From Muribaculaceae bacterium Isolate-110 (HZI) (GTDB taxonomy: Bacteria; Bacteroidota; Bacteroidia; Bacteroidales; Muribaculaceae): a stretch of DNA of 56,885 nt. The translations under genes and the position numbers were made by a program. Each line of letters opens with the position of its first letter. The first letter of the stretch is position 1. Where the stretch lies: positions 1 to 56,885 of the forward strand of contig RIBL01000020.1 in assembly GCA_003762875.1 (NCBI GenBank), given 5' to 3'. The notes beneath the pieces are model-generated. The model was given only the letters and a program-made list of their open reading frames with translations, searched no databases and was not told where the DNA came from. Below are positions 1 through 56,885 of the stretch, in pieces.

Positions 1-64
1 AATGAAAGAAACCAAGAAAACACTCCAAAATCAACTATAATTGTATCTAATTTTTTAAATTTGC

Positions 65-1639
65 ATGTCCTATGAAACGGTGCACTTCTCAATTAGAATC
101 TGGCGCACTTCTCGATTAAATTTTACAGTCATAGACGGCAAGAGCTTTTATAATCCGCTTGCCAACAAACTTGAAGACAAAACCGCTTTAGTCGCCGGAA
201 ACTATGTCGCTTTGTCTGATGATATTCAGAATTGGATAAACAAGGAGGAAAACAGAATAAGGTATTTCCCCGGCTATGACGGCATCGAGCCATTCATAGC
301 GTTTGCCAAGGACACAGTGGAGATGATTAAGACGCATCAGATCGACGAGGAAAAGAGAAAATCAGAAGAGATGAGATCCACGAAAGCATCCGATGCCCCG
401 GCAACTGTCATGGAGCAGTTCGACCGGATGAAAGAAAAGCATCCCGACGCAATACTTCTGTTCAGAGCCGGAGACTTCTACGAAACTTACAGACAGGATG
501 CAGTCAAGGCGAGTCAGATTCTCGGTATCACAACCGCCAATAGAAAAATCGATGGTCAGGAGGTAAAGATTGCCGGATTCCCACACAATGCCCTCGACAC
601 CTATCTTCCCAAACTGGTCAGAGCCGGAATGAGGGTCGCTATTTGCGAGCAGCTTGAAGACCCGAAGCAGAAGAAGGTGGAGAAACACACAGAAAACAAC
701 AAGGAGGCTCAATCCTCCAAATCCGAAAAAACACAACTTACAGATTCAGCCATGCCGAAGAAAAAGAAAAAAGAAGAGGCTCCCGAACAGGAGCAGCCCA
801 AGGCTAAGGTCGATACCAAGCCGGAGGCAAAAGCCGAAGTAAAATCGGAACAGAAGTCAGAGACTCAGCAGGAACGCAAGCCTCGTGAGTCGCAGATGGT
901 CACGGTCAACGGCGACAAGGTGACACACGGACACGCCTTCCAGAGCAAGTCCAATCCCGAGGACTGGTACTTCACCGCCAAAATCAATGGTGAACAGCTC
1001 AAACCACAGAAGATGGATCCCGCTGACCTCGTAGCCTATCAGAAAAAGGAGATGACAGTGCCGCAGCTCATGGAGCGTTACTATCCCACCAAACTGATGG
1101 AAAGAGTGCCGGAGGTAGCTTACAAGACACCCAATGTCATCGCCGGTCCGGAGAGCAATCTCACCGTCGATAAGTTCAATGTCTATAAAGAGAAGGACGA
1201 GCAGCGTGCCGATTTCGGCAAATACAAGTTCTATGCCGAGGTCGGAGGTCAGAAGATGTCGACTGTCGCACCCCGTGAGGAGCTGAATGCCTACTTCGAC
1301 CGTGTCCGCACACCCGGTCAGCTCGTAGAAAGAAATTTCGGTGAGCGTCTGCACCTCTCTTCGCACTATGCCCAGTTCAAACTCCCCGAAGGTGTCGAGG
1401 CTTCCGGCGTGCGTGTCGCCAAAGACCGTGCCGACGGCAAGTGGAAGGTGTCTATGGATCTCGGCGAGCATGGACGCACCGACAAGAAGGAAATCTCCTT
1501 CGATGACGGATACGCGCTCTTCAAGACCAAGACCGCCACACGCGAGCAGATTGCCGCCAAGTATCTCAACACCGAAATCACCGCCATGCTCAACGGGCCC
1601 GCGATGAAGATGGAGAAATCCGCTTCGATGAAAATGTGA
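65..1639 (+). CDS. MutS N-terminal domain I protein of a mobile element (5' end probably replaced by an IS)
   Basis: Residues about 115-205 match MutS domain I, the mismatch- and DNA-contacting domain: [12 protein letters not shown] (131-142) keeps the Phe-X-Glu type motif (FYE at 138-140), and [15 protein letters not shown] and [10 protein letters not shown] follow in the family order. No MutS clamp or ATPase domain is present. A Lys/Glu-rich linker (about 205-280) leads to a C-terminal region (about 285-510) with two or three diverged copies of a module read as '[20 protein letters not shown]', of the sort found in Bacteroidales conjugative-element proteins. The first 20 or so residues are encoded by IS21-like end repeats, so the native start is probably lost; native sequence seems to resume near base 128 (VIDGKSFYN). 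First gene of a + strand run reaching 7174. The role in DNA binding is inferred. Confidence 0.7.
82..127. mobile_element. IS21-like terminal direct repeats (element end)
   Basis: GCACTTCTC occurs at 82-90 and again at 105-113, each followed by ATTA (CTCAATTAGAA and CTCGATTAAAT), and the block ends in ACA at 125-127. IS21-family elements carry several short direct repeats of about 20 bp near each end and terminate in CA, and I recall similar repeats in Bacteroidales IS21 elements, but I cannot check this. The block runs straight into the open frame of the next gene, so it probably marks the inner edge of an insertion sequence that begins left of the window. The 81 bases before it are AT-rich with no gene. 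Confidence 0.45.
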
Positions 1640-1694
1640 GATTGTCTCACTTACCGTAAATCAACACTTAATAAAAAACAGAACAATACAAAAT

Positions 1695-1922
1695 ATGTCA
1701 GCAATGAATCACGAGGAGCTTGTGCAGCTTCTTCAGGAGGGTCGAATCGGACACCTCCAGTTCGTAATGGACGGTGACAACGCCAAGGATTATCTCCGCT
1801 GGTGCGAGGAACACGGCACCGACCCAAGCGATGACTCCGCAGAGTTTTATCTCGAACAGACCGAAATCGAAATGATGGATCGTCAGACCATCGACGACGA
1901 GAATTATGGCATCTGGCTTTAA
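1695..1922 (+). CDS. small acidic hypothetical protein
   Basis: A 75-residue acidic protein (MSAMNHEELVQLL...) with no motif I recognise. It overlaps the following ArdC-like gene by 17 bases, which argues for translational coupling and a shared role. A second ATG (residue 4) is an alternative start. Confidence 0.6.
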   Translation: MSAMNHEELVQLLQEGRIGHLQFVMDGDNAKDYLRWCEEHGTDPSDDSAEFYLEQTEIEMMDRQTIDDENYGIWL

Positions 1923-3246
1923 TTTCCCTTCATCCAACGGAACGGCGGGCGCAGGTCAGCTTGCGCTTGACCGTTTCGCGGAGATGATGATCGAGCGCAT
2001 GGAGCAGATGAAGGCATCTGACTGGAAACAGGGATGGATTGGAGGCGGTTCCGGATATGCGGGTCTTCCGCAGAATGTCGGAGGGCGTAACTATTCCGGT
2101 TCCAACTCCTTCTTCCTCCAGCTCCAGACTGCCGCCAAGGGATATGAGCTTCCGGTATATCTCACTTTCAAACAGGCGCATAACCTTAAAGCCCATGTAT
2201 TGAGCGGCGAAAAATCGTTTCCGGTGGTCTATTGGGACATGATGGTCAAGGACAAGGATGGCAAGAAGATAAGCTCCGACGAATACAAGGCTATGACAAA
2301 GGAGGAACGGAAGAATCTCGATGTCATACCATTTGTCAAGGCGTTCCCGGTCTTCAACATCGACCAGACCAATCTCCGTGAGGTTCAGCCGGAGCGCGTA
2401 CAGAAACTTCTTGACAAGTTCAAGGTGCCTGAGTTACGAGACACTCAGGGGATGTACGCCCATGCTGCGCTTGACCGCATGATACAGCAGCAGGCTTGGC
2501 TCTGCACCATACAGGCGGACAAGCGAGAGAGCGGCGCCTACTATTCCCCCTCGCGTGACGTGGTGGTGCTTCCGATGAAAGCCCAGTTCAACACCGGCAC
2601 CACTCCCGATGAGATTTATCGTGACGGCATGGAGTTTTACTCCACCATGCTCCATGAAATGACCCACTCGACAATGACACCGGAACGTCTCAACCGTGAG
2701 ATGGGCGGTAAGTTCGGAGACCCGAAGTATGCCAAGGAGGAATTGGTTGCCGAGCTTACGGCGGCTATGATTTCACACTCTATGGGTTTTGACTCGAAGA
2801 TAACCGACAACTCCGCCGCTTATCTGGATTCATGGATAGGTGTGCTAAAACAGGAACCGAAGTTCATCATCTCCATCATGGCTGATGTCAACAAGGCTTC
2901 CGACCTGATTCTCGACCATGTGGACAACCAGCGTCTCGCCTTGGGTGAACAGCCCTATCTCGCCAAGAATGACCCGTGGCTTCCGTCAGACCCGAATGAG
3001 GAGGTGCCGTTCCGGAACGCCGCTATCTTCAAGACCCGCTCCGGCGACTATGCCATACGCGCCTCTTACGATGGTGTTGACCTCGGCATCAAACCTATCG
3101 AGAAGTCAACCGCCAGAACCTATTTTCAGCTTACGGACGTGAAGGACAAGGAATCATTTCTGAACATGACCGCCCGCAATCAGTACGAATCCGAAATTGC
3201 CGGTATCGGCAAGTCTGTGGCGAAAACAAAGTCTTTAAGCATCTGA
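1906..3246 (+). CDS. ArdC-like antirestriction protein (N-terminal ssDNA-binding type domain plus zincin)
   Basis: 446 residues. The N-terminal third (about 15-150: FAEMMIERMEQMK..W, YSGSNSFFLQL, YLTFKQAHNLKAHVLSGEKSFPVVYW) follows the ArdC N-terminal domain pattern. Residues 250-254 are HEMTH, a zinc-metallopeptidase HExxH motif, and the third ligand is probably a Glu in the downstream EELVAELTAAM segment. ArdC proteins of conjugative plasmids protect incoming single-stranded DNA from host restriction. The start overlaps the preceding gene by 17 bases. The C-terminal 120 residues (after about 330) form an extra domain I do not recognise. Confidence 0.82.
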   Translation: MASGFNFPSSNGTAGAGQLALDRFAEMMIERMEQMKASDWKQGWIGGGSGYAGLPQNVGGRNYSGSNSFFLQLQTAAKGYELPVYLTFKQAHNLKAHVLSGEKSFPVVYWDMMVKDKDGKKISSDEYKAMTKEERKNLDVIPFVKAFPVFNIDQTNLREVQPERVQKLLDKFKVPELRDTQGMYAHAALDRMIQQQAWLCTIQADKRESGAYYSPSRDVVVLPMKAQFNTGTTPDEIYRDGMEFYSTMLHEMTHSTMTPERLNREMGGKFGDPKYAKEELVAELTAAMISHSMGFDSKITDNSAAYLDSWIGVLKQEPKFIISIMADVNKASDLILDHVDNQRLALGEQPYLAKNDPWLPSDPNEEVPFRNAAIFKTRSGDYAIRASYDGVDLGIKPIEKSTARTYFQLTDVKDKESFLNMTARNQYESEIAGIGKSVAKTKSLSI

Positions 3247-3257
3247 CCAATCACATC

Positions 3258-4442
3258 ATGGCTGATTACAAAGTAAATTTCAAGGATCTGAAATCGCGTG
3301 TCGGTATCGACGACGTTGCCTATTCGCTCGGCTACCGCCTCGACCGCAAGGCGGGTGTGGGCAGATACATCGAGCTTGTACTCGGTAACGGCGCCAACAG
3401 GCGTGACACAATCATCGTGAGCAATCCCCGTAACAAGGCTGCACAGACTTTCTTCCGTCGTGACGGCAGCAAGGGGGATGTCGTGACTCTGATACGCGAG
3501 AATCTTGATTCCTTCTTTGTAACCGGCAAGGATGAATGGCAGAAGATCGCCAAGGTTTTGGCACGTTTCGCCAATATGCCTGAGCCGGAGTATAAGGAGG
3601 ACAGGGAGTATGTCAATTCGGCCCGTACCAGCCATGTGTTTGACAAGTCAAGGTATGAGGTGAAGCCGTTGGATCCGGAATGGATACCCAAGATTTTTTC
3701 TCAGCGTGGCATTGCTGATGAAACTGTCAGAAGCCTCGCTCCGTTCATATCGCTTATCCGCGACACGAAGAATGAGAATTTCGACGGTTACAACATAGGC
3801 TTCCCTTATACCGAGGCTTGCGACTCCACGGTCAAGGGCTATGAGATACGCGGCATGGGGGGATATAAGTCTAAGGCTGCCGGGACAAACTCATCTTCGG
3901 CGGCTTGGGTGGCTGACCTTTCAGGCGGCAACAACGGTCTTGTGAAATCGGTGTTCTTCTGTGAATCGGCTTTCGATGCCATTGCCTTCTATCAGATGAA
4001 CCGGGCACAGTTCAGTGACAATATCGCTCTTGTTTCCCTTGGTGGAACATTCTCCGACAGACAGATTACCGGAGTTATGGAGCGGTTCCCCAATGCGAGA
4101 GCGTTTGACTGCTTCGACAATGACCTTGCCGGGCGTGTCTATGGTCTCCGCATGATGGCTCTTCTGGAGAATATCCCTCTAAAAATCACCAAGACAGGCA
4201 ATAGACTGATGGTTGAAGCTAAAGGAAAGTCCATTGAGATTGACACCGGCAGGTCGATAATGTCACAGGTCAGCTCCAGCCTTTCTATCCGCTATAAGAT
4301 GGGTCAATGGACACCGCCAAAGGCTTTCAAGGACTGGAACGACTGTCTGATGAATAAGCCGATAGAGCCGATAATCATTCCGAACAAGTCTGACAGGGAT
4401 ACTAACCTTGCCGAACAACGCAAATCATCATTAAAAATGTAA
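3258..4442 (+). CDS. Toprim-domain primase-like protein
   Basis: 394 residues. An N-terminal region (about 1-130: VSNPRNKAAQTFFRRDGSKG, DVVTLIREN) looks like the CHC2-derived or DUF3991-type domain, although no zinc-binding Cys cluster is present. The Toprim-like domain covers about 228-330: SVFFCESAFDAIAFY holds the acidic residue of the first strand (Glu 236) and FDNDLAGR (about 286-293) holds the D-x-D type motif. Such proteins are found in Bacteroidales mobile elements beside ArdC. It lies 11 bases after the ArdC-like gene, so the two are co-transcribed. A primer-synthesis or DNA-processing role is inferred. Confidence 0.75.
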   Translation: MADYKVNFKDLKSRVGIDDVAYSLGYRLDRKAGVGRYIELVLGNGANRRDTIIVSNPRNKAAQTFFRRDGSKGDVVTLIRENLDSFFVTGKDEWQKIAKVLARFANMPEPEYKEDREYVNSARTSHVFDKSRYEVKPLDPEWIPKIFSQRGIADETVRSLAPFISLIRDTKNENFDGYNIGFPYTEACDSTVKGYEIRGMGGYKSKAAGTNSSSAAWVADLSGGNNGLVKSVFFCESAFDAIAFYQMNRAQFSDNIALVSLGGTFSDRQITGVMERFPNARAFDCFDNDLAGRVYGLRMMALLENIPLKITKTGNRLMVEAKGKSIEIDTGRSIMSQVSSSLSIRYKMGQWTPPKAFKDWNDCLMNKPIEPIIIPNKSDRDTNLAEQRKSSLKM

Positions 4443-4445
4443 AAC

Positions 4446-5192
4446 ATGATATGTCCGATTATGAAAAGAGGTGCTGCCGTCCTCGCCATATCTCTGAGCT
4501 GCTTGATGAGTGGCTTGCCCTCTGTTGCGCAGCAGACAGACCCGACATTGACGGCCACTGTCATTCTCCAGACGGAGGAACTGAAAAGCATCCACAAGAA
4601 GAGAAAGTCAACTCAGGAGAAAATCATAGCGGCTGAAGCAGCAGTAACTGTGGCACTTGACCGTGTCCACAATGTCGAGAACAAGATGCTGGAATATCTC
4701 TCCAACGCCCAGGGCGCCATGCAGAACCTTTATCAGATTAAACGCGCCGCCGAACTTGTGGCTACCGAGATTCCAAAGAACTGCGACCTGCTCCGAAAAT
4801 CGGTAAAGGGTAATCTGAAAGGGACGGCTATCGCCGCTCTTGTATCCGATGAACTGACCGATGCCGCCGCACAGATGGCAGCTCTCTATCCGTTCATGAA
4901 ACAGCTTGTCACATCCGGAACTTACAATGTGACAAATATGGAAGGCAATACCGAGAAACATAAGGTCAATCTTCTCAACTCTGCCGAGCGATACTATATC
5001 GCCAACGAGGTTGTGACGAGGCTGGAGGCTATCAATACTGACCTCTTTATCCTCGCCTGGCAGGTCAGGACGCTGTCATGGAACGACCTGTGGTTCTCGC
5101 TCGACCCGGAGGGATGGGCTTCGGTGATGTCCGGCAAGAATATCGTCAACGGACTTATTCTGGAGTGGAACACCATCTACATGCTAAGATAA
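4446..5192 (+). CDS. secreted hypothetical protein, possible periplasmic conjugation accessory
   Basis: 248 residues with a signal peptide (KRGAAVLAISLSCLMSGLPSVAQ, cleavage near residue 29). The mature part is mostly predicted helical, with a coiled-coil-like stretch early (LQTEELKSIHKKRKSTQEK) and WQVRTLSWNDLWFSLDPEGW near the end. It resembles in layout, not clearly in sequence, the periplasmic TraI-type proteins of Bacteroides conjugative transposons, so that identity is only a suggestion. It starts 3 bases after the Toprim gene. Confidence 0.6.
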   Translation: MICPIMKRGAAVLAISLSCLMSGLPSVAQQTDPTLTATVILQTEELKSIHKKRKSTQEKIIAAEAAVTVALDRVHNVENKMLEYLSNAQGAMQNLYQIKRAAELVATEIPKNCDLLRKSVKGNLKGTAIAALVSDELTDAAAQMAALYPFMKQLVTSGTYNVTNMEGNTEKHKVNLLNSAERYYIANEVVTRLEAINTDLFILAWQVRTLSWNDLWFSLDPEGWASVMSGKNIVNGLILEWNTIYMLR

Positions 5193-5222
5193 AATAAATC
5201 GAAAACACACTTTTATATCACT

Positions 5223-5768
5223 ATGGAAACAGAAAAGAAAATCGTTGGACGCTGTCCTTTGTGTGGCGGCAACGTGGTCAAGACCTGTAAGGGGTACCGC
5301 TGTGAGAACAACATCGGTGAAAATCCCACTTGCTGTCTGAACATCAACGGTATCCTCGGCAACCGGAAGATGTCGGACGAAGAGATAACCGAATTTATCA
5401 CAACAAGGCGTATAATGCTTGACGGCTTCGCCACCAAGGAGGGAAAGACCTTCCCGACAGTCCTTGAATTAGGCGATGACGGAAGTGTCAACATGCAGTC
5501 GGTTATCGGTAAATGCCCTCACTGCGGCGGTGACATCCGTGTCGGGAGCCGGGCGTTCAACTGCTCCAACTTCCATCATCCCACGGCACCATGCACATTC
5601 TCTATATGGCGCAACATCGGAGGACATCAGCTCACACTCACCGAGGCACAGGAGATATGCGAGAAGGAAATCACTTCATCGGAACTGGAGATGTTCCGGG
5701 ATGACGGCTCTATCTATCGCAAGCGTCTCGGTCTTTCACCCGACAAACTTCAGATTGTAAAGATATGA
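5223..5768 (+). CDS. stand-alone topoisomerase C-terminal-repeat zinc-ribbon protein
   Basis: 181 residues built from two repeats of the zinc ribbon found at the C terminus of type IA topoisomerases. Repeat 1 begins CPLCGGNVVKTCKGYRC; repeat 2 begins CPHCGGDIRVGSRAFNC and continues with the typical 'CTFSIWRNIGGHQLTLTEA' pattern. Between them is a segment (ITTRRIMLDGFATKEGKTF) that matches the family's 'GF.sKkGKkF' part. There is no catalytic topoisomerase domain. It probably binds nucleic acid or a topoisomerase partner (inferred). The stop overlaps the start of the next gene by 4 bases. Confidence 0.78.
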   Translation: METEKKIVGRCPLCGGNVVKTCKGYRCENNIGENPTCCLNINGILGNRKMSDEEITEFITTRRIMLDGFATKEGKTFPTVLELGDDGSVNMQSVIGKCPHCGGDIRVGSRAFNCSNFHHPTAPCTFSIWRNIGGHQLTLTEAQEICEKEITSSELEMFRDDGSIYRKRLGLSPDKLQIVKI

Positions 5769-6307
5769 AGCCGGGAATGAAACTGACGATACTGCTGATA
5801 AGCGGTGTCATCATCTGGGGAAGCATCTTCTTCGCCATCGGATGCAGCAACAACCCCAAGGAGAGAGCAAAGTCTGTCGCCGAGAAATCTCTTCTCGCCA
5901 GTGTCGACTGCCCGGAGACTGTCAGAATCAAGGCGGTCAGCAAGCCTGACAGCGTGTTCGGTCGTGATTACGTCACTCAGGACGAGCAGATGAACATAGC
6001 CATGACGATGCTCAAAATCAATCAGAAGGTCATGGCTGAGACCGACAATATGGCGAACATCGACTTGGAGAACAGGGAGATGACCGAACTGATGGAACGT
6101 CAGATGTCGGCATTGTCTGTTCTTCGCAGTCTCGTTCGATTCGATGACCTTGAAAAGAAGGAGCAAAAACCGTTCAACGGCTGGAAAGTCAAGATTGAGT
6201 ATGAGGCCCAATCTGAAAGCGGCAAGCCTTACCGATCCGAATACTGGTTCATTCTCGACAAGGACGCGACCTGTGTCGTAAACTCCTTTGAAATACCTCT
6301 CTTATAA
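5765..6307 (+). CDS. hypothetical lipoprotein
   Basis: 180 residues. A hydrophobic N-terminal segment ends in a lipobox-like FAIGC (Cys about residue 27), so it is probably a lipoprotein of the cell envelope. The mature part is helical and charged (about residues 60-130), and ends with a WKVKIEYEAQ...YWFILD beta segment. I recognise no family. It is coupled to the preceding zinc-ribbon gene by a 4-base overlap. Confidence 0.6.
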   Translation: MKPGMKLTILLISGVIIWGSIFFAIGCSNNPKERAKSVAEKSLLASVDCPETVRIKAVSKPDSVFGRDYVTQDEQMNIAMTMLKINQKVMAETDNMANIDLENREMTELMERQMSALSVLRSLVRFDDLEKKEQKPFNGWKVKIEYEAQSESGKPYRSEYWFILDKDATCVVNSFEIPLL

Positions 6308-6338
6308 TCAATCACTAACTTGCAAATTACATAAGATA

Positions 6339-6521
6339 ATGAAAGAACTTATCGAACAGATCTCCGCACTTGGAGACACATTCATCAGGAACGCTGAAAC
6401 CCAGCTTGACAAGGGCAACAAAGCCGCAGGTCTCCGCGCTCGCCGTGCTTCGCTTGAACTGGAGCCTATGCTCAAACGATTTCGCAAACTGTCTCTCGAA
6501 GCCGTCTTCGGCAAAAAGTAA
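6339..6521 (+). CDS. histone-H1-like small DNA-binding protein
   Basis: 60 residues, starting MKELIEQISALGDTFIRNAE and continuing with the basic segment GNKAAGLRARRASLELEPM. This closely follows the small Bacteroidales histone-H1-like proteins (MKELLEKI..., GNKAAGTRARKA). Such proteins bind DNA non-specifically. The start chosen is the internal ATG at 6339 because it gives the family's N terminus; an in-frame start at 6288 would add 17 unrelated residues and overlap the lipoprotein gene. Confidence 0.8.
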   Translation: MKELIEQISALGDTFIRNAETQLDKGNKAAGLRARRASLELEPMLKRFRKLSLEAVFGKK

Positions 6522-6526
6522 CCGAT

Positions 6527-7174
6527 ATGGCTATTACCCCTCTCCAGACTACGATATCGCGCCTCGATAAATCACTTCGCTCCGAGGATAAGGATGTTTG
6601 CCGACGTGTAGTTGACAAGGCCCGGCCATACATGGCAATACGTCAGAGCAACAAAGTGACGGTGTGCATGTGCTGCGGCAACAGCATGGTCTATTCCGGC
6701 AACGAGCGTTTTGTAAAATGCTGTGAATGTGGCCGCACAGTCGAGATTATCGAGGAAGAGGCGTGGCTGTCATCAAAAAGATCGGTGCAGAAATATTTTG
6801 CCACTGTTGATGTTGTCGAGGGTATTCAGTTGATGCGCACCTATGATGTGGTGCTTCGTTACTCGGCAATCAACCGGCTGAAAGATGTCTCTGTTCACGA
6901 ACTCTGCCGCCACTGGATCACATCGGACGGTCGATGCGAGGTCACTTCCAAGCGACACTTCATGGGCACATTCATCACTCTGTTCAAGTCGATGAAACTA
7001 CGGCTGAAATCCACTGATGTCGAAGATTATCTCGCCAACCATGCCGTCGTGCTTCCTGAGATAAGGCTTCTGCCGGAACTCTCTCTCAAACTCGCGTCAA
7101 GCGGCAGACTGATACCAGGCAATGCACTTGCCACAATCAGAAACCTGCTTGAACCTGACTATTCTATCATATAG
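6527..7174 (+). CDS. PcfJ-like N-terminal paralog with zinc ribbon
   Basis: 215 residues, with CMCCGNSMVYSG...KCCECGRTV (about 48-70) forming a four-Cys zinc ribbon, then KRSVQKYFATVDVVEGIQLMRTY. This matches in order the N-terminal part of the PcfJ-like protein at 20122-21396 (CGDCGHKFRH...CPHCGHRL, then STYFAVLDTIDGLQVERVF). The C-terminal PcfJ region is missing. It begins 5 bases after the H1-like gene and is the last gene of the + strand run. Either a genuine short paralog or a shortened copy; its open frame is intact. The function of PcfJ-like proteins is not established. Confidence 0.65.
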   Translation: MAITPLQTTISRLDKSLRSEDKDVCRRVVDKARPYMAIRQSNKVTVCMCCGNSMVYSGNERFVKCCECGRTVEIIEEEAWLSSKRSVQKYFATVDVVEGIQLMRTYDVVLRYSAINRLKDVSVHELCRHWITSDGRCEVTSKRHFMGTFITLFKSMKLRLKSTDVEDYLANHAVVLPEIRLLPELSLKLASSGRLIPGNALATIRNLLEPDYSII

Positions 7175-7258
7175 CGTTTTCTTTTCTTACTGCCATTGTA
7201 ATAGGACAATTTCTTTGCTATCAGGAATCCTGGTGCGTGAGCATCGGGATTTCATTGT

Positions 7259-7606
7259 TTATAGTCTATGGTGTATTGACTGGTAGCGAATATAAAGTAG
7301 CACTGCTATTGAATGGATGATGTTTAGGAGCAACGCATAAAACCACCATGTCAGCCAGGCTCCATAACGGCTATTGAAGATAAGATTGCAACTCAATATG
7401 ACATTATAGACTATCATCACAATCAGATTGCCTAACGCTGCTCTCGGTCTGACTCTGTGACATAGCCATGTCGATAGCAGCGACAGCGCATAAGCTGCAC
7501 CGAGCAACGCTGTATCCTCGTTCCAGCCACCTGTCATACAACTCACAATCGCCAAAAGGAGAAACACAAGCCATGCTATCCAAAATCGTTTATCGGTCAT
7601 TTTCAC
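7259..7606 (-). CDS. small integral membrane protein with TDKRFW N terminus
   Basis: 115 residues with about four membrane segments. The start taken is GTG at 7606, giving MKMTDKRFWI; an ATG at 7600 is the alternative. The same N terminus (MKxTDKRxWI) opens the genes at 8402 and 11066, and the DNA there is nearly identical too. It overlaps the end of the preceding gene by 17 bases and is the last gene of the long - strand operon. No family recognised. Confidence 0.6.
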   Translation of the reverse strand: MKMTDKRFWIAWLVFLLLAIVSCMTGGWNEDTALLGAAYALSLLSTWLCHRVRPRAALGNLIVMIVYNVILSCNLIFNSRYGAWLTWWFYALLLNIIHSIAVLLYIRYQSIHHRL

Positions 7607-8408
7607 GATGTAATTGCTTTTTCTTTTTCAGATATTCATCTTTGCCTATAAAATTTTGAGAGCCGATGGCTCCACCGCCATATTGAAACACTACGAAAGG
7701 AGTGTAAACAATTGAGGCTTCAGATTCATTGATTTTCTTTTGTTCATCCGGTGAGAGCGGTATATGATATATCTGATAGTCATACTTGCCCATACCGATA
7801 CGACGGAATCCGATACAAAATGGGGCATCGGGAATAGCCTTCAAGGAAATAGAGATACAGCCTATCTCATCCAACTCTTTTTCAAGCCAAGTTAAAGAAT
7901 TTCTGTCGAGTCCGCTTTGTATGAGCAACGAATCTATCTTTTCCTCGCTTGGATTCCAGTTGGATTCTATCTCACCACTGCCGTTTGAATAGTGGAAGAT
8001 AGAAACATCGCCATGCTCAAATTCAATCTCCACGGAACATCCGGGAGTAATTTTATTGTAAAGATTACGATAAATCCGCTCCATGCGTCCGCCATATTCT
8101 ATGTAATGACTTTCCATAATATCAGCATCACATCTCTTGGACGGATTAAAAAACAAGAATGATAACAAAAGAATATTTGCACAATTCAATATCAACAATA
8201 TTTTCTTATGCTTATTGTTGCATCTTAGCGAACAGACAAATGATATGCAGGCAACAATAACTGCCGGAATGAACAGCCAAAATAATATGGCAATAAACCA
8301 CACGAATAAATCACTCACAATAAGCAATGTAAAGCATATTGTAAGGAATAGCACACAAATGTATTGTGTCGTTATCCATAATCGTTTATCGGTCGTTTTC
8401 ATGGCCAT
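7590..8408 (-). CDS. membrane-anchored hypothetical protein with TDKR N terminus
   Basis: 272 residues. MAMKTTDKRLWI is followed by three or so membrane segments (to about residue 85), then a soluble domain of about 185 residues containing CSVEIEFEHGDVSIFHYS and ending in KDEYLKKKKQLHR. Starts at 8408 or 8402 are both possible; the second matches the MKxTDKR start of its neighbours. An immunity-type role is suggested only by context: a SUKH protein lies directly upstream in the operon. Confidence 0.6.
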   Translation of the reverse strand: MAMKTTDKRLWITTQYICVLFLTICFTLLIVSDLFVWFIAILFWLFIPAVIVACISFVCSLRCNNKHKKILLILNCANILLLSFLFFNPSKRCDADIMESHYIEYGGRMERIYRNLYNKITPGCSVEIEFEHGDVSIFHYSNGSGEIESNWNPSEEKIDSLLIQSGLDRNSLTWLEKELDEIGCISISLKAIPDAPFCIGFRRIGMGKYDYQIYHIPLSPDEQKKINESEASIVYTPFVVFQYGGGAIGSQNFIGKDEYLKKKKQLHRENDR

Positions 8409-8418
8409 CTTTCATACA

Positions 8419-9006
8419 TTAAACAGGGAGCGTTGGGGCGGTTTCATCAAGTTCAACTCCATTATCATCAAACGACAAGAAGATTCTTTGAATTTCAGAT
8501 AAAAGAAAATTATCAAGAGAATTCCAGCTTTTCAGTGATGTACAATCGTTTGGAGAGCAGAAATGAACTCTGCCGTCATCGGTTAAGTAAACTTGTGAGC
8601 CATCCCAATCATAGCCGCCAAAGAAGAAAAGATTTGAAGTCGCATTTTTGGGGCGTTCCGATTTATATGTATTCAGAGTCACTAAGTCAAATGGCTGACG
8701 AGATGCTGTAATATCCCTTCCTACCAGCTTACGGCATCCGAATAGACATAATGTCGTGCTCATAATATTCAGACCATTGGAACAATTCAATAGAAACTCA
8801 CGATATTGTATCGGAATTTCTCGCCCCATAGATTTCTCCATTGCCATAACATCACTTTCGGATACGGTATCATAGATAGAATTTAGCCATGCTTCCGAAC
8901 CAATATGAAGCGCACGACCTATTAGTGTCGCCCCAGTTTGAGACACATATTCAGTACCTAAGTGCTTATATTTTTCAAATAAACCGAGTAATGTTTCTTT
9001 TTTCAT
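8419..9006 (-). CDS. SMI1/KNR4 (SUKH) family protein
   Basis: 195 residues. The core fits SUKH proteins: 'VSESDVMAMEKSMGREIPIQYREFLLNCSNG' (helix, then the P..Y..fl..nNG pattern), later NLFFFGGYDWDGSQVYLTDDGRVHF and ending with SLDNFLLSEIQ. SUKH proteins are a main class of immunity proteins against polymorphic toxins in bacteria. It lies among membrane proteins and lipoproteins in one operon with no toxin gene in the window. The family call is good; the toxin it answers to cannot be told. Confidence 0.8.
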   Translation of the reverse strand: MKKETLLGLFEKYKHLGTEYVSQTGATLIGRALHIGSEAWLNSIYDTVSESDVMAMEKSMGREIPIQYREFLLNCSNGLNIMSTTLCLFGCRKLVGRDITASRQPFDLVTLNTYKSERPKNATSNLFFFGGYDWDGSQVYLTDDGRVHFCSPNDCTSLKSWNSLDNFLLSEIQRIFLSFDDNGVELDETAPTLPV

Positions 9007-9020
9007 TGAATACGTATTGA

Positions 9021-9272
9021 TTATAGGAATATTACAATCAAGATTATAGCTAAAACGAGGAAGCCGAGAAAACCATTGGCAAGGTTGTTGTCGGCATGGT
9101 CTATGTTGCTGAAATCGTCCGAACCATAACGTATTTGCTCGTATGATACTTTACGCCCTCGACGGAACAGTCGCAAACAGCCATACCGAAGCCCGGCACC
9201 GATATGTAGAATCGCACTGCCGAACCATGAACGGATAAATATTTCAGCAATCAATTCCATTAAAGTTTCCAT
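9021..9272 (-). CDS. small membrane protein
   Basis: 83 residues: an amphipathic or membrane N terminus (ELIAEIFIRSWFGSAILHIGAGL), a charged middle with RRGRK, and a strongly hydrophobic C-terminal segment (GFLGFLVLAIILIVIFL). The start codon overlaps the stop of the upstream gene by one base (TAATG), so translation is probably coupled. Family unknown. Confidence 0.55.
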   Translation of the reverse strand: METLMELIAEIFIRSWFGSAILHIGAGLRYGCLRLFRRGRKVSYEQIRYGSDDFSNIDHADNNLANGFLGFLVLAIILIVIFL

Positions 9273-9991
9273 TATTTCACACCATATTTGGATTTGAAAG
9301 CCTCTTCCTCAATAAAGTTTTCAAGCAACGCATGGCACGCATCGTTTTCAGTAAGATGATTGCTCAATGTTTTTGCCGATCCTCTGTCATCGATATAAAC
9401 AAGTTTATATGTGTCTCCATCTCGCATTACCACCACACAGTCGGGTTTGCTGGTTGTATCAAATCCAAATCGACACGATTCAATTCCCATAACTTTAAGA
9501 TATTGTGCCACCGATGCTTGGTCTAATTTCTGTGACAACATCGGCTGTTCCCAATACCGTTCAAGTTTATCATTCAGTATGTCGCATACTTTACCAACTG
9601 ATACAAAAGTGTTCACAATTCCGGTGTTTTTCCCTCCTCCGGTCAAGTAATCCGCCCTTATGATTTTAGCACTTCCTATTTTTGTTATGACAAACATCTC
9701 AACACGCAGAAAAGGAATAATCTCATATTTCATCTTTGCCGGTATCAGATATTCGAGACGGTCATCAAATATCCTTGCAAGCGGTTTTCGCATCGCGAAC
9801 AATATCAGCCAACCTATCCCGACAATCATCCCGAAAGAGAAGAATATCATTCCCATATAACCGATAAAGTTATCTATACCAGAACGAGGATTGTTTGTCA
9901 TAAAGAACCCACCAACAACAAATAACAAGCTGATCAGCGTAAAACCAATCACGCGCCATATACTCGGATATATGTCAGTTCGATTATTCAT
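9272..9991 (-). CDS. membrane protein with PH-like domain (STM3941-type)
   Basis: 239 residues. Two N-terminal membrane segments (about 10-30 and 42-66) are followed by a soluble beta-rich region (RIFDDRLEYLIPAKMKYEIIPFLRVEMFVI) with the layout of bacterial PH-like domains such as the STM3941 family. The C-terminal half (VAQYLKVMGIESCRFGF..., VVVMRDGDTYKLVYIDD) is an added domain I do not know. Coupled by overlaps to both neighbours (9988-9991 and 9272). Confidence 0.55.
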   Translation of the reverse strand: MNNRTDIYPSIWRVIGFTLISLLFVVGGFFMTNNPRSGIDNFIGYMGMIFFSFGMIVGIGWLILFAMRKPLARIFDDRLEYLIPAKMKYEIIPFLRVEMFVITKIGSAKIIRADYLTGGGKNTGIVNTFVSVGKVCDILNDKLERYWEQPMLSQKLDQASVAQYLKVMGIESCRFGFDTTSKPDCVVVMRDGDTYKLVYIDDRGSAKTLSNHLTENDACHALLENFIEEEAFKSKYGVK

Positions 9992-10287
9992 TCAAAACCT
10001 ACTGTTAATGCTTTAATGGTATAATTCCAACCCATGACATATACGAACCACATCAGAGCGATATTTATAAAAAGAATTACAAGCAAAGCAGGTCCGACCT
10101 CTTTATACTTATTCCTGAACGCATAGACTACATTTGCCGTCTGTGCGAATATCAGCAATATATTTGCGACCAACAGACACCAATTAATCTTGGTAGTCCC
10201 TCCTGCAAAAAGAACAGCGAAAGAAAAGAAGAACGTAATCGCAAACAATACCACAATTATCCATTTTGCCCGATAAATCAGTTTCAT
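9988..10287 (-). CDS. small three-helix membrane protein
   Basis: 99 residues with three hydrophobic segments (IIVVLFAITFFFSFAVLF, WCLLVANILLIFAQ, LLVILFINIALMWFVYVM). 4-base overlaps with both the upstream and downstream genes place it firmly in the operon. No family recognised. Confidence 0.55.
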   Translation of the reverse strand: MKLIYRAKWIIVVLFAITFFFSFAVLFAGGTTKINWCLLVANILLIFAQTANVVYAFRNKYKEVGPALLVILFINIALMWFVYVMGWNYTIKALTVGFE

Positions 10288-11066
10288 CGCTTGCCTCCTT
10301 TTTTATTATTCCTGACAGATTTTATTGGAGCCGGCCTAACGGCTTCGTTTGGCATTACGTTTTCAAGCACGTCCCTGACGGTCTGCTGAACTTTGATTTT
10401 TAGATATACCGATTCTTGACGTTTATGGTCGAAGGTTTTCAGATACAACATATTGTTGTCTTGCCAGAAAATAGTGCGAAGTCCGGATTCATCGCCCTGA
10501 CAATAAGGCTCTTCACCACTGTATTGAAGGCTCTTGTATGACTCAAATTCATATATGAAGTTTCCTTCGCGACGAAAGAACCTCAAATCCAAAGGCCAGT
10601 CGCAATCATAACCGACCTGCGACACATAAATCCCATTGGTGTTTACCGCCGTGGGACAAGCCGCGCGACAGATATATTTACCGTTCTCAGAATCAAACCA
10701 CCATATTGCATCGTCATGCGGCGATTCAGGGATAATGAAACCATATAATTTCAGTTCAGGCAGAAATGTTAGCCATCGTTTGTCAAAACCAAAATCCGGG
10801 TTATCATAAATAGCATATATTTCTTGTTGCCAAGCAGAATCAAGACGTTCAAATTTAGCTTGCGACTCCTTCAACACCATAGAGACAATATCATTATCGG
10901 CAATGGTATCAGCCGGAATGACATTATAGCGAGAACACTCTCTTTCAGCTTTAACATATTCCGTTTCGCTTATTTTCTCCACCGAGAAAACTGTTTGTGC
11001 GGACGCAACAGAAGCATACACCATCACAATCAGCAATATCCAAAATCGTTTATCAGTCAGTTTCAT
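10284..11066 (-). CDS. secreted hypothetical protein with TDKRFW N terminus
   Basis: 260 residues starting at ATG 11066 (MKLTDKRFWILLIVMVYASV), which follows a good ribosome-binding site (GGAGG) and reproduces the MKxTDKRFW start of the genes at 7606 and 8402. The N terminus is a signal peptide (cleavage after VASAQ). The mature protein is soluble, with paired acidic and aromatic segments (AIWWFDSENGKYICRAACP). The start overlaps the stop of the 59-residue gene upstream by 4 bases. An upstream in-frame ATG at 11111 exists but would lie inside that gene. Function unknown. Confidence 0.6.
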   Translation of the reverse strand: MKLTDKRFWILLIVMVYASVASAQTVFSVEKISETEYVKAERECSRYNVIPADTIADNDIVSMVLKESQAKFERLDSAWQQEIYAIYDNPDFGFDKRWLTFLPELKLYGFIIPESPHDDAIWWFDSENGKYICRAACPTAVNTNGIYVSQVGYDCDWPLDLRFFRREGNFIYEFESYKSLQYSGEEPYCQGDESGLRTIFWQDNNMLYLKTFDHKRQESVYLKIKVQQTVRDVLENVMPNEAVRPAPIKSVRNNKKGGKR

Positions 11067-11242
11067 TGCCTGCCTCCTTTCCGATTGATGAGCCAGAGGA
11101 GTCCGCCCCAAAACAGAGCGTTTGCACCGACCAACATGATATTGGTCAGTGTGTCGGGGGAGTCAAAACAGAATATCAGGCTGAACATGAATAAGAGCAT
11201 GACTGCCGCCGACGCAATGGATTTGCCAATTTGATCCATCAT
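11063..11242 (-). CDS. 59-residue membrane protein (two helices)
   Basis: An open frame of 59 codons, starting MMDQIGKSIASAAVMLLF, with two hydrophobic segments (IASAAVMLLFMFSLIFCF and IMLVGANALFWGGLLWLI) and ending RKGGRQ. Its ATG overlaps the stop of the DKNYY gene as ATGA (11239-11242), and its TGA overlaps the next ATG (11063-11066). Filling the gap exactly with couplings at both ends makes this a real gene. Confidence 0.7.
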   Translation of the reverse strand: MMDQIGKSIASAAVMLLFMFSLIFCFDSPDTLTNIMLVGANALFWGGLLWLINRKGGRQ

Positions 11243-12393
11243 TTGCCGTATTTCTTTTTCAGATATTCACGTAGTTTTGGAGAATCCTTGCCTTGATATA
11301 CCTGGTGGCGGTCGAATACCGTCCAACTGTCACCATCCGGGAAATCACGCTTCTCAAAACTTTTTGGATCTGCTCCTTGAATTATTGAATCGTTCCAAAA
11401 CACGTGCTTGTTGTCTTTGCCATAATTAAAATCCGTTCCTTCGCTTCCTACATACGAAGTAACAGGTACAGGCTGAAAGGTCATTGGATCTGCTTCGGCA
11501 ACTATTTTATTGCTCCACCAAACATGGGATTTATCTCGATACCAGTTGGCGGAAATATGCTCGAAGGTTGCGACATCAGCTTCTGGAAGTACATTAAAAT
11601 GTGAATCGTAAATATGTGTGCCGTCAGAATACATCAGCCTTCCTAATTGCGTAAGTTTAGTGTAATCTTTTATCTGCGTCGGTTTCCCTTTTTGGTAGGC
11701 TCTGTTCTTATCCTGTCCTATATAGAAATCCACGACCTTGAAAGTAGCCGGGTCTGCTCCGGGTATCTCTTTCCCCATAAAGAATACTCTATGTTTATCG
11801 GCGGCATAGCATCCAGATTGAACAGGGCGATTTGCGTCTATGGGATGAAATGTGGCGTAATCGATGTTTGGAATAACTGTGCCATTCAGGTAATATCCGT
11901 TGTACTTATCTTTTCCCCAACTTGAATTTTCACCTGAGCTGTATTTCAGAATCTCAAATGAGGATTTGTCTCTTACATTCAGAGCTTTGCCATCCCAATA
12001 AAAGTCTTTTTTATCCTCAGTAAGTCTATATGAATGAACTTTGAAGGAAGCAGGGTCGGCATTTTCAATCAATTCACCATCTACATATACATACAAATTG
12101 TCTGCCGCATACCATTTGTCAATGACACGAAAAGAACTGCCATCGGCCCCTTTTATGATGTTGCCTCGATAGAATGCGTGTTTCTTATCTCGACCATAAT
12201 CATCATTCAGTTCTTCAAAAGTCTTCGGGTCAGCATCAACTCGCCTTGAGTTATGTCCGTTACCCTCATTCCATGTATGCCATGTAACTTCCTTACCGTC
12301 GTTTTTATATCCAACAGTGCAGGATGTGAGAAACATCAATATCAAAATTATTGATGCCGCACATATTGGTTTAATTGATATTAATGGTCGCAT
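11239..12393 (-). CDS. DKNYY-repeat lipoprotein
   Basis: 384 residues with a signal peptide and lipobox (LTSC, Cys about 25). The mature part is made of about eight diverged repeats of the DKNYY type: 'Y.xDKxxxYxxGxxIxGADPxSFxVxxxxYxxDK', for example DKKHAFYRGNIIKGAD, DKHRVFFMGKEIPGADPATF, DKSHVWWSNKIVAEADPMTF and DNKHVFWNDSIIQGADPKSF. DKNYY proteins are envelope or immunity-associated in other bacteria; the role here is unknown. Predicted to be anchored in the envelope. Four bases separate it from the preceding gene and it is coupled to the following one. Confidence 0.78.
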   Translation of the reverse strand: MRPLISIKPICAASIILILMFLTSCTVGYKNDGKEVTWHTWNEGNGHNSRRVDADPKTFEELNDDYGRDKKHAFYRGNIIKGADGSSFRVIDKWYAADNLYVYVDGELIENADPASFKVHSYRLTEDKKDFYWDGKALNVRDKSSFEILKYSSGENSSWGKDKYNGYYLNGTVIPNIDYATFHPIDANRPVQSGCYAADKHRVFFMGKEIPGADPATFKVVDFYIGQDKNRAYQKGKPTQIKDYTKLTQLGRLMYSDGTHIYDSHFNVLPEADVATFEHISANWYRDKSHVWWSNKIVAEADPMTFQPVPVTSYVGSEGTDFNYGKDNKHVFWNDSIIQGADPKSFEKRDFPDGDSWTVFDRHQVYQGKDSPKLREYLKKKYGK

Positions 12394-12396
12394 GGG

Positions 12397-13326
12397 CTAT
12401 TTCTTTTTGTGTTTGAACTTGATGGTTTTCTTGGCGTTACGTTTGGGGTACTTGACCTTGATTATCACAGGGTCGTCGTAGCCCTCGGCTTCAATACGAA
12501 GTATGGCTTCTTTCAATGGTTTGCCGTCTTCGTCTTGCAACCCATAGTCATAATCCCAATAAATTCGGCATGGGTGCTTCTCGTCAAAGTATTCCGGTGA
12601 AAGATGTTCGGAATCTTCCTCTCCGTCCTCATCAATACATACTCGCTCAATATAAAGATTATCACGATCAATCACGTTTCCTTTTTCGTCAGTCACTTTA
12701 AGGTCGAGGTAATGATTTATCTCTCGCCTTACAACCGGAGCTTCTCCCAATATGATGACCTTCATATCCATTGTCACATTGATTGGTTGTGCAATATCTG
12801 TCACGGTTGCTGTTTTGGACTTGAAGCCAGCGTAAGACACCTTTATTGTATCGCCTTCTTGCGCATCTATTTCAAACTTTCCATCTATGTCGGTTGTCGT
12901 GCCTTTGCCGTTTGTCAGATTCAATACTGTTGCTCCAATCAATTCTTCGGATGCTATTGAATCGACTTTAACCTCATATTCATATCTGACAAAGCCCTTG
13001 ACCTTTACGGAATCGACACTTGTCGCAGTTATGCTATCTGTAGGCAAGATAATAATATCAGCAGGTACTTGTGCCTCCGTGCTGATAGGCATTAACATGG
13101 CGAGGGATGCCGCAGAGATACCAGCGAGGGCTACGGCTTTTCCGGCGAGGGAGCGGGAACGGAGCTGCTGCTCAAGGTAACGCACCTCGGCTTCGCATTT
13201 GGGACATGTGCCGAGACAGTCGCCTTTGTAGCGACACTCCGATGTGACAAACTCGATGCCGTTAGCCTCGGCAATCTGCCGACGTATCTCTTTCAATATC
13301 TTGCAGGTCTGCTTTCCTCGTGCCAT
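12397..13326 (-). CDS. carboxypeptidase-regulatory-like domain protein with Cys-rich membrane anchor
   Basis: 309 residues from ATG 13326 (MARGKQTCKILKEIRRQIAE); a TTG two codons earlier is less likely. The N-terminal 65 residues carry ECRYKGDCLGTCPKCEAEV, a compact four-Cys cluster, then a membrane segment (GKAVALAGISAASLAMLM). A CarboxypepD_reg-like beta domain follows (about 120-185: GATVLNLTNGKGTTTDIDGKFEI, KVSYAGFKSKTATV), and a C-terminal region ends in Lys-rich KRNAKKTIKFKHKKK. The first 80 residues are almost the same as those of the TonB-like gene just upstream, so the anchor was duplicated. The function is unknown; metal or Fe-S binding at the Cys cluster is possible. Confidence 0.72.
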   Translation of the reverse strand: MARGKQTCKILKEIRRQIAEANGIEFVTSECRYKGDCLGTCPKCEAEVRYLEQQLRSRSLAGKAVALAGISAASLAMLMPISTEAQVPADIIILPTDSITATSVDSVKVKGFVRYEYEVKVDSIASEELIGATVLNLTNGKGTTTDIDGKFEIDAQEGDTIKVSYAGFKSKTATVTDIAQPINVTMDMKVIILGEAPVVRREINHYLDLKVTDEKGNVIDRDNLYIERVCIDEDGEEDSEHLSPEYFDEKHPCRIYWDYDYGLQDEDGKPLKEAILRIEAEGYDDPVIIKVKYPKRNAKKTIKFKHKKK

Positions 13327-13328
13327 AG

Positions 13329-14129
13329 TCAATAGCGGTTGGGGTCAAAACTTATTGGCAAATTCATATATACATTAACTTTCCTGCCCTCATGTTGTCC
13401 CGGAATGAAATCAGGGAACAGCCTCACGACTCTCAAGACTTCTCTATCAAGAGCGGAATCCAGACCTCGGACTATCTGTGGGTCACATACATGGCCTAAT
13501 GTGTCAACATAAAACCTTACTCCGACACTTCCTTGAAAACAACCAACCATTTCTTTCGGATATTTGAGATTGTCGCCAATGAATTTCAACAATGCAGCCT
13601 GCCCTCCCGGAAACTCCGGCATTTGCTCCACTACATTATATATTTCGACTTCATCAGTGTCATCTTCCGGTTCCATTGCGATATCGCCTTGTATTACTAT
13701 GAACTCGGAGGCGTTGTTAATCTCGCCTTCTTTAACACCTTTAATCTCAGGTGTCAAACATGAGATTGAATCTTCAAACAAGGGCATTTCGCCTTCCTCT
13801 GTATCTTCTATCTCTTCAATCATTTCGGGCGATTCAATAAATTCGCCAAGAAGATCATCATTGGTCTGATTTTTTGTTGATGTGCCGCTGCATCCCGACA
13901 TGAGAATCATGCCCGCCGAGATGCCGGCGAGGGCTACGGCTTTTCCGGAGAGAGAGCGGGCGCGAAGCTGCTGCTCAATGTAGCGCACCTCAGCCTCGCA
14001 TTTGGGGCATGTGCCGAGACAGTCGCCCTTATAGCGACACTCCGACGTTGCAAACTCGATGTCGTTAGCCTCGGCAATCTGCCGACGTATCCCCTTCAAT
14101 ATCTTGCAGGTCTGCTTTCCTCGTGTCAT
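13329..14129 (-). CDS. TonB C-terminal-domain protein with Cys-rich membrane anchor
   Basis: 266 residues from ATG 14129 (MTRGKQTCKILKGIRRQIAE). It has the same N-terminal module as the next gene: ECRYKGDCLGTCPKC at about 29-43, then a membrane or lipoprotein-like segment (GKAVALAGISAGMILMSGC). An acidic spacer follows, then a TonB C-terminal domain (about 170-262: EQMPEFPGGQAALLKFIGDNLKYP, GSVGVRFYVDTLGHV, VVRLFPDFIPGQHEGRKV). TonB domains energise outer-membrane transporters. It lies 4 bases after the radical SAM gene and 2 bases before the next gene. Confidence 0.8.
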   Translation of the reverse strand: MTRGKQTCKILKGIRRQIAEANDIEFATSECRYKGDCLGTCPKCEAEVRYIEQQLRARSLSGKAVALAGISAGMILMSGCSGTSTKNQTNDDLLGEFIESPEMIEEIEDTEEGEMPLFEDSISCLTPEIKGVKEGEINNASEFIVIQGDIAMEPEDDTDEVEIYNVVEQMPEFPGGQAALLKFIGDNLKYPKEMVGCFQGSVGVRFYVDTLGHVCDPQIVRGLDSALDREVLRVVRLFPDFIPGQHEGRKVNVYMNLPISFDPNRY

Positions 14130-14133
14130 AGAG

Positions 14134-14754
14134 TCAGTGTTTACGGATTTGGTAGGTGAATAAATCGAATCGGGTGAAGCCGAGGGCTTCAAGTGCCTTG
14201 CGGCTGTTCTCTCGGTCGATGTCGGTGTTGTAGCCGGGTATCAGCGGTATGCGGACTATGCAGTCGCTTTGCCGTCCTGTATCGGCTATCAGGCGGAGAT
14301 TTTCGAGGACAAGAGCGTTGTTTTGCCCCGTGTAGTCGCGGTAAATATCGGGGTTCATATCCTTGATGTCGATAATCAGGGTGTTGACCACCGGGAGCAA
14401 CGCCTCGATGTTGGAGGTCGGCACATTGAGCGACGTTTCCAGGTTGAGCTGCCATGCCGAACCGCACAGCTCGCGGAATTCACGTATAAACTGTGGGCGC
14501 AGACAAGGTTCTCCGCCGCCGAAAGTAACGCCACCGTTTGTGGCAATGAAATAAAGCTCGTCAATGCGGGTCTCGGCATAGAGCTGTTCCGGCGAATAAT
14601 CACGGAAACGTCCACTGTCGCCTAACGACTGCGGGTTAAGACAATAGCGGCAACGTAGCGGACAGCCATGAAAAGCCACAAGCGTAGTCACGCCATCACC
14701 GTCGGTAGAAAGGCGATGCCGTGCGATACCTATTATCTTAGCCCGTTGCCTCAT
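14134..14754 (-). CDS. radical SAM activating-enzyme-like protein
   Basis: 206 residues. CPLRCRYC (about 30-37) is the CxxxCxxC motif that binds the SAM-linked 4Fe-4S cluster, and VTFGGGEPCL is the SAM-contacting GGE motif. IDIKDMNPDIYRDYTG and VRIPLIPGYN complete the pattern of glycyl-radical activating enzymes (PflA/NrdG/YjjW type). No glycyl radical enzyme is encoded in the window, and the next two genes both carry a four-Cys N-terminal module. So the substrate could be one of them; this is a guess from context. First gene of the long - strand operon. Confidence 0.8.
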   Translation of the reverse strand: MRQRAKIIGIARHRLSTDGDGVTTLVAFHGCPLRCRYCLNPQSLGDSGRFRDYSPEQLYAETRIDELYFIATNGGVTFGGGEPCLRPQFIREFRELCGSAWQLNLETSLNVPTSNIEALLPVVNTLIIDIKDMNPDIYRDYTGQNNALVLENLRLIADTGRQSDCIVRIPLIPGYNTDIDRENSRKALEALGFTRFDLFTYQIRKH

Positions 14755-14779
14755 AAAGGGTCTAATGTATTTAATATCG

Positions 14780-14787
14780 CAAATTTA
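14780..14787 (-). promoter_or_regulatory. candidate -7 box for the radical SAM operon
   Basis: Read on the - strand this is TAAATTTG, matching the Bacteroidetes -7 consensus TAnnTTTG, 26 bases before the radical SAM start. A good -33 TTTG at the usual distance is not obvious. Confidence 0.4.
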
Positions 14788-15005
14788 GCGAAAATAATCG
14801 ACATTTGATGTGACAAATGTCCCATAAGAATGGGAAAAACAGCGGAAAAACAGCTTAGAGCATATTTTTTCTTAGTTTTTCACATGTTGGAGTGGGGTAT
14901 GGTGTTATTGCATGTCTTGCCATACTGAATATTAGATCCGTGGGGGAATGGACTGTTGCTTTCCGATTGGATCTGTTGGCTTTAGCGCCCGTGTATTTTT
15001 CGCTA

Positions 15006-15245
15006 CGAAGTTACGGCGGGCGATGCCGACGGCAAGTGACCGCTGTGCTTGTCTGCATGGAAAGTTGTCGGCAGCCTTCCGCAATTTGTGCCAAATTGGG
15101 TATTCCGACATCTTTCCGCTTGCCACACTTGCCTACGTCATCTATGCCCGTCGAGTATGATGTATCGAAAAAATTACCCCGGTCGCGAGAAGCCAAAAGG
15201 CTTCAAACCAAAGGGATAAATATTAACTTCTAAACATAAGGAACT
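15006..15245 (+). ncRNA. structured leader, copy 1
   Basis: Diverged copy of a leader seen three times. Conserved primary sequence: CGAAGTTACkGCG at the start (about 15006-15018), GGCAGCCTTCCGCAATTT, ATTGGGTATTCCG, CACACTTGCC and the end AACATAAGGAACTATG. Pairings: an outer helix GGCGGGC (15015-15021) with GCCCGTC (15146-15152); a central hairpin CAATTT (15082-15087) with AAATTG (15093-15098) around loop GTGCC; and a 3' hairpin GAAGCC (15189-15194) with GGCTTC (15199-15204) around AAAA. The outer and 3' helices differ in sequence from copies 2 and 3 while still pairing. It directly precedes 15246-15731. The 250 bases before it (14755-15005) hold the - strand promoter and nothing else I can identify. 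Confidence 0.65.
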
Positions 15246-15731
15246 ATGCACGGAATAGTCTATCAAATCAGTACGTCACCCATTGACTGTGATGACTACA
15301 TCGGTATCGACACCGTATCGGAGGGCGACATGGCAGGCTTCGACTATCTTTATGATACCGAAGAGAGCGAGCGCAGTGAACTCATACATGACCTTGTGGA
15401 GCGCATACTCCCAAAGGGTATGTTCACACTTGACACCGACAACGAGACCCTTGTTTATCAAGGCGGTTTTGAGGCATGGCGAAAGTCGTATCTCGACCTT
15501 ATCCGAACAAAGACGGAAGCCATTGACGAGGACAACATCATGGAATGGATAGGTCCGGCTTATCAGTTGCAAAAGACTATCGTAAACCCGCTTGAAAGCC
15601 CCGACTACTTTGTACTTGAATCGGACAGTTACGGTACCGCCGAGCGTTCTCGCGAACTTATGCTCTTAGTGAGCAAACTTGAAGCCGGAGCGAAACTATA
15701 TATAGGGGAAATACTTGGCTATCACGCTTAA
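15246..15731 (+). CDS. hypothetical protein downstream of leader copy 1
   Basis: 161 residues, acidic (MHGIVYQISTSPIDCDDYIG...). It contains IDTVSEGDMAGFDYLYD and a later WIGPAYQLQKTIVNPLESPDYFVLESD. No family recognised. The start follows AAGGAACT, the ribosome-binding site at the end of leader copy 1. First of three small genes in a + strand cluster. Confidence 0.65.
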   Translation: MHGIVYQISTSPIDCDDYIGIDTVSEGDMAGFDYLYDTEESERSELIHDLVERILPKGMFTLDTDNETLVYQGGFEAWRKSYLDLIRTKTEAIDEDNIMEWIGPAYQLQKTIVNPLESPDYFVLESDSYGTAERSRELMLLVSKLEAGAKLYIGEILGYHA

Positions 15732-15744
15732 ATACAGAAATTCT

Positions 15745-15981
15745 ATGGAATTTACTATCGAGAAAATACCTGTTTGGGCTATGTTCTACCTCGTTAACGG
15801 AGATTACTCCGGCATGACGGTCGAGGACAAGGCTATGGCAGATGAATGGTGGGAACGCAATAATGTCGTTTCCGTAAGTCCGGCTTCCGATGACGAAGGA
15901 AGCAGTCACCCTTATTTTACCCATTATCCGGCTTTCGGTCTCGCCTCTGACGTTATTGACTGCACGGTAATGGTAATGTAA
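15745..15981 (+). CDS. small conserved-type hypothetical protein
   Basis: 78 residues from ATG 15745 (MEFTIEKIPVWAMFYLVNGD). I recall similar Bacteroidales proteins with 'IPVWALxYLxNxD' and a 'HYPAFGLASDVIDCTVMV' end, often in mobile elements, but no function. An in-frame earlier ATG at 15715 lies inside the preceding gene and is less likely. Confidence 0.65.
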   Translation: MEFTIEKIPVWAMFYLVNGDYSGMTVEDKAMADEWWERNNVVSVSPASDDEGSSHPYFTHYPAFGLASDVIDCTVMVM

Positions 15982-15992
15982 AATAACTCATT

Positions 15993-16020
15993 GTCGCTCC
16001 GGCTTTCGGGCTGGAGCGAC
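15993..16020 (+). terminator. strong intergenic hairpin
   Basis: GTCGCTCC (15993-16000) pairs perfectly with GGAGCGAC (16013-16020); the inner GGC/GCT can add pairs. There is no U tract after it, so it may be a processing or stabilising element rather than a terminator. Similar hairpins separate genes in the 51454-53434 cluster. Confidence 0.5.
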
Positions 16021-16037
16021 ATAAATCGAACAATATT

Positions 16038-16661
16038 ATGGAATATCAGGAAGCAATAGACATAATCAAAGGGAAATCCGGATTATACGAAATCACGACT
16101 TCGCAGGGTAACGAGCGTAAACGGCTGTTTCTGTCGCAGAGCAACCATGTGTGCGAGTTCGCACCACGTTCAAGAAAACGAGGCTATCCGGTAGGTGTCA
16201 ATATCGTATCGGGCTGGCTTTGCCTCTCTCCGGCGAAGCCAAAAGAAACAAATCCGGTGCTGAAATTCAAACGGTATGCCGCCCGAGCCACTTTCCCCTC
16301 GGAGTTTATCCGCAAATGCCTCGCCGCCGACCCCTCAAAGGGTTGTTACGAGAACCGTTTGACTACCGGAACACGTATTGACGGAGAAATCATATCTCTT
16401 GAAGCCATAAGAAAATATGCACCTTGGGCTGTCGACGAGTTTAGCAAGGCATTGTCAGAACGAAGAAACTATACCTCCGGTCGTTTCGACTTCCGAGGCT
16501 ATGACGGCTCTCTTTGGCTTACCGTAGTTGAAAAGGATGACGGATATTATCGCAAGGGCGACATAGCCGCAGGTTTCAGCAAGGAATATCGGGGCTGTGG
16601 CAACGGCTACTACTACACACTGATAGATGATGAACACTTCATCGGCACTGACATTGACTGA
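16038..16661 (+). CDS. hypothetical protein
   Basis: 207 residues (MEYQEAIDIIKGKSGLYEITTSQ...). It contains SNHVCEFAPRSRKRGYPVGVNIVSGWLCLSP, a 'CLAADPSKGCYENRLTTGTRIDGEIIS' stretch and a GYYRKGDIAAGFSKEY end. Several Cys residues are present, but not in a recognisable zinc motif. The last protein gene before the tRNA array. Function unknown. Confidence 0.6.
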   Translation: MEYQEAIDIIKGKSGLYEITTSQGNERKRLFLSQSNHVCEFAPRSRKRGYPVGVNIVSGWLCLSPAKPKETNPVLKFKRYAARATFPSEFIRKCLAADPSKGCYENRLTTGTRIDGEIISLEAIRKYAPWAVDEFSKALSERRNYTSGRFDFRGYDGSLWLTVVEKDDGYYRKGDIAAGFSKEYRGCGNGYYYTLIDDEHFIGTDID

Positions 16662-16668
16662 TTACAAG

Positions 16669-16699
16669 CCGCTCCGACTGCAACGGTCGGGGCGGTTTT
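16669..16699 (+). terminator. Rho-independent terminator
   Basis: CCGCTCCGAC (16669-16678) pairs with GTCGGGGCGG (16686-16695) with one G-U, followed by TTTT (16696-16699). It lies just after the stop at 16661. Confidence 0.75.
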
Positions 16700-16817
16700 G
16701 CTCCGTACACTTCGCAAAACCGCCTGTTTGGCAGGATATACAATACTAAATTATGACTTGAAAATAATTTTTTTCAAATAATTTTTTGGTACGCAGATAG
16801 GCTGCATCCGGCTTATC

Positions 16818-16825
16818 TAACTTTG
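16818..16825 (+). promoter_or_regulatory. -7 box of the tRNA array promoter
   Basis: TAACTTTG fits the Bacteroidetes -7 consensus, 14 bases before the first tRNA. A T-rich stretch ending TTTTTTGG lies upstream, about where a -33 element would be. One promoter probably serves all seven tRNAs, since the gaps between them are only 6-9 bases. Confidence 0.55.
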
Positions 16826-16839
16826 CAGTGTCAAACAAA

Positions 16840-16927
16840 GGAAGCATGGGTGAGCGGTCGAAACCAGCCCTCTGCTAAGGGGCCGAGCCTCAAAAAGACT
16901 CCGAAAGTTCGAATCTTTCTGCTTCCG
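16840..16927 (+). tRNA. tRNA-Ser (GCT anticodon)
   Basis: Acceptor GGAAGCA (16840-16846) pairs with TGCTTCC (16920-16926), discriminator G. The anticodon loop CTGCTAA gives GCT. A long variable arm and T arm GAAAG-TTCGAAT-CTTTC fit a class II serine tRNA. CCA is not encoded. Confidence 0.88.
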
Positions 16928-16934
16928 CTTCAAA

Positions 16935-17007
16935 GGACACTTGGCAGACATGGTGTATGCGCAGGACTGAAAATCCTGAGAATGTGGTTCGAGTCCACGA
17001 GTGTCCA
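16935..17007 (+). tRNA. tRNA-Phe (GAA anticodon), divergent
   Basis: Acceptor GGACACT (16935-16941) pairs with AGTGTCC (17000-17006), discriminator A. The anticodon stem-loop CAGGA-CTGAAAA-TCCTG gives GAA. T arm TGTGG-TTCGAGT-CCACG. The D arm (GCA-GACATGGTGTA-TGC) is unusual and the sequence is far from typical chromosomal tRNA-Phe, as expected for a mobile-element tRNA. Confidence 0.75.
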
Positions 17008-17016
17008 CGATAATAT

Positions 17017-17092
17017 GCAGGTATAGCTCAGTTGGTAGAGCGTCGGTCTCCAAAACCGAAAGTCGTGGGTTCAAGTCCTTCTGCCTGTGCCA
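17017..17092 (+). tRNA. tRNA-Trp (CCA anticodon)
   Basis: Acceptor GCAGGTA pairs with TGCCTGT (two G-U pairs), discriminator G, encoded CCA at 17090-17092. The anticodon stem-loop TCGGT-CTCCAAA-ACCGA gives CCA. The D arm is regular. The T stem (GTGGG/CCTTC) has one T-T mismatch. Confidence 0.85.
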
Positions 17093-17100
17093 ATAATAAC

Positions 17101-17182
17101 TGGGGTGTCGCATAGCGGCTATTGCAGGAGACTGTAAATCTCCCGTCTTCGGACATCGTAGGTTCGAGTCCTACCGCCCCAA
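17101..17182 (+). tRNA. tRNA-Tyr (GTA anticodon)
   Basis: Acceptor TGGGGTG (17101-17107) pairs with CGCCCCA (17175-17181), discriminator A. The anticodon stem-loop GGAGA-CTGTAAA-TCTCC gives GTA. The long variable arm and the T arm GTAGG-TTCGAGT-CCTAC fit a class II tyrosine tRNA. Confidence 0.85.
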
Positions 17183-17191
17183 CAAATATAT

Positions 17192-17340
17192 GCTTCCGTA
17201 GCTCAGTGGATCAGAGCATCACGCTACGAACGTGAGGGTCGCAAGTTGGCTTTGCCCATCTCCTTGCGCCTCAGCATAGTTCAAGCAAGCTTGGCTCTGC
17301 ACTCGGCACTGCGTCGAGTCGAGTCTTGCCGGAAATACCA
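17192..17340 (+). tRNA. tRNA-Arg (ACG anticodon) interrupted in the T loop; probable pseudo-tRNA
   Basis: D arm GCTC/GAGC, anticodon stem-loop TCACG-CTACGAA-CGTGA (anticodon ACG at 17226-17228) and the 5' half of the T arm GCAAG-TT (17241-17247) are normal. The sequence then leaves the tRNA for 72 bases and returns with CGAGT-CTTGC (17320-17329), which completes T loop TTCGAGT and its stem. The acceptor GCTTCCG pairs with CGGAAAT with one C-A mismatch and one G-T. CCA is encoded (17338-17340). Unless the insert is removed, this tRNA cannot fold normally. Confidence 0.75.
17248..17319 (+). repeat. 72-base insert in the T loop of tRNA-Arg
   Basis: Begins GGCTTTGCCC and ends GCGTCGAGT; the last bases CGAGT repeat the adjoining tRNA bases CGAGT (17320-17324). 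It contains CTCAGCATAGTTCAAGCAAG and GCTTGGCTCTGCACTCGGC, which I recall as common in a repeated Bacteroidales sequence, from memory only. It has no open frame and no clear inverted ends. Confidence 0.6.
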
Positions 17341-17346
17341 ATATAC

Positions 17347-17418
17347 TGTGGGGTGCAGCAGTGGTAGCTAACGAGCCTCATAAGCTCGGAGTCGGTGGTT
17401 CGAATCCATCCCCCGCAA
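17347..17418 (+). tRNA. tRNA-Met (CAT anticodon)
   Basis: Acceptor TGTGGGG (17347-17353) pairs with CCCCGCA (17411-17417), discriminator A. The anticodon stem-loop CGAGC-CTCATAA-GCTCG gives CAT. The anticodon stem lacks the three G-C pairs of initiator tRNA, so it is an elongator type (or an Ile tRNA if C34 is converted to lysidine, which cannot be told by eye). Confidence 0.78.
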
Positions 17419-17425
17419 CCGATAT

Positions 17426-17499
17426 GTGAGAATGCCCGAGCGGTTCAAGGGACCGGTCTGCAAAACCGGTATTCGTCGGTTCAAATCCGACTTCTCACT
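17426..17499 (+). tRNA. tRNA-Cys (GCA anticodon)
   Basis: Acceptor GTGAGAA (17426-17432) pairs with TTCTCAC (17492-17498), discriminator T, as usual for Cys. The anticodon stem-loop CCGGT-CTGCAAA-ACCGG gives GCA. T arm GTCGG-TTCAAAT-CCGAC. Confidence 0.88.
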
Positions 17500-17506
17500 C
17501 AAAGGT

Positions 17507-17549
17507 GAAGGCTTCCTTGGAATCCAGCTCAGGATTACAGGAAGCCTTC
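17507..17549. terminator. terminator-like hairpin between tRNA array and WYL-type gene
   Basis: GAAGGCTTCC (17507-17516) pairs perfectly with GGAAGCCTTC (17540-17549). It sits between the convergent tRNA array and the - strand gene ending at 17551, so it may act in both directions. The T tract after it is short. Confidence 0.6.
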
Positions 17550-17550
17550 C

Positions 17551-17964
17551 TTATTGATGTGTCAGCAAAGCATTGAGCCGTTCGCCGACTTTTTCAAGTA
17601 TGTCACCGATATCTTCGACCGAAGATTCTCCCTTATGACGTATCATTCTGACAGCCTTTACGACAAGCTCGTATGTATCATCGGCTATCGGAGAATCTGT
17701 TATCGAGTAATCGGAATCCTCGTACCTGTAGTATTTGTTGTCGTATACCTCTATCGGGGCATTGTAGCCCAGTTTGTCAGACCGCATCATCTGAATGTCG
17801 GCCTGAACTGTTCTTACGGAGACACCCCTGGTTATACCCTCCATTTCGTAGAGGGCATCCGAGCAAGCCTCTACGAGGTCATCCAGAGTCCACCGCCTGT
17901 ACTTGTTTCTCAAGCACCGGTCGATTGTCTTGTATCTTAATAAAGCATTCTTGTTTACTGGCAT
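17551..17964 (-). CDS. WYL-family regulator N-terminal half (truncated)
   Basis: 137 residues from ATG 17964, MPVNKNALLRYKTIDRCLRN, which is the typical start of Bacteroidetes WYL transcription factors. The winged-helix part is complete (TLDDLVEACSDALYE, VSVRTVQADIQMMRSDKLGYNAPI), followed by the usual YYRYEDSDYSITDSPI linker. The protein then stops after a short helix; the ligand-binding WYL domain and its C-terminal extension (about 150-200 residues) are missing. It may be a broken regulator or a stand-alone DNA-binding fragment. It faces the tRNA array. Confidence 0.7.
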   Translation of the reverse strand: MPVNKNALLRYKTIDRCLRNKYRRWTLDDLVEACSDALYEMEGITRGVSVRTVQADIQMMRSDKLGYNAPIEVYDNKYYRYEDSDYSITDSPIADDTYELVVKAVRMIRHKGESSVEDIGDILEKVGERLNALLTHQ

Positions 17965-18017
17965 GGCAGTGATAAAAATCATTCATAGTTTGAAAATTTT
18001 ACTTGGTGCCATGCCGT

Positions 18018-18099
18018 GACAATAAGGATCATGTGGCCATGACAGGGCACAAAAAAATCGGAAAGCTTTTCAGGACTTCCCGACTGTCTCCTTATTGTC
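18018..18099. repeat. 11-bp inverted repeat with inner stem
   Basis: GACAATAAGGA (18018-18028) and TCCTTATTGTC (18089-18099) are perfect inverted repeats 60 bases apart. Inside, TCGGAAAG and CTTCCCGA can pair with a bulge. The element sits upstream of the truncated WYL gene and left of the 327-bp tandem array. It could be an operator, a cruciform or the terminal hairpin of a transcript. The stretch 18100-18417 has Ala-codon-like GCTACGATAGCT repeats and no gene I would support. Confidence 0.5.
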
Positions 18100-18417
18100 T
18101 GAATGTTTTGGTATCAGACGCAGATACAACTGCAATATCGCCGGAACCATCCTTCAAGCAAGCTACGATAGCTGCTAAAGCTAAAGCAATAGCAACTTAC
18201 GCAGCAGCTACGATAGCTACGGCGACGCCATGTTGACGATATGTTGAGTTGCGGTATCTGCATTGTCCTAAATTTAATTCGCCCGAAAGCGGATGCAAAA
18301 TTAACAGAAATTCTTGGTACAACCAAGCTTATTCAAGACGATTACAGCGATTGGACAAATCCTGCGCTGAAATCGGCTGCAAAATTACAACAGGGGTACG
18401 CAGTCTATCTGCGTAGC

Positions 18418-19376
18418 AACGGCACACGCTCCCGACGAGCCATATTTCATGTGACGCCGGGCGGCAGTGTGCCTACCTTGGAAGACTTGTCGGCTGACTA
18501 ACTCCGTGTCACGACACCGAGTATAATTCAGCCGATATGTTATGAGTATTATCCGACAATAGCCGATAAGCCGACAACGTCAATGTCATCGAGGTTTCGC
18601 CTGTGGCTTCTCTTCAATATCATTCGCGTTGTCGGCTGTCTTTGGTTACTTGTCTGAATCGAAAAACTGCCTGGCTCTTTTACAGTCTTAGGTTGACACT
18701 TATGACTGAACGAGCCGAAATCTATGAAGACTTTGGCACGCAATAACGGCACACGCCCCCGACGAACCATATTTCATATGGTGCCGGGCGGCAGTGTGCC
18801 TAACTTGGAAGGCATGTCGGCTGACATACTCCGTGTAACAACACCGAGTATGATTCAGCCGATATATTATGAGTATTATCCGGCGTAGCCGATACGCCGA
18901 CAACGCCATTGACATCGAGGTTTCGCCTGTGGCTTCTCTTCAATGTCATTCGCGTTGTCGGCTGTCTTGGGGTTACTTGTCTTAATCGAAAACCTGCCCG
19001 GCTCTTTTACAGTCGTAGATTGGCATTTACGACTGAACGAGCAGAAATCCCTGAAGACCTTGGCACGCAACAACGGCACACGCTCCCTACGAGCCATATT
19101 TCATGTGGCACCGGGCGGCAGTGTGCCTACCTCAGAAGACTTGCCGGCATACTTACTCCGTGTCGAAACACCGAGTAAGATCTTGCCGATGGATAATGGT
19201 GATTTCTCGGCTGCGCCGATACACCGACAACGCCAATGACATCGAGGTTCCGCCTGCGGCTTCTCTTCAATATCATTCGCGTCGTCGGCTGTCTTGGGGC
19301 TACTTGTCTGAATCGCATACTTGCTCGGCTCTTTTACAGTCATAGGTTGGCACTTATGACTGAACGAGCCGAAAAA
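18418..19376. repeat. three tandem 327-bp units with internal hairpins
   Basis: The unit start AACGGCACACGC occurs at 18418, 18745 and 19072, exactly 327 bases apart each time. Each unit holds, in order: GGCACAC...GTGTGCC inverted repeat; a CTCCGTGTC/GACACCGAG hairpin (one mismatch; CTCCGTGTC then AAACACCGAG in unit 3); an inverted pair GCCGACAACG...CGTTGTCGGC in units 1 and 2 (with changed bases in unit 3, GTCGTCGGC); and a hairpin CAGTCATA/TATGACTG flanked by GGCTC/GAGCC. In unit 2 the last hairpin is AGTCGTA/TTACGACT, a paired change. The third unit is shorter at its 3' end. Short open frames exist, but stops occur in each unit, so I treat it as non-coding. Confidence 0.7.
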
Positions 19377-19430
19377 TATTTCGGAATTATCCTTTGACGG
19401 CTTTGGGCTTCATGGTCGGGATGTTTTATT

Positions 19431-19686
19431 GTGCGAAGTTACTGCGTCCCGGGCAACGTCAAGTGCCGCTGACGCTTTCCGTCGGAGGGCTTGACGGCAG
19501 CCTTCCGCAATTTTTCTTCGTGCCTATAAAAATTGGGTATTCCGTCCGCGCCCTCTGACTCCACACTTGCCTTATGCTCCCTTGTGTCCGCAGTGTTCAC
19601 TTGCACATAAAACGGTTCTCCCGACCAGGAAACTCAAAGAGCTTTACAAAAGGGAAAAGAATTGGAACTCACAAACATAAGGAACT
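19431..19686 (+). ncRNA. structured leader, copy 2
   Basis: Same leader as at 15006 and 51201. GTGCGAAGTTACTGCG at the start; outer helix ACTGCG (19441-19446) with CGCAGT (19589-19594); central hairpin CAATTTTT (19508-19515) with AAAAATTG (19528-19535) around a loop containing GTGCC; a further helix GGAGGGCT with AGCCTTCC (one G-U) before it; a weak 3' hairpin CTC-AAA-GAG at about 19633; end AACATAAGGAACTATG, whose ATG is the PcfK start. Confidence 0.7.
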
Positions 19687-20118
19687 ATGATGAAAGGAAC
19701 AGAACATTTCAAGCAGGTTATCAAGTCATATCTTGATAAGAGAGCGGAGAGCGATGAACTCTTCCGTGCCAAGTACGAAACCACCACTCGCACTATCGAG
19801 GACATAGCGACATACATTCTCAATGAGGTCAAGGCTTCGGGGTGTTGCGGTTTTACAGATGATGAGATTTTCTCTATGGCGGTACACGTCATAGATGAGC
19901 CTGACATTGAAATCGGCAAATCCATGACATGCGGTGTAGTGGTCAACCACCACATAGAACTGACCGAGGAGGAAAAGGAAGAGCAGAAAGCCATTGCCCT
20001 CAAACGCTTCCAAGATGAAGAACTCCGCAAGTTGCAGTCACGCAACTCCAAACCCAAGGCGGTAAAAACGCAGGAGAACAAGCAACCCGAATTATCACTC
20101 TTTGGCGATGACTTTTAA
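19687..20118 (+). CDS. PcfK-like protein
   Basis: 143 residues. MMKGTEHFKQVIKSYLDKRAESDELF, YILNEVKASGCCGFTDDEIFSMAVHVIDE, MTCGVVVNHHIELTEEEKEEQK and the C-terminal LSLFGDDF all follow the Bacteroidales PcfK-like family closely. PcfK and PcfJ are named after genes of the pCF10 conjugation region; their biochemical role is unknown. Directly after leader copy 2 and 3 bases before the PcfJ gene, with which it is nearly always paired. Confidence 0.88.
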   Translation: MMKGTEHFKQVIKSYLDKRAESDELFRAKYETTTRTIEDIATYILNEVKASGCCGFTDDEIFSMAVHVIDEPDIEIGKSMTCGVVVNHHIELTEEEKEEQKAIALKRFQDEELRKLQSRNSKPKAVKTQENKQPELSLFGDDF

Positions 20119-20121
20119 GCC

Positions 20122-21396
20122 ATGAAAGCACGTACATCATTCGAGAAGCAGGTGGCAGCCTCCAATGTGAGGCTGACCGCCATTGACCCCAAGGTTACAG
20201 AGTGGGGAGTAAAAAATCTGTTCAACCATCCGGCTTTCAGAGTGCCGAGCGGTCTTACCACTTGTGGAGACTGCGGTCATAAGTTCCGACATGAGGGAAA
20301 GGGCAAGTATGTCGTATGCCCTCACTGCGGACACAGACTGATGATAAAAGACACCCTCAATCGCACTCATAAGGAAAGCACATACTTTGCTGTCCTTGAC
20401 ACTATCGACGGTTTGCAGGTGGAACGTGTGTTTATTCTGACCGTGGAGTTTAAGAAAAGTCAGCCGTTGAACTCTTATAATGTGGAGGTGTGCCGTCTAT
20501 GGCTCAATGCCAAGGGGCAGACAGCACTGACATCAAAGGCAAGGACAATAGGATATTATCGTGATTGTTTCAACTGGGGTTCGGAGATAGAACTCCGGAA
20601 TATGTCGGACGTTCATCACATCATAGCCAACACGTGGCACTATCCGAGATACAAGGCAATTCCGGAACTGAGGCGAAACGGCATGAAAGGTGCATTGCCC
20701 GACTGCCACCCATTTGAACTGATGAAGGCTCTTCTGACCGACACAAGGATTGAGACACTTATGAAAGCCGGAAACCATAGAGCGGTAAAGTATTTTCTCT
20801 CCAACAAGTCTATGCTTGACAAGTGCTGGAACTCACATAAGATTGCCATGCGCAACGGCTATCAGATTAAGGATTACGGATTGTGGTGCGACCTTATCAA
20901 GCTACTTGACAAGGCAGGAAAGGACACACGCAACGCCAAATATATCTGCCCCGTAAATCTAAAGGTGGCACATGACCTTTGGCTCGACAAGGTAACTTCC
21001 GCAGATGAGAAGCGCAGAAAATCCGAGGAACTTGCCAAGGCTAAAAAGGAGGAAAAGAGGTTTTATCAGACCAAATCATGCTTCTTCGGCATTGTCATCA
21101 GGGACAAGGACATCGAGGTTTCAGTTCTTGACAGCATAGAGGCTTATCAGAACGAGGGAGAGGCTATGCACCATTGCGTGTTCAAGTGCAATTACTACAG
21201 CCGTGAGGACTCACTCATTCTGTCGGCTCATGACAAGGACGGCAACCGCATCGAGACCGTCGAGTTTTCACTTACGGAGAACAAGGTCATTCAGAGCCGT
21301 GGGGTTTGCAATACCAATACCGAACTGCATGACCGCATTGTGAAACTTGTTAACGCCAACGCCCACCGCTTCATCAAGGCGAGGGCTTCAGCATAA
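20122..21396 (+). CDS. PcfJ-like protein
   Basis: 424 residues. An N-terminal zinc ribbon (CGDCGHKFRH...CPHCGHRL, about residues 48-73) is followed by STYFAVLDTIDGLQVERVFIL and a long helical region. The C-terminal part (about 335-420) contains 'VLDSIEAYQNEGEAMHHCVF', 'YYSREDSLILSAHDKDGNRIETVEFSL' and 'VIQSRGVCNTNTELHDRIV', the conserved PcfJ domain. Forms an operon with PcfK. A role in element transfer or establishment is inferred from where the family occurs. Confidence 0.88.
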   Translation: MKARTSFEKQVAASNVRLTAIDPKVTEWGVKNLFNHPAFRVPSGLTTCGDCGHKFRHEGKGKYVVCPHCGHRLMIKDTLNRTHKESTYFAVLDTIDGLQVERVFILTVEFKKSQPLNSYNVEVCRLWLNAKGQTALTSKARTIGYYRDCFNWGSEIELRNMSDVHHIIANTWHYPRYKAIPELRRNGMKGALPDCHPFELMKALLTDTRIETLMKAGNHRAVKYFLSNKSMLDKCWNSHKIAMRNGYQIKDYGLWCDLIKLLDKAGKDTRNAKYICPVNLKVAHDLWLDKVTSADEKRRKSEELAKAKKEEKRFYQTKSCFFGIVIRDKDIEVSVLDSIEAYQNEGEAMHHCVFKCNYYSREDSLILSAHDKDGNRIETVEFSLTENKVIQSRGVCNTNTELHDRIVKLVNANAHRFIKARASA

Positions 21397-21414
21397 TAGT
21401 TCCTTATAAATTCC

Positions 21415-21449
21415 AAATCCGTCTTCTGCCGTGAGGCAGGGGCGGATTT
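21415..21449 (+). terminator. hairpin after pcfJ-like gene
   Basis: AAATCCG (21415-21421) pairs with CGGATTT (21443-21449), with inner CTGCC-GTGA-GGCAG. The following bases (ATTCGG) are only weakly T-rich. It probably ends the PcfK-PcfJ transcript. Confidence 0.6.
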
Positions 21450-21459
21450 ATTCGGAATA

Positions 21460-21472
21460 AATAGGTAAACTA
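21460..21472. repeat. 13-bp direct repeat near parA, copy 1
   Basis: AATAGGTAAACTA occurs here and at 22293-22305, before each of the two partition-type genes. Just downstream, at 21482-21491, lies the palindrome TACTATAGTA. These are candidate operator or partition sites. Confidence 0.45.
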
Positions 21473-21513
21473 AAAATATTATACTATAGTAACTAAGTAT
21501 CAAAAGAATTTAT

Positions 21514-21521
21514 TAACTTTG
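21514..21521 (+). promoter_or_regulatory. -7 box of the parA promoter
   Basis: TAACTTTG, a perfect TAnnTTTG match, 20 bases before the ParA ATG, gives a short leader (about 13 bases). Confidence 0.6.
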
Positions 21522-21541
21522 TAATACAAAACGAGAAGTAT

Positions 21542-22297
21542 ATGAAAACCAAGATAATTACCATCGCCAACCACAAGGGAGGCGTAGGAAAAACAACCTC
21601 TACCGCGTCTATCGGTGACGCACTCGCCATCCTTGGGAAGCAGGTTCTGCTGATCGACCTTGACGCACAGCAGAACCTCACGTTCACGCTGACGCAAAAC
21701 GAAGAGCCGGAGACCAGCGTGTATGACTCTCTTGTAAAGGACGCTCCGCTTCCAATCGTCAATGTCAGGAAGAACCTTGACATTGTTCCGGCGTCCCTTG
21801 AACTGGCAAGAGCCGAAATCGACATGGCAACCAAGATTGCGAGGGAAGGTATCCTCAAATCACTGCTTGCAGACCATATCGACAAGTACGATTATATCAT
21901 CATCGACTGTCCGCCGTCGCTCGGCATCGTCACCACCAATGCGCTTGTGGCTTCCGACAGGCTCTATATACCGCTGACCGCCGAGGCTCTTCCGATGAAA
22001 GGTCTCGCCATGCTTGACGATGTGGTGAGCGAAGTCCGCAGACGTGTCAATCCGGCTCTTGAATTAGGTGGAGTATTCTTCACACGTTTCAACAACCGTA
22101 ATCTCAACAAGGAGGTGGTCAAGATGATTGAAAGCCGGTATGCCGACAAGGTGTTCAAGACCAAAATCCGTGAGAACATCACTCTTGCCGAAATGCCTCT
22201 TTCCGGTCAGTCAATCTATGAGTATGACCCCAAGAGCAATGGAGCGGTCGACTACATGGCTCTGACCGAGGAGATAATCGCAAGAGAAGAGAAATAG
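21542..22297 (+). CDS. parA: ParA-type partition ATPase
   Basis: 251 residues. HKGGVGKTTSTASIGDALA (about 11-29) is the deviant Walker A motif of ParA/MinD ATPases, LLIDLDAQQNLT the Walker A' strand, and YIIIDCPPSLG the Walker B. This is the small (type Ib-like) ParA without an N-terminal DNA-binding domain. It acts with a DNA-binding partner to segregate plasmids or circular ICE forms; the ribbon-helix-helix gene 89 bases downstream is the natural partner. Confidence 0.9.
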   Translation: MKTKIITIANHKGGVGKTTSTASIGDALAILGKQVLLIDLDAQQNLTFTLTQNEEPETSVYDSLVKDAPLPIVNVRKNLDIVPASLELARAEIDMATKIAREGILKSLLADHIDKYDYIIIDCPPSLGIVTTNALVASDRLYIPLTAEALPMKGLAMLDDVVSEVRRRVNPALELGGVFFTRFNNRNLNKEVVKMIESRYADKVFKTKIRENITLAEMPLSGQSIYEYDPKSNGAVDYMALTEEIIAREEK

Positions 22298-22305
22298 GTA
22301 AACTA
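22293..22305. repeat. 13-bp direct repeat near parA, copy 2
   Basis: Second AATAGGTAAACTA, overlapping the last bases of parA and lying upstream of the ribbon-helix-helix gene. The same sequence stands at 21460-21472. Confidence 0.45.
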
Positions 22306-22333
22306 TATTATCAATAATAAAGACAACAAAACT

Positions 22334-22363
22334 ACTTGCCTACTTATATCATAGTAGGCAAGT
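22334..22363. repeat. 10-bp inverted repeat between parA and the RHH gene
   Basis: ACTTGCCTAC (22334-22343) pairs perfectly with GTAGGCAAGT (22354-22363). It may be a terminator or attenuator, or a site bound by the ribbon-helix-helix protein; no T tract follows. Confidence 0.5.
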
Positions 22364-22386
22364 GGATTAATCATAAAGAAAGCACC

Positions 22387-22752
22387 ATGGCAAAGAAGAA
22401 CTTAGCATCGCTGATGAACGGCATAATGGGCGAGACAAAACCGATAGAACCGGAGGTTCCGGCTGTCGTACAGCCCGATTCAACAGCAGCCGAAGTGACC
22501 GAGGAAATGAAAGCCAATCTGGAGGCTAACCGCCGCCGGAATGTAGGACGTCCGCGCAAGGGGGAGTCCGGCTCCAAGACAAATGAAGTCCGGGCTACAT
22601 TCATCGTTGACCCCGAACTGATCCGCAAGGTCAAGTATATCTCTCTTGTCGAAAGCTCCCTCCTGAAAGATGTTATCTCCGAAGCCCTGATCTCCTACAT
22701 TGAGGCATGGGAATCCGAGAACGGCAAAATTCGACTGCCGAAGAAGAAATGA
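22387..22752 (+). CDS. ribbon-helix-helix DNA-binding protein, probable ParB-type partner
   Basis: 121 residues from ATG 22387 (MAKKNLASLMNGIMGETK). The C-terminal part 'EVRATFIVDPELIRKVKYISLVESSLLKDVISEALISYI' has the beta strand and two helices of a ribbon-helix-helix domain. A disordered Pro/Glu-rich and basic (RRRNVGRPRKG) region precedes it. It follows parA, so it is probably the centromere-binding partner and repressor (inferred). An earlier in-frame ATG at 22336 overlaps the inverted repeat and is less likely. Confidence 0.75.
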   Translation: MAKKNLASLMNGIMGETKPIEPEVPAVVQPDSTAAEVTEEMKANLEANRRRNVGRPRKGESGSKTNEVRATFIVDPELIRKVKYISLVESSLLKDVISEALISYIEAWESENGKIRLPKKK

Positions 22753-23231
22753 AGAAGGTGCTTGTCATCGGTTGTCCCGGTGCAGGAAAAAGCACTTTTG
22801 CACGCAAGCTGTCTGAGAAGACCGGCTTGCCGTTGTACTATCTTGATATGATATGGCATAAGGCAGACCGGACTACTATATCGGCAGAAGAGTTCGATGC
22901 CACGCTATCGGTGATTATGAAGAGTGACCAATGGATACTGGACGGGAACTATCAACGGACAATGCCATTGAGACTTGAAAAAGCCGATACAGTCTTCTTT
23001 TTTGATCTGCCTCTTGATGTATGCCTTTCCGGAGCGATTGAACGGCTCGGTAAGGAACTAGTGGATATGCCGTGGAAAGATGATGTCCTTGACGATGAAT
23101 TCCGTCAATGGATTATGGACTTCCCGGAAACCCAGTTGCCGGCAATCAACCGGCTTCTTGAATCCTATAGAGGTAATGTTGTAAGATTCACTTCAAGACA
23201 GGAAGCCGATGATTACATTAGCAGATTGTAA
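22749..23231 (+). CDS. P-loop kinase-like protein (adenylate-kinase / topology-modulation type)
   Basis: 160 residues from ATG 22749, which overlaps the stop of the preceding gene as ATGA. LVIGCPGAGKSTFARKLSEK is a Walker A motif; PLYYLDMIWHKADRT and WILDGNYQRTMPLRLEKADTVFFFDLP follow the FlaR/'DNA topology modulation' NTPase pattern. The substrate is unknown. Last gene of this + strand run; a terminator follows. Confidence 0.78.
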   Translation: MKKVLVIGCPGAGKSTFARKLSEKTGLPLYYLDMIWHKADRTTISAEEFDATLSVIMKSDQWILDGNYQRTMPLRLEKADTVFFFDLPLDVCLSGAIERLGKELVDMPWKDDVLDDEFRQWIMDFPETQLPAINRLLESYRGNVVRFTSRQEADDYISRL

Positions 23232-23265
23232 AAGTAAAAGTGCTTATAAATATGATTTACAAGAC

Positions 23266-23300
23266 AAGCCATGACATCATATGATAGAGCCATGGCTTTT
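23266..23300 (+). terminator. Rho-independent terminator
   Basis: AAGCCATG (23266-23273) pairs with CATGGCTT (23291-23298), then TTTTG. It lies between convergent genes. Confidence 0.65.
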
Positions 23301-23325
23301 GTATTGTAAGAGAATATGAACTTTT

Positions 23326-23880
23326 CTAAGCTCTACGACTTAGACGTTCAACGACGTCTTCCTTTGTAAGATTTTCAGCATCCTCCAGTTCATCAAACTC
23401 TTCAATCCATTTGATGTATGCTTTAACCTCTCCTTTAATTTTAAGTCCATGAAGTCTTAACTCTTCATATACATCATCTACGAGTTCAGGAAGCCAATCC
23501 AAAAGCTCATCCTTGTTTTTGAACTTAGCTTCATAAATGACATGACCGAGGATAATCTGAGCAAAAGTCTGCATGTCAATTACTGTGTATGCCATTGGCT
23601 CATGACCATAATACTGAGAGGCTACGAGAGGTGCATTGTCCTCATAATATCCTCGTTCCGAATCTCCATGTTCAAATAATTCCTCATCAAACTCTACTGT
23701 AGACGAGTTTACATGCTCATCAAATAGATAAACACGATCAAATTTTTCCTCTGTATCACATTCGGTTCTATATACTGCCATATACTGAGGAAATACATAT
23801 ACCATAGGAGAACCATCGAAGAGTAGAGTACCCTTTACAGGAAATACGCCTACCAATGTTGTGTCTGGATATTTTTTCAT
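23326..23880 (-). CDS. hypothetical acidic protein
   Basis: 184 residues, strongly acidic (MKKYPDTTLVGVFPVKGTLLFDG...). It has VYVFPQYMAVYR, FAQIILGHVIYEAKFKNKDELLDWL and an acidic tail ending VVERLSRRA. No family is recognised; the size and acidity would fit an immunity protein or antitoxin, but nothing in the sequence proves it. It stands apart from the genes to its right (127 bases). Confidence 0.55.
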   Translation of the reverse strand: MKKYPDTTLVGVFPVKGTLLFDGSPMVYVFPQYMAVYRTECDTEEKFDRVYLFDEHVNSSTVEFDEELFEHGDSERGYYEDNAPLVASQYYGHEPMAYTVIDMQTFAQIILGHVIYEAKFKNKDELLDWLPELVDDVYEELRLHGLKIKGEVKAYIKWIEEFDELEDAENLTKEDVVERLSRRA

Positions 23881-24007
23881 CTGTTAAACTTATTTCTCTT
23901 TTTATAACATACAGCGTTTCCAATTGTTCAGAAACCAAATACAATAGCGAGTCTTGACTCTACCGAAGTATTGCCAAGGCTCGCTGACCTACGCCGCGAT
24001 GCGTGGA

Positions 24008-24421
24008 TTATAATTCTATGTCGTTGAACAGATTGCTCTCTATACTCATCACACAGTCGAGTGGTATGGATTGTTTGTCACAGAGTATAATCAGACCTTC
24101 TATTTCATCTATCTTCTTTATTTTCCCTTCTGTCTGACGATAGCTTCCACCCTGCTTGAGTGAATCCGGCTGGAAATAGGTTATCCTGATTGTCGCGTCT
24201 TTCTCTATCGCATAGACAAGTCGGCGGGATAACTTGTCAAGTTCCTCCGCTGACAGTTCCGGTTTCCCGGAGGTGAGTCTGGCGGTTTCGGCTATGGCGG
24301 CGTCATGTCCGGTCAAGGCGGCAAACGGCGCGAACTGGGCCGCACGGCTCTCCATCGACATGGGTGTCCGTGTCTTGCTCACATGATGCGGAAGATTGAT
24401 TATATCGTCATACCTACTCAT
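24008..24421 (-). CDS. YolD-like protein
   Basis: 137 residues. MSRYDDIINLPHHVSKTRTPMSMESRAAQFAPFAALTGHDAAIAETARL is the conserved YolD-like N terminus. A C-terminal beta domain (TIRITYFQPD..., GKIKKIDEIEGLIIL) follows. YolD genes are regularly coupled to UmuC/YqjW-type Y-family polymerases; here the start overlaps the end of the polymerase gene by 8 bases. Confidence 0.88.
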   Translation of the reverse strand: MSRYDDIINLPHHVSKTRTPMSMESRAAQFAPFAALTGHDAAIAETARLTSGKPELSAEELDKLSRRLVYAIEKDATIRITYFQPDSLKQGGSYRQTEGKIKKIDEIEGLIILCDKQSIPLDCVMSIESNLFNDIEL

Positions 24422-25898
24422 GGTGTCCTCCTATCTGTTGGTTACGGTCGCGCTGTGTCGCACCGTCGGCATAGTTAAGCCCTTTGAGAATGGCGTTCTT
24501 TCCAAACATCTTCTTGATTTTCATGACTGCCTCCTGCCTGCGCCGCTCCTTGGCAAGTTCGGCTTCCTCCGCTTCCTGCTGTCGCTTCAGCTCCTCATAA
24601 TCCGTGAAAAGGTCGAGCTGCATGGCATGTGGCTTTGATTTCACATCTTCCTCATGAATCAGGCGATTGAATGAGAGTGTCAGGCGTCGCACAAGCAGGT
24701 CAGGATTGATTATCCTGTCGTATAACCCGGCGACTTTCTCAGTCAGTATCTTTCCGGATGATGTCGGGCGCTCGATGTTGATTGTGCCGTGGGCATGAAC
24801 CGGAACCTGCCTGCCGTAATAGTCGGTCGTGATCTTGCCGTAATACTTTGCCCTAATCTCCGGTCTTGTCAGCGACTCTATATCGTAGCCAACGGTCAGA
24901 ACGAGCTGGTCGGTTACAAGGCGTTTGTCGATAAGATCGAGCGATACGCTGTCAGCCATCTCGAGCACCACATTTCTCGCTTGTGTCGAAGTATATGCAC
25001 AAGTCAGCACCTGACCGCTGCTGATACTCTTCGCTTCCGGACGATATGATTTCACATAATCCATTGTGACCGGTTCCCAACCCCAGGCATGGTCAATCAG
25101 AAGCTCGGCGTTCACTCCGAACAGTTTATACAGAAAATCCTCATGATTGATTGAGCAACGTGCAATGTCGCCCATTGTCAGGATTCCGTATGGTGCGAGA
25201 CGGCTGGCGATACCGCGACCTACACGCCAGAAATCCGTGAGCGGCGTATGCTCCCACAGTTGACGACGATATGACATCTCATCAAGCTCTGCGATACGGA
25301 CGCCGTCCTTGTCAGGCGGCATCTTCTTGGCGACAATATCCATGGCAATCTTGCAGAGATACATATTGGTGCCGATACCGGCCGTCGCGGTAATACCTGT
25401 CTCAGCCAATACCTCCCGAATCATCTTAATCGCAAGTTCATGAGCCGTCATGCCGTAGGTTTTGAGGTATGCTGTCACGTCCATTATCACCTCATCGATG
25501 GAATAGACGTGAATATCCTCCGGGGCGATATATCGAAGATAGACATTATATATCCGGGTACTGTACTCAATGTAGTGAGCCATCCTTGGCGGTGCGACAA
25601 GATAGTCAACAGCAATCTCAGGGTGTGAATCCAAGACCGCTTTCGAGTATGACTTTCCCTGCCGTCCACGTCGATAGTTTGCCTCCCGGACTTTCTGCAC
25701 CACCTCAAACAGCCGTGGTCTGCCCCCTGTGCCATATTCCTTCAGTGCCGGAGATACGGCAAGGCATATCGTCTTTTCCGTGCGCGACGCATCAGCCAAG
25801 ACAAGGCATGTGTCAAGCGGATCAAGTCCCCGCTCGACACATTCCACTGAAGCGTAAAACGACTTCAGGTCAATGGCTATGAACTGCCGTGGCTGCAT
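24414..25898 (-). CDS. Y-family (UmuC/YqjW-like) DNA polymerase
   Basis: 494 residues. FIAIDLKSFYASVECVERGLDPL (about 6-28) carries the first catalytic Asp, and HVYSIDEVIMDVT the second Asp-Glu pair. GTNMYLCKIAMDIVAKKM and the helix-hairpin-helix-like RVGRGIASRLAPYGILTMGDIAR follow, then the little-finger region (ARNVVLEMADSVSLDLIDKRLVTDQLVLTVGYD). Such polymerases carry out translesion synthesis. Mobile-element copies with YolD are common. Longer than DinB, matching YqjW/UmuC-type proteins. Confidence 0.9.
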   Translation of the reverse strand: MQPRQFIAIDLKSFYASVECVERGLDPLDTCLVLADASRTEKTICLAVSPALKEYGTGGRPRLFEVVQKVREANYRRGRQGKSYSKAVLDSHPEIAVDYLVAPPRMAHYIEYSTRIYNVYLRYIAPEDIHVYSIDEVIMDVTAYLKTYGMTAHELAIKMIREVLAETGITATAGIGTNMYLCKIAMDIVAKKMPPDKDGVRIAELDEMSYRRQLWEHTPLTDFWRVGRGIASRLAPYGILTMGDIARCSINHEDFLYKLFGVNAELLIDHAWGWEPVTMDYVKSYRPEAKSISSGQVLTCAYTSTQARNVVLEMADSVSLDLIDKRLVTDQLVLTVGYDIESLTRPEIRAKYYGKITTDYYGRQVPVHAHGTINIERPTSSGKILTEKVAGLYDRIINPDLLVRRLTLSFNRLIHEEDVKSKPHAMQLDLFTDYEELKRQQEAEEAELAKERRRQEAVMKIKKMFGKNAILKGLNYADGATQRDRNQQIGGHHE

Positions 25899-25908
25899 GA
25901 TGAAATTT

Positions 25909-26307
25909 TTATTTCTCCGCTTGCATGTCGATTATGTCAAATATTTCATCTTGACTGCGAATAAGGCTGATGCACAGAATACAGACGGCAAAACAGATGG
26001 GTGTGATATACCACCATTCGTTGGGCGCATCCATAGCTGTGATAATCAGAAAGTACAGTGTGAACCATCCGTTCATATAAGATAGCCATTTATTGATGAT
26101 TATCTTCTGAGGCTTCTTGACCCAAATCCATATTGAATAGCAGATAAAACACAACAATGCAATTGTACCACAGATTACCGGCAATAACATAGACTGAGTA
26201 TAAGCCATCAGCAAAAGGCATGTCACAATTGTAATCATAAGTGCATTGAGCACCTTACTTTCGTAAAATGCGCACAATCTGCGATGCCTGATTTTCCCTG
26301 TTTTCAT
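25909..26307 (-). CDS. small membrane protein
   Basis: 132 residues with four hydrophobic segments (VLNALMITIVTCLLLMAY, MLLPVICGTIALLCFICYSIWIWV, SYMNGWFTLYFLIITAM, WYITPICFAVCILCISLI). Located between the MmcQ-type gene (9 bases) and the polymerase gene (10 bases). Family unknown. Confidence 0.55.
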   Translation of the reverse strand: MKTGKIRHRRLCAFYESKVLNALMITIVTCLLLMAYTQSMLLPVICGTIALLCFICYSIWIWVKKPQKIIINKWLSYMNGWFTLYFLIITAMDAPNEWWYITPICFAVCILCISLIRSQDEIFDIIDMQAEK

Positions 26308-26316
26308 CTTTATAAC

Positions 26317-26676
26317 TTATTGTGTTTTCTTCGTTTTTGAATATTTCTCTTTGATTATATCGTAGGCACATCTGACACAGGAATATATCTCGCTGTCGGG
26401 CATATCCTCATTGAGATTCACTCTTAGCCAGAACTTCATCGCCTTGTTTACCGGAGTGGTCACGGCTGAATATCGCTCTGAAATCCTTGCAATCTCTTCA
26501 TCGGTGGAGCGGAACGACACTGATGTAAAATCGTCCATACCAGCCATGCAGAACATGTGACCCTGGACATAGAATACAAGTGTGGAATCGAAGCGCGGAG
26601 CAAACTTCCCGAAAGGTATCTTCTCCGTCACCCCGTCCATCGACAGGCAATAGTCGCGAAAGTCCTCAATATTCAT
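26317..26676 (-). CDS. MmcQ/YjbR family protein
   Basis: 119 residues. MNIEDFRDYCLSMDGVTEKIPFGKFAPRFDSTLVFYVQGHMF, KFWLRVNLNEDMPDSEIYSCVRCAYDII fit the MmcQ/YjbR family (double-wing DNA-binding fold, function unknown). Coupled by a 4-base overlap with the small membrane gene upstream. Confidence 0.82.
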   Translation of the reverse strand: MNIEDFRDYCLSMDGVTEKIPFGKFAPRFDSTLVFYVQGHMFCMAGMDDFTSVSFRSTDEEIARISERYSAVTTPVNKAMKFWLRVNLNEDMPDSEIYSCVRCAYDIIKEKYSKTKKTQ

Positions 26677-26906
26677 TTCCTTAGTCTGTTGATGATTGCA
26701 ATCACGAAGTGAACAAATATGCCATAAACCAGAGTCGCCAGCAATGCCATCCCTTCATTGATTATGATGATATGCGACAAAGGCATAGGCCATTCCGGTC
26801 GTGCCTGCTGAAAAGCAGCGACAATAGCGCATACCGAGAGGACGATGAAAACAACTATCATCGAAAGCGACGCAAATCCTAATTTATATCTGCCTATCTG
26901 TATCAT
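26673..26906 (-). CDS. small two-helix membrane protein
   Basis: 77 residues with two membrane segments (LGFASLSMIVVFIVLSVCAIV and MALLATLVYGIFVHFVIAII). 4-base overlaps at both ends show that it belongs to the operon. Function unknown. Confidence 0.55.
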   Translation of the reverse strand: MIQIGRYKLGFASLSMIVVFIVLSVCAIVAAFQQARPEWPMPLSHIIIINEGMALLATLVYGIFVHFVIAIINRLRK

Positions 26907-27124
26907 TTGAACACCTTGACCCGGCCAAAGAGATTGCCTCGTTTGACCTGTTTTCGATAAGCGGAATAAAATCTATAACAAAGACACGCAATGATTGCGG
27001 CACTGAATGGCTGCCACCATTCCATAGAGCCATTAACCACTCGTGCAGCTCTATCTGGAACACACAGAGCAGACATAATAGTCAGCGCAAGCCAGATATT
27101 GCGTTTTACCTTATTGGATATCAT
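26903..27124 (-). CDS. small membrane protein
   Basis: 73 residues with hydrophobic stretches (IWLALTIMSALCV and WQPFSAAIIACLCYRFY) and a basic tail. 4-base overlaps with both neighbours. Function unknown. Confidence 0.5.
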   Translation of the reverse strand: MISNKVKRNIWLALTIMSALCVPDRAARVVNGSMEWWQPFSAAIIACLCYRFYSAYRKQVKRGNLFGRVKVFK

Positions 27125-27543
27125 AATATTTTGATATTGGGATTGATAGATTTAAGCTGAGCCATGAAACCGTCTCTGTTTTTTGGCGAGATTTCAAGTG
27201 GAGCGAAACTTTTCAAGACGGAGCGGTCTGTGAAACTTATGGAAACCCGCTTGGTTGACATGGCAGCCGTTGAAAGAATCCCGGTTGTTTTCTTCACCGA
27301 CTTAATCTTGTCGATTGGCAGACGTGTCGGTCTAAAAAACATATACACCATAAGGCTTTTACCGTCTATCTCATACCAGCATCCGAACAAGCCAATGAGA
27401 CATAATGCAGTCAGACCTCCACATATAAACACGGCATACCACCATGGCATATCAAACGCAGTGAACCACATCGATACCGGAACAACAAGCAAACATAGCC
27501 ATGCCCACCAGTCTATTTTTGAACGATACACAGTCTTTCCCAT
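27121..27543 (-). CDS. bacterial PH-like domain membrane protein
   Basis: 140 residues: two membrane segments (WAWLCLLVVPVSMWFTAF and WWYAVFICGGLTALCLIGLFG) then a PH-like domain (WYEIDGKSLMVYMFFRPTRLPIDKIKSVKKT, VSISFTDRSVLKSFAPLEISPKNRDGFMAQL). This is the pattern of PF06713-type bPH proteins. Coupled to the next gene. Confidence 0.72.
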   Translation of the reverse strand: MGKTVYRSKIDWWAWLCLLVVPVSMWFTAFDMPWWYAVFICGGLTALCLIGLFGCWYEIDGKSLMVYMFFRPTRLPIDKIKSVKKTTGILSTAAMSTKRVSISFTDRSVLKSFAPLEISPKNRDGFMAQLKSINPNIKIL

Positions 27544-27555
27544 AGAGAGGTAGAG

Positions 27556-28011
27556 CTACGCCTTACAATAATTCTCGACAACATATAAATCAACAGAAAT
27601 ATGTTGTGCCGCGACCTTTTCCAATGTTTGTCTAACATCTTCCCAAAGAAGACCACCCAATCCGGCACCTATCGCAGGAAGAGCGATCTTGTCAACACCG
27701 ACACTTTCCGCAATTTCCATCATTTTGTCTATCGCGCTCTCAATATATTCGAGTTTAGCCTTAGTTCGCCATGTGGCTTGAGTCCCGAGGTTAAACACAT
27801 ACCCTGAGCCATAATTATAGGCATAGACATCTCGGGGATTAAACTCCCCGTTATCGCATAGTCGTTTGTATTCAAAATACATTTCCCGGAATTTAGCTTT
27901 AAACTGTAATGCAATTCCTTTGCCCATGGCTCCGGCACAATTGCATCCGTGGGCGTAACTCGTCACACCGGGAATCTTAAATATGTCACCGTATTCAATG
28001 TAATGTATCAT
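27556..28011 (-). CDS. macro-domain (ADP-ribose-binding) protein
   Basis: 151 residues. YAHGCNCAGAMGKGIALQFKAKF is the macro-domain binding loop, and ALPAIGAGLGGLLWEDVRQTLE the second. The short single-domain form fits the ALC1-like or TARG1-like proteins that bind ADP-ribose and remove it from protein or nucleic acid. Another ADP-ribose-type gene lies in the same operon (31232-32665). Whether it reverses an ADP-ribosyltransferase toxin, none of which is seen here, is inference. Confidence 0.88.
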   Translation of the reverse strand: MIHYIEYGDIFKIPGVTSYAHGCNCAGAMGKGIALQFKAKFREMYFEYKRLCDNGEFNPRDVYAYNYGSGYVFNLGTQATWRTKAKLEYIESAIDKMMEIAESVGVDKIALPAIGAGLGGLLWEDVRQTLEKVAAQHISVDLYVVENYCKA

Positions 28012-28017
28012 TAATGT

Positions 28018-29088
28018 TTATCTGATTTGAAATTCAACGTATGCCGTATCGCTCTTCTGGATTGGATATGGCGGATAACTGAATGTCTTGACAAGACGAT
28101 ATGTAGATGACGTGTCGGACAAATCATAGATCCACGGCTTCACGGTCAATTGGAAAGAACCGTCAGGTTTCACTGGGTAGCCGATAGCGTTGAAACATAC
28201 TTCAATGCCCTTTGTCTTATATTCCATATACTTTTCAGAGTATGGAGCCAGTCTCCAGCCTCCATCTGAGTCTATATCTATTCTATACCACTCCCCGGTA
28301 GTCAATTCCGTGTCACGATTATTTGTAAATTCCAAAATGAGAGAATCCACAGGAGTTTTGACCGGGTCGGGGCCGACAATTCTCATTGTCATTCCCTCAG
28401 CTGTGGCATAACTCTTCTGCGGCATTAAATCCGGAATCTCTATTCTCTCTCCAAGGAAATGCGGTTGCTTGCCAAACCAGATATCAAGCATCATCTTGTC
28501 GCGGGCAAGCCATTCACGAATGGCAAGACGAGTGCGTACCCATCTTCCGGCTCTCAACGGTGCTGAAACGGCAACAGCTTCAATTCCATTGGCTTCGGCA
28601 AGATATAACGCCCTTGCATTATGGTCTGCCTGAGATATGATAGTCAGTGAATCGCATCCGAAAATCTCTTTCGCCCGAACAACAGAATCAAGTGTGCGGA
28701 ATCCGGCGAAGTCGAGAATGATTCTGTCCTCCGGAACTCCATGAGCCATAAGTGAGTCGCGCATAGCCGTAGGTTCGTCATAATCCTTGGTATGATTATC
28801 ACCGCTTGCTATGATGTAATCAACTTTTCCGGCATGATACAGCTCAGAGGCTGTCTTAATGCGGTTTGTAAAATATGAGTTCGGTCGACCCCATTTGTTG
28901 AGTGGATTTGTGCCAAGCAGAAGTGCCACCTTGTTGTGTGGTATAGAATCTACCGAAGTGTAGATTTTCCCTTCCGCAGCTCTCTCCACCTTAACATTGG
29001 CATATACCGTAAAGATTATGACCAGTAGCAGAAACGCTACGAGACTGAGAGTTATCCGTTTTATCAGAATGTGTGATTTATGATTCAT
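28018..29088 (-). CDS. SanA/ElyC/YdcF (DUF218) family envelope protein
   Basis: 356 residues. An N-terminal membrane anchor (ITLSLVAFLLLVIIFTVYANV) is followed by the DUF218 domain: VALLLGTNPLNKWGRPN, YHAGKVDYIIASGDNHTKDYDEPTAMRDSLMAHGVPEDRIILDFAGFRTLDSVVRAKE and TIISQADHNARALYLAEANGI. This is the SanA branch. A C-terminal extension of about 130 residues (ITNNRDTELTTGEWYRIDID...), looking like an immunoglobulin-type fold, is not usual for SanA. SanA-like proteins affect cell-envelope barrier function. Overlaps the recD2 start by 4 bases. Confidence 0.78.
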   Translation of the reverse strand: MNHKSHILIKRITLSLVAFLLLVIIFTVYANVKVERAAEGKIYTSVDSIPHNKVALLLGTNPLNKWGRPNSYFTNRIKTASELYHAGKVDYIIASGDNHTKDYDEPTAMRDSLMAHGVPEDRIILDFAGFRTLDSVVRAKEIFGCDSLTIISQADHNARALYLAEANGIEAVAVSAPLRAGRWVRTRLAIREWLARDKMMLDIWFGKQPHFLGERIEIPDLMPQKSYATAEGMTMRIVGPDPVKTPVDSLILEFTNNRDTELTTGEWYRIDIDSDGGWRLAPYSEKYMEYKTKGIEVCFNAIGYPVKPDGSFQLTVKPWIYDLSDTSSTYRLVKTFSYPPYPIQKSDTAYVEFQIR

Positions 29089-31220
29089 AACGGGCTTTTG
29101 TTTAGCCGCTCTTTGAGCTTGGTGTTGCGCTTGGAGACGGTCTGGTTGTGGATGGCGTATGCGAGGGCTTTGGTGGTGCCGACGAGTACGCAGATTTTCT
29201 TGGCGCGGGTTATGCCGGTGTATATGAGGTTGCGCTGGAGCATGACAAAGTGTTTCATCGTCACAGGCATCACCACAACCGGGAACTCCGAGCCTTGGCT
29301 CTTGTGGATGGTTATGGCGTATGCAAGAGTCAGTTCGTCAAGTTCCGACACGTCATATTCAATGACACGCCCGTCATATATAACGGAAAGGGTGCGCTCC
29401 GCCGTATCAACGGCACTGATAAATCCGATGTCGCCGTTAAACACGTTCTTGTCATAGTTGTTGCGAATCTGCATAACCTTGTCTCCCTGACGGAATGTGT
29501 AGCCGCCACGAGTCAAGGCTGGTCCTGTGGGATTCAGAGCGGTCTGCAACTCTGTGTTCAGGTTACCGGCACCGACATTGCCCCGCTGCATCGGTGTCAG
29601 CACCTGTATCTCTTTCGGCTTGTAGCCGTATGTCGTTGACAGTCGGTCACGCACAAGACTGACTATCAGTTGCGGAATCGTCTCCGCATCCTCAGCCTTG
29701 ATAAAGAAGAAATCGGTGTTCCTGCCGTTGCTGATATTAGGGAACTGTCCGGCATTGATGGCGTGTGCGTTCATCACTATACGGCTCGACTGCGCCTGAC
29801 GGAATATACGTGTTAGTCTTACCACCGGAATCTGCCGTGAGTCGATGATGTCTCGCAGCACGTTTCCGGCCCCGACACTCGGCAACTGGTCGATGTCCCC
29901 AACGAGTATCAGACGCATATTCTCAGGAATTGCTTTCATCAGATTGTAGAAAAGCATGATGTCGATCATCGAGCACTCATCCACTATCAGCACATCACCC
30001 TCCAACGGGTTCTCATCATTGCGCTTGTAGCCGTCCATCGGGTTATATTCCAGCATACGGTGAATCGTCTTGGCTTCCATTCCGGTAGCCTCGGTCATGC
30101 GCTTGGCGGCTCGTCCGGTCGGTGCGGCAAGGACAATCTGTTTCCCTTTAGCCTTGAAAGCAGCGATAATGCCCTGTGTCGTGGTGGTCTTTCCAGTTCC
30201 GGGACCACCGGTCAGTACCATCACCTTGGAATCTAAAGCCTGATTAATTGCCGCCTGCTGCACCTCGTCATATACAATCCCGGTAGATTGCTGTGCGCCG
30301 TAAGCCAGTTCCGGCTCAGCCGCAATACTGTCGGAGACATTGCTTGCGAGCAATGCTATCAGTCGTTTTGCCGAACTGTTCTCGGCATGATAAAAGGGAG
30401 GGAGATAGACCACCTCATTGTCCGCTATAAGGTCGTTGGCGGCAATCATTTCAGCCATAGCTTTGCGTACAGGCTCTTCATCTGCTTGTAGCAGTTCCTT
30501 AGCCGCCGTCACCAACTGTTCCGGTTCTACGAAAACATGCCCCTCTTCGGCAAGCTGATTAAGGGTGTATAGGATACCGCTCCGGCAACGGCGAGGGTCG
30601 TTGTTTTCATATCCCATCTTCGACGCTATACCGTCGGCGGTCTTGAAACCGATTCCCCAGATGTCATCGGCAAGTTTGTAAGGATTCTCCTTGACAGTCT
30701 TGATAGCCTCCTTCTGATACTGGCGATAAATCTTGGCAGCGTAAGCCGTGCTCACGCCATAGCCCTGGAGGAACACCATCACCTCTTTGATGTCCTTTTG
30801 CTTTTCCCAGCTTTCGCGTATCTTCCCCATACGCTTCCTGCCGAGGCGCGGCACCTCCAGCAATCGCTCAATGTCATTCTCGATAACGTCGATTGTCTCC
30901 AGCCCGAAACGGCTGACTATCGCCTTGGCATACACCGGACCGATACCCTTGACAAGTCCACTGCCGAGATACTTCTCGATACCGTAAATCGTGGCGGGCA
31001 TGACCTCCTCCCACGACTCAACGACAAACTGCTGACCATAGCGGGCATCGACTCTCCAGTTGCCCTCACAAAGAAGCACACTGCCCACCGGCACATCAAG
31101 CAACGACCCGGTCAAAGTCACAAGATCTTTATAATCCTTGACCTTGACTTTCATCACCGACCATCCGTTCTCCGGATTCTGGTAAGTGATATGCTCGACC
31201 ACTCCTCGCAGCTTCGTCAT
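29085..31220 (-). CDS. recD2: RecD2-type ATP-dependent DNA helicase
   Basis: 711 residues, normal for RecD2. An N-terminal OB-like and helix-hairpin-helix region (YLGSGLVKGIGPVYAKAIVSRFG) precedes the motor: Walker A VLTGGPGTGKTTTTQGI (mid-protein), DECSMIDIMLF (motif II), LVGDIDQLPSVGAGNVLRDI (motif III) and TLAYAITIHKSQGSEFPVVVMP plus LIYTGITRAKKICVLVG near the C terminus. A 5'-3' helicase without RecBC partners. Encoded in the same operon as the Y-family polymerase. Confidence 0.92.
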   Translation of the reverse strand: MTKLRGVVEHITYQNPENGWSVMKVKVKDYKDLVTLTGSLLDVPVGSVLLCEGNWRVDARYGQQFVVESWEEVMPATIYGIEKYLGSGLVKGIGPVYAKAIVSRFGLETIDVIENDIERLLEVPRLGRKRMGKIRESWEKQKDIKEVMVFLQGYGVSTAYAAKIYRQYQKEAIKTVKENPYKLADDIWGIGFKTADGIASKMGYENNDPRRCRSGILYTLNQLAEEGHVFVEPEQLVTAAKELLQADEEPVRKAMAEMIAANDLIADNEVVYLPPFYHAENSSAKRLIALLASNVSDSIAAEPELAYGAQQSTGIVYDEVQQAAINQALDSKVMVLTGGPGTGKTTTTQGIIAAFKAKGKQIVLAAPTGRAAKRMTEATGMEAKTIHRMLEYNPMDGYKRNDENPLEGDVLIVDECSMIDIMLFYNLMKAIPENMRLILVGDIDQLPSVGAGNVLRDIIDSRQIPVVRLTRIFRQAQSSRIVMNAHAINAGQFPNISNGRNTDFFFIKAEDAETIPQLIVSLVRDRLSTTYGYKPKEIQVLTPMQRGNVGAGNLNTELQTALNPTGPALTRGGYTFRQGDKVMQIRNNYDKNVFNGDIGFISAVDTAERTLSVIYDGRVIEYDVSELDELTLAYAITIHKSQGSEFPVVVMPVTMKHFVMLQRNLIYTGITRAKKICVLVGTTKALAYAIHNQTVSKRNTKLKERLNKSPL

Positions 31221-31231
31221 TTTCGTCCTAA

Positions 31232-32665
31232 CTAATATTCAAATATCCATTCCATACTATCCCATGGGTTCCATTTGGCAAAGAGGGTATTGATATAGAA
31301 TACGACTCCAAATCTTTCAGACCCAAGTCTTTTTGCCATTGAAATCAGTTTGGGATTGTCAAAACTATCAATAGCTTTCCTTCCATCATCTATCCATTTC
31401 CCAAGATTATCCATCTGAGTTTCAAAGAAACTCCGTTCTCCGTCCCAAAACTTTTCTTTTACAGTCCCTTTGAACGCATCCGGACATCTATCCTCAGTTG
31501 AATAACAGGAATAGTATTTGAATAAATCTGTCAGCGAAGGCCATTCCCGCTTTATAGACGAAATTATATCATGTAAAGGTTCATCTATATTCTTATCGAA
31601 GCCATTGCCTTGAATGTCCTTGATGATGAAATCCCCATTGTCGTAACGGAATCGAAATCGTCCGAGTATAAATCCACTACGGCACAGATATACCCAACCA
31701 TTATCCTTATAGAAACTGAATCTATGCTCCCAATCAGGAGCAAAGGATTTCAAAATACGGCGGTGGATTTCACCACTCACTCTCAAATTGTTGAATCTAC
31801 TTTCTATATGTGTGTAGGTATGTCTTTCAATATTAGTACGGGAATCATTTTTTGCCCAGAACACATTGACCCAATTTAATTGTTTCTTAATGCATTCAAG
31901 TTCACTACAATAATCCTCATAAAGAAACTCCGGAATTTCCAATTGAATCGGACTCTGATGTTTGTGGTCATACCTCTCTTTTATGAAATATTGTCCACAC
32001 CCATACATCGCAGCCGCGATCATTCCGGTCAGTGCGCAGTTTAGCCGGAGATCACCGACCATCCTGACTGCATTATGAATGGCACTTCCGAAGTCGAAGG
32101 CTTTATTAAAGCTATCCCATGCTCTGAAAAGATAACTCAAAGACTTTCCGGTCTTAGTTCTCCATTGCCAGTCTTTAAAGCAACCATGAAAAACGCCTCC
32201 CAGTTCTCGCCAAACCTCTTCCTTAGTCCAGCCCAGTCTAAGAAGTGTCAGCATCTTGGAAAGGAACATTGAAGCATACATCTCCTCTTTATCCATTCCA
32301 AAATCTATTCTGTCGCGTTTTCCTGATTCCCTGTCAAACCAATAACTATATGTACCTTGACGCATCAGGAACATGCCAACACCGACATGATGTTTCCACA
32401 TATTAGGGCAAGCAATCCATTCCTTTACTTCTTCTGACAGTTCAATATGCTCATGACGTTCAGCACTCCATAAATGGGCAATAAACTGTTTTAATCGTAA
32501 GTCATCATTCAGATGATTCCACTCACAAACTGCCTTTATTGTCCACAATACAGCCACGCTCAACTCGGAAACAGTTGCATCTTTACCAATCAAGTGAGCA
32601 TAAAACTCATCCTTGTCTCGCAAATAAGAAGAGGCTGCGAGATCACCTATAATGGCTCCAAGCAT
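31232..32665 (-). CDS. ADP-ribosylglycohydrolase-like protein, catalytic motifs degenerate
   Basis: 477 residues. The start MLGAIIGDLAASSYLRD is the classic ADP-ribosylglycohydrolase opening, and 'FDFGSAIHNAVRMVGDLRLNCALTGMIAAAMYG' (about 190-225) matches the family's 'AI..A...GGDSDT.aai.G.iaGA.yG' motif except that GGDSDT is replaced by VGDLRLN. The TDDT magnesium site near the N terminus is also not present as such. The C-terminal 240 residues are unlike the family and I cannot place them. So it has probably lost hydrolase activity and may bind ADP-ribose or do something new. First gene of the operon running to 24008. Confidence 0.6.
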   Translation of the reverse strand: MLGAIIGDLAASSYLRDKDEFYAHLIGKDATVSELSVAVLWTIKAVCEWNHLNDDLRLKQFIAHLWSAERHEHIELSEEVKEWIACPNMWKHHVGVGMFLMRQGTYSYWFDRESGKRDRIDFGMDKEEMYASMFLSKMLTLLRLGWTKEEVWRELGGVFHGCFKDWQWRTKTGKSLSYLFRAWDSFNKAFDFGSAIHNAVRMVGDLRLNCALTGMIAAAMYGCGQYFIKERYDHKHQSPIQLEIPEFLYEDYCSELECIKKQLNWVNVFWAKNDSRTNIERHTYTHIESRFNNLRVSGEIHRRILKSFAPDWEHRFSFYKDNGWVYLCRSGFILGRFRFRYDNGDFIIKDIQGNGFDKNIDEPLHDIISSIKREWPSLTDLFKYYSCYSTEDRCPDAFKGTVKEKFWDGERSFFETQMDNLGKWIDDGRKAIDSFDNPKLISMAKRLGSERFGVVFYINTLFAKWNPWDSMEWIFEY

Positions 32666-32683
32666 ATTGAATATAACTTCAGC

Positions 32684-33061
32684 TTAATGTTTACGTCTAT
32701 TGGTTCCGACCGCGTTGTAGATTATCCTGACAAATGGGCCGCCTGACACCTTTTCACCACATTTATAGTATCCACTATCTGTTTTTCCGGAAGTCTTTTC
32801 AAATTCCTCTTTTAGAACTTTTGCTATCCTTTCTTCTCTTTCTTCTGCTCTTGCAGCCTTCTTGTTAAGAAAATATGATTTAATGTCTTCCGGAAATAAA
32901 TTATGCTCCGTTCTCAAATGCCGTTTTCTTGAAGGATACTTTATCCACGCTCCACATATAGTACACTTGTAACATGAGTTTACTATATTGAGCCGTTTTT
33001 CCTTCTCCGCTTTTGAGATTCTTCGTTTCTGCTTTTCTATTTCACGAGATTTCTTACTCAT
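32684..33061 (-). CDS. basic protein with C2H2-like zinc finger
   Basis: 125 residues, very rich in Lys and Arg. SCYKCTICGAWIKYPSRKRHLRTEHNLF (about 29-56) has Cys-x2-Cys and His-x4-His spacing like a C2H2 zinc finger. A basic coiled segment (KKAARAEEREERIAKVLKEEF) follows, with further Cys and Lys at the end. Nucleic-acid binding is likely. It lies 18 bases before the degenerate ADP-ribosylglycohydrolase gene. Confidence 0.55.
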   Translation of the reverse strand: MSKKSREIEKQKRRISKAEKEKRLNIVNSCYKCTICGAWIKYPSRKRHLRTEHNLFPEDIKSYFLNKKAARAEEREERIAKVLKEEFEKTSGKTDSGYYKCGEKVSGGPFVRIIYNAVGTNRRKH

Positions 33062-33165
33062 ACATTAAGCTCGAATAACAATGGACTATTAGTAGTATCA
33101 GTTACATCAGTCATAATCTCGGATTTAATTGCATATGACATCAGTCCCTTAGATACTCGGGGTAT

Positions 33166-34158
33166 TTACCATTCTAATTCCGGTTCATTACGTTTTTTCT
33201 TTAACTTGGCATTTTTCTTGTTTCCGAGTTCGGGATGAAGTTGAACGTATTTGAGGAAGTCTATACGTGACCCGGTAGTTGGATGGTCACTATATTCATC
33301 ATACAAAGTGTCATAAGCTGTTCCTAAGATTCTTAGACCATTTATAAATTCTTCGCCCTTGCCGATATGTTCAAGGAAACGGTAGGCGAAAAGGTCAGCC
33401 TCAAACTCTTGTTCTCTTGAATACTTGAAAGAGTATTTAAGGGTAGAAATCTTAATGTCATTACCTATATTAGCGATAGCAGCACCATAATCCGTTCCGC
33501 TTGTCGGAATGCCGTAGGCTGCTGCGTTGTAAGCTTCCATTCCCGCAGCTAATCCGTTTAGACCGGCAGCTATACCCCCAAGCAATTCATTTTTTCTTCG
33601 CTCTTTAGCTTGTGCATAAAAACCTCTGGCGTGATGAAGCAAAGCACCATGTGCAAATTCATGAGCAACATAGCCCATCAGAATTTCGTAGGTAATACCT
33701 TTTTTTGAGGCTAATTCAGTTGTTATGCACATGGCAAAGCCATCCTCCGTAAGTGCAGTATACGCATTTACTTCGTTTGAATATATCATGTGCAACGAGC
33801 ATTTAATACCAAGGTCAGCGATACCCATATCTATAAGAAGAGTGTCGCAAAAACCTTGCATACTTTCAACAATAGTCTCGTCATACTGAGGATAAAAACG
33901 AGGAAGCTGTGCAGTCTTGTTCAACGCCTCTTTCTCAGCACCTTTATTCTTTTGTAAATCCTTAATGAATATGGCACAAAGCTCGTTATTATCAAGTGCC
34001 GCGCCCCAAAAGGCTGCTGGATTTACAGGTGTTACTGACTTTGCTTCGTCAGCAACATCAAAACTTTCAATGAGTTTCTTGTATTGCTTCTCTACGTTTG
34101 CAGAATAAGCGAGAGCAGTAGAAAGTACAAGGAAAATGAGGACTAATGTTTTCTTCAT
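33166..34158 (-). CDS. M48-family metallopeptidase, secreted
   Basis: 330 residues with a signal peptide (KKTLVLIFLVLSTALAYS). HEFAH (166-170) is the zinc HExxH motif, 'SREQEFEADLFAYRFLEHIG' gives the third ligand Glu of M48 proteases, and DHPTTGSRIDFL matches the family's conserved C-terminal HP motif. Expected in the periplasm or on the surface. Substrate unknown. Confidence 0.82.
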   Translation of the reverse strand: MKKTLVLIFLVLSTALAYSANVEKQYKKLIESFDVADEAKSVTPVNPAAFWGAALDNNELCAIFIKDLQKNKGAEKEALNKTAQLPRFYPQYDETIVESMQGFCDTLLIDMGIADLGIKCSLHMIYSNEVNAYTALTEDGFAMCITTELASKKGITYEILMGYVAHEFAHGALLHHARGFYAQAKERRKNELLGGIAAGLNGLAAGMEAYNAAAYGIPTSGTDYGAAIANIGNDIKISTLKYSFKYSREQEFEADLFAYRFLEHIGKGEEFINGLRILGTAYDTLYDEYSDHPTTGSRIDFLKYVQLHPELGNKKNAKLKKKRNEPELEW

Positions 34159-34253
34159 GCTTTGAAATTATTATGCTTAATGCTATTGAATCTTTTTGGT
34201 CGAGACCTCAGGCTCTATTTACAAAAGCACGGAGGCGGTGCCGCAAGCCCTAA

Positions 34254-34823
34254 TTATATATCCTCTAGATCTTTTTGGATTTTAGTTTCTACGTTTTGGG
34301 CATCACGATATTTGACAACTACCATACCATCAGAAAATCCAGCCTTTTCTATTGAAAGCTCAATGGTGCCACCAGTAACGTTCCAAGCACTTGCATAAGT
34401 AACAGTTCCTTGCCCCAATTCATACATAAGGGAAATGTTGCTGTCCTGTCGGCTTGGATTATGTTCTCTGCAAGCAGTCGGCTCGCCATATTTACGTGTA
34501 TACAGCTCTTTGTAGTAGTCATAAGTATTCACAAGAGTATTCCATTCTCCCGATTGGTCAAAAAGAACAACAACAACAGAGTGGACGCTATTACCATCAT
34601 CGGTTGCAGCAACACCTACGGTAGCTTGTCTGCCTGTGAAGTCGCCAGTAAACATGGTAACATTATTTTCGCGACCTATTTGTGTAAAGCCTTTTGCTTT
34701 CAGTTTTTGGCAGAAAGCAGTCATACTACCCTCGATAGGAATACCTTTGAAGGAAAGGTGCTCTTGTGCGAAGCCACAAATGGCAAAACAGCAAAGAAGA
34801 AGAGTAAGAAGATGTTTTTTCAT
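34254..34823 (-). CDS. secreted hypothetical protein
   Basis: 189 residues with a signal peptide (KKHLLTLLLCCFAICGFAQ). The mature part (LSFKGIPIEGSMTAFCQKLKAKGFTQI..., YYKELYTRKYGEP, ISLMYELGQGTVTYASAWNV) resembles small Bacteroidetes secreted proteins with a 'FKGIPIdGs...f...L..kGF' start. Function unknown. The protein at 37616-38269 shares the 'L..YKSKYGNP' and 'YLAYWNLGNRKIQISLKD' pattern and may be a distant relative. Confidence 0.58.
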   Translation of the reverse strand: MKKHLLTLLLCCFAICGFAQEHLSFKGIPIEGSMTAFCQKLKAKGFTQIGRENNVTMFTGDFTGRQATVGVAATDDGNSVHSVVVVLFDQSGEWNTLVNTYDYYKELYTRKYGEPTACREHNPSRQDSNISLMYELGQGTVTYASAWNVTGGTIELSIEKAGFSDGMVVVKYRDAQNVETKIQKDLEDI

Positions 34824-34840
34824 GTTATAATTGTTTTAGT

Positions 34841-34996
34841 TTAATCCCAGTCGTTTAAGTTGTCGATAAATTGGTCGAGGTCGGAGTCGTCGAATATGTC
34901 CGACAACTCGCCCGTATTTTCCTTATAGTCGAAGTCAACCCACATATCATGTTCTGTGTCTCCGTTGTATGAATCCAAACTATCAATTTTTTTCAT
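34841..34996 (-). CDS. small acidic protein
   Basis: 51 residues from ATG 34996 (MKKIDSLDSYNGDTEHDMWV), preceded by a weak GAGAAAA. Very acidic (about a quarter Asp plus Glu). A TTG start at 35029 would add 11 residues and overlap the upstream gene by 4 bases. It follows the zincin gene as a small acidic partner might, but no function can be read. Confidence 0.5.
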   Translation of the reverse strand: MKKIDSLDSYNGDTEHDMWVDFDYKENTGELSDIFDDSDLDQFIDNLNDWD

Positions 34997-35025
34997 TTTT
35001 CTCAAATTTTTATCAATTTTAATAG

Positions 35026-36258
35026 TCAAATAGATTTTTTTGGTTGACGTCTTTCTGCATCAAGACATTCAACAAGCTCTCTCAATGCTTTATTCTTCTC
35101 AAACCATGGAGAACTCTTTATATTCATCTTTGAAGATAGTAACGCTTCAATTTTCGTCACAGCCTTCATTATCATTTCTGTACTACATACAGGGATAATA
35201 CCGTCCGGCGCATATGTTGACAAATATGCCTCCGATGGATTTTTAATTCCACGTCTCTTGCATACAAGCCAAGCGACGGTCTCAGCTTCAAACTCCCTCT
35301 GCTGTACTGATAGACGGCGTTCCTTGCTTCTGTCATAATACAAATGCTTGCAAAACAAGTGCCCCAGCTCATGGCATAAGGTATGAAATTGACTTGCTTG
35401 ACTTTCTCGTTCATTGACACTTATGATAAAAGCGGATTTCGCTTTTGCCGTACATTTGTCCGTTAAATGAAACTCAACCTCTCCTACAGAGTAATGAGAC
35501 AAATATCCACCATAAGTGTTTGCTGCAACAAAATTCGTGTCAAGGCATATGCCTAATTGAGCAAGATTCCATAAGAGGTTATCGAGGTCATCTTTTCTCG
35601 GTTCCCCACTTGTACTGATTAGTATCTTATCCCATTTCTCGAATATGACATCTTCCGAAATTTCCTCTGTTCCCGGAATATGTTCTGTGTCGCCATATTC
35701 AAACATACATTGAATCGGTCCGAAGTTCATCAGGGTGATAAGACGTTTCGCATTTTTCTTAGGACGCCTGTTAAAAGTGGCCCAATTTTTACCATTGAGT
35801 ACCAGTCTTGCTCCCGGGAGCTGCATTTGGACAAGCATGGCATTGTAAGGGGCCAGCCACTTGAAATGTCCTATGAAATCCAACATTTTTTGGAAATCAT
35901 CGCTTTTGCGATATTCCTCTACAAGAAATTGCAGTTCATCGATGTTGTCCTTAAACTCTTTCTCTATCGCCCTTTTCTGCTCATCCTCCTTGAACGCCAT
36001 GTACCACTCAATAATTTCAGATTCTACAACATTATCTATTAGAACATGAGAATCCATTTTGTCAGCTATATAGACTGGTACAAGATGCCTCAATCCACTA
36101 TAAGCACACTTTATATATGGGATACTCTTTTTTCCAATATGATCCACACATGCAATGCAGAAGTCTCTGAACCTAGGCACCTGAGATATGATGTTGTCAC
36201 CATATCCAAACACTTCGCTCAGAAGTTCTGCATTAATTGTTCCTTTGGATTGAGCCAT
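35026..36258 (-). CDS. ArdC/IrrE-type zincin protein
   Basis: 410 residues. The middle (about 128-175: GHFKWLAPYNAMLVQMQLPGARLVLNGKNWATFNRRPKKNAKRL) follows the ArdC N-terminal domain pattern, and HELGH (296-300) in 'FHTLCHELGHLFCKHL' is a zinc HExxH motif of the ImmA/IrrE/ArdC type, with 'QREFEAETVAWLVCKRRGI' supplying the third ligand. An N-terminal helical region of about 125 residues is extra. This could be a second antirestriction-type protein or a regulator-cleaving protease; context (between restriction genes and an M48 protease) does not decide. Confidence 0.7.
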   Translation of the reverse strand: MAQSKGTINAELLSEVFGYGDNIISQVPRFRDFCIACVDHIGKKSIPYIKCAYSGLRHLVPVYIADKMDSHVLIDNVVESEIIEWYMAFKEDEQKRAIEKEFKDNIDELQFLVEEYRKSDDFQKMLDFIGHFKWLAPYNAMLVQMQLPGARLVLNGKNWATFNRRPKKNAKRLITLMNFGPIQCMFEYGDTEHIPGTEEISEDVIFEKWDKILISTSGEPRKDDLDNLLWNLAQLGICLDTNFVAANTYGGYLSHYSVGEVEFHLTDKCTAKAKSAFIISVNERESQASQFHTLCHELGHLFCKHLYYDRSKERRLSVQQREFEAETVAWLVCKRRGIKNPSEAYLSTYAPDGIIPVCSTEMIMKAVTKIEALLSSKMNIKSSPWFEKNKALRELVECLDAERRQPKKSI

Positions 36259-36291
36259 AGTTGATTGCGTTTCTATGCCTTAGGCATTATA

Positions 36292-36696
36292 TTAAATTCG
36301 TCTATAGAGCTTATAAAGATTTTTCAATGCTCGCTCTGATACATTGAAGCATACATTGGGACTGTCTCCATCTCTTACGAAACGGAAGCCGGCATCAACC
36401 ATCGCGAGTATAAGTGCCCCATTGGTGATATAATTCACTTCATTTTCGGATAGCTTTTTAGCACGTCGTTCTGCCAGATGCTTTAAGCCATAAGAAGTGT
36501 GCTTCTGGTTTATTGACTTAATCGGATCTCTACAAGCATGTGCGAAATCCAATGCCCATTCAAGTTGCTTTATGTCGAAACCGGATATATCCAAGGGTAA
36601 GTTACCCTTAAACCCGAAAGGAGAAAGACCTACAAGCTCGCTTTCTCCGTCATAGGCATTCCAATAATCCTGGTTATATTTATTAAGTTCGTTCAT
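36292..36696 (-). CDS. hypothetical protein
   Basis: 134 residues (MNELNKYNQDYWNAYDGESELVG...). It includes ISGFDIKQLEWALDFAHACRDPIKSINQKHTSYGLKHLAERR and ends ERALKNLYKLYRRI. The His/Tyr spacing 'KHTSYGLKHLAE' and 'ITNGALILAMVDAGFRF' are typical of a protein family that I recognise only as found next to phage or plasmid genes. Function unknown. Confidence 0.55.
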   Translation of the reverse strand: MNELNKYNQDYWNAYDGESELVGLSPFGFKGNLPLDISGFDIKQLEWALDFAHACRDPIKSINQKHTSYGLKHLAERRAKKLSENEVNYITNGALILAMVDAGFRFVRDGDSPNVCFNVSERALKNLYKLYRRI

Positions 36697-36742
36697 ATAC
36701 TAAAATTTTTGAGTCTTATATTTCGACGTATATACAAAAGGT

Positions 36743-37588
36743 TCATTCTTTCGGACGCATTACATCAAGAGGTTCCCCCTTGGCATTCTTCCATGACATC
36801 CATCCATTCGTATTATTACCGCAGACAAAAACAGCAGCCATGCTTGGGCTGGTGAACTCTTTGTTGACTGACAGTACTCGATTGCCGTCAACTTCATGCG
36901 TGAGATTGGCAATCATTTCGTTGCGACGTTCTTTCCCTTTGAAAGATGGCGAACAAGTCGGAGCAATAATACTTCCGGCAAGAACAGTCATGATACTCTC
37001 CTTGTAGGTAGCCTTTGCATCTCCACCTCTGCTTTTGAAGTAGAAAGTCTCATCCTTTGAGAAAGCTGGTTTGGGCGTTGCGTTAAGAAATATGGTACAA
37101 CCCATAAAGGCTGTCAACAACTCAATATCTTCGATAAATTCTGAGACTGAATCTCGTAGATGAGGAGGCAGATTGGGCGGAGTGGGAACAGTTTTATTTT
37201 CGGAAAGCTGATAGGATTTAGCTTTCTTGGCAGTTCTGATGGCCTTAGCCTCAATGAACTGCACATCGGCCTTAGTCAAAGAGTTATCCTTAGCGATGAA
37301 AACAAGAGCGGTGTTCCAGAACTCTTTCTTTGCCTCATGAGATTTAACGCGGTCTTTGAAATTCTCTGTCTGACCTATATATGCCTGTGGCATGGATGCA
37401 AAATCATCTTCTCCACCAAGCAGAATATAAAAGGCCGGTTGTTCCAACTGTATGTCAGGATTGGCGTTAGCCTCGTTGATTTGTTGACGAGGGATAACGT
37501 ACATATTGCATATCTTATTGCTGATAAACACATTGCGAATGCCACGTGGGTTACCGTCAACAAGATGTGTAGTGATTACTTTTCCCAT
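36743..37588 (-). CDS. GIY-YIG nuclease-domain protein with DUF4357-type C terminus
   Basis: 281 residues. The GIY-YIG domain (about 48-140) shows FYILLGG (the GIY strand), AYIGQTENFKDRVKSHE (YIG strand with the conserved Arg), WNTALVFIAKDNSLTKADVQFIEAKAI (conserved Glu). The C-terminal region (FYFKSRGGDAKATY...) fits DUF4357, which often follows GIY-YIG in restriction-type proteins. Encoded downstream of hsdR; a DNA-cleaving or defence role is inferred. Confidence 0.78.
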   Translation of the reverse strand: MGKVITTHLVDGNPRGIRNVFISNKICNMYVIPRQQINEANANPDIQLEQPAFYILLGGEDDFASMPQAYIGQTENFKDRVKSHEAKKEFWNTALVFIAKDNSLTKADVQFIEAKAIRTAKKAKSYQLSENKTVPTPPNLPPHLRDSVSEFIEDIELLTAFMGCTIFLNATPKPAFSKDETFYFKSRGGDAKATYKESIMTVLAGSIIAPTCSPSFKGKERRNEMIANLTHEVDGNRVLSVNKEFTSPSMAAVFVCGNNTNGWMSWKNAKGEPLDVMRPKE

Positions 37589-37615
37589 AAATTATAAACG
37601 TTAACGGTGTCATAA

Positions 37616-38269
37616 TCAAATTATAGACTTGGCATCCTTTTTGTTTGAGTTATGTTCTTTTTCATATCTATCCATCATTCTTCGAGCGATGTCTTCCCGA
37701 TAGATACTGAGATTCAATGAATAATATGGAGACCTGTCTTTGAGTGAAATTTGAATCTTTCTATTGCCTAAGTTCCAATACGCAAGGTAATAGGATTCTC
37801 CTTCGGATAGCTCATAACATTCCGGAAATTCAGACACCTCACAGACTGGATTCCCGTATTTTGACTTGTAGAGGTTTATCAAGTCCTGATATTGCCGGAT
37901 TGTCTCGCGTTTGTAATCATCCGACTTATACGGTTGCCCTATAAATGTCACATAATAGAGTGAGTCATTTTCAAATTGTCCTTCTACATGGGAGCAAATA
38001 TAAGTGCCGATTTCATAGTCATAAGAGCCTCTTATATCAGCGAGATACTTATCCTTATTTTTTTCGAAGTCTTTTTCACTTATGAAGAAATTTAGGTCTG
38101 CGATTACTTTACCCTCTTCTTCTGCAAAGGAAGGAGACGGTTCTATAATAGGCGGAATTGAATCCTCTACTACGGTATCGTTTTCTACAGTTGTTGTACT
38201 CTGACTATTGCCACAAGCGACAAGTCCGGTAAAGGCGAATACTGACAATAGCAAATATATTACTCTCAT
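37616..38269 (-). CDS. hypothetical lipoprotein
   Basis: 217 residues with a signal peptide and lipobox (LVAC, Cys 19). It has a Thr/Glu-rich spacer and a soluble domain (FISEKDFEKNKDKYLADIRGSYDYEIGTYICSHVEG..., YQDLINLYKSKYGNPVCE). It begins 3 bases after hsdR, so it is read with the restriction operon although its envelope location does not suggest a direct role. Family unknown. Confidence 0.58.
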   Translation of the reverse strand: MRVIYLLLSVFAFTGLVACGNSQSTTTVENDTVVEDSIPPIIEPSPSFAEEEGKVIADLNFFISEKDFEKNKDKYLADIRGSYDYEIGTYICSHVEGQFENDSLYYVTFIGQPYKSDDYKRETIRQYQDLINLYKSKYGNPVCEVSEFPECYELSEGESYYLAYWNLGNRKIQISLKDRSPYYSLNLSIYREDIARRMMDRYEKEHNSNKKDAKSII

Positions 38270-38272
38270 TGT

Positions 38273-41200
38273 TTATGCTGCGGTTATGGCATCGTGGAGC
38301 ATGGCTACAAACTGAGCCACCTGCGCTGCCTTGTTGGGAAAATATTTCAAAAGAGATTCGCGGAAGATGCGGTTGTCGCGGAACACGGTCTTTGCCATGT
38401 CGCCGTTCTGACAGACATAGTTGAGAATGTTGTTTATAAATTCCTCCTGTTCTGCCGTCAGGGTGTTTGCGGATATAAACTCTGTGAAGAGCTTTATAGC
38501 TTTCTGGCGGTCAAGACCTGCCACTTTGCGGATAAATGCTGCTACCGGAATATCCGTGGTCATTTTCTCACGGTGCAAATAGCGTTCATAGTCCTCTTTC
38601 GTGCCGAGTTCCTGCCAGAGTATGCGCTCCAGCTCGTCAATGTCGCTGCTGCTCAGTTTCTCGATATTCTGAATTTTCTGCAACACAGGAAGGTCGCGGT
38701 TCTCGGCGAGGAAGTCGAGGACTTTCTGTTTGTAAGTCATTGTGGTGATTATAGACCCGGCCACGCCCCCGTCGGTGACATCATCCTCGATCGAGACTGT
38801 GAACGTGCGCCCGCTGTCGCCTACGAGATACTTCAACAGGTCGCGTATCTCCTTGCGCATATTCTCAATCGAGAAAAGCGTCTTGTTGCTCCAGAAGGCC
38901 GAGGTCATTACTTCGTTGAGCAATGGCATCTTTGCCTTTATGTCGGGAACAGAAGCCTGTTTGCGAAGTGCATCCACAATTTTGGTTATCTGAGCCTCAT
39001 GCGCTCCGCTCTCAAAGGTTTCATCCACAAGCCCGAGCTGAACATAAAGCGAAAGCAAATCAAATTTCTTGGCAAGCTCATTCTCCGTCGATTTGGGAAG
39101 TAACGGGGCAATCTCATTCTTCAGGTCGAGTACATCAACCTCAGAAATATACTGCCACACCTCCGGATCACGGTATTTGCTGACCGCCCGCCAATGGTTA
39201 CGCACTGATATATGCGAGTCATAGAGCTTTGCCACATCTGACTGCAACATCGTCTTCAATTCGTCATGGAATCCTTTTGCGAAATCATCTGCCTGATATT
39301 GCGATGCCTGCAACGCACAGGCTATCGCGGCTCTTACACCAAACAGTCGTTCCGTGAGTGAAACGCTCTTTATCGCCTTTCTCTCTTTGGGATTCTGTCC
39401 GAAATACTTGAAGTTTCCACCCCAGTCGAAGATGTAGAATCGCTCTTTATCTTTTCCGGCACCGAAAATATCTGGACTCAAACGTGTACCTCGACCAATC
39501 ATCTGCATAAACTTGATGCGCGAGCGGACACGTTTGAAGAATACAAGATTGAGAACATCAGGGACATCAATGCCAGTATCGAGCATATCCACCGACACCG
39601 CAATCTGCGGCATCTTGTCGCGAAGACTAAACGTGTCGATAAGATTCTGCGAGTAGTTGATAGAATAGTCAATCTGCTCACAGAACTTGTCGCCGTACTG
39701 CGGATAAAGGATATTGAATCTTTCGACAATGAGCTTGGCAGTCTTGGAGTTCATTGCAAAGATTATACTCTTGCCGATCTTTTCTCCGGATTGTACTTTC
39801 AGACCGTTTTCCATCAGGTCCTGAAGCATCTTGTCGATGGTGTCTGTATTGTAGATATATTTGAATATCTCCTGTTCGCGGATATCGCGTGGTTCCCATT
39901 CCTCGTCAGGGTCTTTGTTGACCTGCTCATATTCCCAGACGGCCTCGAGTTGTTCTTTCTCTTCGGGAGAAAGATCATCATACTTTATACCTTCATTCAC
40001 CACTTTTGAGCCACGGACAAATCCGGTATAGTCCACAAGATAACCGTCTTCTATGGCTGTCTCGTATTCGTAGTAATCGGTCGGCTCACCACCTTCAAGG
40101 TGAAGGAGGTCGTAGGTCGATTTATCCACCTGGTCGCGCGGAGTGGCGGTTAGACCGACAAGCAGAGAGTCGAAGTATCGGAAAATGTCACCATACTTTC
40201 CGAACACCGAGCGGTGTGCCTCGTCTATGATAATCAGATCAAAGCGCCCGACACTGTAAGGTTTCCTGTCGGTGTTGACATAATTTATCATTGTCTGATA
40301 TGTGGAGAACGTGATACGGGCGTTAGGGTCTATTTCCGTTGCCTTGTCGCTCAGCACCGTCACAGGAGAGTTGGGCAGCAGTTTGGAGAAATTGCGTGCA
40401 GCCTGATTCACGAGTGATGTGCGGTCGGCAAGAAAGAGGGTATTCTTGACCCAGTTGTTGCGTTGCAGAACATCGACAAGCGATATGGCAGTGCGGGTCT
40501 TGCCCGTACCGGTTGCCATTACAAGCAAGCCACGGCGGTGACGCCGATTAAACCACTCGCACATATTCTTGATGGCCCGCTTCTGATAATAGCGGTCAGA
40601 AATCGCATCCTTGACCGAGAAGTCAGTCATATCCGGTCGGGAAGACCGACGTTGCATTATCAGTTCAAGGTCTTTCTCTGTGTGGAAAGCAAACAGTCGG
40701 CGAGGTGGATAACCTAAGCCATCGATGCAATATATCTCGAATCCGTTGGTGTAGTAGATTACCGGACGGACATGGTATCTCTTTTCAAGACAGTCGGCAT
40801 ACAGCTCTGCCTGATGTTTGCCGACATTGGCATCTTTGCTTGTGCGCTTGGCTTCGACCACGGCAAGCGGCTTTCCGTCCGCTCCGAAAAGCACATAGTC
40901 GGCATATCCTTTCCCGGCATTGTTGGGCATACCCTCTACCTCTATTTCAATTCCGGCTTTGGATGGCTGAATATCGCCTTCGGTCTCCAATACATCCCAT
41001 CCGGCTTCCCTCAGCATAAGGTCGATGAAACGGCGGCGGGTTTCTGCTTCCGAAATATCTCCCCACGACAAGTCTGCCTTTACCTCCGGAGCCTCCACAA
41101 CCTTTTCCTGCTCAACGGAGGCGGCGAATGTCTCCGGAGTCTGCTCGGCTCGTACCACCACAATCCGAGGACGTGGTGCATGTGTCGGGAGCAAAGTCTT

Positions 41201-41602
41201 GTCGAAAGGTGCGAGCTTTTCGAGTACACGAAGTTTCAGCAATACACCGCCGACAAGATTATAGAGATTGAGAACTGTGAAGAACGCATCAGAGCGGGTG
41301 ACTTTGCCGTCATGAGCTGCAAGGTTTCCGACCTTTCTGATCCAGTGGACAGCCTTCATCAGTTCTGGGTCTGCAATAAAGTCAGTGAAAACATCCGAAG
41401 TGGTCAGTTGCAGCAGTGAGGTTCGCTCTCCCGGCTCCACATTCTTCATTTTATAAATAGCCTTCACAAGCCATTCAAGGGCTTTTCGGGCATTTATGGC
41501 CGATGAATCAGGCTCGACGTACTGACGTTGCTCACACAACTCACACAGATGATGAAGTTGCGAAAGTTCCGGAATATTTTTGAGGTAGTCGAAATTCTGC
41601 AT
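38273..41602 (-). CDS. hsdR: type I restriction enzyme R subunit (HsdR)
   Basis: 1109 residues. An N-terminal DUF4145-type helical domain (about 30-125) precedes the PD-(D/E)XK nuclease domain (Asp 235 in YADYVLFGADGKPLAVVEAKR, Glu 250, Lys 252). The helicase motor follows: Walker A MATGTGKTRTA (362-372), then DEAH in LIIIDEAHRSVFG, VGLTATP, and motif VI MIGRGTRLSPD. The C-terminal region (KYLVGDSGRTFTVSIEDDV...) is the EcoEI-type subunit-binding part. Translocates and cleaves unmethylated DNA with HsdM and HsdS encoded upstream. Confidence 0.95.
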   Translation of the reverse strand: MQNFDYLKNIPELSQLHHLCELCEQRQYVEPDSSAINARKALEWLVKAIYKMKNVEPGERTSLLQLTTSDVFTDFIADPELMKAVHWIRKVGNLAAHDGKVTRSDAFFTVLNLYNLVGGVLLKLRVLEKLAPFDKTLLPTHAPRPRIVVVRAEQTPETFAASVEQEKVVEAPEVKADLSWGDISEAETRRRFIDLMLREAGWDVLETEGDIQPSKAGIEIEVEGMPNNAGKGYADYVLFGADGKPLAVVEAKRTSKDANVGKHQAELYADCLEKRYHVRPVIYYTNGFEIYCIDGLGYPPRRLFAFHTEKDLELIMQRRSSRPDMTDFSVKDAISDRYYQKRAIKNMCEWFNRRHRRGLLVMATGTGKTRTAISLVDVLQRNNWVKNTLFLADRTSLVNQAARNFSKLLPNSPVTVLSDKATEIDPNARITFSTYQTMINYVNTDRKPYSVGRFDLIIIDEAHRSVFGKYGDIFRYFDSLLVGLTATPRDQVDKSTYDLLHLEGGEPTDYYEYETAIEDGYLVDYTGFVRGSKVVNEGIKYDDLSPEEKEQLEAVWEYEQVNKDPDEEWEPRDIREQEIFKYIYNTDTIDKMLQDLMENGLKVQSGEKIGKSIIFAMNSKTAKLIVERFNILYPQYGDKFCEQIDYSINYSQNLIDTFSLRDKMPQIAVSVDMLDTGIDVPDVLNLVFFKRVRSRIKFMQMIGRGTRLSPDIFGAGKDKERFYIFDWGGNFKYFGQNPKERKAIKSVSLTERLFGVRAAIACALQASQYQADDFAKGFHDELKTMLQSDVAKLYDSHISVRNHWRAVSKYRDPEVWQYISEVDVLDLKNEIAPLLPKSTENELAKKFDLLSLYVQLGLVDETFESGAHEAQITKIVDALRKQASVPDIKAKMPLLNEVMTSAFWSNKTLFSIENMRKEIRDLLKYLVGDSGRTFTVSIEDDVTDGGVAGSIITTMTYKQKVLDFLAENRDLPVLQKIQNIEKLSSSDIDELERILWQELGTKEDYERYLHREKMTTDIPVAAFIRKVAGLDRQKAIKLFTEFISANTLTAEQEEFINNILNYVCQNGDMAKTVFRDNRIFRESLLKYFPNKAAQVAQFVAMLHDAITAA

Positions 41603-41605
41603 AAT

Positions 41606-42631
41606 CTATTCTTCGGAGGTTCCATTAAGAATTTTGTCAAGCTGCGCCTGCAACTCTTCCTTTTTAGGAAGATAGAGCTGATAACGCGCAACAAACAACT
41701 GATTGGTAATTCCGCCCAATGCGTAATCCATCAACACTTCGTCACGTCTTGCTCCAAGAATGATTCCAATAGGAGGATTATCATCAGGCATACAAACCTC
41801 AGACTTAAAATAGTTGAGATATAGATTCATCTGCCCGATGTCATAATGCTCTATCTCATTACGTTTTAGGTCCAGCAAAACGTAACATTTCAGAATAGTA
41901 TGGTAAAATACCAGATCGACCTTGAAACTACGACCTCCTATAGGCATTACATATTGGCGCCCTACGAAAGCGAAACCTCTACCTAATTCGAGTAAGAAGG
42001 TCTCCATATTATCCTTTAATGCTTTTTCGAGGTCACTCTCTTTGTAACGCTTTTTGATTGGCAGTCCGGTAAATTCCAACACAAAGGGATCATGAATTAT
42101 ATCATCTGCGGTCATGACCGGATGTCCGTGTTGAGCTAATGCCAATACTCCTTTCTTGTCTGTACTGAGTGCCAGACGTTGGAAAAGTGAAGACTTGATC
42201 TGGCGTCTTAACTCCCTGACCTTCCATTTCTGGTTAATGGCTTCCTGATAGTAGAACTGTCTTTCCAGTTCATCATCACATTTCAAAAGCTCATAGTAGT
42301 GGCTCCATGTCAAAAGGTGTGACAGTGTCACACTTTTTGGGAAACAGACATATAGTTTCCTCATATATATGAGGTTGGAGCGGCTAAATCCCTTGCCACG
42401 CTTTATGGTCAGGTCTTTTGCCAGACGGTTTATAAGTTGTGTGCCATATTCGGCACGGATGTTTCCACCCTGTTCAAACTCCACTATGTAGCGACCGGTT
42501 TGCCAATTGGCATCAAGCAGTTGGGTGTTGATGGCTAAAGCTGCGTTGGTTTTAGCCTTATTCCAAACTTCATCTATGCTGGATAAAAGTTTGTTGTATT
42601 CTGATTCCGGTATGATAAGTTCTTGTTTCAT
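41606..42631 (-). CDS. DUF1016 / YhcG-type PD-(D/E)XK nuclease
   Basis: 341 residues. The N-terminal DUF1016_N domain (about 5-160: DEVWNKAKTNAALAINTQLLDANWQTGRYIVEFEQGG, LTWSHYYELLKCDD, FYYQEAINQKWKVRELRRQI) is followed by the YhcG nuclease domain: LLELGRGFAFVGRQYVMPIGGRSFKVDLVFYHTILKCYVLLDLKRNEIEHYDIGQMNLYL, with Asp and Asp-x-Lys acting as the nuclease triad. It sits between hsdS and hsdR with 11- and 3-base gaps, an arrangement seen in other type I systems; its role there is unknown. Confidence 0.9.
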   Translation of the reverse strand: MKQELIIPESEYNKLLSSIDEVWNKAKTNAALAINTQLLDANWQTGRYIVEFEQGGNIRAEYGTQLINRLAKDLTIKRGKGFSRSNLIYMRKLYVCFPKSVTLSHLLTWSHYYELLKCDDELERQFYYQEAINQKWKVRELRRQIKSSLFQRLALSTDKKGVLALAQHGHPVMTADDIIHDPFVLEFTGLPIKKRYKESDLEKALKDNMETFLLELGRGFAFVGRQYVMPIGGRSFKVDLVFYHTILKCYVLLDLKRNEIEHYDIGQMNLYLNYFKSEVCMPDDNPPIGIILGARRDEVLMDYALGGITNQLFVARYQLYLPKKEELQAQLDKILNGTSEE

Positions 42632-42642
42632 TGCGGAGAGTT

Positions 42643-43788
42643 TTAATTAAACCAATAATCCATGCGGCTGTCAAGAAGCGTCTGCATCTTTTTGATTGTT
42701 TCCTCAATGGTGACCTTTTGCCTTTCAATAGCCTCAATACTTCTGACGTATTTTCTTTGCAGTTCCAAGGGTGGTAATATAATTGGGAACTGCTGAATAT
42801 GGGTGAGATTTAGCTGTCTCTTATCTATAGCACCGACACACACTTTCCTGATAAGGTCACGGTATGAATCAGTCAATAGAATTGAAAGAACGAATCGTGG
42901 TTCTATAGAGCCATCCAGTCTAACAAGATATACGTGACCGTTAATATTTGCAGTATCATCCTCTCCGGTAAACAAAGCACTGCGCCCAAGACTACTGTTC
43001 TCGGTATTGATTCGTCCCGTTTTAGTAATGAGAATGTCATTATGTTTGAGCATACTTCCTTTCATGGAAGCATTTGTGCTTTCATCCAGATAAACAATAT
43101 CATCATAGATGATATGATTCCGCCATACATTCTGACTACGAAAGAACATTAAGCCTGAGTCAACATATACAGCTTGACCACCCTTCGGAGTTGTGCCGTT
43201 AGTTATAAGAGTGGATAGTTCCTTTAATGGTAAAGTATTCCACCCCCTCGAATTGGTCACAGGGTCGCCGAAGTAGTCGTAGAAGAGGGATTTGGCGAGG
43301 ACATCAAGTTTGCGTAGCAATTCCCGGCAGTCGGCAATCACTTCATTTATCTTGTCAAGCTCTGCCACAATTTGTTCCTGTATCTCATTGGGAGGAATGG
43401 GAATAGCCTCATTTTTTATCATAGGAACAGTCAGTTGAGGAACAGCAACTCCGTTACCTGAAAATTTTCTATGTAGCACCCAATAATACAGATATTCAAG
43501 GCTAAGCAGTTCATTGGGAATAGCAACTATCAACCTTACAATAGGGACAAATGGCTCTTTCCTAATAAATGGGACTCCTAATGTGCCTCGTCCAGATATT
43601 GTAACGGCTGGTTCTAAAATTGTTGGGCAATTACAATACCCATATAAACCTTCGTTCTCAATCCCATTGGAATATATGGGTATATTTTTATCTGTTTTCC
43701 TTATTTCAGAAATATCAGACGGTTTATCTCCACCAACTTTGAGCGTACATACATCGCCTAATCGCTTATACTCCCAATTATGCTTCAT
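42643..43788 (-). CDS. hsdS: type I restriction specificity subunit (HsdS)
   Basis: 381 residues with two target recognition domains: HNWEYKRLGDVCTLKVGGDKP... (about 2-125) and WNTLPLKELSTLITNGTTPKGG... (about 180-315). Each is followed by the conserved helical spacer (PPNEIQEQIVAELDKINEVI, PPLELQRKYVRSIEAIERQK). Sets the recognition sequence. Overlaps hsdM by 11 bases. I see no tyrosine recombinase or extra hsdS fragments next to it, so phase variation by inversion is not supported. Confidence 0.93.
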   Translation of the reverse strand: MKHNWEYKRLGDVCTLKVGGDKPSDISEIRKTDKNIPIYSNGIENEGLYGYCNCPTILEPAVTISGRGTLGVPFIRKEPFVPIVRLIVAIPNELLSLEYLYYWVLHRKFSGNGVAVPQLTVPMIKNEAIPIPPNEIQEQIVAELDKINEVIADCRELLRKLDVLAKSLFYDYFGDPVTNSRGWNTLPLKELSTLITNGTTPKGGQAVYVDSGLMFFRSQNVWRNHIIYDDIVYLDESTNASMKGSMLKHNDILITKTGRINTENSSLGRSALFTGEDDTANINGHVYLVRLDGSIEPRFVLSILLTDSYRDLIRKVCVGAIDKRQLNLTHIQQFPIILPPLELQRKYVRSIEAIERQKVTIEETIKKMQTLLDSRMDYWFN

Positions 43789-45292
43789 GGTCGGAGGATA
43801 TTAAAGATTGGAGTGAATTAATTCCTTCTGAAATCTTGGAAGCAAGTTCAGCGGCTTGGGCGATAAGCACTTCGGGAGCCTCGTATTCTACGACTTCGCG
43901 CACTGTCTCTTTGTAAGTGTTGAAAGCAAGGTCGTAGTCATGTTCCTTAATTTCATCCACAGGTACAAGAAAAGACTTGTCGGTGCGTTGGCGATCTGTT
44001 TCATCATCAAGCGCATGGAATCGCGTGATTATGTCAGGAATGTCGTTATCACTGACAGGATTACGCTTATCATCAAGTGAATAGCCGTCAGCCTTCATGT
44101 CGTAGAACCATACGTTGTCCGTGCCTCCGGCTCCTGTCTTTGTGAAGATGAGGATAGCAGTTGACACACCGGCGTATGGCTTGAACACACCCGAAGGCAT
44201 GGAAATCACGGCTTCAAGACGATTGTCGTCAACAATAGCCTTTCGGATTGCCTTGTGTGCATTGGATGTTCCGGTCAATACTCCGTCAGGAACAATCGAG
44301 GCACATCTACCTCCTATTGCAAGAGAGCGAAGGAACAATGAGATAAACAGCAGCTCTGTTTTCTTCGTCTTGGCAATAGCGAGAAGCGATTTCGATACAG
44401 CCTCATAGTCAAGATTCCCTGCAAACGGTGGATTAGCAAGTATCAACGAATAACGGTCTGTATCGGTATTATCGCTCGAAAGTGAATCACGGAAAGCCAC
44501 ATCGGGATTATTGATGTCGTGAAGCATAAGGTTCATCGCGCCGATACGGAGCATCGTCTGGTCGGTGTCGAAGCCATGAAGCATCGAGCGACGGAAATGC
44601 TCGTCATTCTGCTGTATCATCAGCTCCTTGGCATAATGCTCCTTTATATATTTGGCAGTTTCCACGATAAAACCTGCACTACCCATAGCCGGATCACAGA
44701 CGGAATCTTCAAGTGTGGGACGCATAAGCTCGACCATCATGCGGATGATGTGGCGGGGTGTACGGAACTGACCGTTCTTGCCACTCGCCGCCATCTTGCC
44801 TAGAATATATTCATAAACATCGCCCATCGTGTCGCGGTCGTTCATTTCCAGAGTGTCTATTCCGTCAACAATCTTGACCAATGCACGGGGTGAAGCTATC
44901 ATAAAGTTTGCATTGCCCATGAAACGGGAATATGCGGAATCCTCGCCACGATTGAGCGTCTTGATATACGGGAAAACATCGCGCTGGATAGTACGATACA
45001 TCTTATCCGGGTCATAATGTTTGAACACATGCCATCGAAGTGTATCTACAGGCACATCCTCGCCCGTGTCAGGATTATACCAAGTGCCATATGCAAAGGT
45101 GTCATCCGAGGCATATTCCATACCGAGGGCATTAGACAGTGATTCACGCTGCACCTGAGCATCGTCAAGCATCTTGATGAAAAAGAGATATGTCATCTGC
45201 TCCAGAACGGTCATGGGGTTGGTGATTCCGGCACTTTCCCAAAACGTGTTCCAGATCTGGTCTATCTGATTCTTTATCTGTCCTGTAATCAT
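43778..45292 (-). CDS. hsdM: type I restriction methyltransferase subunit (HsdM)
   Basis: 504 residues. An N-terminal HsdM_N helical domain (about 5-150), then CDPAMGSAGFIVE (199-211), the SAM-binding motif I, and ANPPF (286-290), the N6-adenine catalytic motif IV. VPDGVLTGTSNAHKAIRKAIVD and GVSTAILIF complete the family. First gene of the restriction operon, with a structured leader and a -7 box upstream. Confidence 0.95.
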   Translation of the reverse strand: MITGQIKNQIDQIWNTFWESAGITNPMTVLEQMTYLFFIKMLDDAQVQRESLSNALGMEYASDDTFAYGTWYNPDTGEDVPVDTLRWHVFKHYDPDKMYRTIQRDVFPYIKTLNRGEDSAYSRFMGNANFMIASPRALVKIVDGIDTLEMNDRDTMGDVYEYILGKMAASGKNGQFRTPRHIIRMMVELMRPTLEDSVCDPAMGSAGFIVETAKYIKEHYAKELMIQQNDEHFRRSMLHGFDTDQTMLRIGAMNLMLHDINNPDVAFRDSLSSDNTDTDRYSLILANPPFAGNLDYEAVSKSLLAIAKTKKTELLFISLFLRSLAIGGRCASIVPDGVLTGTSNAHKAIRKAIVDDNRLEAVISMPSGVFKPYAGVSTAILIFTKTGAGGTDNVWFYDMKADGYSLDDKRNPVSDNDIPDIITRFHALDDETDRQRTDKSFLVPVDEIKEHDYDLAFNTYKETVREVVEYEAPEVLIAQAAELASKISEGINSLQSLISSDHEA

Positions 45293-45305
45293 TATCTATC
45301 AAAAA

Positions 45306-45367
45306 GAGAACCCCAGCGTAGCATCTGAAGGCCGACCAAAGCCCGTAACGACTACGAAGGGGTTCTC
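45306..45367 (-). promoter_or_regulatory. long hairpin in the hsdM leader
   Basis: On the - strand GAGAACCCC (45367-45359) pairs with GGGGTTCTC (45314-45306), nine pairs. Inside it CGTAG pairs with CTACG separated by a two-base internal loop on each side. The 3' side is only about 14 bases before the hsdM start. It could control translation or transcript stability of the methylase-first operon. The rest of 45293-45594 has no gene. Confidence 0.65.
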
Positions 45368-45445
45368 AAAGTTTTCTCGGCTCTCGCCTTATGTCTTTGT
45401 ATTGTGTTGGCTGGTCATTTCTCAGATATTCCGTTGCTTGGAATG

Positions 45446-45453
45446 CAAAGTTA
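45446..45453 (-). promoter_or_regulatory. -7 box for the hsdM operon
   Basis: TAACTTTG on the - strand, a perfect Bacteroidetes -7 match, about 155 bases before the hsdM start. The predicted transcript therefore includes the hairpin at 45306-45367. Confidence 0.55.
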
Positions 45454-45594
45454 ACAAATTTTTTTGGATTTGAGGGCATTACATCCAAGTTTTGTGCTGA
45501 TGTAGAGAGCATAAGCCCTTGATACCGCAAAATTACTCACGACCAGTGCCAAATCTTTGCGCTGCAATGTTAATATTTGCGAATGCAATACGTT

Positions 45595-45918
45595 TTAGTT
45601 CATGCAAAAATCCATATCGATCATCTCCTTATATGATTCAGCGAGGTTGTGAATGGCTTCATCATTGAGAACCCAGATTTCATTGCCGCCGTATGAATCT
45701 TTGAGGTCGTACATGAGGTTGAGCAATGCCACATCGCGGTTGGGTGCGGTCAGATTGCTTTCCTCGATATACATCACTTGGACGAGCCAGTTGTCCGGAT
45801 CTATACGTAGATAGCAGTCGGCTACATCCGGGTCGGTATCAATACGCTCCTGAACGGCGGAACGAATTGCCTGTTCAAGAGCGTAAATCTGTTCGTCTGA
45901 TATGGTGGTGATTTTCAT
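45595..45918 (-). CDS. hypothetical protein in a zeta-type toxin module
   Basis: 107 residues, acidic (MKITTISDEQIYALEQAIRS...). It contains VQERIDTDPDVADCYLRIDPDNWLVQVMYI and a C-terminal helical end. Its start overlaps the stop of the zeta toxin gene by one base, so it is the third gene of that unit. Family unknown. Confidence 0.6.
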   Translation of the reverse strand: MKITTISDEQIYALEQAIRSAVQERIDTDPDVADCYLRIDPDNWLVQVMYIEESNLTAPNRDVALLNLMYDLKDSYGGNEIWVLNDEAIHNLAESYKEMIDMDFCMN

Positions 45919-46523
45919 TATTGATCAGGTATGATATTTCGGGCCCATGCCGGAAGTTCATCGACATACATCTTTTCGAGCCTACCGTCTGTAAGTCTGA
46001 ACTGGATTTGTGCATCTCGGTCATTGACCGAATTGTCATAGACGTACAAGCGGTCAACCAACGATGCTATCGCCTCGCAGTTGATTATAGACTTGGTATA
46101 TCGGGATATAATTTTCCTGATTGGCACGTCATGTCCACCTTCCATGACCCTCTTTGCTATTCGGGAGGCATTGATGGACGGATGACTTGTGGATATAAAG
46201 AATACACGGATGAAGAATCCGGCTTCCTTGGCACGGACAAGGAAGTCAATCTTGTCTTCTGCCGAGAAAACAGTTTCAAACACAAAACTTACTTTGTCTC
46301 GGAGACACTGCTCACGCCATTCAGCGCAATAGTTGGCTGCCTGAAGTACAGCCTCCCGGGAGTTCCAATCACCGAACTTGTCATTGGCAATCTGGTCAGG
46401 ATTGATATACACTGTTCCGTCTGTCCACTCGTGATGAAGGAATTTTTGAGTAACAGAAGTCTTGCCGGACCCGTTAGGCCCGGCTATCACTATGAGTTCC
46501 GGCTTTCTTCCAGCTTTAACCAT
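45918..46523 (-). CDS. zeta-toxin family kinase
   Basis: 201 residues. PELIVIAGPNGSGKTSVTQKFL (Walker A about 13-20), YINPDQIANDKFG and 'SFVFETVFSAEDKIDFLVRAKEAGFFIRVFFI' match the short zeta/AAA-type toxins, with SASRIAKRVMEGGHDVPIRKIISRY (the substrate Arg region). Zeta toxins phosphorylate UDP-N-acetylglucosamine. Overlaps its probable antitoxin gene by 8 bases. Confidence 0.85.
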   Translation of the reverse strand: MVKAGRKPELIVIAGPNGSGKTSVTQKFLHHEWTDGTVYINPDQIANDKFGDWNSREAVLQAANYCAEWREQCLRDKVSFVFETVFSAEDKIDFLVRAKEAGFFIRVFFISTSHPSINASRIAKRVMEGGHDVPIRKIISRYTKSIINCEAIASLVDRLYVYDNSVNDRDAQIQFRLTDGRLEKMYVDELPAWARNIIPDQ

Positions 46524-46725
46524 TTATCGCACTGTTAATACGATCAGCCCATTTTGCCTTTACGACTTCGGCTTCTCGACGCATTTCAGAGAAATAAGCG
46601 GCGGTTGCCTGCTCCTGACGCACCTTGGCATCATGGGCAACCTCCTTCATAAGCTGTGCCAGCATCTCGTCACTCGGTTCCTGACCCGAGATGAAGCGGT
46701 ATGAGTTCATTTCCTGTTCTGACAT
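46516..46725 (-). CDS. probable antitoxin of the zeta-type toxin
   Basis: 69 residues, helical and charged (MSEQEMNSYRFISGQEPSDEMLAQLMKEVAHDAK...). It lies directly upstream of the zeta-type gene with an 8-base overlap, the usual order antitoxin then toxin. 'AYFSEMRREAEVVKAKWADRI' forms the second helix. The role rests on context and size. Confidence 0.7.
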   Translation of the reverse strand: MSEQEMNSYRFISGQEPSDEMLAQLMKEVAHDAKVRQEQATAAYFSEMRREAEVVKAKWADRINSAING

Positions 46726-46745
46726 AATTCCGTACTGTTAGATTA

Positions 46746-46753
46746 CAAAGTTA
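46746..46753 (-). promoter_or_regulatory. -7 box for the zeta-type module
   Basis: TAACTTTG on the - strand, 20 bases before the antitoxin start. It would give the toxin module its own promoter. Confidence 0.5.
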
Positions 46754-46794
46754 CAACAATTATTTCATATATCGGGTTTTACACCCCCTATATC

Positions 46795-47217
46795 TTAATG
46801 GCAAGGTATGAAATACCGTGTAACATCCTCGGTTGAATCGGTATAATACATCAATATTCTTTGTTCCTCCATCCTCAAATGAACACTCCATTTCCCGGAT
46901 GACAGTTTCGGAACATTGTTGTCAATACAGAATCGGGCGATAACATCTATCGGCATAATAACAATACCACGTATATCAAGAGCTATTACCCAATAGGCTA
47001 TTTCAGGTTCGTCTTCCGGAGGAAATATGCTTGTCCACCATATTTTGACATCGTTATACTCTTTGGATGCGCTGAAAGCAAACTCCCCCATAGTGGAATT
47101 TGCTCTGAGTCTATGCTTATGATATGATGCTCGTTCAATTGGCTGAAATTCCCTGGGCAATAATTCTATCGCCTGGTTGAATGTGAGCTTTGGAGCTTTT
47201 AGCTTTGGCATCGTCAT
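46795..47217 (-). CDS. hypothetical protein in a nuclease operon
   Basis: 140 residues from ATG 47217, which overlaps the stop of the upstream nuclease gene as ATGA; an upstream in-frame start would lie inside that gene. MTMPKLKAPKLTFNQAIELL is followed by a beta-rich region (FAFSASKEYNDVKIWWTSIFPPEDE, AYWVIALDIRGIVIMPIDVIARFC). No family recognised; translational coupling suggests that it works with the nuclease. Confidence 0.6.
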   Translation of the reverse strand: MTMPKLKAPKLTFNQAIELLPREFQPIERASYHKHRLRANSTMGEFAFSASKEYNDVKIWWTSIFPPEDEPEIAYWVIALDIRGIVIMPIDVIARFCIDNNVPKLSSGKWSVHLRMEEQRILMYYTDSTEDVTRYFIPCH

Positions 47218-48191
47218 TTGTTGTTCCAGTATCGTGCAGACAGATATTGTGTCAGTTCCGGATATGAGGTTGAGACCGGGGCAAGCAGAGTTTCGGGACT
47301 GATTATGACATATTTGCTTTGATTGGCAAGCATACCTCTCCATGATTTTTCCATTGTATCATCAGACACTTTATATTTCTTTTGGAGAAGTTCGTCATTC
47401 TCCGAGGGAATGACATGAATATGAAGGTAATTGTCAGCCGCAAGTCTTTCGGAATCTTTATGTGCCACCATATTCTCTGCCCATAGTGTCTGTCGCATCA
47501 GCTGATAGAAAGGCTCGTAATAGTAGAGACTGCCGGCATAATCTTCCAGTGATTTCAGTTGGACGGAAGCGGAAATCAGGTCATTGTATCTCGACATACG
47601 TTCCCTTCCCTTACCGTTACTGCCTTTCTCTTCGCCATCGCGGTCCTCGTTGGACTTGTCCTGATTATTATAGTGCTCGGTGTATTTCCATTCGATTGGG
47701 ATAAGCCATTTTTCGCCGGATTTATGTCTTGCATATATCAAAGCGTCTATAGACGTACAGTTGCTTCCGCGAGTCGAACTTCCTTCATTGAGGTGGTCAT
47801 GATCACTCACAACCTCAAATGCGATGTACGCCAGCTCCGCGTCTGAACTAATTGGCAATACCTCAGTAAACTCGTTTCTTACATTGTTTAGCATGGAGAG
47901 AACAGCATCGGCATCTTTTCTTACTGAGAAGAGATGATTCACACATGCAATCTGAGAGGAAAGCACATGTCCCGATGGCCTCGAGCCTCCCCACCAGCCG
48001 ATGTTGTTGTCTCTGAAATACTTTATGGCTTCTTCTCTTATAAAGGCATAGAGATTGTGACTCCCGTCCGTCAGAACAAACGGACGTTCTTTGCCCATGA
48101 ATCTGCCGCCACCGGAAATTCCGTCGAACAGACCGGTGCTTTTTATGAGTGTTTGCTGACGCTCACACTCTTTATCTTTGTAATTCTTCAT
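47214..48191 (-). CDS. PD-(D/E)XK nuclease-like protein (PGN_0703-type)
   Basis: 325 residues. Asp 149 in TSIDALIYARHKSGEKWLIPIEWKYTE with Glu 167-Trp-Lys 169 is the PD-(D/E)XK active-site pattern. The start 'LFDGISGGGRFMGKERPFVLTDGSHNLYAFIREEA' and SSQIACVNHLFS match my memory of the Bacteroidetes PGN_0703-type putative restriction endonucleases. No methyltransferase is next to it apart from the type I system further downstream. It lies 1 base after the phosphoesterase gene and overlaps the next gene. Confidence 0.75.
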   Translation of the reverse strand: MKNYKDKECERQQTLIKSTGLFDGISGGGRFMGKERPFVLTDGSHNLYAFIREEAIKYFRDNNIGWWGGSRPSGHVLSSQIACVNHLFSVRKDADAVLSMLNNVRNEFTEVLPISSDAELAYIAFEVVSDHDHLNEGSSTRGSNCTSIDALIYARHKSGEKWLIPIEWKYTEHYNNQDKSNEDRDGEEKGSNGKGRERMSRYNDLISASVQLKSLEDYAGSLYYYEPFYQLMRQTLWAENMVAHKDSERLAADNYLHIHVIPSENDELLQKKYKVSDDTMEKSWRGMLANQSKYVIISPETLLAPVSTSYPELTQYLSARYWNNK

Positions 48192-48192
48192 G

Positions 48193-48810
48193 TTATATTT
48201 GTATCTCGATTAATCGAGGAGTAAATGACTGCTTGTAGTTATCATCGAGAAGGGATCCGTTTGAAAAGATTGTGCCGTTTTCTTCAATCAAGCCGTTGGC
48301 ACTATGCTCGTGACCGAATAGATGGGCTTTAGGCCGATGCGAAGCGACTTTCTCTTTCAGCTTTCTGCTGCCGTGATTCATCGGTCCGTTTCCATAATCG
48401 GTAATATCGAGGACACCGAAAGGAGGCTGATGTGTTATCAGGATGTCAACGTCAGTCGGAATTTCATCTAATAGCAAATCGTATCTACCTGCTATACAGT
48501 CCTCCATATATAGAGGAATCCCGTAAAACTTGAAACCGTCAATCGCGACTGATGAGTGTTGCAGGAAGTGGACATTATCCGGCAATCCCTGAATACCGTC
48601 AGCCTGATACATACAGAAATCATGATTACCTGCTATGAAGACCTTATAACGATACGGCAATCCAATCAACCAGTTCATGAAGTCTATCGCCTCGGCTTCA
48701 GAACCTCCCCATGTGAAGTCACCACTATGAACAAGAACATCCGCTTCGGGAAGCTCCTGATTCATGTCATGATGAAAACCGTGCGTATCTGATATGTGCA
48801 ATATCTTCAT
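48193..48810 (-). CDS. metallophosphoesterase
   Basis: 205 residues from ATG 48810 (MKILHISDTHGFHHDM). The calcineurin-type metal ligands are visible: DTH, GDFTW, GNHDF, THQPPFG and FGHEHS. Single-domain form of the 'Ser/Thr phosphatase-like/YfcE-type' group. Whether it is nuclease, phosphodiesterase or phosphatase cannot be told. An in-frame ATG at 48858 would add 16 residues unlike the family. It sits between two nuclease genes. Confidence 0.85.
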   Translation of the reverse strand: MKILHISDTHGFHHDMNQELPEADVLVHSGDFTWGGSEAEAIDFMNWLIGLPYRYKVFIAGNHDFCMYQADGIQGLPDNVHFLQHSSVAIDGFKFYGIPLYMEDCIAGRYDLLLDEIPTDVDILITHQPPFGVLDITDYGNGPMNHGSRKLKEKVASHRPKAHLFGHEHSANGLIEENGTIFSNGSLLDDNYKQSFTPRLIEIQI

Positions 48811-48961
48811 GTACCTATTGATTGACAAATAAATGCAAATATAACATAAATTGTCCAATTATCAGGTATTAAGGGTTTATAAAATCGCTATATTCGAAAT
48901 TGACTTTTGTACGGACTTTTGTATGGTAGACTGGTAGTCGTGTAAAATAAATATTAACCGC

Positions 48962-49708
48962 TCACACCAGAATCCCATTCTCTTTTAAAATACGTACTAT
49001 CGCAAGTTTGTCAGACTGTGGGTTTCGGAGAATTTTTTTGGTAGGGCCAAATGCTGTATATGGGATAATCACAACTTTTATTCCATGTTCGGGCAACACC
49101 TCCCGTCGGCGCAAATCATATATCCGTCGTTGTTCACCACGGGATACGCCACTGACTGTCTGTCTCTTGTCGAAGAAGGGTGTGGATTCGGAATGCTGTG
49201 ATTCATAATACTCGATGACGAGATTCAAAGAAGGATAATAAGCGTCAACAGGTAGTGTAGTGCCGGAATCACCTCTAAGGAAGTCGAACCGGTGCTGACG
49301 GCTTGCCTTCAATCCAAGGATTTCATCGCAAAGGTTGATGACATAGTACTCATCTGAATTGTGTCTCGAACCTTGTTTGGCTTCGTATGCAATTCCACTG
49401 AATACTATATCAGAGTTATTCTGACTTGTTGGTTTGTCGGATATTGTACGTACTCGAATTTGCGCACTGCCATCAGTCGCCTCGGAATCAATGAGCGATA
49501 ATATTCCATTTTCAAATAGCAAGCGGAGATTGTCAACTGTATATGACATACCGGAGGCTACTTCGGACCAATATAGCCCTATTCCCCGAAGTTTGTTCCT
49601 TATTCCTTTCTGCTTTGAACGGTCAGCCATTTCAAGTTGACGTACAAGCGAGATAATCCGTGTGAGTTCCTCCCCGGAAAATGATGTCTTTGAATTACGT
49701 GTAGCCAT
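48962..49708 (-). CDS. Vsr-like / PD-(D/E)XK nuclease-domain protein
   Basis: 248 residues. Residues about 139-215 read 'HRFDFLRGDSGTTLPVDAYYPSLNLVIEYYESQH...DKRQTVSGVSRGEQRRIYDLRRREVLPEHGIKVVIIPY'. Asp 155 and Glu 166 lie as in Vsr-type endonuclease folds, and the final 'RRREVLPEHGIKVVIIPY' matches the end of that fold. The N-terminal 110 residues look like a DNA-binding helical region (SYTVDNLRLLFENGIL). No partner methylase is adjacent. It lies 6 bases after the membrane protein gene. Confidence 0.65.
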   Translation of the reverse strand: MATRNSKTSFSGEELTRIISLVRQLEMADRSKQKGIRNKLRGIGLYWSEVASGMSYTVDNLRLLFENGILSLIDSEATDGSAQIRVRTISDKPTSQNNSDIVFSGIAYEAKQGSRHNSDEYYVINLCDEILGLKASRQHRFDFLRGDSGTTLPVDAYYPSLNLVIEYYESQHSESTPFFDKRQTVSGVSRGEQRRIYDLRRREVLPEHGIKVVIIPYTAFGPTKKILRNPQSDKLAIVRILKENGILV

Positions 49709-49714
49709 ATCGCT

Positions 49715-50179
49715 TTATCTGTTATTGTTTTCTTTGTACTGTTTATAGGGGTCTACATATGTATCGGGGTCATAGGTGGTCTCTTTCCAATGTTGTGACG
49801 GCTGCGTATATTTATATGGCAGATTGTTCTGTCCCCAGTCTATACAGTAACCCCATATCATGAAAATAATCCATCCGATAAGGATATTCCTATGATTCTT
49901 CAGGATTGACTTCTTGTCTTCAGGCCAACCCTTCGGATCGGATGCCATAAAATATGCATCATATCTTCGGCAGAACCAGTGTGCGAATATAAAGTATACC
50001 GGTGCCAACAAGGGTGTCAATACAACATATAGCCATACCAGCCAACCCCAACAACGGCCAAGCAACATCAGAAAAGGAGTGACATCCGTGCTCGAACCTC
50101 TGAAATTGCCATTTGCATCGTGATAGACCCTTGTATTTGGATAGATCGCGTCTTGGATCAAGGAGCGCATACTTCTCAT
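49715..50179 (-). CDS. membrane protein in the WYL-linked operon
   Basis: 154 residues with three or so membrane segments (FLMLLGRCWGWLVWLYVVL, LAPVYFIFAHWFCRRYD and NHRNILIGWIIFMIWGYCIDW) and a polar Tyr-rich tail. Its ATG overlaps the WYL regulator stop by 4 bases, so it is coupled to it. Family unknown; a membrane protein next to nucleases is common in defence operons, though a link is not shown. Confidence 0.6.
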   Translation of the reverse strand: MRSMRSLIQDAIYPNTRVYHDANGNFRGSSTDVTPFLMLLGRCWGWLVWLYVVLTPLLAPVYFIFAHWFCRRYDAYFMASDPKGWPEDKKSILKNHRNILIGWIIFMIWGYCIDWGQNNLPYKYTQPSQHWKETTYDPDTYVDPYKQYKENNNR

Positions 50180-51090
50180 AACTCATTTCTTTTTAATGCG
50201 TTTCTATATATATCATATATGCGCCTACGAAGCGATGACGGACGTATTACCGTCAGAGAGGAGCTTCTTTCAAGCAACGCCATCACGAAATCGTTTGTGA
50301 TACGGATGTGCAATCGGATTCTGAACTCTTCTTCATTATCCACAAGAATCTCTTGAGAACTATGCAATGGGGTCGTTTTAATGAATTTTCCGTCTAAAGG
50401 AGAATACGACAATTCCACTTCATCAATCGGAATGCCCGGGTCGTCCCAAATACCATAACTGTGTTTAAATAGATTGTCAGGATTGATTGATTCGTCCCGT
50501 TTGAACCGTTCGTCCAAAATGCAGAGATTGCTTATGCGATCTATGGCATATAACCTCAGATTGTCTCGTTCATCAAGTGCAAGCAGATACCATAAGCCGA
50601 GTGATTCCTTTAGATAATGAGGCTTGACAAGCCTGGTGATGATTTTATCTTCTTTCCTTACGAGTCGATAATCGAACCTTATTATCGAACAATCCTTTAT
50701 CGCCTTGATTAGAGTAGGAATGCTGTCACATCCTTTCGGACGGTGATGCTCGGGAATGATGAATCCGGCAGTTTGGGATTCCTGATTAAGTGACATCAGC
50801 AAATCGAAATTAGTCAGCAGTTCCTCATATCTTACATCATTATCGGTGGGTCTTTCCGCTATATAGTAACCACGACCACGATAGTTTTTGATTTCCACCT
50901 CAAACATCGACAGGATGTCTTTTATATCCCTCTGCAATGTACGTTGACTGATGCCGATTTCATATCCGCGAATATCCATCTGGAGATTCAGATATGAAAT
51001 CAAGCTATCGGAGGGAACATATTTTTCGTTCCCGGACAGTCTGTGAATGATAAGTATATAGCGGATCAACCGCCCCATGTTCTGATTCAT
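50176..51090 (-). CDS. WYL-domain transcriptional regulator
   Basis: 304 residues. MGRLIRYILIIHRLSGNEKYVP and ISQRTLQRDIKDILSMF make a winged-helix domain (1-85). The WYL domain (about 125-205) has IIRFDYRLVRKEDKIITRLVKPHYLKESLGLWYLLALDERDNLRLYAIDRIS, and a WCX-type C-terminal extension follows. Full-length, unlike the truncated copy at 17551-17964. WYL regulators often control phage-defence operons. A TAACTTTG box lies 4 bases before the ATG at 51090, so the ATG at 51078 (MGRLIRY) may be the real start if that box is used. Confidence 0.88.
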   Translation of the reverse strand: MNQNMGRLIRYILIIHRLSGNEKYVPSDSLISYLNLQMDIRGYEIGISQRTLQRDIKDILSMFEVEIKNYRGRGYYIAERPTDNDVRYEELLTNFDLLMSLNQESQTAGFIIPEHHRPKGCDSIPTLIKAIKDCSIIRFDYRLVRKEDKIITRLVKPHYLKESLGLWYLLALDERDNLRLYAIDRISNLCILDERFKRDESINPDNLFKHSYGIWDDPGIPIDEVELSYSPLDGKFIKTTPLHSSQEILVDNEEEFRIRLHIRITNDFVMALLERSSSLTVIRPSSLRRRIYDIYRNALKRNEL

Positions 51091-51200
51091 GCCACAAAGT
51101 TATAATATGAGAACGTCAATTCATGTCGTTTTCATAAAAATTTATGCGATTTTCTCCGATTGATTCGATTTGTTCTTCCGGCAGGGAGGCGTTTTTCTGT

Positions 51201-51453
51201 GCAAAGTTACTGCGTCCGGGAGCAACGTCAAGTGACGCTGCGCTTTCCGCCTGCGTCATCGACCGTGAGCCTCCACAAATTTTCTCGTGCCTCCAAAATT
51301 TGGGTATCCCGATCTTGCCGCTGACTCCACACTTGTCTTATGTTCCCTTCTGGACGCAGTTGTAGGCTTGCACGAAAAACGGCCAGCCCTGCCGAAGAAG
51401 CTCAAAGAGCTTCACAAAAGGGAACAGAACTTGAACTTATAACATAAGGAACT
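51201..51453 (+). ncRNA. structured leader, copy 3
   Basis: GCAAAGTTACTGCGTCCGGG at the start. Outer helix CTGCGTCC (51210-51217) with GGACGCAG (51352-51359), eight perfect pairs; CGTC-AAGT-GACG small hairpin (about 51226-51237); central hairpin CAAATTTT (51276-51283) with AAAATTTG (51295-51302) around a loop containing GTGCC; 3' hairpin GAAGCTC-AAA-GAGCTTC (about 51397-51413). It ends AACATAAGGAACTATG at the first gene. The first bases also read TAACTTTG on the - strand, so a divergent promoter toward the WYL gene may overlap. Confidence 0.72.
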
Positions 51454-51648
51454 ATGAGAGTAAAACGAATGACTATTGAAGAGGGCAAGCAAGTAGGTAT
51501 CAGCCGCTTCCCGAACTTCCACAAGACAGGAAGTGTCCGAGGCATGAAGAAGCTCTATTATGGAGCGGACTGCCTTTTGGTACGTTGTGGCGACTATATC
51601 TATAATGTGTCGCCCGAACCCCAAATCTACAATCATGCAACAATCTAA
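51454..51648 (+). CDS. small hypothetical protein downstream of leader copy 3
   Basis: 64 residues (MRVKRMTIEEGKQVGISRFP...), basic, with MKKLYYGADCLLVRCGDYIYNV near the end, a compact beta pattern. The start follows the AAGGAACT at the end of leader copy 3. Family unknown. Confidence 0.6.
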   Translation: MRVKRMTIEEGKQVGISRFPNFHKTGSVRGMKKLYYGADCLLVRCGDYIYNVSPEPQIYNHATI

Positions 51649-51660
51649 TTCCTACAAGAC

Positions 51661-51978
51661 ATGAATACAGACATCGACTTTATGAATATCACCGAGGGCG
51701 ACAAGGCGTTTGTGACGGAGTTTGAGAACTTTGTCAACGGCAGAGTGAACAGCACGGAAAAGACCGGCATGGCTATGACCACCATGCACCGCTATCTGCA
51801 ACAGCAGGCTTTCAAGGTCATGCTCGGCTACATGAAGGCTCTTGCATATAACTACCGCAAAGGTCGTTATGACGAGCGCAACGAGTGGGCATCACGTATC
51901 GCTGACGAGGCTTATAGCCATCTTATTGACTATGACCTCATATACGACGCTGATTATACAGAACTTAAAAACGGATAA
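51661..51978 (+). CDS. small helical hypothetical protein
   Basis: 105 residues (MNTDIDFMNITEGDKAFVTE...). Mostly helical, with HRYLQQQAFKVMLGYMKALAYNYRKGRYDERNEWASRIADEAYSHL. It lies 12 bases after the previous gene. No family recognised. Confidence 0.6.
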   Translation: MNTDIDFMNITEGDKAFVTEFENFVNGRVNSTEKTGMAMTTMHRYLQQQAFKVMLGYMKALAYNYRKGRYDERNEWASRIADEAYSHLIDYDLIYDADYTELKNG

Positions 51979-51982
51979 TGAC

Positions 51983-52150
51983 ATGGAAGATACCGATTTC
52001 CCCGAATACGGACGGCAGTGTGAACTCAAAGAGCCGTGGCGAGGCTACCACAGAGGAACAATCGTAGGACGCAACGGCTACCGCTTCATAATCGAGTTGA
52101 GCAGTGGAGCGAGAATAGAACTTTATGATGACGAAATAGAATTTGACTGA
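51983..52150 (+). CDS. 55-residue beta-rich protein
   Basis: ATG 51983 gives MEDTDFPEYGRQCELKEPWR and then 'GYHRGTIVGRNGYRFIIELSSGARIELYDDEIEF', a compact five-strand pattern. It lies 4 bases after one gene and 1 before the next, so it fills a gap in a tight operon, which supports a real gene. Function unknown. Confidence 0.6.
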   Translation: MEDTDFPEYGRQCELKEPWRGYHRGTIVGRNGYRFIIELSSGARIELYDDEIEFD

Positions 52151-52151
52151 T

Positions 52152-52514
52152 ATGTGCAGACTACAGACACCCCAGTTGGAGGAAGTCTTGAAGGACTATC
52201 CCCTTTATTCCCAGGACGGCAAGGGAAAGGAAGCTATTTGCCGTGCAATATTCGCACTCGGTTCCGCCCGATGGTTCATACTTGAAGGTGAACAAGAGGG
52301 AGGTGACACCATCATGTTCGGCATAGTGACCGGACTGATTGAGGACGAGTACGGCTATGTGTCACTCAACGAGTTATCCGAGGTTGAACTCGACCTCAGC
52401 GCACAAGGCTACGGCAAACTGCAAGTGAGACAGCAGCCTGACTTCAAGCCGACCGCCTTGAAGAACCTACGCGACGACCGCTTGCAGAAGTTTCTCGCAA
52501 GGTTCGAGGATTAA
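52152..52514 (+). CDS. DUF2958 family protein
   Basis: 120 residues from ATG 52152; a TTG at 52143 is an alternative. 'LKDYPLYSQDGKGKEAICRAIFALGSARWFILEGEQEGGDTIMFGIVTGLIEDEYGYVSLNELSEVEL' follows the DUF2958 pattern (PLY...; W.itEg...gD..fFG.v.gle.E.GyfsL.ELe). DUF2958 proteins are typical of conjugative plasmids; function unknown. Confidence 0.82.
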   Translation: MCRLQTPQLEEVLKDYPLYSQDGKGKEAICRAIFALGSARWFILEGEQEGGDTIMFGIVTGLIEDEYGYVSLNELSEVELDLSAQGYGKLQVRQQPDFKPTALKNLRDDRLQKFLARFED

Positions 52515-52521
52515 TCAACCT

Positions 52522-52552
52522 GTCAGCCGTGGGACTCTCCGCCACGGCTGAC
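52522..52552 (+). terminator. strong intergenic hairpin
   Basis: GTCAGCCGTGG (52522-52532) pairs perfectly with CCACGGCTGAC (52542-52552), eleven pairs. No T tract follows; the next gene starts 17 bases on. More likely a processing or stability element between genes than a full terminator. Confidence 0.6.
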
Positions 52553-52569
52553 ATAAATACCTAAAGACT

Positions 52570-52947
52570 ATGTATATTGACGATTTGACCGATGCGGTGG
52601 TTACATGTGCCGAAGCCAAAGGCTGGCATGTGGAAGCGGGCATCATATACAAGGAGCAGAAAAGTGAGTTTGAGTTTGGCAAGTACAGCCCTGCCGGACG
52701 CGACTTTTCCTTCAACGCCACAATGAAATGCGCCAACATCAACTCTCTTATCGAGGACATCGACAATTACTATGAGGGATTTGATGTGGACTCCGAGACA
52801 TATATCTGGCTTGACCAGTTCGGGCATGGCAGAAACGGCGCTCCTTACAGAATGAGAGCCGTGCTTGAAGATATGGAAGCCACCGAGAAGATGATAGAGG
52901 AACTGCTGGACGCTATAAAGGAAATGGAGGTTCCCGAAGAATACTGA
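52570..52947 (+). CDS. hypothetical protein, paralog of the next gene
   Basis: 125 residues (MYIDDLTDAVVTCAEAKGWHV...). The pattern 'KGWHVEAG..YKEQKSEFEFGKYSPAGRDFSFNATMKCANINSLIEDIDNYYEGFD' and 'YRMRAVLEDMEATEKMIEELLDAI' lines up with the following gene (NGWQVSIT...FDFHRRTLGGLQFSFTAEL...LVDEIISFVDALD; YFQAVTDMDDIRTRAWLLALDL). No known family. Confidence 0.65.
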   Translation: MYIDDLTDAVVTCAEAKGWHVEAGIIYKEQKSEFEFGKYSPAGRDFSFNATMKCANINSLIEDIDNYYEGFDVDSETYIWLDQFGHGRNGAPYRMRAVLEDMEATEKMIEELLDAIKEMEVPEEY

Positions 52948-52969
52948 TTTCTCTTTATGCCCACAAAGC

Positions 52970-53002
52970 GACCTGCCATATCCATCACGGACATGGCAGG
53001 TC
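52970..53002 (+). terminator. intergenic hairpin
   Basis: GACCTGCCAT (52970-52979) pairs perfectly with ATGGCAGGTC (52993-53002), ten pairs, between the two paralogous genes. As with the other hairpins in this cluster, there is no T tract. Confidence 0.55.
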
Positions 53003-53053
53003 TGAGTGCGCGGAATTGTACCCAATTAATTTATGAAAAACGAGTAAGTAGGT

Positions 53054-53434
53054 ATGTTACATAGTGATATAATTAAGATAGCAGTCAAGAATGGCTGGCA
53101 AGTCTCGATAACTGATAGTGAGGACGGCTTCTTCTTCGATTTCCATCGGCGGACGCTCGGCGGCTTGCAGTTCAGCTTCACCGCCGAGCTGACCGATGGA
53201 CTTATCGGCACCCTCGTCGACGAGATCATCTCCTTTGTCGATGCGCTCGACCCCGAGCGTTATGCCGGCGAGTGGCTTGAAATATCCGGTGACTTATCCC
53301 CGTCACGGTATTTTCAAGCTGTGACAGACATGGATGACATACGCACACGTGCCTGGCTTCTCGCCTTAGACCTTTCCGAAATCGCTGAGGAAGGGGATAA
53401 ACTTCTCAACTTTCCGTGGTACCGCTGGAACTGA
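53054..53434 (+). CDS. hypothetical protein, paralog of the previous gene
   Basis: 126 residues (MLHSDIIKIAVKNGWQVSIT...). Similar in layout to the gene at 52570-52947: helix, beta hairpin (GFFFDFHRRTLGGLQFSFTAEL), a helix and an acidic C-terminal helix. Last gene of the + strand cluster. Function unknown. Confidence 0.6.
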   Translation: MLHSDIIKIAVKNGWQVSITDSEDGFFFDFHRRTLGGLQFSFTAELTDGLIGTLVDEIISFVDALDPERYAGEWLEISGDLSPSRYFQAVTDMDDIRTRAWLLALDLSEIAEEGDKLLNFPWYRWN

Positions 53435-53450
53435 ATATGGATAAAGGTCG

Positions 53451-53696
53451 TTACTGGTTTCCAGTCTTACGTTTTCTACCCTTCTTCGGAAGGCCCGCTT
53501 TTTTGTAGGCTATCAGGTCTGCTCCTCTGAACAGTAGCCTTCTCTCATCCGGGGAATGGAAGAATTTCAATGGTCTCTCCGGTTGCTTGATGTAATCGTA
53601 GATTGTGCATCGGTGGACACCGAGGTATCTGGAGGCATACGCTACGGTGTAGAATTGTTCCGATACAATCTCAACTGTGTGTTTTCGGCAATCCAT
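53451..53696 (-). CDS. helix-turn-helix (excisionase/MerR-type) DNA-binding protein
   Basis: 81 residues. 'EQFYTVAYASRYLGVHRCTIYDYIKQPERPLKFFHSPDERRLLFRGADLIAY' is the excisionase-type HTH pattern (TvxeaAxyLgVsrxTiyxyi...). A basic tail (KKGRKRKTGNQ) follows. Such proteins act as Xis factors or regulators; no integrase is seen here. A -7 box lies 36 bases upstream. Confidence 0.8.
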   Translation of the reverse strand: MDCRKHTVEIVSEQFYTVAYASRYLGVHRCTIYDYIKQPERPLKFFHSPDERRLLFRGADLIAYKKAGLPKKGRKRKTGNQ

Positions 53697-53731
53697 AAGT
53701 ACATAATGTGATGAAGATTGGTTCGGTATTA

Positions 53732-53739
53732 CAAAGTTA
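53732..53739 (-). promoter_or_regulatory. -7 box for the HTH gene
   Basis: TAACTTTG on the - strand, 36 bases before the HTH start. Confidence 0.5.
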
Positions 53740-53892
53740 CTGCTTATTTATATGCCTCACAATCGGCAGATTGGGACATTAAGAGGCATTAGGTTTACTT
53801 GTGGGGATAATGGTTTACCTCCTGCCTAATCCATGCTGTCGGAATGAGAAAATGAATGTCCGGAGATTGTGGGAGCGGTATATTTGGGTATA

Positions 53893-54140
53893 GTCAACGT
53901 TGACACTGCCTACGGCTCTACTGAACATTATCCAAAGCTACCTGTAACTCCCTTTATTACTATATCTTATCTATTTTTCTCTAAGAAAAGAATATAAATA
54001 TATAGAGTAAAAAAGTGTCAACCATTGACTATAATTTTTCGCCGGATTTTCAAAATGACTACTTTTGTCAACCTTTGTCAACGCATACCTTATAGGACAA
54101 GTGGCTATTCTGTAGCATATTATGATCTTTCAACGTTGAC
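53893..54140. repeat. cluster of GTCAAC palindromes and repeats
   Basis: GTCAACGTTGAC (53893-53904) is a perfect 12-bp palindrome. GTCAACCATTGAC (54017-54029), GTCAAC-CTTT-GTCAAC (54067-54082) and CAACGTTGAC (54131-54140, followed by TAT) are variants. An AT-rich tract (53958-54012) lies between. It looks like a set of binding sites or iterons just downstream of the primase-helicase gene and upstream of an HTH gene. No gene lies in 53697-54240. Confidence 0.55.
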
Positions 54141-54240
54141 TATCCCGAAACATGTGTGTCTGATATTCCGAATATAGATGTTTCAAAAAGAAAAGGAGGT
54201 CATTTTCAGTCTCCTTTTCTATTCTCTGTGAGTGGGTATC

Positions 54241-56757
54241 TTATGTATCGTTCTCCGGTATGTCATCGGAGGCATCTTCGTCATCGTCCATAATCTCGGT
54301 TTCAAGATCGAGGCTTAGTTCATCTTTAAGCATCTGATAGTCGAAGCACAATGCCTTGGGGCGATTATACTTTACTCTCCGCACCTGCTGTCCGTTATCC
54401 TCCTGCATTACGATTTCCGGAACGCCATTCTGATTGAGAATTACAAATCTGTCCTGCTTGATGCCGAGATATGACTCATGCGACTTTAGGTATGATAATA
54501 TCGTCGACCAGTTGGAGCGGCTTGATGTCGGGTTGTTGGAGCGTCCCCGGAACAGCTCCGCCACGGCAGCAGTGTTGAGATACAGTATCGGGCGGGCTTC
54601 GTTGAACTCAATCTCGTTCTTGGAGTTGATGGCTCTGAACGTCCTCTGGTACTTGATTCTGAAATGAGCCTTCTCGATACATCTGCCTGATGTCTGATAA
54701 CCTTGTAGTGCATTCCAGAAGTCAGACACTTCGGAGCTTTCCTTGGCGTATTCATTCTGATTGCGTACACCTTTCAATGCAGTCTCAAACAGTTCACTGT
54801 AGCTGAACGGCAGTTCAATGGCTGTTTCAAGCGTCCTGTAGGCTGCAAGCATGATTACCCAGTTGCCGAATATACGGTCATGGATTTTTTCTTCAGCAAG
54901 TTTTGCTGAAAATTCTTTCTTGACAGCTGAATATACTTCCCTGAAGTTGTCGGCAAACAAATCCCGGTGATCCAGAAGCTGTAATGTCAGATGTGTGAGT
55001 CCGAGATTGGCGGTGGATATAAGGTCTTCGTATCTCTTCTTCTCCTGAAAAGAGAATGATACTTTTGAGAAAGCGAGATATACCAGACGGGTATAAAGCG
55101 CCATGTCCGTGGTCGGTTTGTCCTGACCGCAGACAATTACCCCGGTGGAGACTATGGTCTGTGCAGCCATACCGTCTGTATTGGTATTCTTCTTGGTCTG
55201 ACCACCTCCTCCCCAGAGACCTTTGAGAAATCCGATTTTTCTGTCATCGAGGTCATTCTTATACTCGTCGAACACCACAAGGGTATCTACAGCCTGCGAA
55301 ACCCTGTCGTTCATCGCCGGAATTGATGTCACGCTCATATTGGGCGGATCTATTCCATGCAGAAAGAATGACTGGAGGCAGGTTGCGAGCGAGGTCTTAC
55401 CCGTTCCTTTCTCACCGAAGAGATTGAGAATCGGGAAATGCCTTGTCTGGCGGTAGATGATGTCACGGAACAGAGTGGCGAGAAGGTAGCATATCGCAAT
55501 ACGTGCCTGTTCGCCATACACCTCTATAAGCATTGCAGCGAAATCATACAGTTTGATACCATTGCGGTTCTCATGTATCATCAGACGCTCGAACTGGTAT
55601 ATCTCGTCATTATCCCGGTACATCTTCGATGTAGCCGGTATATAGTATGCCTTGCCGTCGGCGCCCCTGACTATGCCGAGATTATCCACCATGCGGAATA
55701 CTCCACCGTCATACAGTCCGTTGCCAAAGGCGAAGAACTCCCTCTGGCTATCCCAGCCGAGTTTTCTTACCCTCTGCGCCGTATCGGTCTTTTTATATAT
55801 GTATTCTTTGACACGGTTAAGTTTGTCTATTTTCGCTTTCCACATGAAATAGCCCAGGGAGGCTGTCCTCTGCTGAAACTGGGTGAGGGAACACATCTCG
55901 GACTCACGAAGTTCTATATCGACAGTCTCGTTGGCTATATTCCTCAGTTTGAAAAGTCTTGTTCCGTTGACTTCATCGGCTATATGAAAGAGGGGTTCCA
56001 TGATGAAGTTGGACAACCGTACAGGCTCCTCTTCTTCATCACCGATGGAATAGTAGCAGTTGTCGCGGATAAACAGCCCAAACTGACGCAGCAGCTCCAC
56101 ATCACGCTGTTGCTCGTCCATGGCGGAAAGTTTCTCATGTTGCTTCCGGGCCTCATTTCTGGCAATGTTGACTGCATCGCGCCACTGTTTGGCTTTGCCG
56201 TGTATCTTTGACAGTTGTTCTATGCACTGCTCGAACACAAGCTGATCCCTGACATAGCGCAGCAGATTGGCTATTTCTGAAACGACATTTCGTTCCTCCA
56301 TCATGGAACCTGCCTGAAAGAACCGTTTTTCTCCAAGCCAGACTATGAAATGTTTTTCCTTCAAGGACAAATAATCCTCTGGCGTGAGGATAAAGCTGTC
56401 AGCATCGTTCTTGCCGGGTTTCACTCGCGGCGCGTTTGACGGAATGCCGTCAGGGTATAGTTCCGACAAATCCTGTTCAGTCATTGGCACCTCGCTGAAT
56501 GGAAGTTCCCTGACCGTCACATGAAGTCCCTTTTTAAGAGCCGTGACTCCGTTTGCCATCACAGCCTCGAAGCCCGGGCCGTATGGTTTGTTGTCGGCTA
56601 CGTCCGAATCCGGGATAAAACATACCGATTCGGTTATTTTCTTCAGTTGTTCAAACTGGCTGTCGGTCATAGCCGTGCCAAGTGGCGCGACCGTGTTATC
56701 ATATCCGATTGACTGCATACGCAGAGTGTCGGATGCGCCTTCGACTATAATAACATA
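54241..56757 (-). CDS. Toprim-containing primase-helicase, 5' truncated
   Basis: The frame is open from 56757 down to the stop at 54241 (838 residues plus stop); the first ATG is at 56718. It begins YVIIVEGASDTLRMQSIG, the first strand of a Toprim domain with the catalytic Glu; FIPDSDVADNK is the D-x-D motif. A helicase/ATPase follows: Walker A LFGEKGTGKTSLATCL (mid-protein) and LVVFDEYKND (Walker B). A primase CHC2 zinc finger and N-terminal catalytic region should come before Toprim but are missing: a TAA stands at 56758-56760 and the frame is cut there, probably by an insertion sequence. Likely the replication primase-helicase of the element, now without its N-terminal part. Confidence 0.75.
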   Translation of the reverse strand, partial: YVIIVEGASDTLRMQSIGYDNTVAPLGTAMTDSQFEQLKKITESVCFIPDSDVADNKPYGPGFEAVMANGVTALKKGLHVTVRELPFSEVPMTEQDLSELYPDGIPSNAPRVKPGKNDADSFILTPEDYLSLKEKHFIVWLGEKRFFQAGSMMEERNVVSEIANLLRYVRDQLVFEQCIEQLSKIHGKAKQWRDAVNIARNEARKQHEKLSAMDEQQRDVELLRQFGLFIRDNCYYSIGDEEEEPVRLSNFIMEPLFHIADEVNGTRLFKLRNIANETVDIELRESEMCSLTQFQQRTASLGYFMWKAKIDKLNRVKEYIYKKTDTAQRVRKLGWDSQREFFAFGNGLYDGGVFRMVDNLGIVRGADGKAYYIPATSKMYRDNDEIYQFERLMIHENRNGIKLYDFAAMLIEVYGEQARIAICYLLATLFRDIIYRQTRHFPILNLFGEKGTGKTSLATCLQSFFLHGIDPPNMSVTSIPAMNDRVSQAVDTLVVFDEYKNDLDDRKIGFLKGLWGGGGQTKKNTNTDGMAAQTIVSTGVIVCGQDKPTTDMALYTRLVYLAFSKVSFSFQEKKRYEDLISTANLGLTHLTLQLLDHRDLFADNFREVYSAVKKEFSAKLAEEKIHDRIFGNWVIMLAAYRTLETAIELPFSYSELFETALKGVRNQNEYAKESSEVSDFWNALQGYQTSGRCIEKAHFRIKYQRTFRAINSKNEIEFNEARPILYLNTAAVAELFRGRSNNPTSSRSNWSTILSYLKSHESYLGIKQDRFVILNQNGVPEIVMQEDNGQQVRRVKYNRPKALCFDYQMLKDELSLDLETEIMDDDEDASDDIPENDT

Positions 56758-56885
56758 TTAGGGTGTTCAGTTTGATGTTCCAAAAAAAACGTCATTCAAA
56801 ACACCTGAAAAATTAATAAAAACACGTGCTTAAAAATATTGATTTTTAGCGCAAAAGAGTACATTGAAAATTTGGATAATTCATT
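56758..56885. mobile_element. probable insertion-sequence end or junction
   Basis: At 56758 the primase frame stops and the sequence turns AT-rich with no frame. GGGTGTTCAGTTTGATGTTC lies right at the junction and could be a terminal repeat. A related string, GGTGTTTTGAATG, occurs on the other strand within 40 bases. I cannot name a family. It lies at the window end, so the element cannot be seen whole. Confidence 0.35.

Follow-up and report, generated by a model that had tools for sequence, protein, structure and literature searches.

What does a folded leader do that recurs, with altered sequence, before several gene clusters of one contig? We analyzed a window of 56,885 nucleotides from a Bacteroidales genome (Muribaculaceae bacterium Isolate-110 (HZI), assembly GCA_003762875.1, contig RIBL01000020.1, positions 1 to 56,885 of the forward strand). 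Genes of conjugative-element type are present on it, with MutS_I-domain, ArdC-like, Toprim/DUF3991, PcfK, PcfJ and ParA genes named by Pfam. Three leaders, all on the plus strand, stand directly 5' of the genes beginning at 15246, 19687 and 51454. A preliminary description had read compensatory base changes among them as the mark of a selected RNA, or folded DNA, structure and had inferred a regulatory role. The leaders and the helices it named were confirmed in all three copies, and the sequence identities it listed were found. The main part of each leader likewise lies where it had been placed, but the start does not: the element begins about 23 bases farther 5', with an outer helix, P0, that had been missed (Table 1).

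Table 1. Features of the three window leaders and of the genes behind them, in window positions, with the aligned leaders of a second type in the last line.
Feature	Position	Strand	Detail
Copy 1, P0 5' arm (AGCGCCCG...GTATTTTTCGCTAC)	14984..15006	+	partner ~15161-15186
Copy 1, -7 box TAACTTCG	15006..15013	-	TTG at 15033-15035, spacer 19
Copy 1, main hairpin	15014..15155	+	GGCGGGC 15015-15021 / GCCCGTC 15146-15152
Copy 1, apical helix	15082-15088 / 15092-15098		CAATTTG / CAAATTG
Copy 1, P0 3' arm and small hairpin	15161..15204	+	GAAGCC 15189-15194 / GGCTTC 15199-15204
First gene after copy 1	15246..15731	+	161 aa, family without a name; relatives behind leaders in other elements
Copy 2, P0 5' arm (GGTCGGGA...GTTTTATTGTGC)	19414..19434	+	partner 19603-19626
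Copy 2, -7 box TAACTTCG	19434..19441	-	TTG at 19460-19462, spacer 18
Copy 2, main hairpin	19442..19595	+	apical CAATTTTT 19508-19515 / AAAAATTG 19528-19535
Copy 2, P0 3' arm (GCACATAAAAC...TCCCGACC)	19603..19626	+	
PcfK-like gene after copy 2	19687..20118	+	Pfam
Genes after the PcfK-like gene	20122-21396, 21542-22297		PcfJ-like, ParA-like (Pfam)
Copy 3, P0 5' arm (CGGCAGGG...GCGTTTTTCTGTGC)	51179..51202	+	pairs with 51370-51394 in the folded minus strand
Copy 3, -7 box TAACTTTG	51202..51209	-	at the internal loop between P0 and P1; promoter TTG-N19-TAACTTTG
Copy 3, -33 element TTG	51229..51231	-	spacer 19 to the -7 box; within P3, paired
Copy 3, main hairpin P1-P4	51210..51359	+	basis: covariation, model R1
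Copy 3, outermost P1 pairing	51210-51217 / 51352-51359		CTGCGTCC / GGACGCAG
Copy 3, apical helix	51276-51283 / 51295-51302		CAAATTTT / AAAATTTG
Copy 3, P0 3' arm (GCACGAAAAACGG...CCCTGCCG)	51370..51394	+	
Copy 3, predicted first transcribed bases	~51373-51379		estimated from the -7 box position
Copy 3, small 3' hairpin, in the predicted transcript	51397..51413	+	GAAGCTC 51397-51403 / GAGCTTC 51407-51413
First gene after copy 3	51454..51648	+	64 aa, family without a name; no Pfam match
Small ORFs after the first gene of copy 3	51661-51978, 52143-52514, 52570-52947, 53054-53434		
Aligned second-type leaders	last 300 bases 5' of the ParB-like gene		L168, L169, L171, L173, L176, L177, L179, L181, L182, L183, L190, L191

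Six tRNA genes (Ser, Phe, Trp, Tyr, Met and Cys) lie at 16840-17500, between the genes of leaders 1 and 2, and a weak Rfam match marks a seventh at 17192-17247. The operon of leader 2 is separated from leader 3 by a block mostly on the minus strand (23326-51090), apparently cargo, that encodes a UmuC-like polymerase, a RecD2-like helicase and a type I restriction-modification-like set recognized by eye.

Collection of homologs with a covariance model, as the preliminary description had proposed, revealed a family wider than the three copies. The model, R1, describes the main hairpin and was built from 23 copies. Within the host family, Muribaculaceae, 44 of 397 genomes contain a match, as do 4 of 393 genomes of the order; BLAST with copy 3 alone reached 10 of 149 and 2 of 393 genomes (own genome counted throughout). 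The 96 R1 matches are spread across 77 loci, one place being counted twice (L065 and L117). No match to the leader was found in a plasmid collection that contains F, and three occurred among phage records, all of them unannotated faecal records. A search with the ParB-like gene often found behind leaders returned 36 named loci; a strong R1 match lies just 5' of the gene in nine, seven already in the R1 set and two new (L161 and L163).

An ORF of at least 40 aa follows 92 of the 96 copies, and 68 of these 92 start 74-107 bases past the hairpin; the ORFs were picked mechanically, and several of those more than 110 bases away skip a short first gene or are doubtful. Tight arrays of three to four leaders about 0.9-2.6 kb apart occur at L098 11019-13130, L099 10185-14910, L125 1-5831 and L115 1382-4962, mostly with each leader 5' of a short gene without known family. 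Four copies (L120 2912-3068, L102 9060-9214, L126 467-604 and L121 3490-3567) show by eye a 5' arm without a matching 3' part and are decayed or cut elements. In two otherwise normal leaders (L006 1499-1785 and L038 5650-5841), about 30 extra bases, which look by eye like an inverted repeat, are inserted at the base of the apical helix.

The fold is under selection. Among the 82 distinct rows given by the 96 matches, changes affect both sides in 35 of 42 pairs. The covariation score is 0.394 versus 0.123 in shuffled alignments, none of 500 shuffles reaches any of five measures, and standard pairs occupy 89.3% of cells versus 70.6% after shuffling. Sliding the partners by 1-3 columns lowers the score to 0.063-0.080. 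This alignment was fitted to the R1 model. An unfitted MAFFT alignment of 23 copies (20 distinct) agrees with it: 91.7% of cells pair versus 80.4% in shuffles, the covariation score is 0.291 versus 0.104, and 0 of 500 shuffles match four of the measures, the fifth, a count of further pair types, being reached by 18 of 500. Since the copies share ancestry, these counts are not independent tests.

The outer helix P0 coevolves as well. When P0 arms were exchanged among 40 non-redundant copies (91 of the 96 were used and reduced to 40), pairing with the own partner averaged -19.0 kcal/mol versus -11.8 kcal/mol with swapped partners, and in 32 of the 40 copies no more than five of 39 foreign partners bound as well. 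Within the window, two of 39 foreign partners did so for copy 1 and 11 of 39 for copy 2, a weaker result than in most copies; copy 3 was represented by a relative. In L121 and L124, whose 3' ends appear by eye to be broken or misplaced, all 39 foreign partners were at least as good. Covariation in the larger alignment bears out the claim of compensatory change and selected structure made in the preliminary description, and the exchange of arms extends it to P0.

Folding energies add little. As RNA, the single window copies have z-scores of -4.07 (copy 1), -1.07 (copy 2) and -2.04 (copy 3); single-copy energies were dropped as proof because they are too weak. Copy 2 alone, as RNA, is not unusually stable, and the case therefore rests on covariation. 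Mean z-scores over 28 copies (-5.95 for the DNA minus strand, -5.25 for DNA plus, -5.16 for RNA plus and -4.98 for RNA minus) give the DNA minus strand only a slight advantage.

A cis-acting RNA leader (riboswitch, protein-binding leader or attenuator), folded within the transcript and controlling the gene, would account for the site 5' of same-strand genes, for the conserved start-codon context at which the window copies end and for the strong covariation. An RNA helix tolerates G·U but not A·C pairs, and on the complementary strand the two are swapped; in RNA, G·U is therefore expected to be much the commoner. Three RNA controls from the same host family gave G·U:A·C counts of 133:28 (RNase P), 16:6 (TPP) and 38:12 (cobalamin), 187:46 in sum. 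Unlike these, the leader helices gave 67:77 over the 82 distinct rows and, in an alignment made by MAFFT alone with P0 included (64 rows), 75:87; the smallest set, the 23-copy MAFFT alignment (20 rows), gave 18:13. Pairs for this comparison were predicted on both strands alike, and the leader ratio depends on the pairs taken, being 45:75, 67:77 or, with the 42 model pairs, 78:97 in the same large alignment. Counted per pair column, by which related copies weigh less, G·U-richer versus A·C-richer columns number 11:16 (82 rows) and 15:18 (64 rows) in the leader against 57:11 in the controls (Fisher approximately 1e-4); the smallest leader set, with 9:4, does not differ significantly from the controls (p 0.25). 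The 64 distinct rows remained after copies with N, cut flanks or a short hairpin match had been dropped. For RNase P, 25 of 30 loci entered and 23 were used (two clipped), TPP contributed 30 of 30 and cobalamin 28 of 30 (two clipped). Rfam gave no match to the leaders, either for the whole window at the gathering score or for 51150-51480 at E up to 1. Judged by its pairing, the fold is DNA-like, not RNA-like. Of the two structures first proposed, folded DNA is supported and RNA is not, given the pair counts (67:77 against 187:46) and the lack of an Rfam match. Counting A·C against G·U pairs offers a simple aid in telling whether a covarying leader folds as DNA or as RNA.

The minus strand of the leaders bears a promoter-like motif, TTG-N18/19-TAnnTTYG, in 83 of 95 copies (one of the 96 was dropped for N) versus 0.05% of shuffled arms; the motif is present in 33 of 38 copies at 85% non-redundancy and in 13 of 16 at 70%. 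Between -150 and +100 of 39 non-redundant copies, to which the 94 copies used in the strand comparison were reduced, it occurs on the minus strand in 35, with 0.7 of 39 expected from shuffles, and on the gene strand, searched as TTG-N18-21-TAnnTTYG, in none. In the minus-strand profile of the -7 box, the A, two T and the G are identical in 39 of 39 copies and the first T is kept in 37; C predominates at the second n (34), and the first n is variable, like most of the spacer. Twelve of the 95 copies lack the full motif. Six of them are leaders of ParB-like genes (of eleven such) that read TTACTTCG, three belong to one genome (G591) and lack the TTG, and three deviate singly. An RNA leader would have no need of the antisense promoter, which comprises the best-conserved bases. 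On the pair statistics, the missing sense-strand promoter and the Rfam result, we rejected the RNA leader, which we regard as very unlikely.

The boxes correspond to the primary sigma factor consensus of Bacteroidetes, TAnnTTTG at -7 and TTTG at about -33, as given in PMC7366714. The leaders thus carry the same boxes as sigma-ABfr promoters, at a fitting distance, but on the strand opposite the gene, so that they would serve it only through the fold. When the minus strands of 28 non-redundant copies were folded, P0 formed in 28 and P1-P3 in 27. The -33 bases are unpaired at 0.06-0.09. Within the -7 box, the mean unpaired probability of the six inner bases is 0.49-0.72, and the two outer bases are mostly paired, as is the spacer except for one position unpaired at 0.62. 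Copies with N, cut flanks or a hairpin match below 140 bases were dropped from the 28-copy fold sets. Two other placements, a -7 element at CACACTTG on the 3' arm and a promoter in the apical AT-rich helix, had been dropped by eye for wrong spacing and conservation, and the antisense boxes were fitted after that. In duplex DNA, the promoter faces away from the gene. The regulatory role first proposed for the leaders accordingly acquires a specific, predicted form, an antisense -33/-7 promoter that would read into the gene only by way of the fold.

A diverged leader type shows the same layout. Among 32 ParB-like loci with upstream sequence, 16 carry this second type as classed by eye, nine the first type and four coding sequence, and three were not classed. 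Twelve of the 16 were aligned; they come from Bacteroides, Parabacteroides, Phocaeicola, Mediterranea, Duncaniella, Leyella, Xylanibacter, Muribaculaceae and a record titled Roseburia. They retain an outer helix, CRAAnnT in the internal loop and a long hairpin whose tip is AT-rich, and their G·U:A·C count is 8:19, which supports the DNA-fold reading from sequences not used to build R1. By eye, the second type has no TTG at -33, and the first T of its looser -7 box is often missing. These losses weaken the claim that both boxes are always needed. The occurrence of such forms ahead of ParB-like genes in Bacteroides, Parabacteroides, Phocaeicola and elsewhere suggests that the design may extend through much of the order.

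The arrangement of leaders within elements bears on the strand that is transferred. All 19 clusters with at least two copies per contig (56 copies, counted by hand) keep to one strand each; a single copy at 1329053 of G057:C1, on the opposite strand to a cluster 85 kb away, was counted separately. In five clusters (G117, two elements of G057, G043 and G074 C11) a relaxase match lies on the same strand as the leaders and 5' of them, those of G117 and of one G057 element reaching the Pfam cut-off only together with neighbors in frame. A sub-cut-off relaxase match in G437 has the same layout; on the contig of the window, Pfam gave no relaxase. Along G117 come relaxase and Tra-like genes, then MutS_I and ArdC-like, next a leader and its ParB-like gene, three further leaders with genes, and finally an integrase adjoining groEL, the names of the Tra genes, ParB, integrase and groEL being given by eye. 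A further relaxase match in this genome, 13 kb 3' of the last leader and beyond integrase and groEL, belongs in our judgement to a different element. If the G117 element spans about 36-81 kb, the leaders would, in the excised circle, sit some 10-25 kb in front of the relaxase end with their genes pointing toward it; most leading genes of plasmid F likewise point to the transfer region. By the usual rule, as stated in PMC11541004, the relaxase enters last. Because the relaxase of relatives lies 5' on the same strand, we infer from this rule that the minus strand is the incoming one, and the polarity of transfer is understood here on that footing. At L098 (G531:C21 120001-140000), the MutS_I/ArdC-like genes are on the opposite strand to the leaders, unlike in the other elements compared.

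We consider it very probable, from sequence and predicted folds, that the leaders are Bacteroidota single-strand DNA promoters of an integrative conjugative element, Frpo-like in kind and addressed to the housekeeping sigma factor. The element would enter by conjugation as one strand, taken as the strand complementary to the genes, and each leader in it would fold into a long imperfect hairpin. Outward from the tip, the 3' arm of this hairpin would present a paired TTG (-33), 18-19 mostly paired bases, TAnnTTTG or TAnnTTCG (-7) and P0, with the -7 box largely in an internal loop that is already open. RNA polymerase is predicted to start in P0 and to copy the other arm out of the hairpin. The copied arm would read as gene-sense sequence (GAAAAACGG... 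in copy 3), and transcription would run on into the gene, whose start lies some 60-90 bases farther along. Second-strand synthesis would abolish the hairpin and leave a duplex promoter pointing away from the gene, and for these two reasons we propose that expression then stops. The genes served may be establishment genes, a putative label since PcfK is the only one of those scanned with a Pfam name above the cut-off (ParB-like was named by eye).

The same fold and strand polarity would fit equally well an ssi or primosome site that serves mainly to prime second-strand synthesis, with the RNA as primer and the place before genes secondary. The title of Masai and Arai names both transcription and primer RNA synthesis for Frpo. 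Priming alone hardly explains two to four copies per cluster, most of them at a near-constant distance from an ORF (68 of 92 at 74-107 bases), and the priming and promoter roles do not exclude each other; as the main function, priming seems if anything slightly less probable than an RNA leader. Less probable again are repeats of the EGeRS kind, which would act in duplex DNA before establishment operons without a single-strand promoter. Those of the pLS20-family plasmids are similarly laid out, with related repeats 5' of several establishment operons in one conjugative element. The pLS20 authors (PMC8708921) held a single-strand promoter to be highly unlikely for EGeRS because they saw no promoter in the fold and because the nicked strand is non-template. 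In the leaders, by contrast, a promoter does appear in the fold, and the relaxase placement suggests a polarity opposite to that described for pLS20 in the same source. Least probable is an ordinary leftward duplex promoter with the hairpin as a boundary or protein site (cruciform): the -33/-7 boxes are intact in the duplex and point left, and copy 3 has a left-pointing ORF starting at 51090, about 110 bases away, but we rejected this function on the neighboring genes, since a left-pointing ORF lies within 200 bases of only 16 of 91 copies (five of the 96 lacked upstream sequence) and a right-pointing neighbor within 600 bases of 41 of 91. A right-hand ORF follows 92 of 96, and coevolution of P0 with the far arm would be useless to a leftward transcript, which would leave the hairpin behind.

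Beyond the window, we think it reasonably likely that Bacteroidota elements evolved their own single-strand promoters apart from Frpo, with -33/-7 boxes, a pre-opened -7 loop and a one-way switch (into the gene when single-stranded, away from it when double-stranded), and that this design, running through much of the order, marks a large set of unnamed early-entry genes. A literature search with bioRxiv preprints outside its scope found, in the portions of sources it covered, no account of such promoters from Bacteroidota, and the main text of PMC11541004 nowhere contains the word stem 'bacteroid'. If the proposal is right, enterobacterial plasmids are not alone in expressing genes from incoming single-stranded DNA, and this ability arose for a second transcription machinery, in a dominant gut phylum; it would also explain how these elements make their first proteins on arrival in a new cell. 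Nearly all of the scanned leader-served genes are without known family. The leaders would, on this reading, also serve as a flag, each gene directly behind one being a candidate establishment or anti-defence gene.

Frpo1 and Frpo2 of plasmid F are the closest known counterparts in kind: they are single-strand folds with -10/-35 boxes, required for the genes behind them to be expressed early, as reported in PMC9849209. The F region was folded for comparison with the leaders. A TTGACA/TATAAT rule applied to F Frpo found nothing at 9/12 or better on either strand, and we therefore did not use Frpo box positions as evidence. The R1 model has no match in F 48000-68000 and no plasmid match; by sequence, the leaders are not members of the Frpo family, and they apparently have a separate origin and use another sigma factor. 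Where Frpo has -35/-10 boxes and serves ssb, psiB and ygeA, the leaders have Bacteroidetes -33/-7 boxes and would serve PcfK, ParB-like and unnamed-family genes. The likeness is one of design. Frpo/ssi of plasmid F and ColIb-P9, as described in PMC9849209 and PMC11541004, are likewise repeated leaders before early genes of a conjugative element, with genes in one orientation and a single strand that folds into a long imperfect hairpin presenting promoter boxes. The leaders, too, have a stable, selected single-strand hairpin, and in its predicted fold the boxes for the main sigma factor of the host point into the gene.
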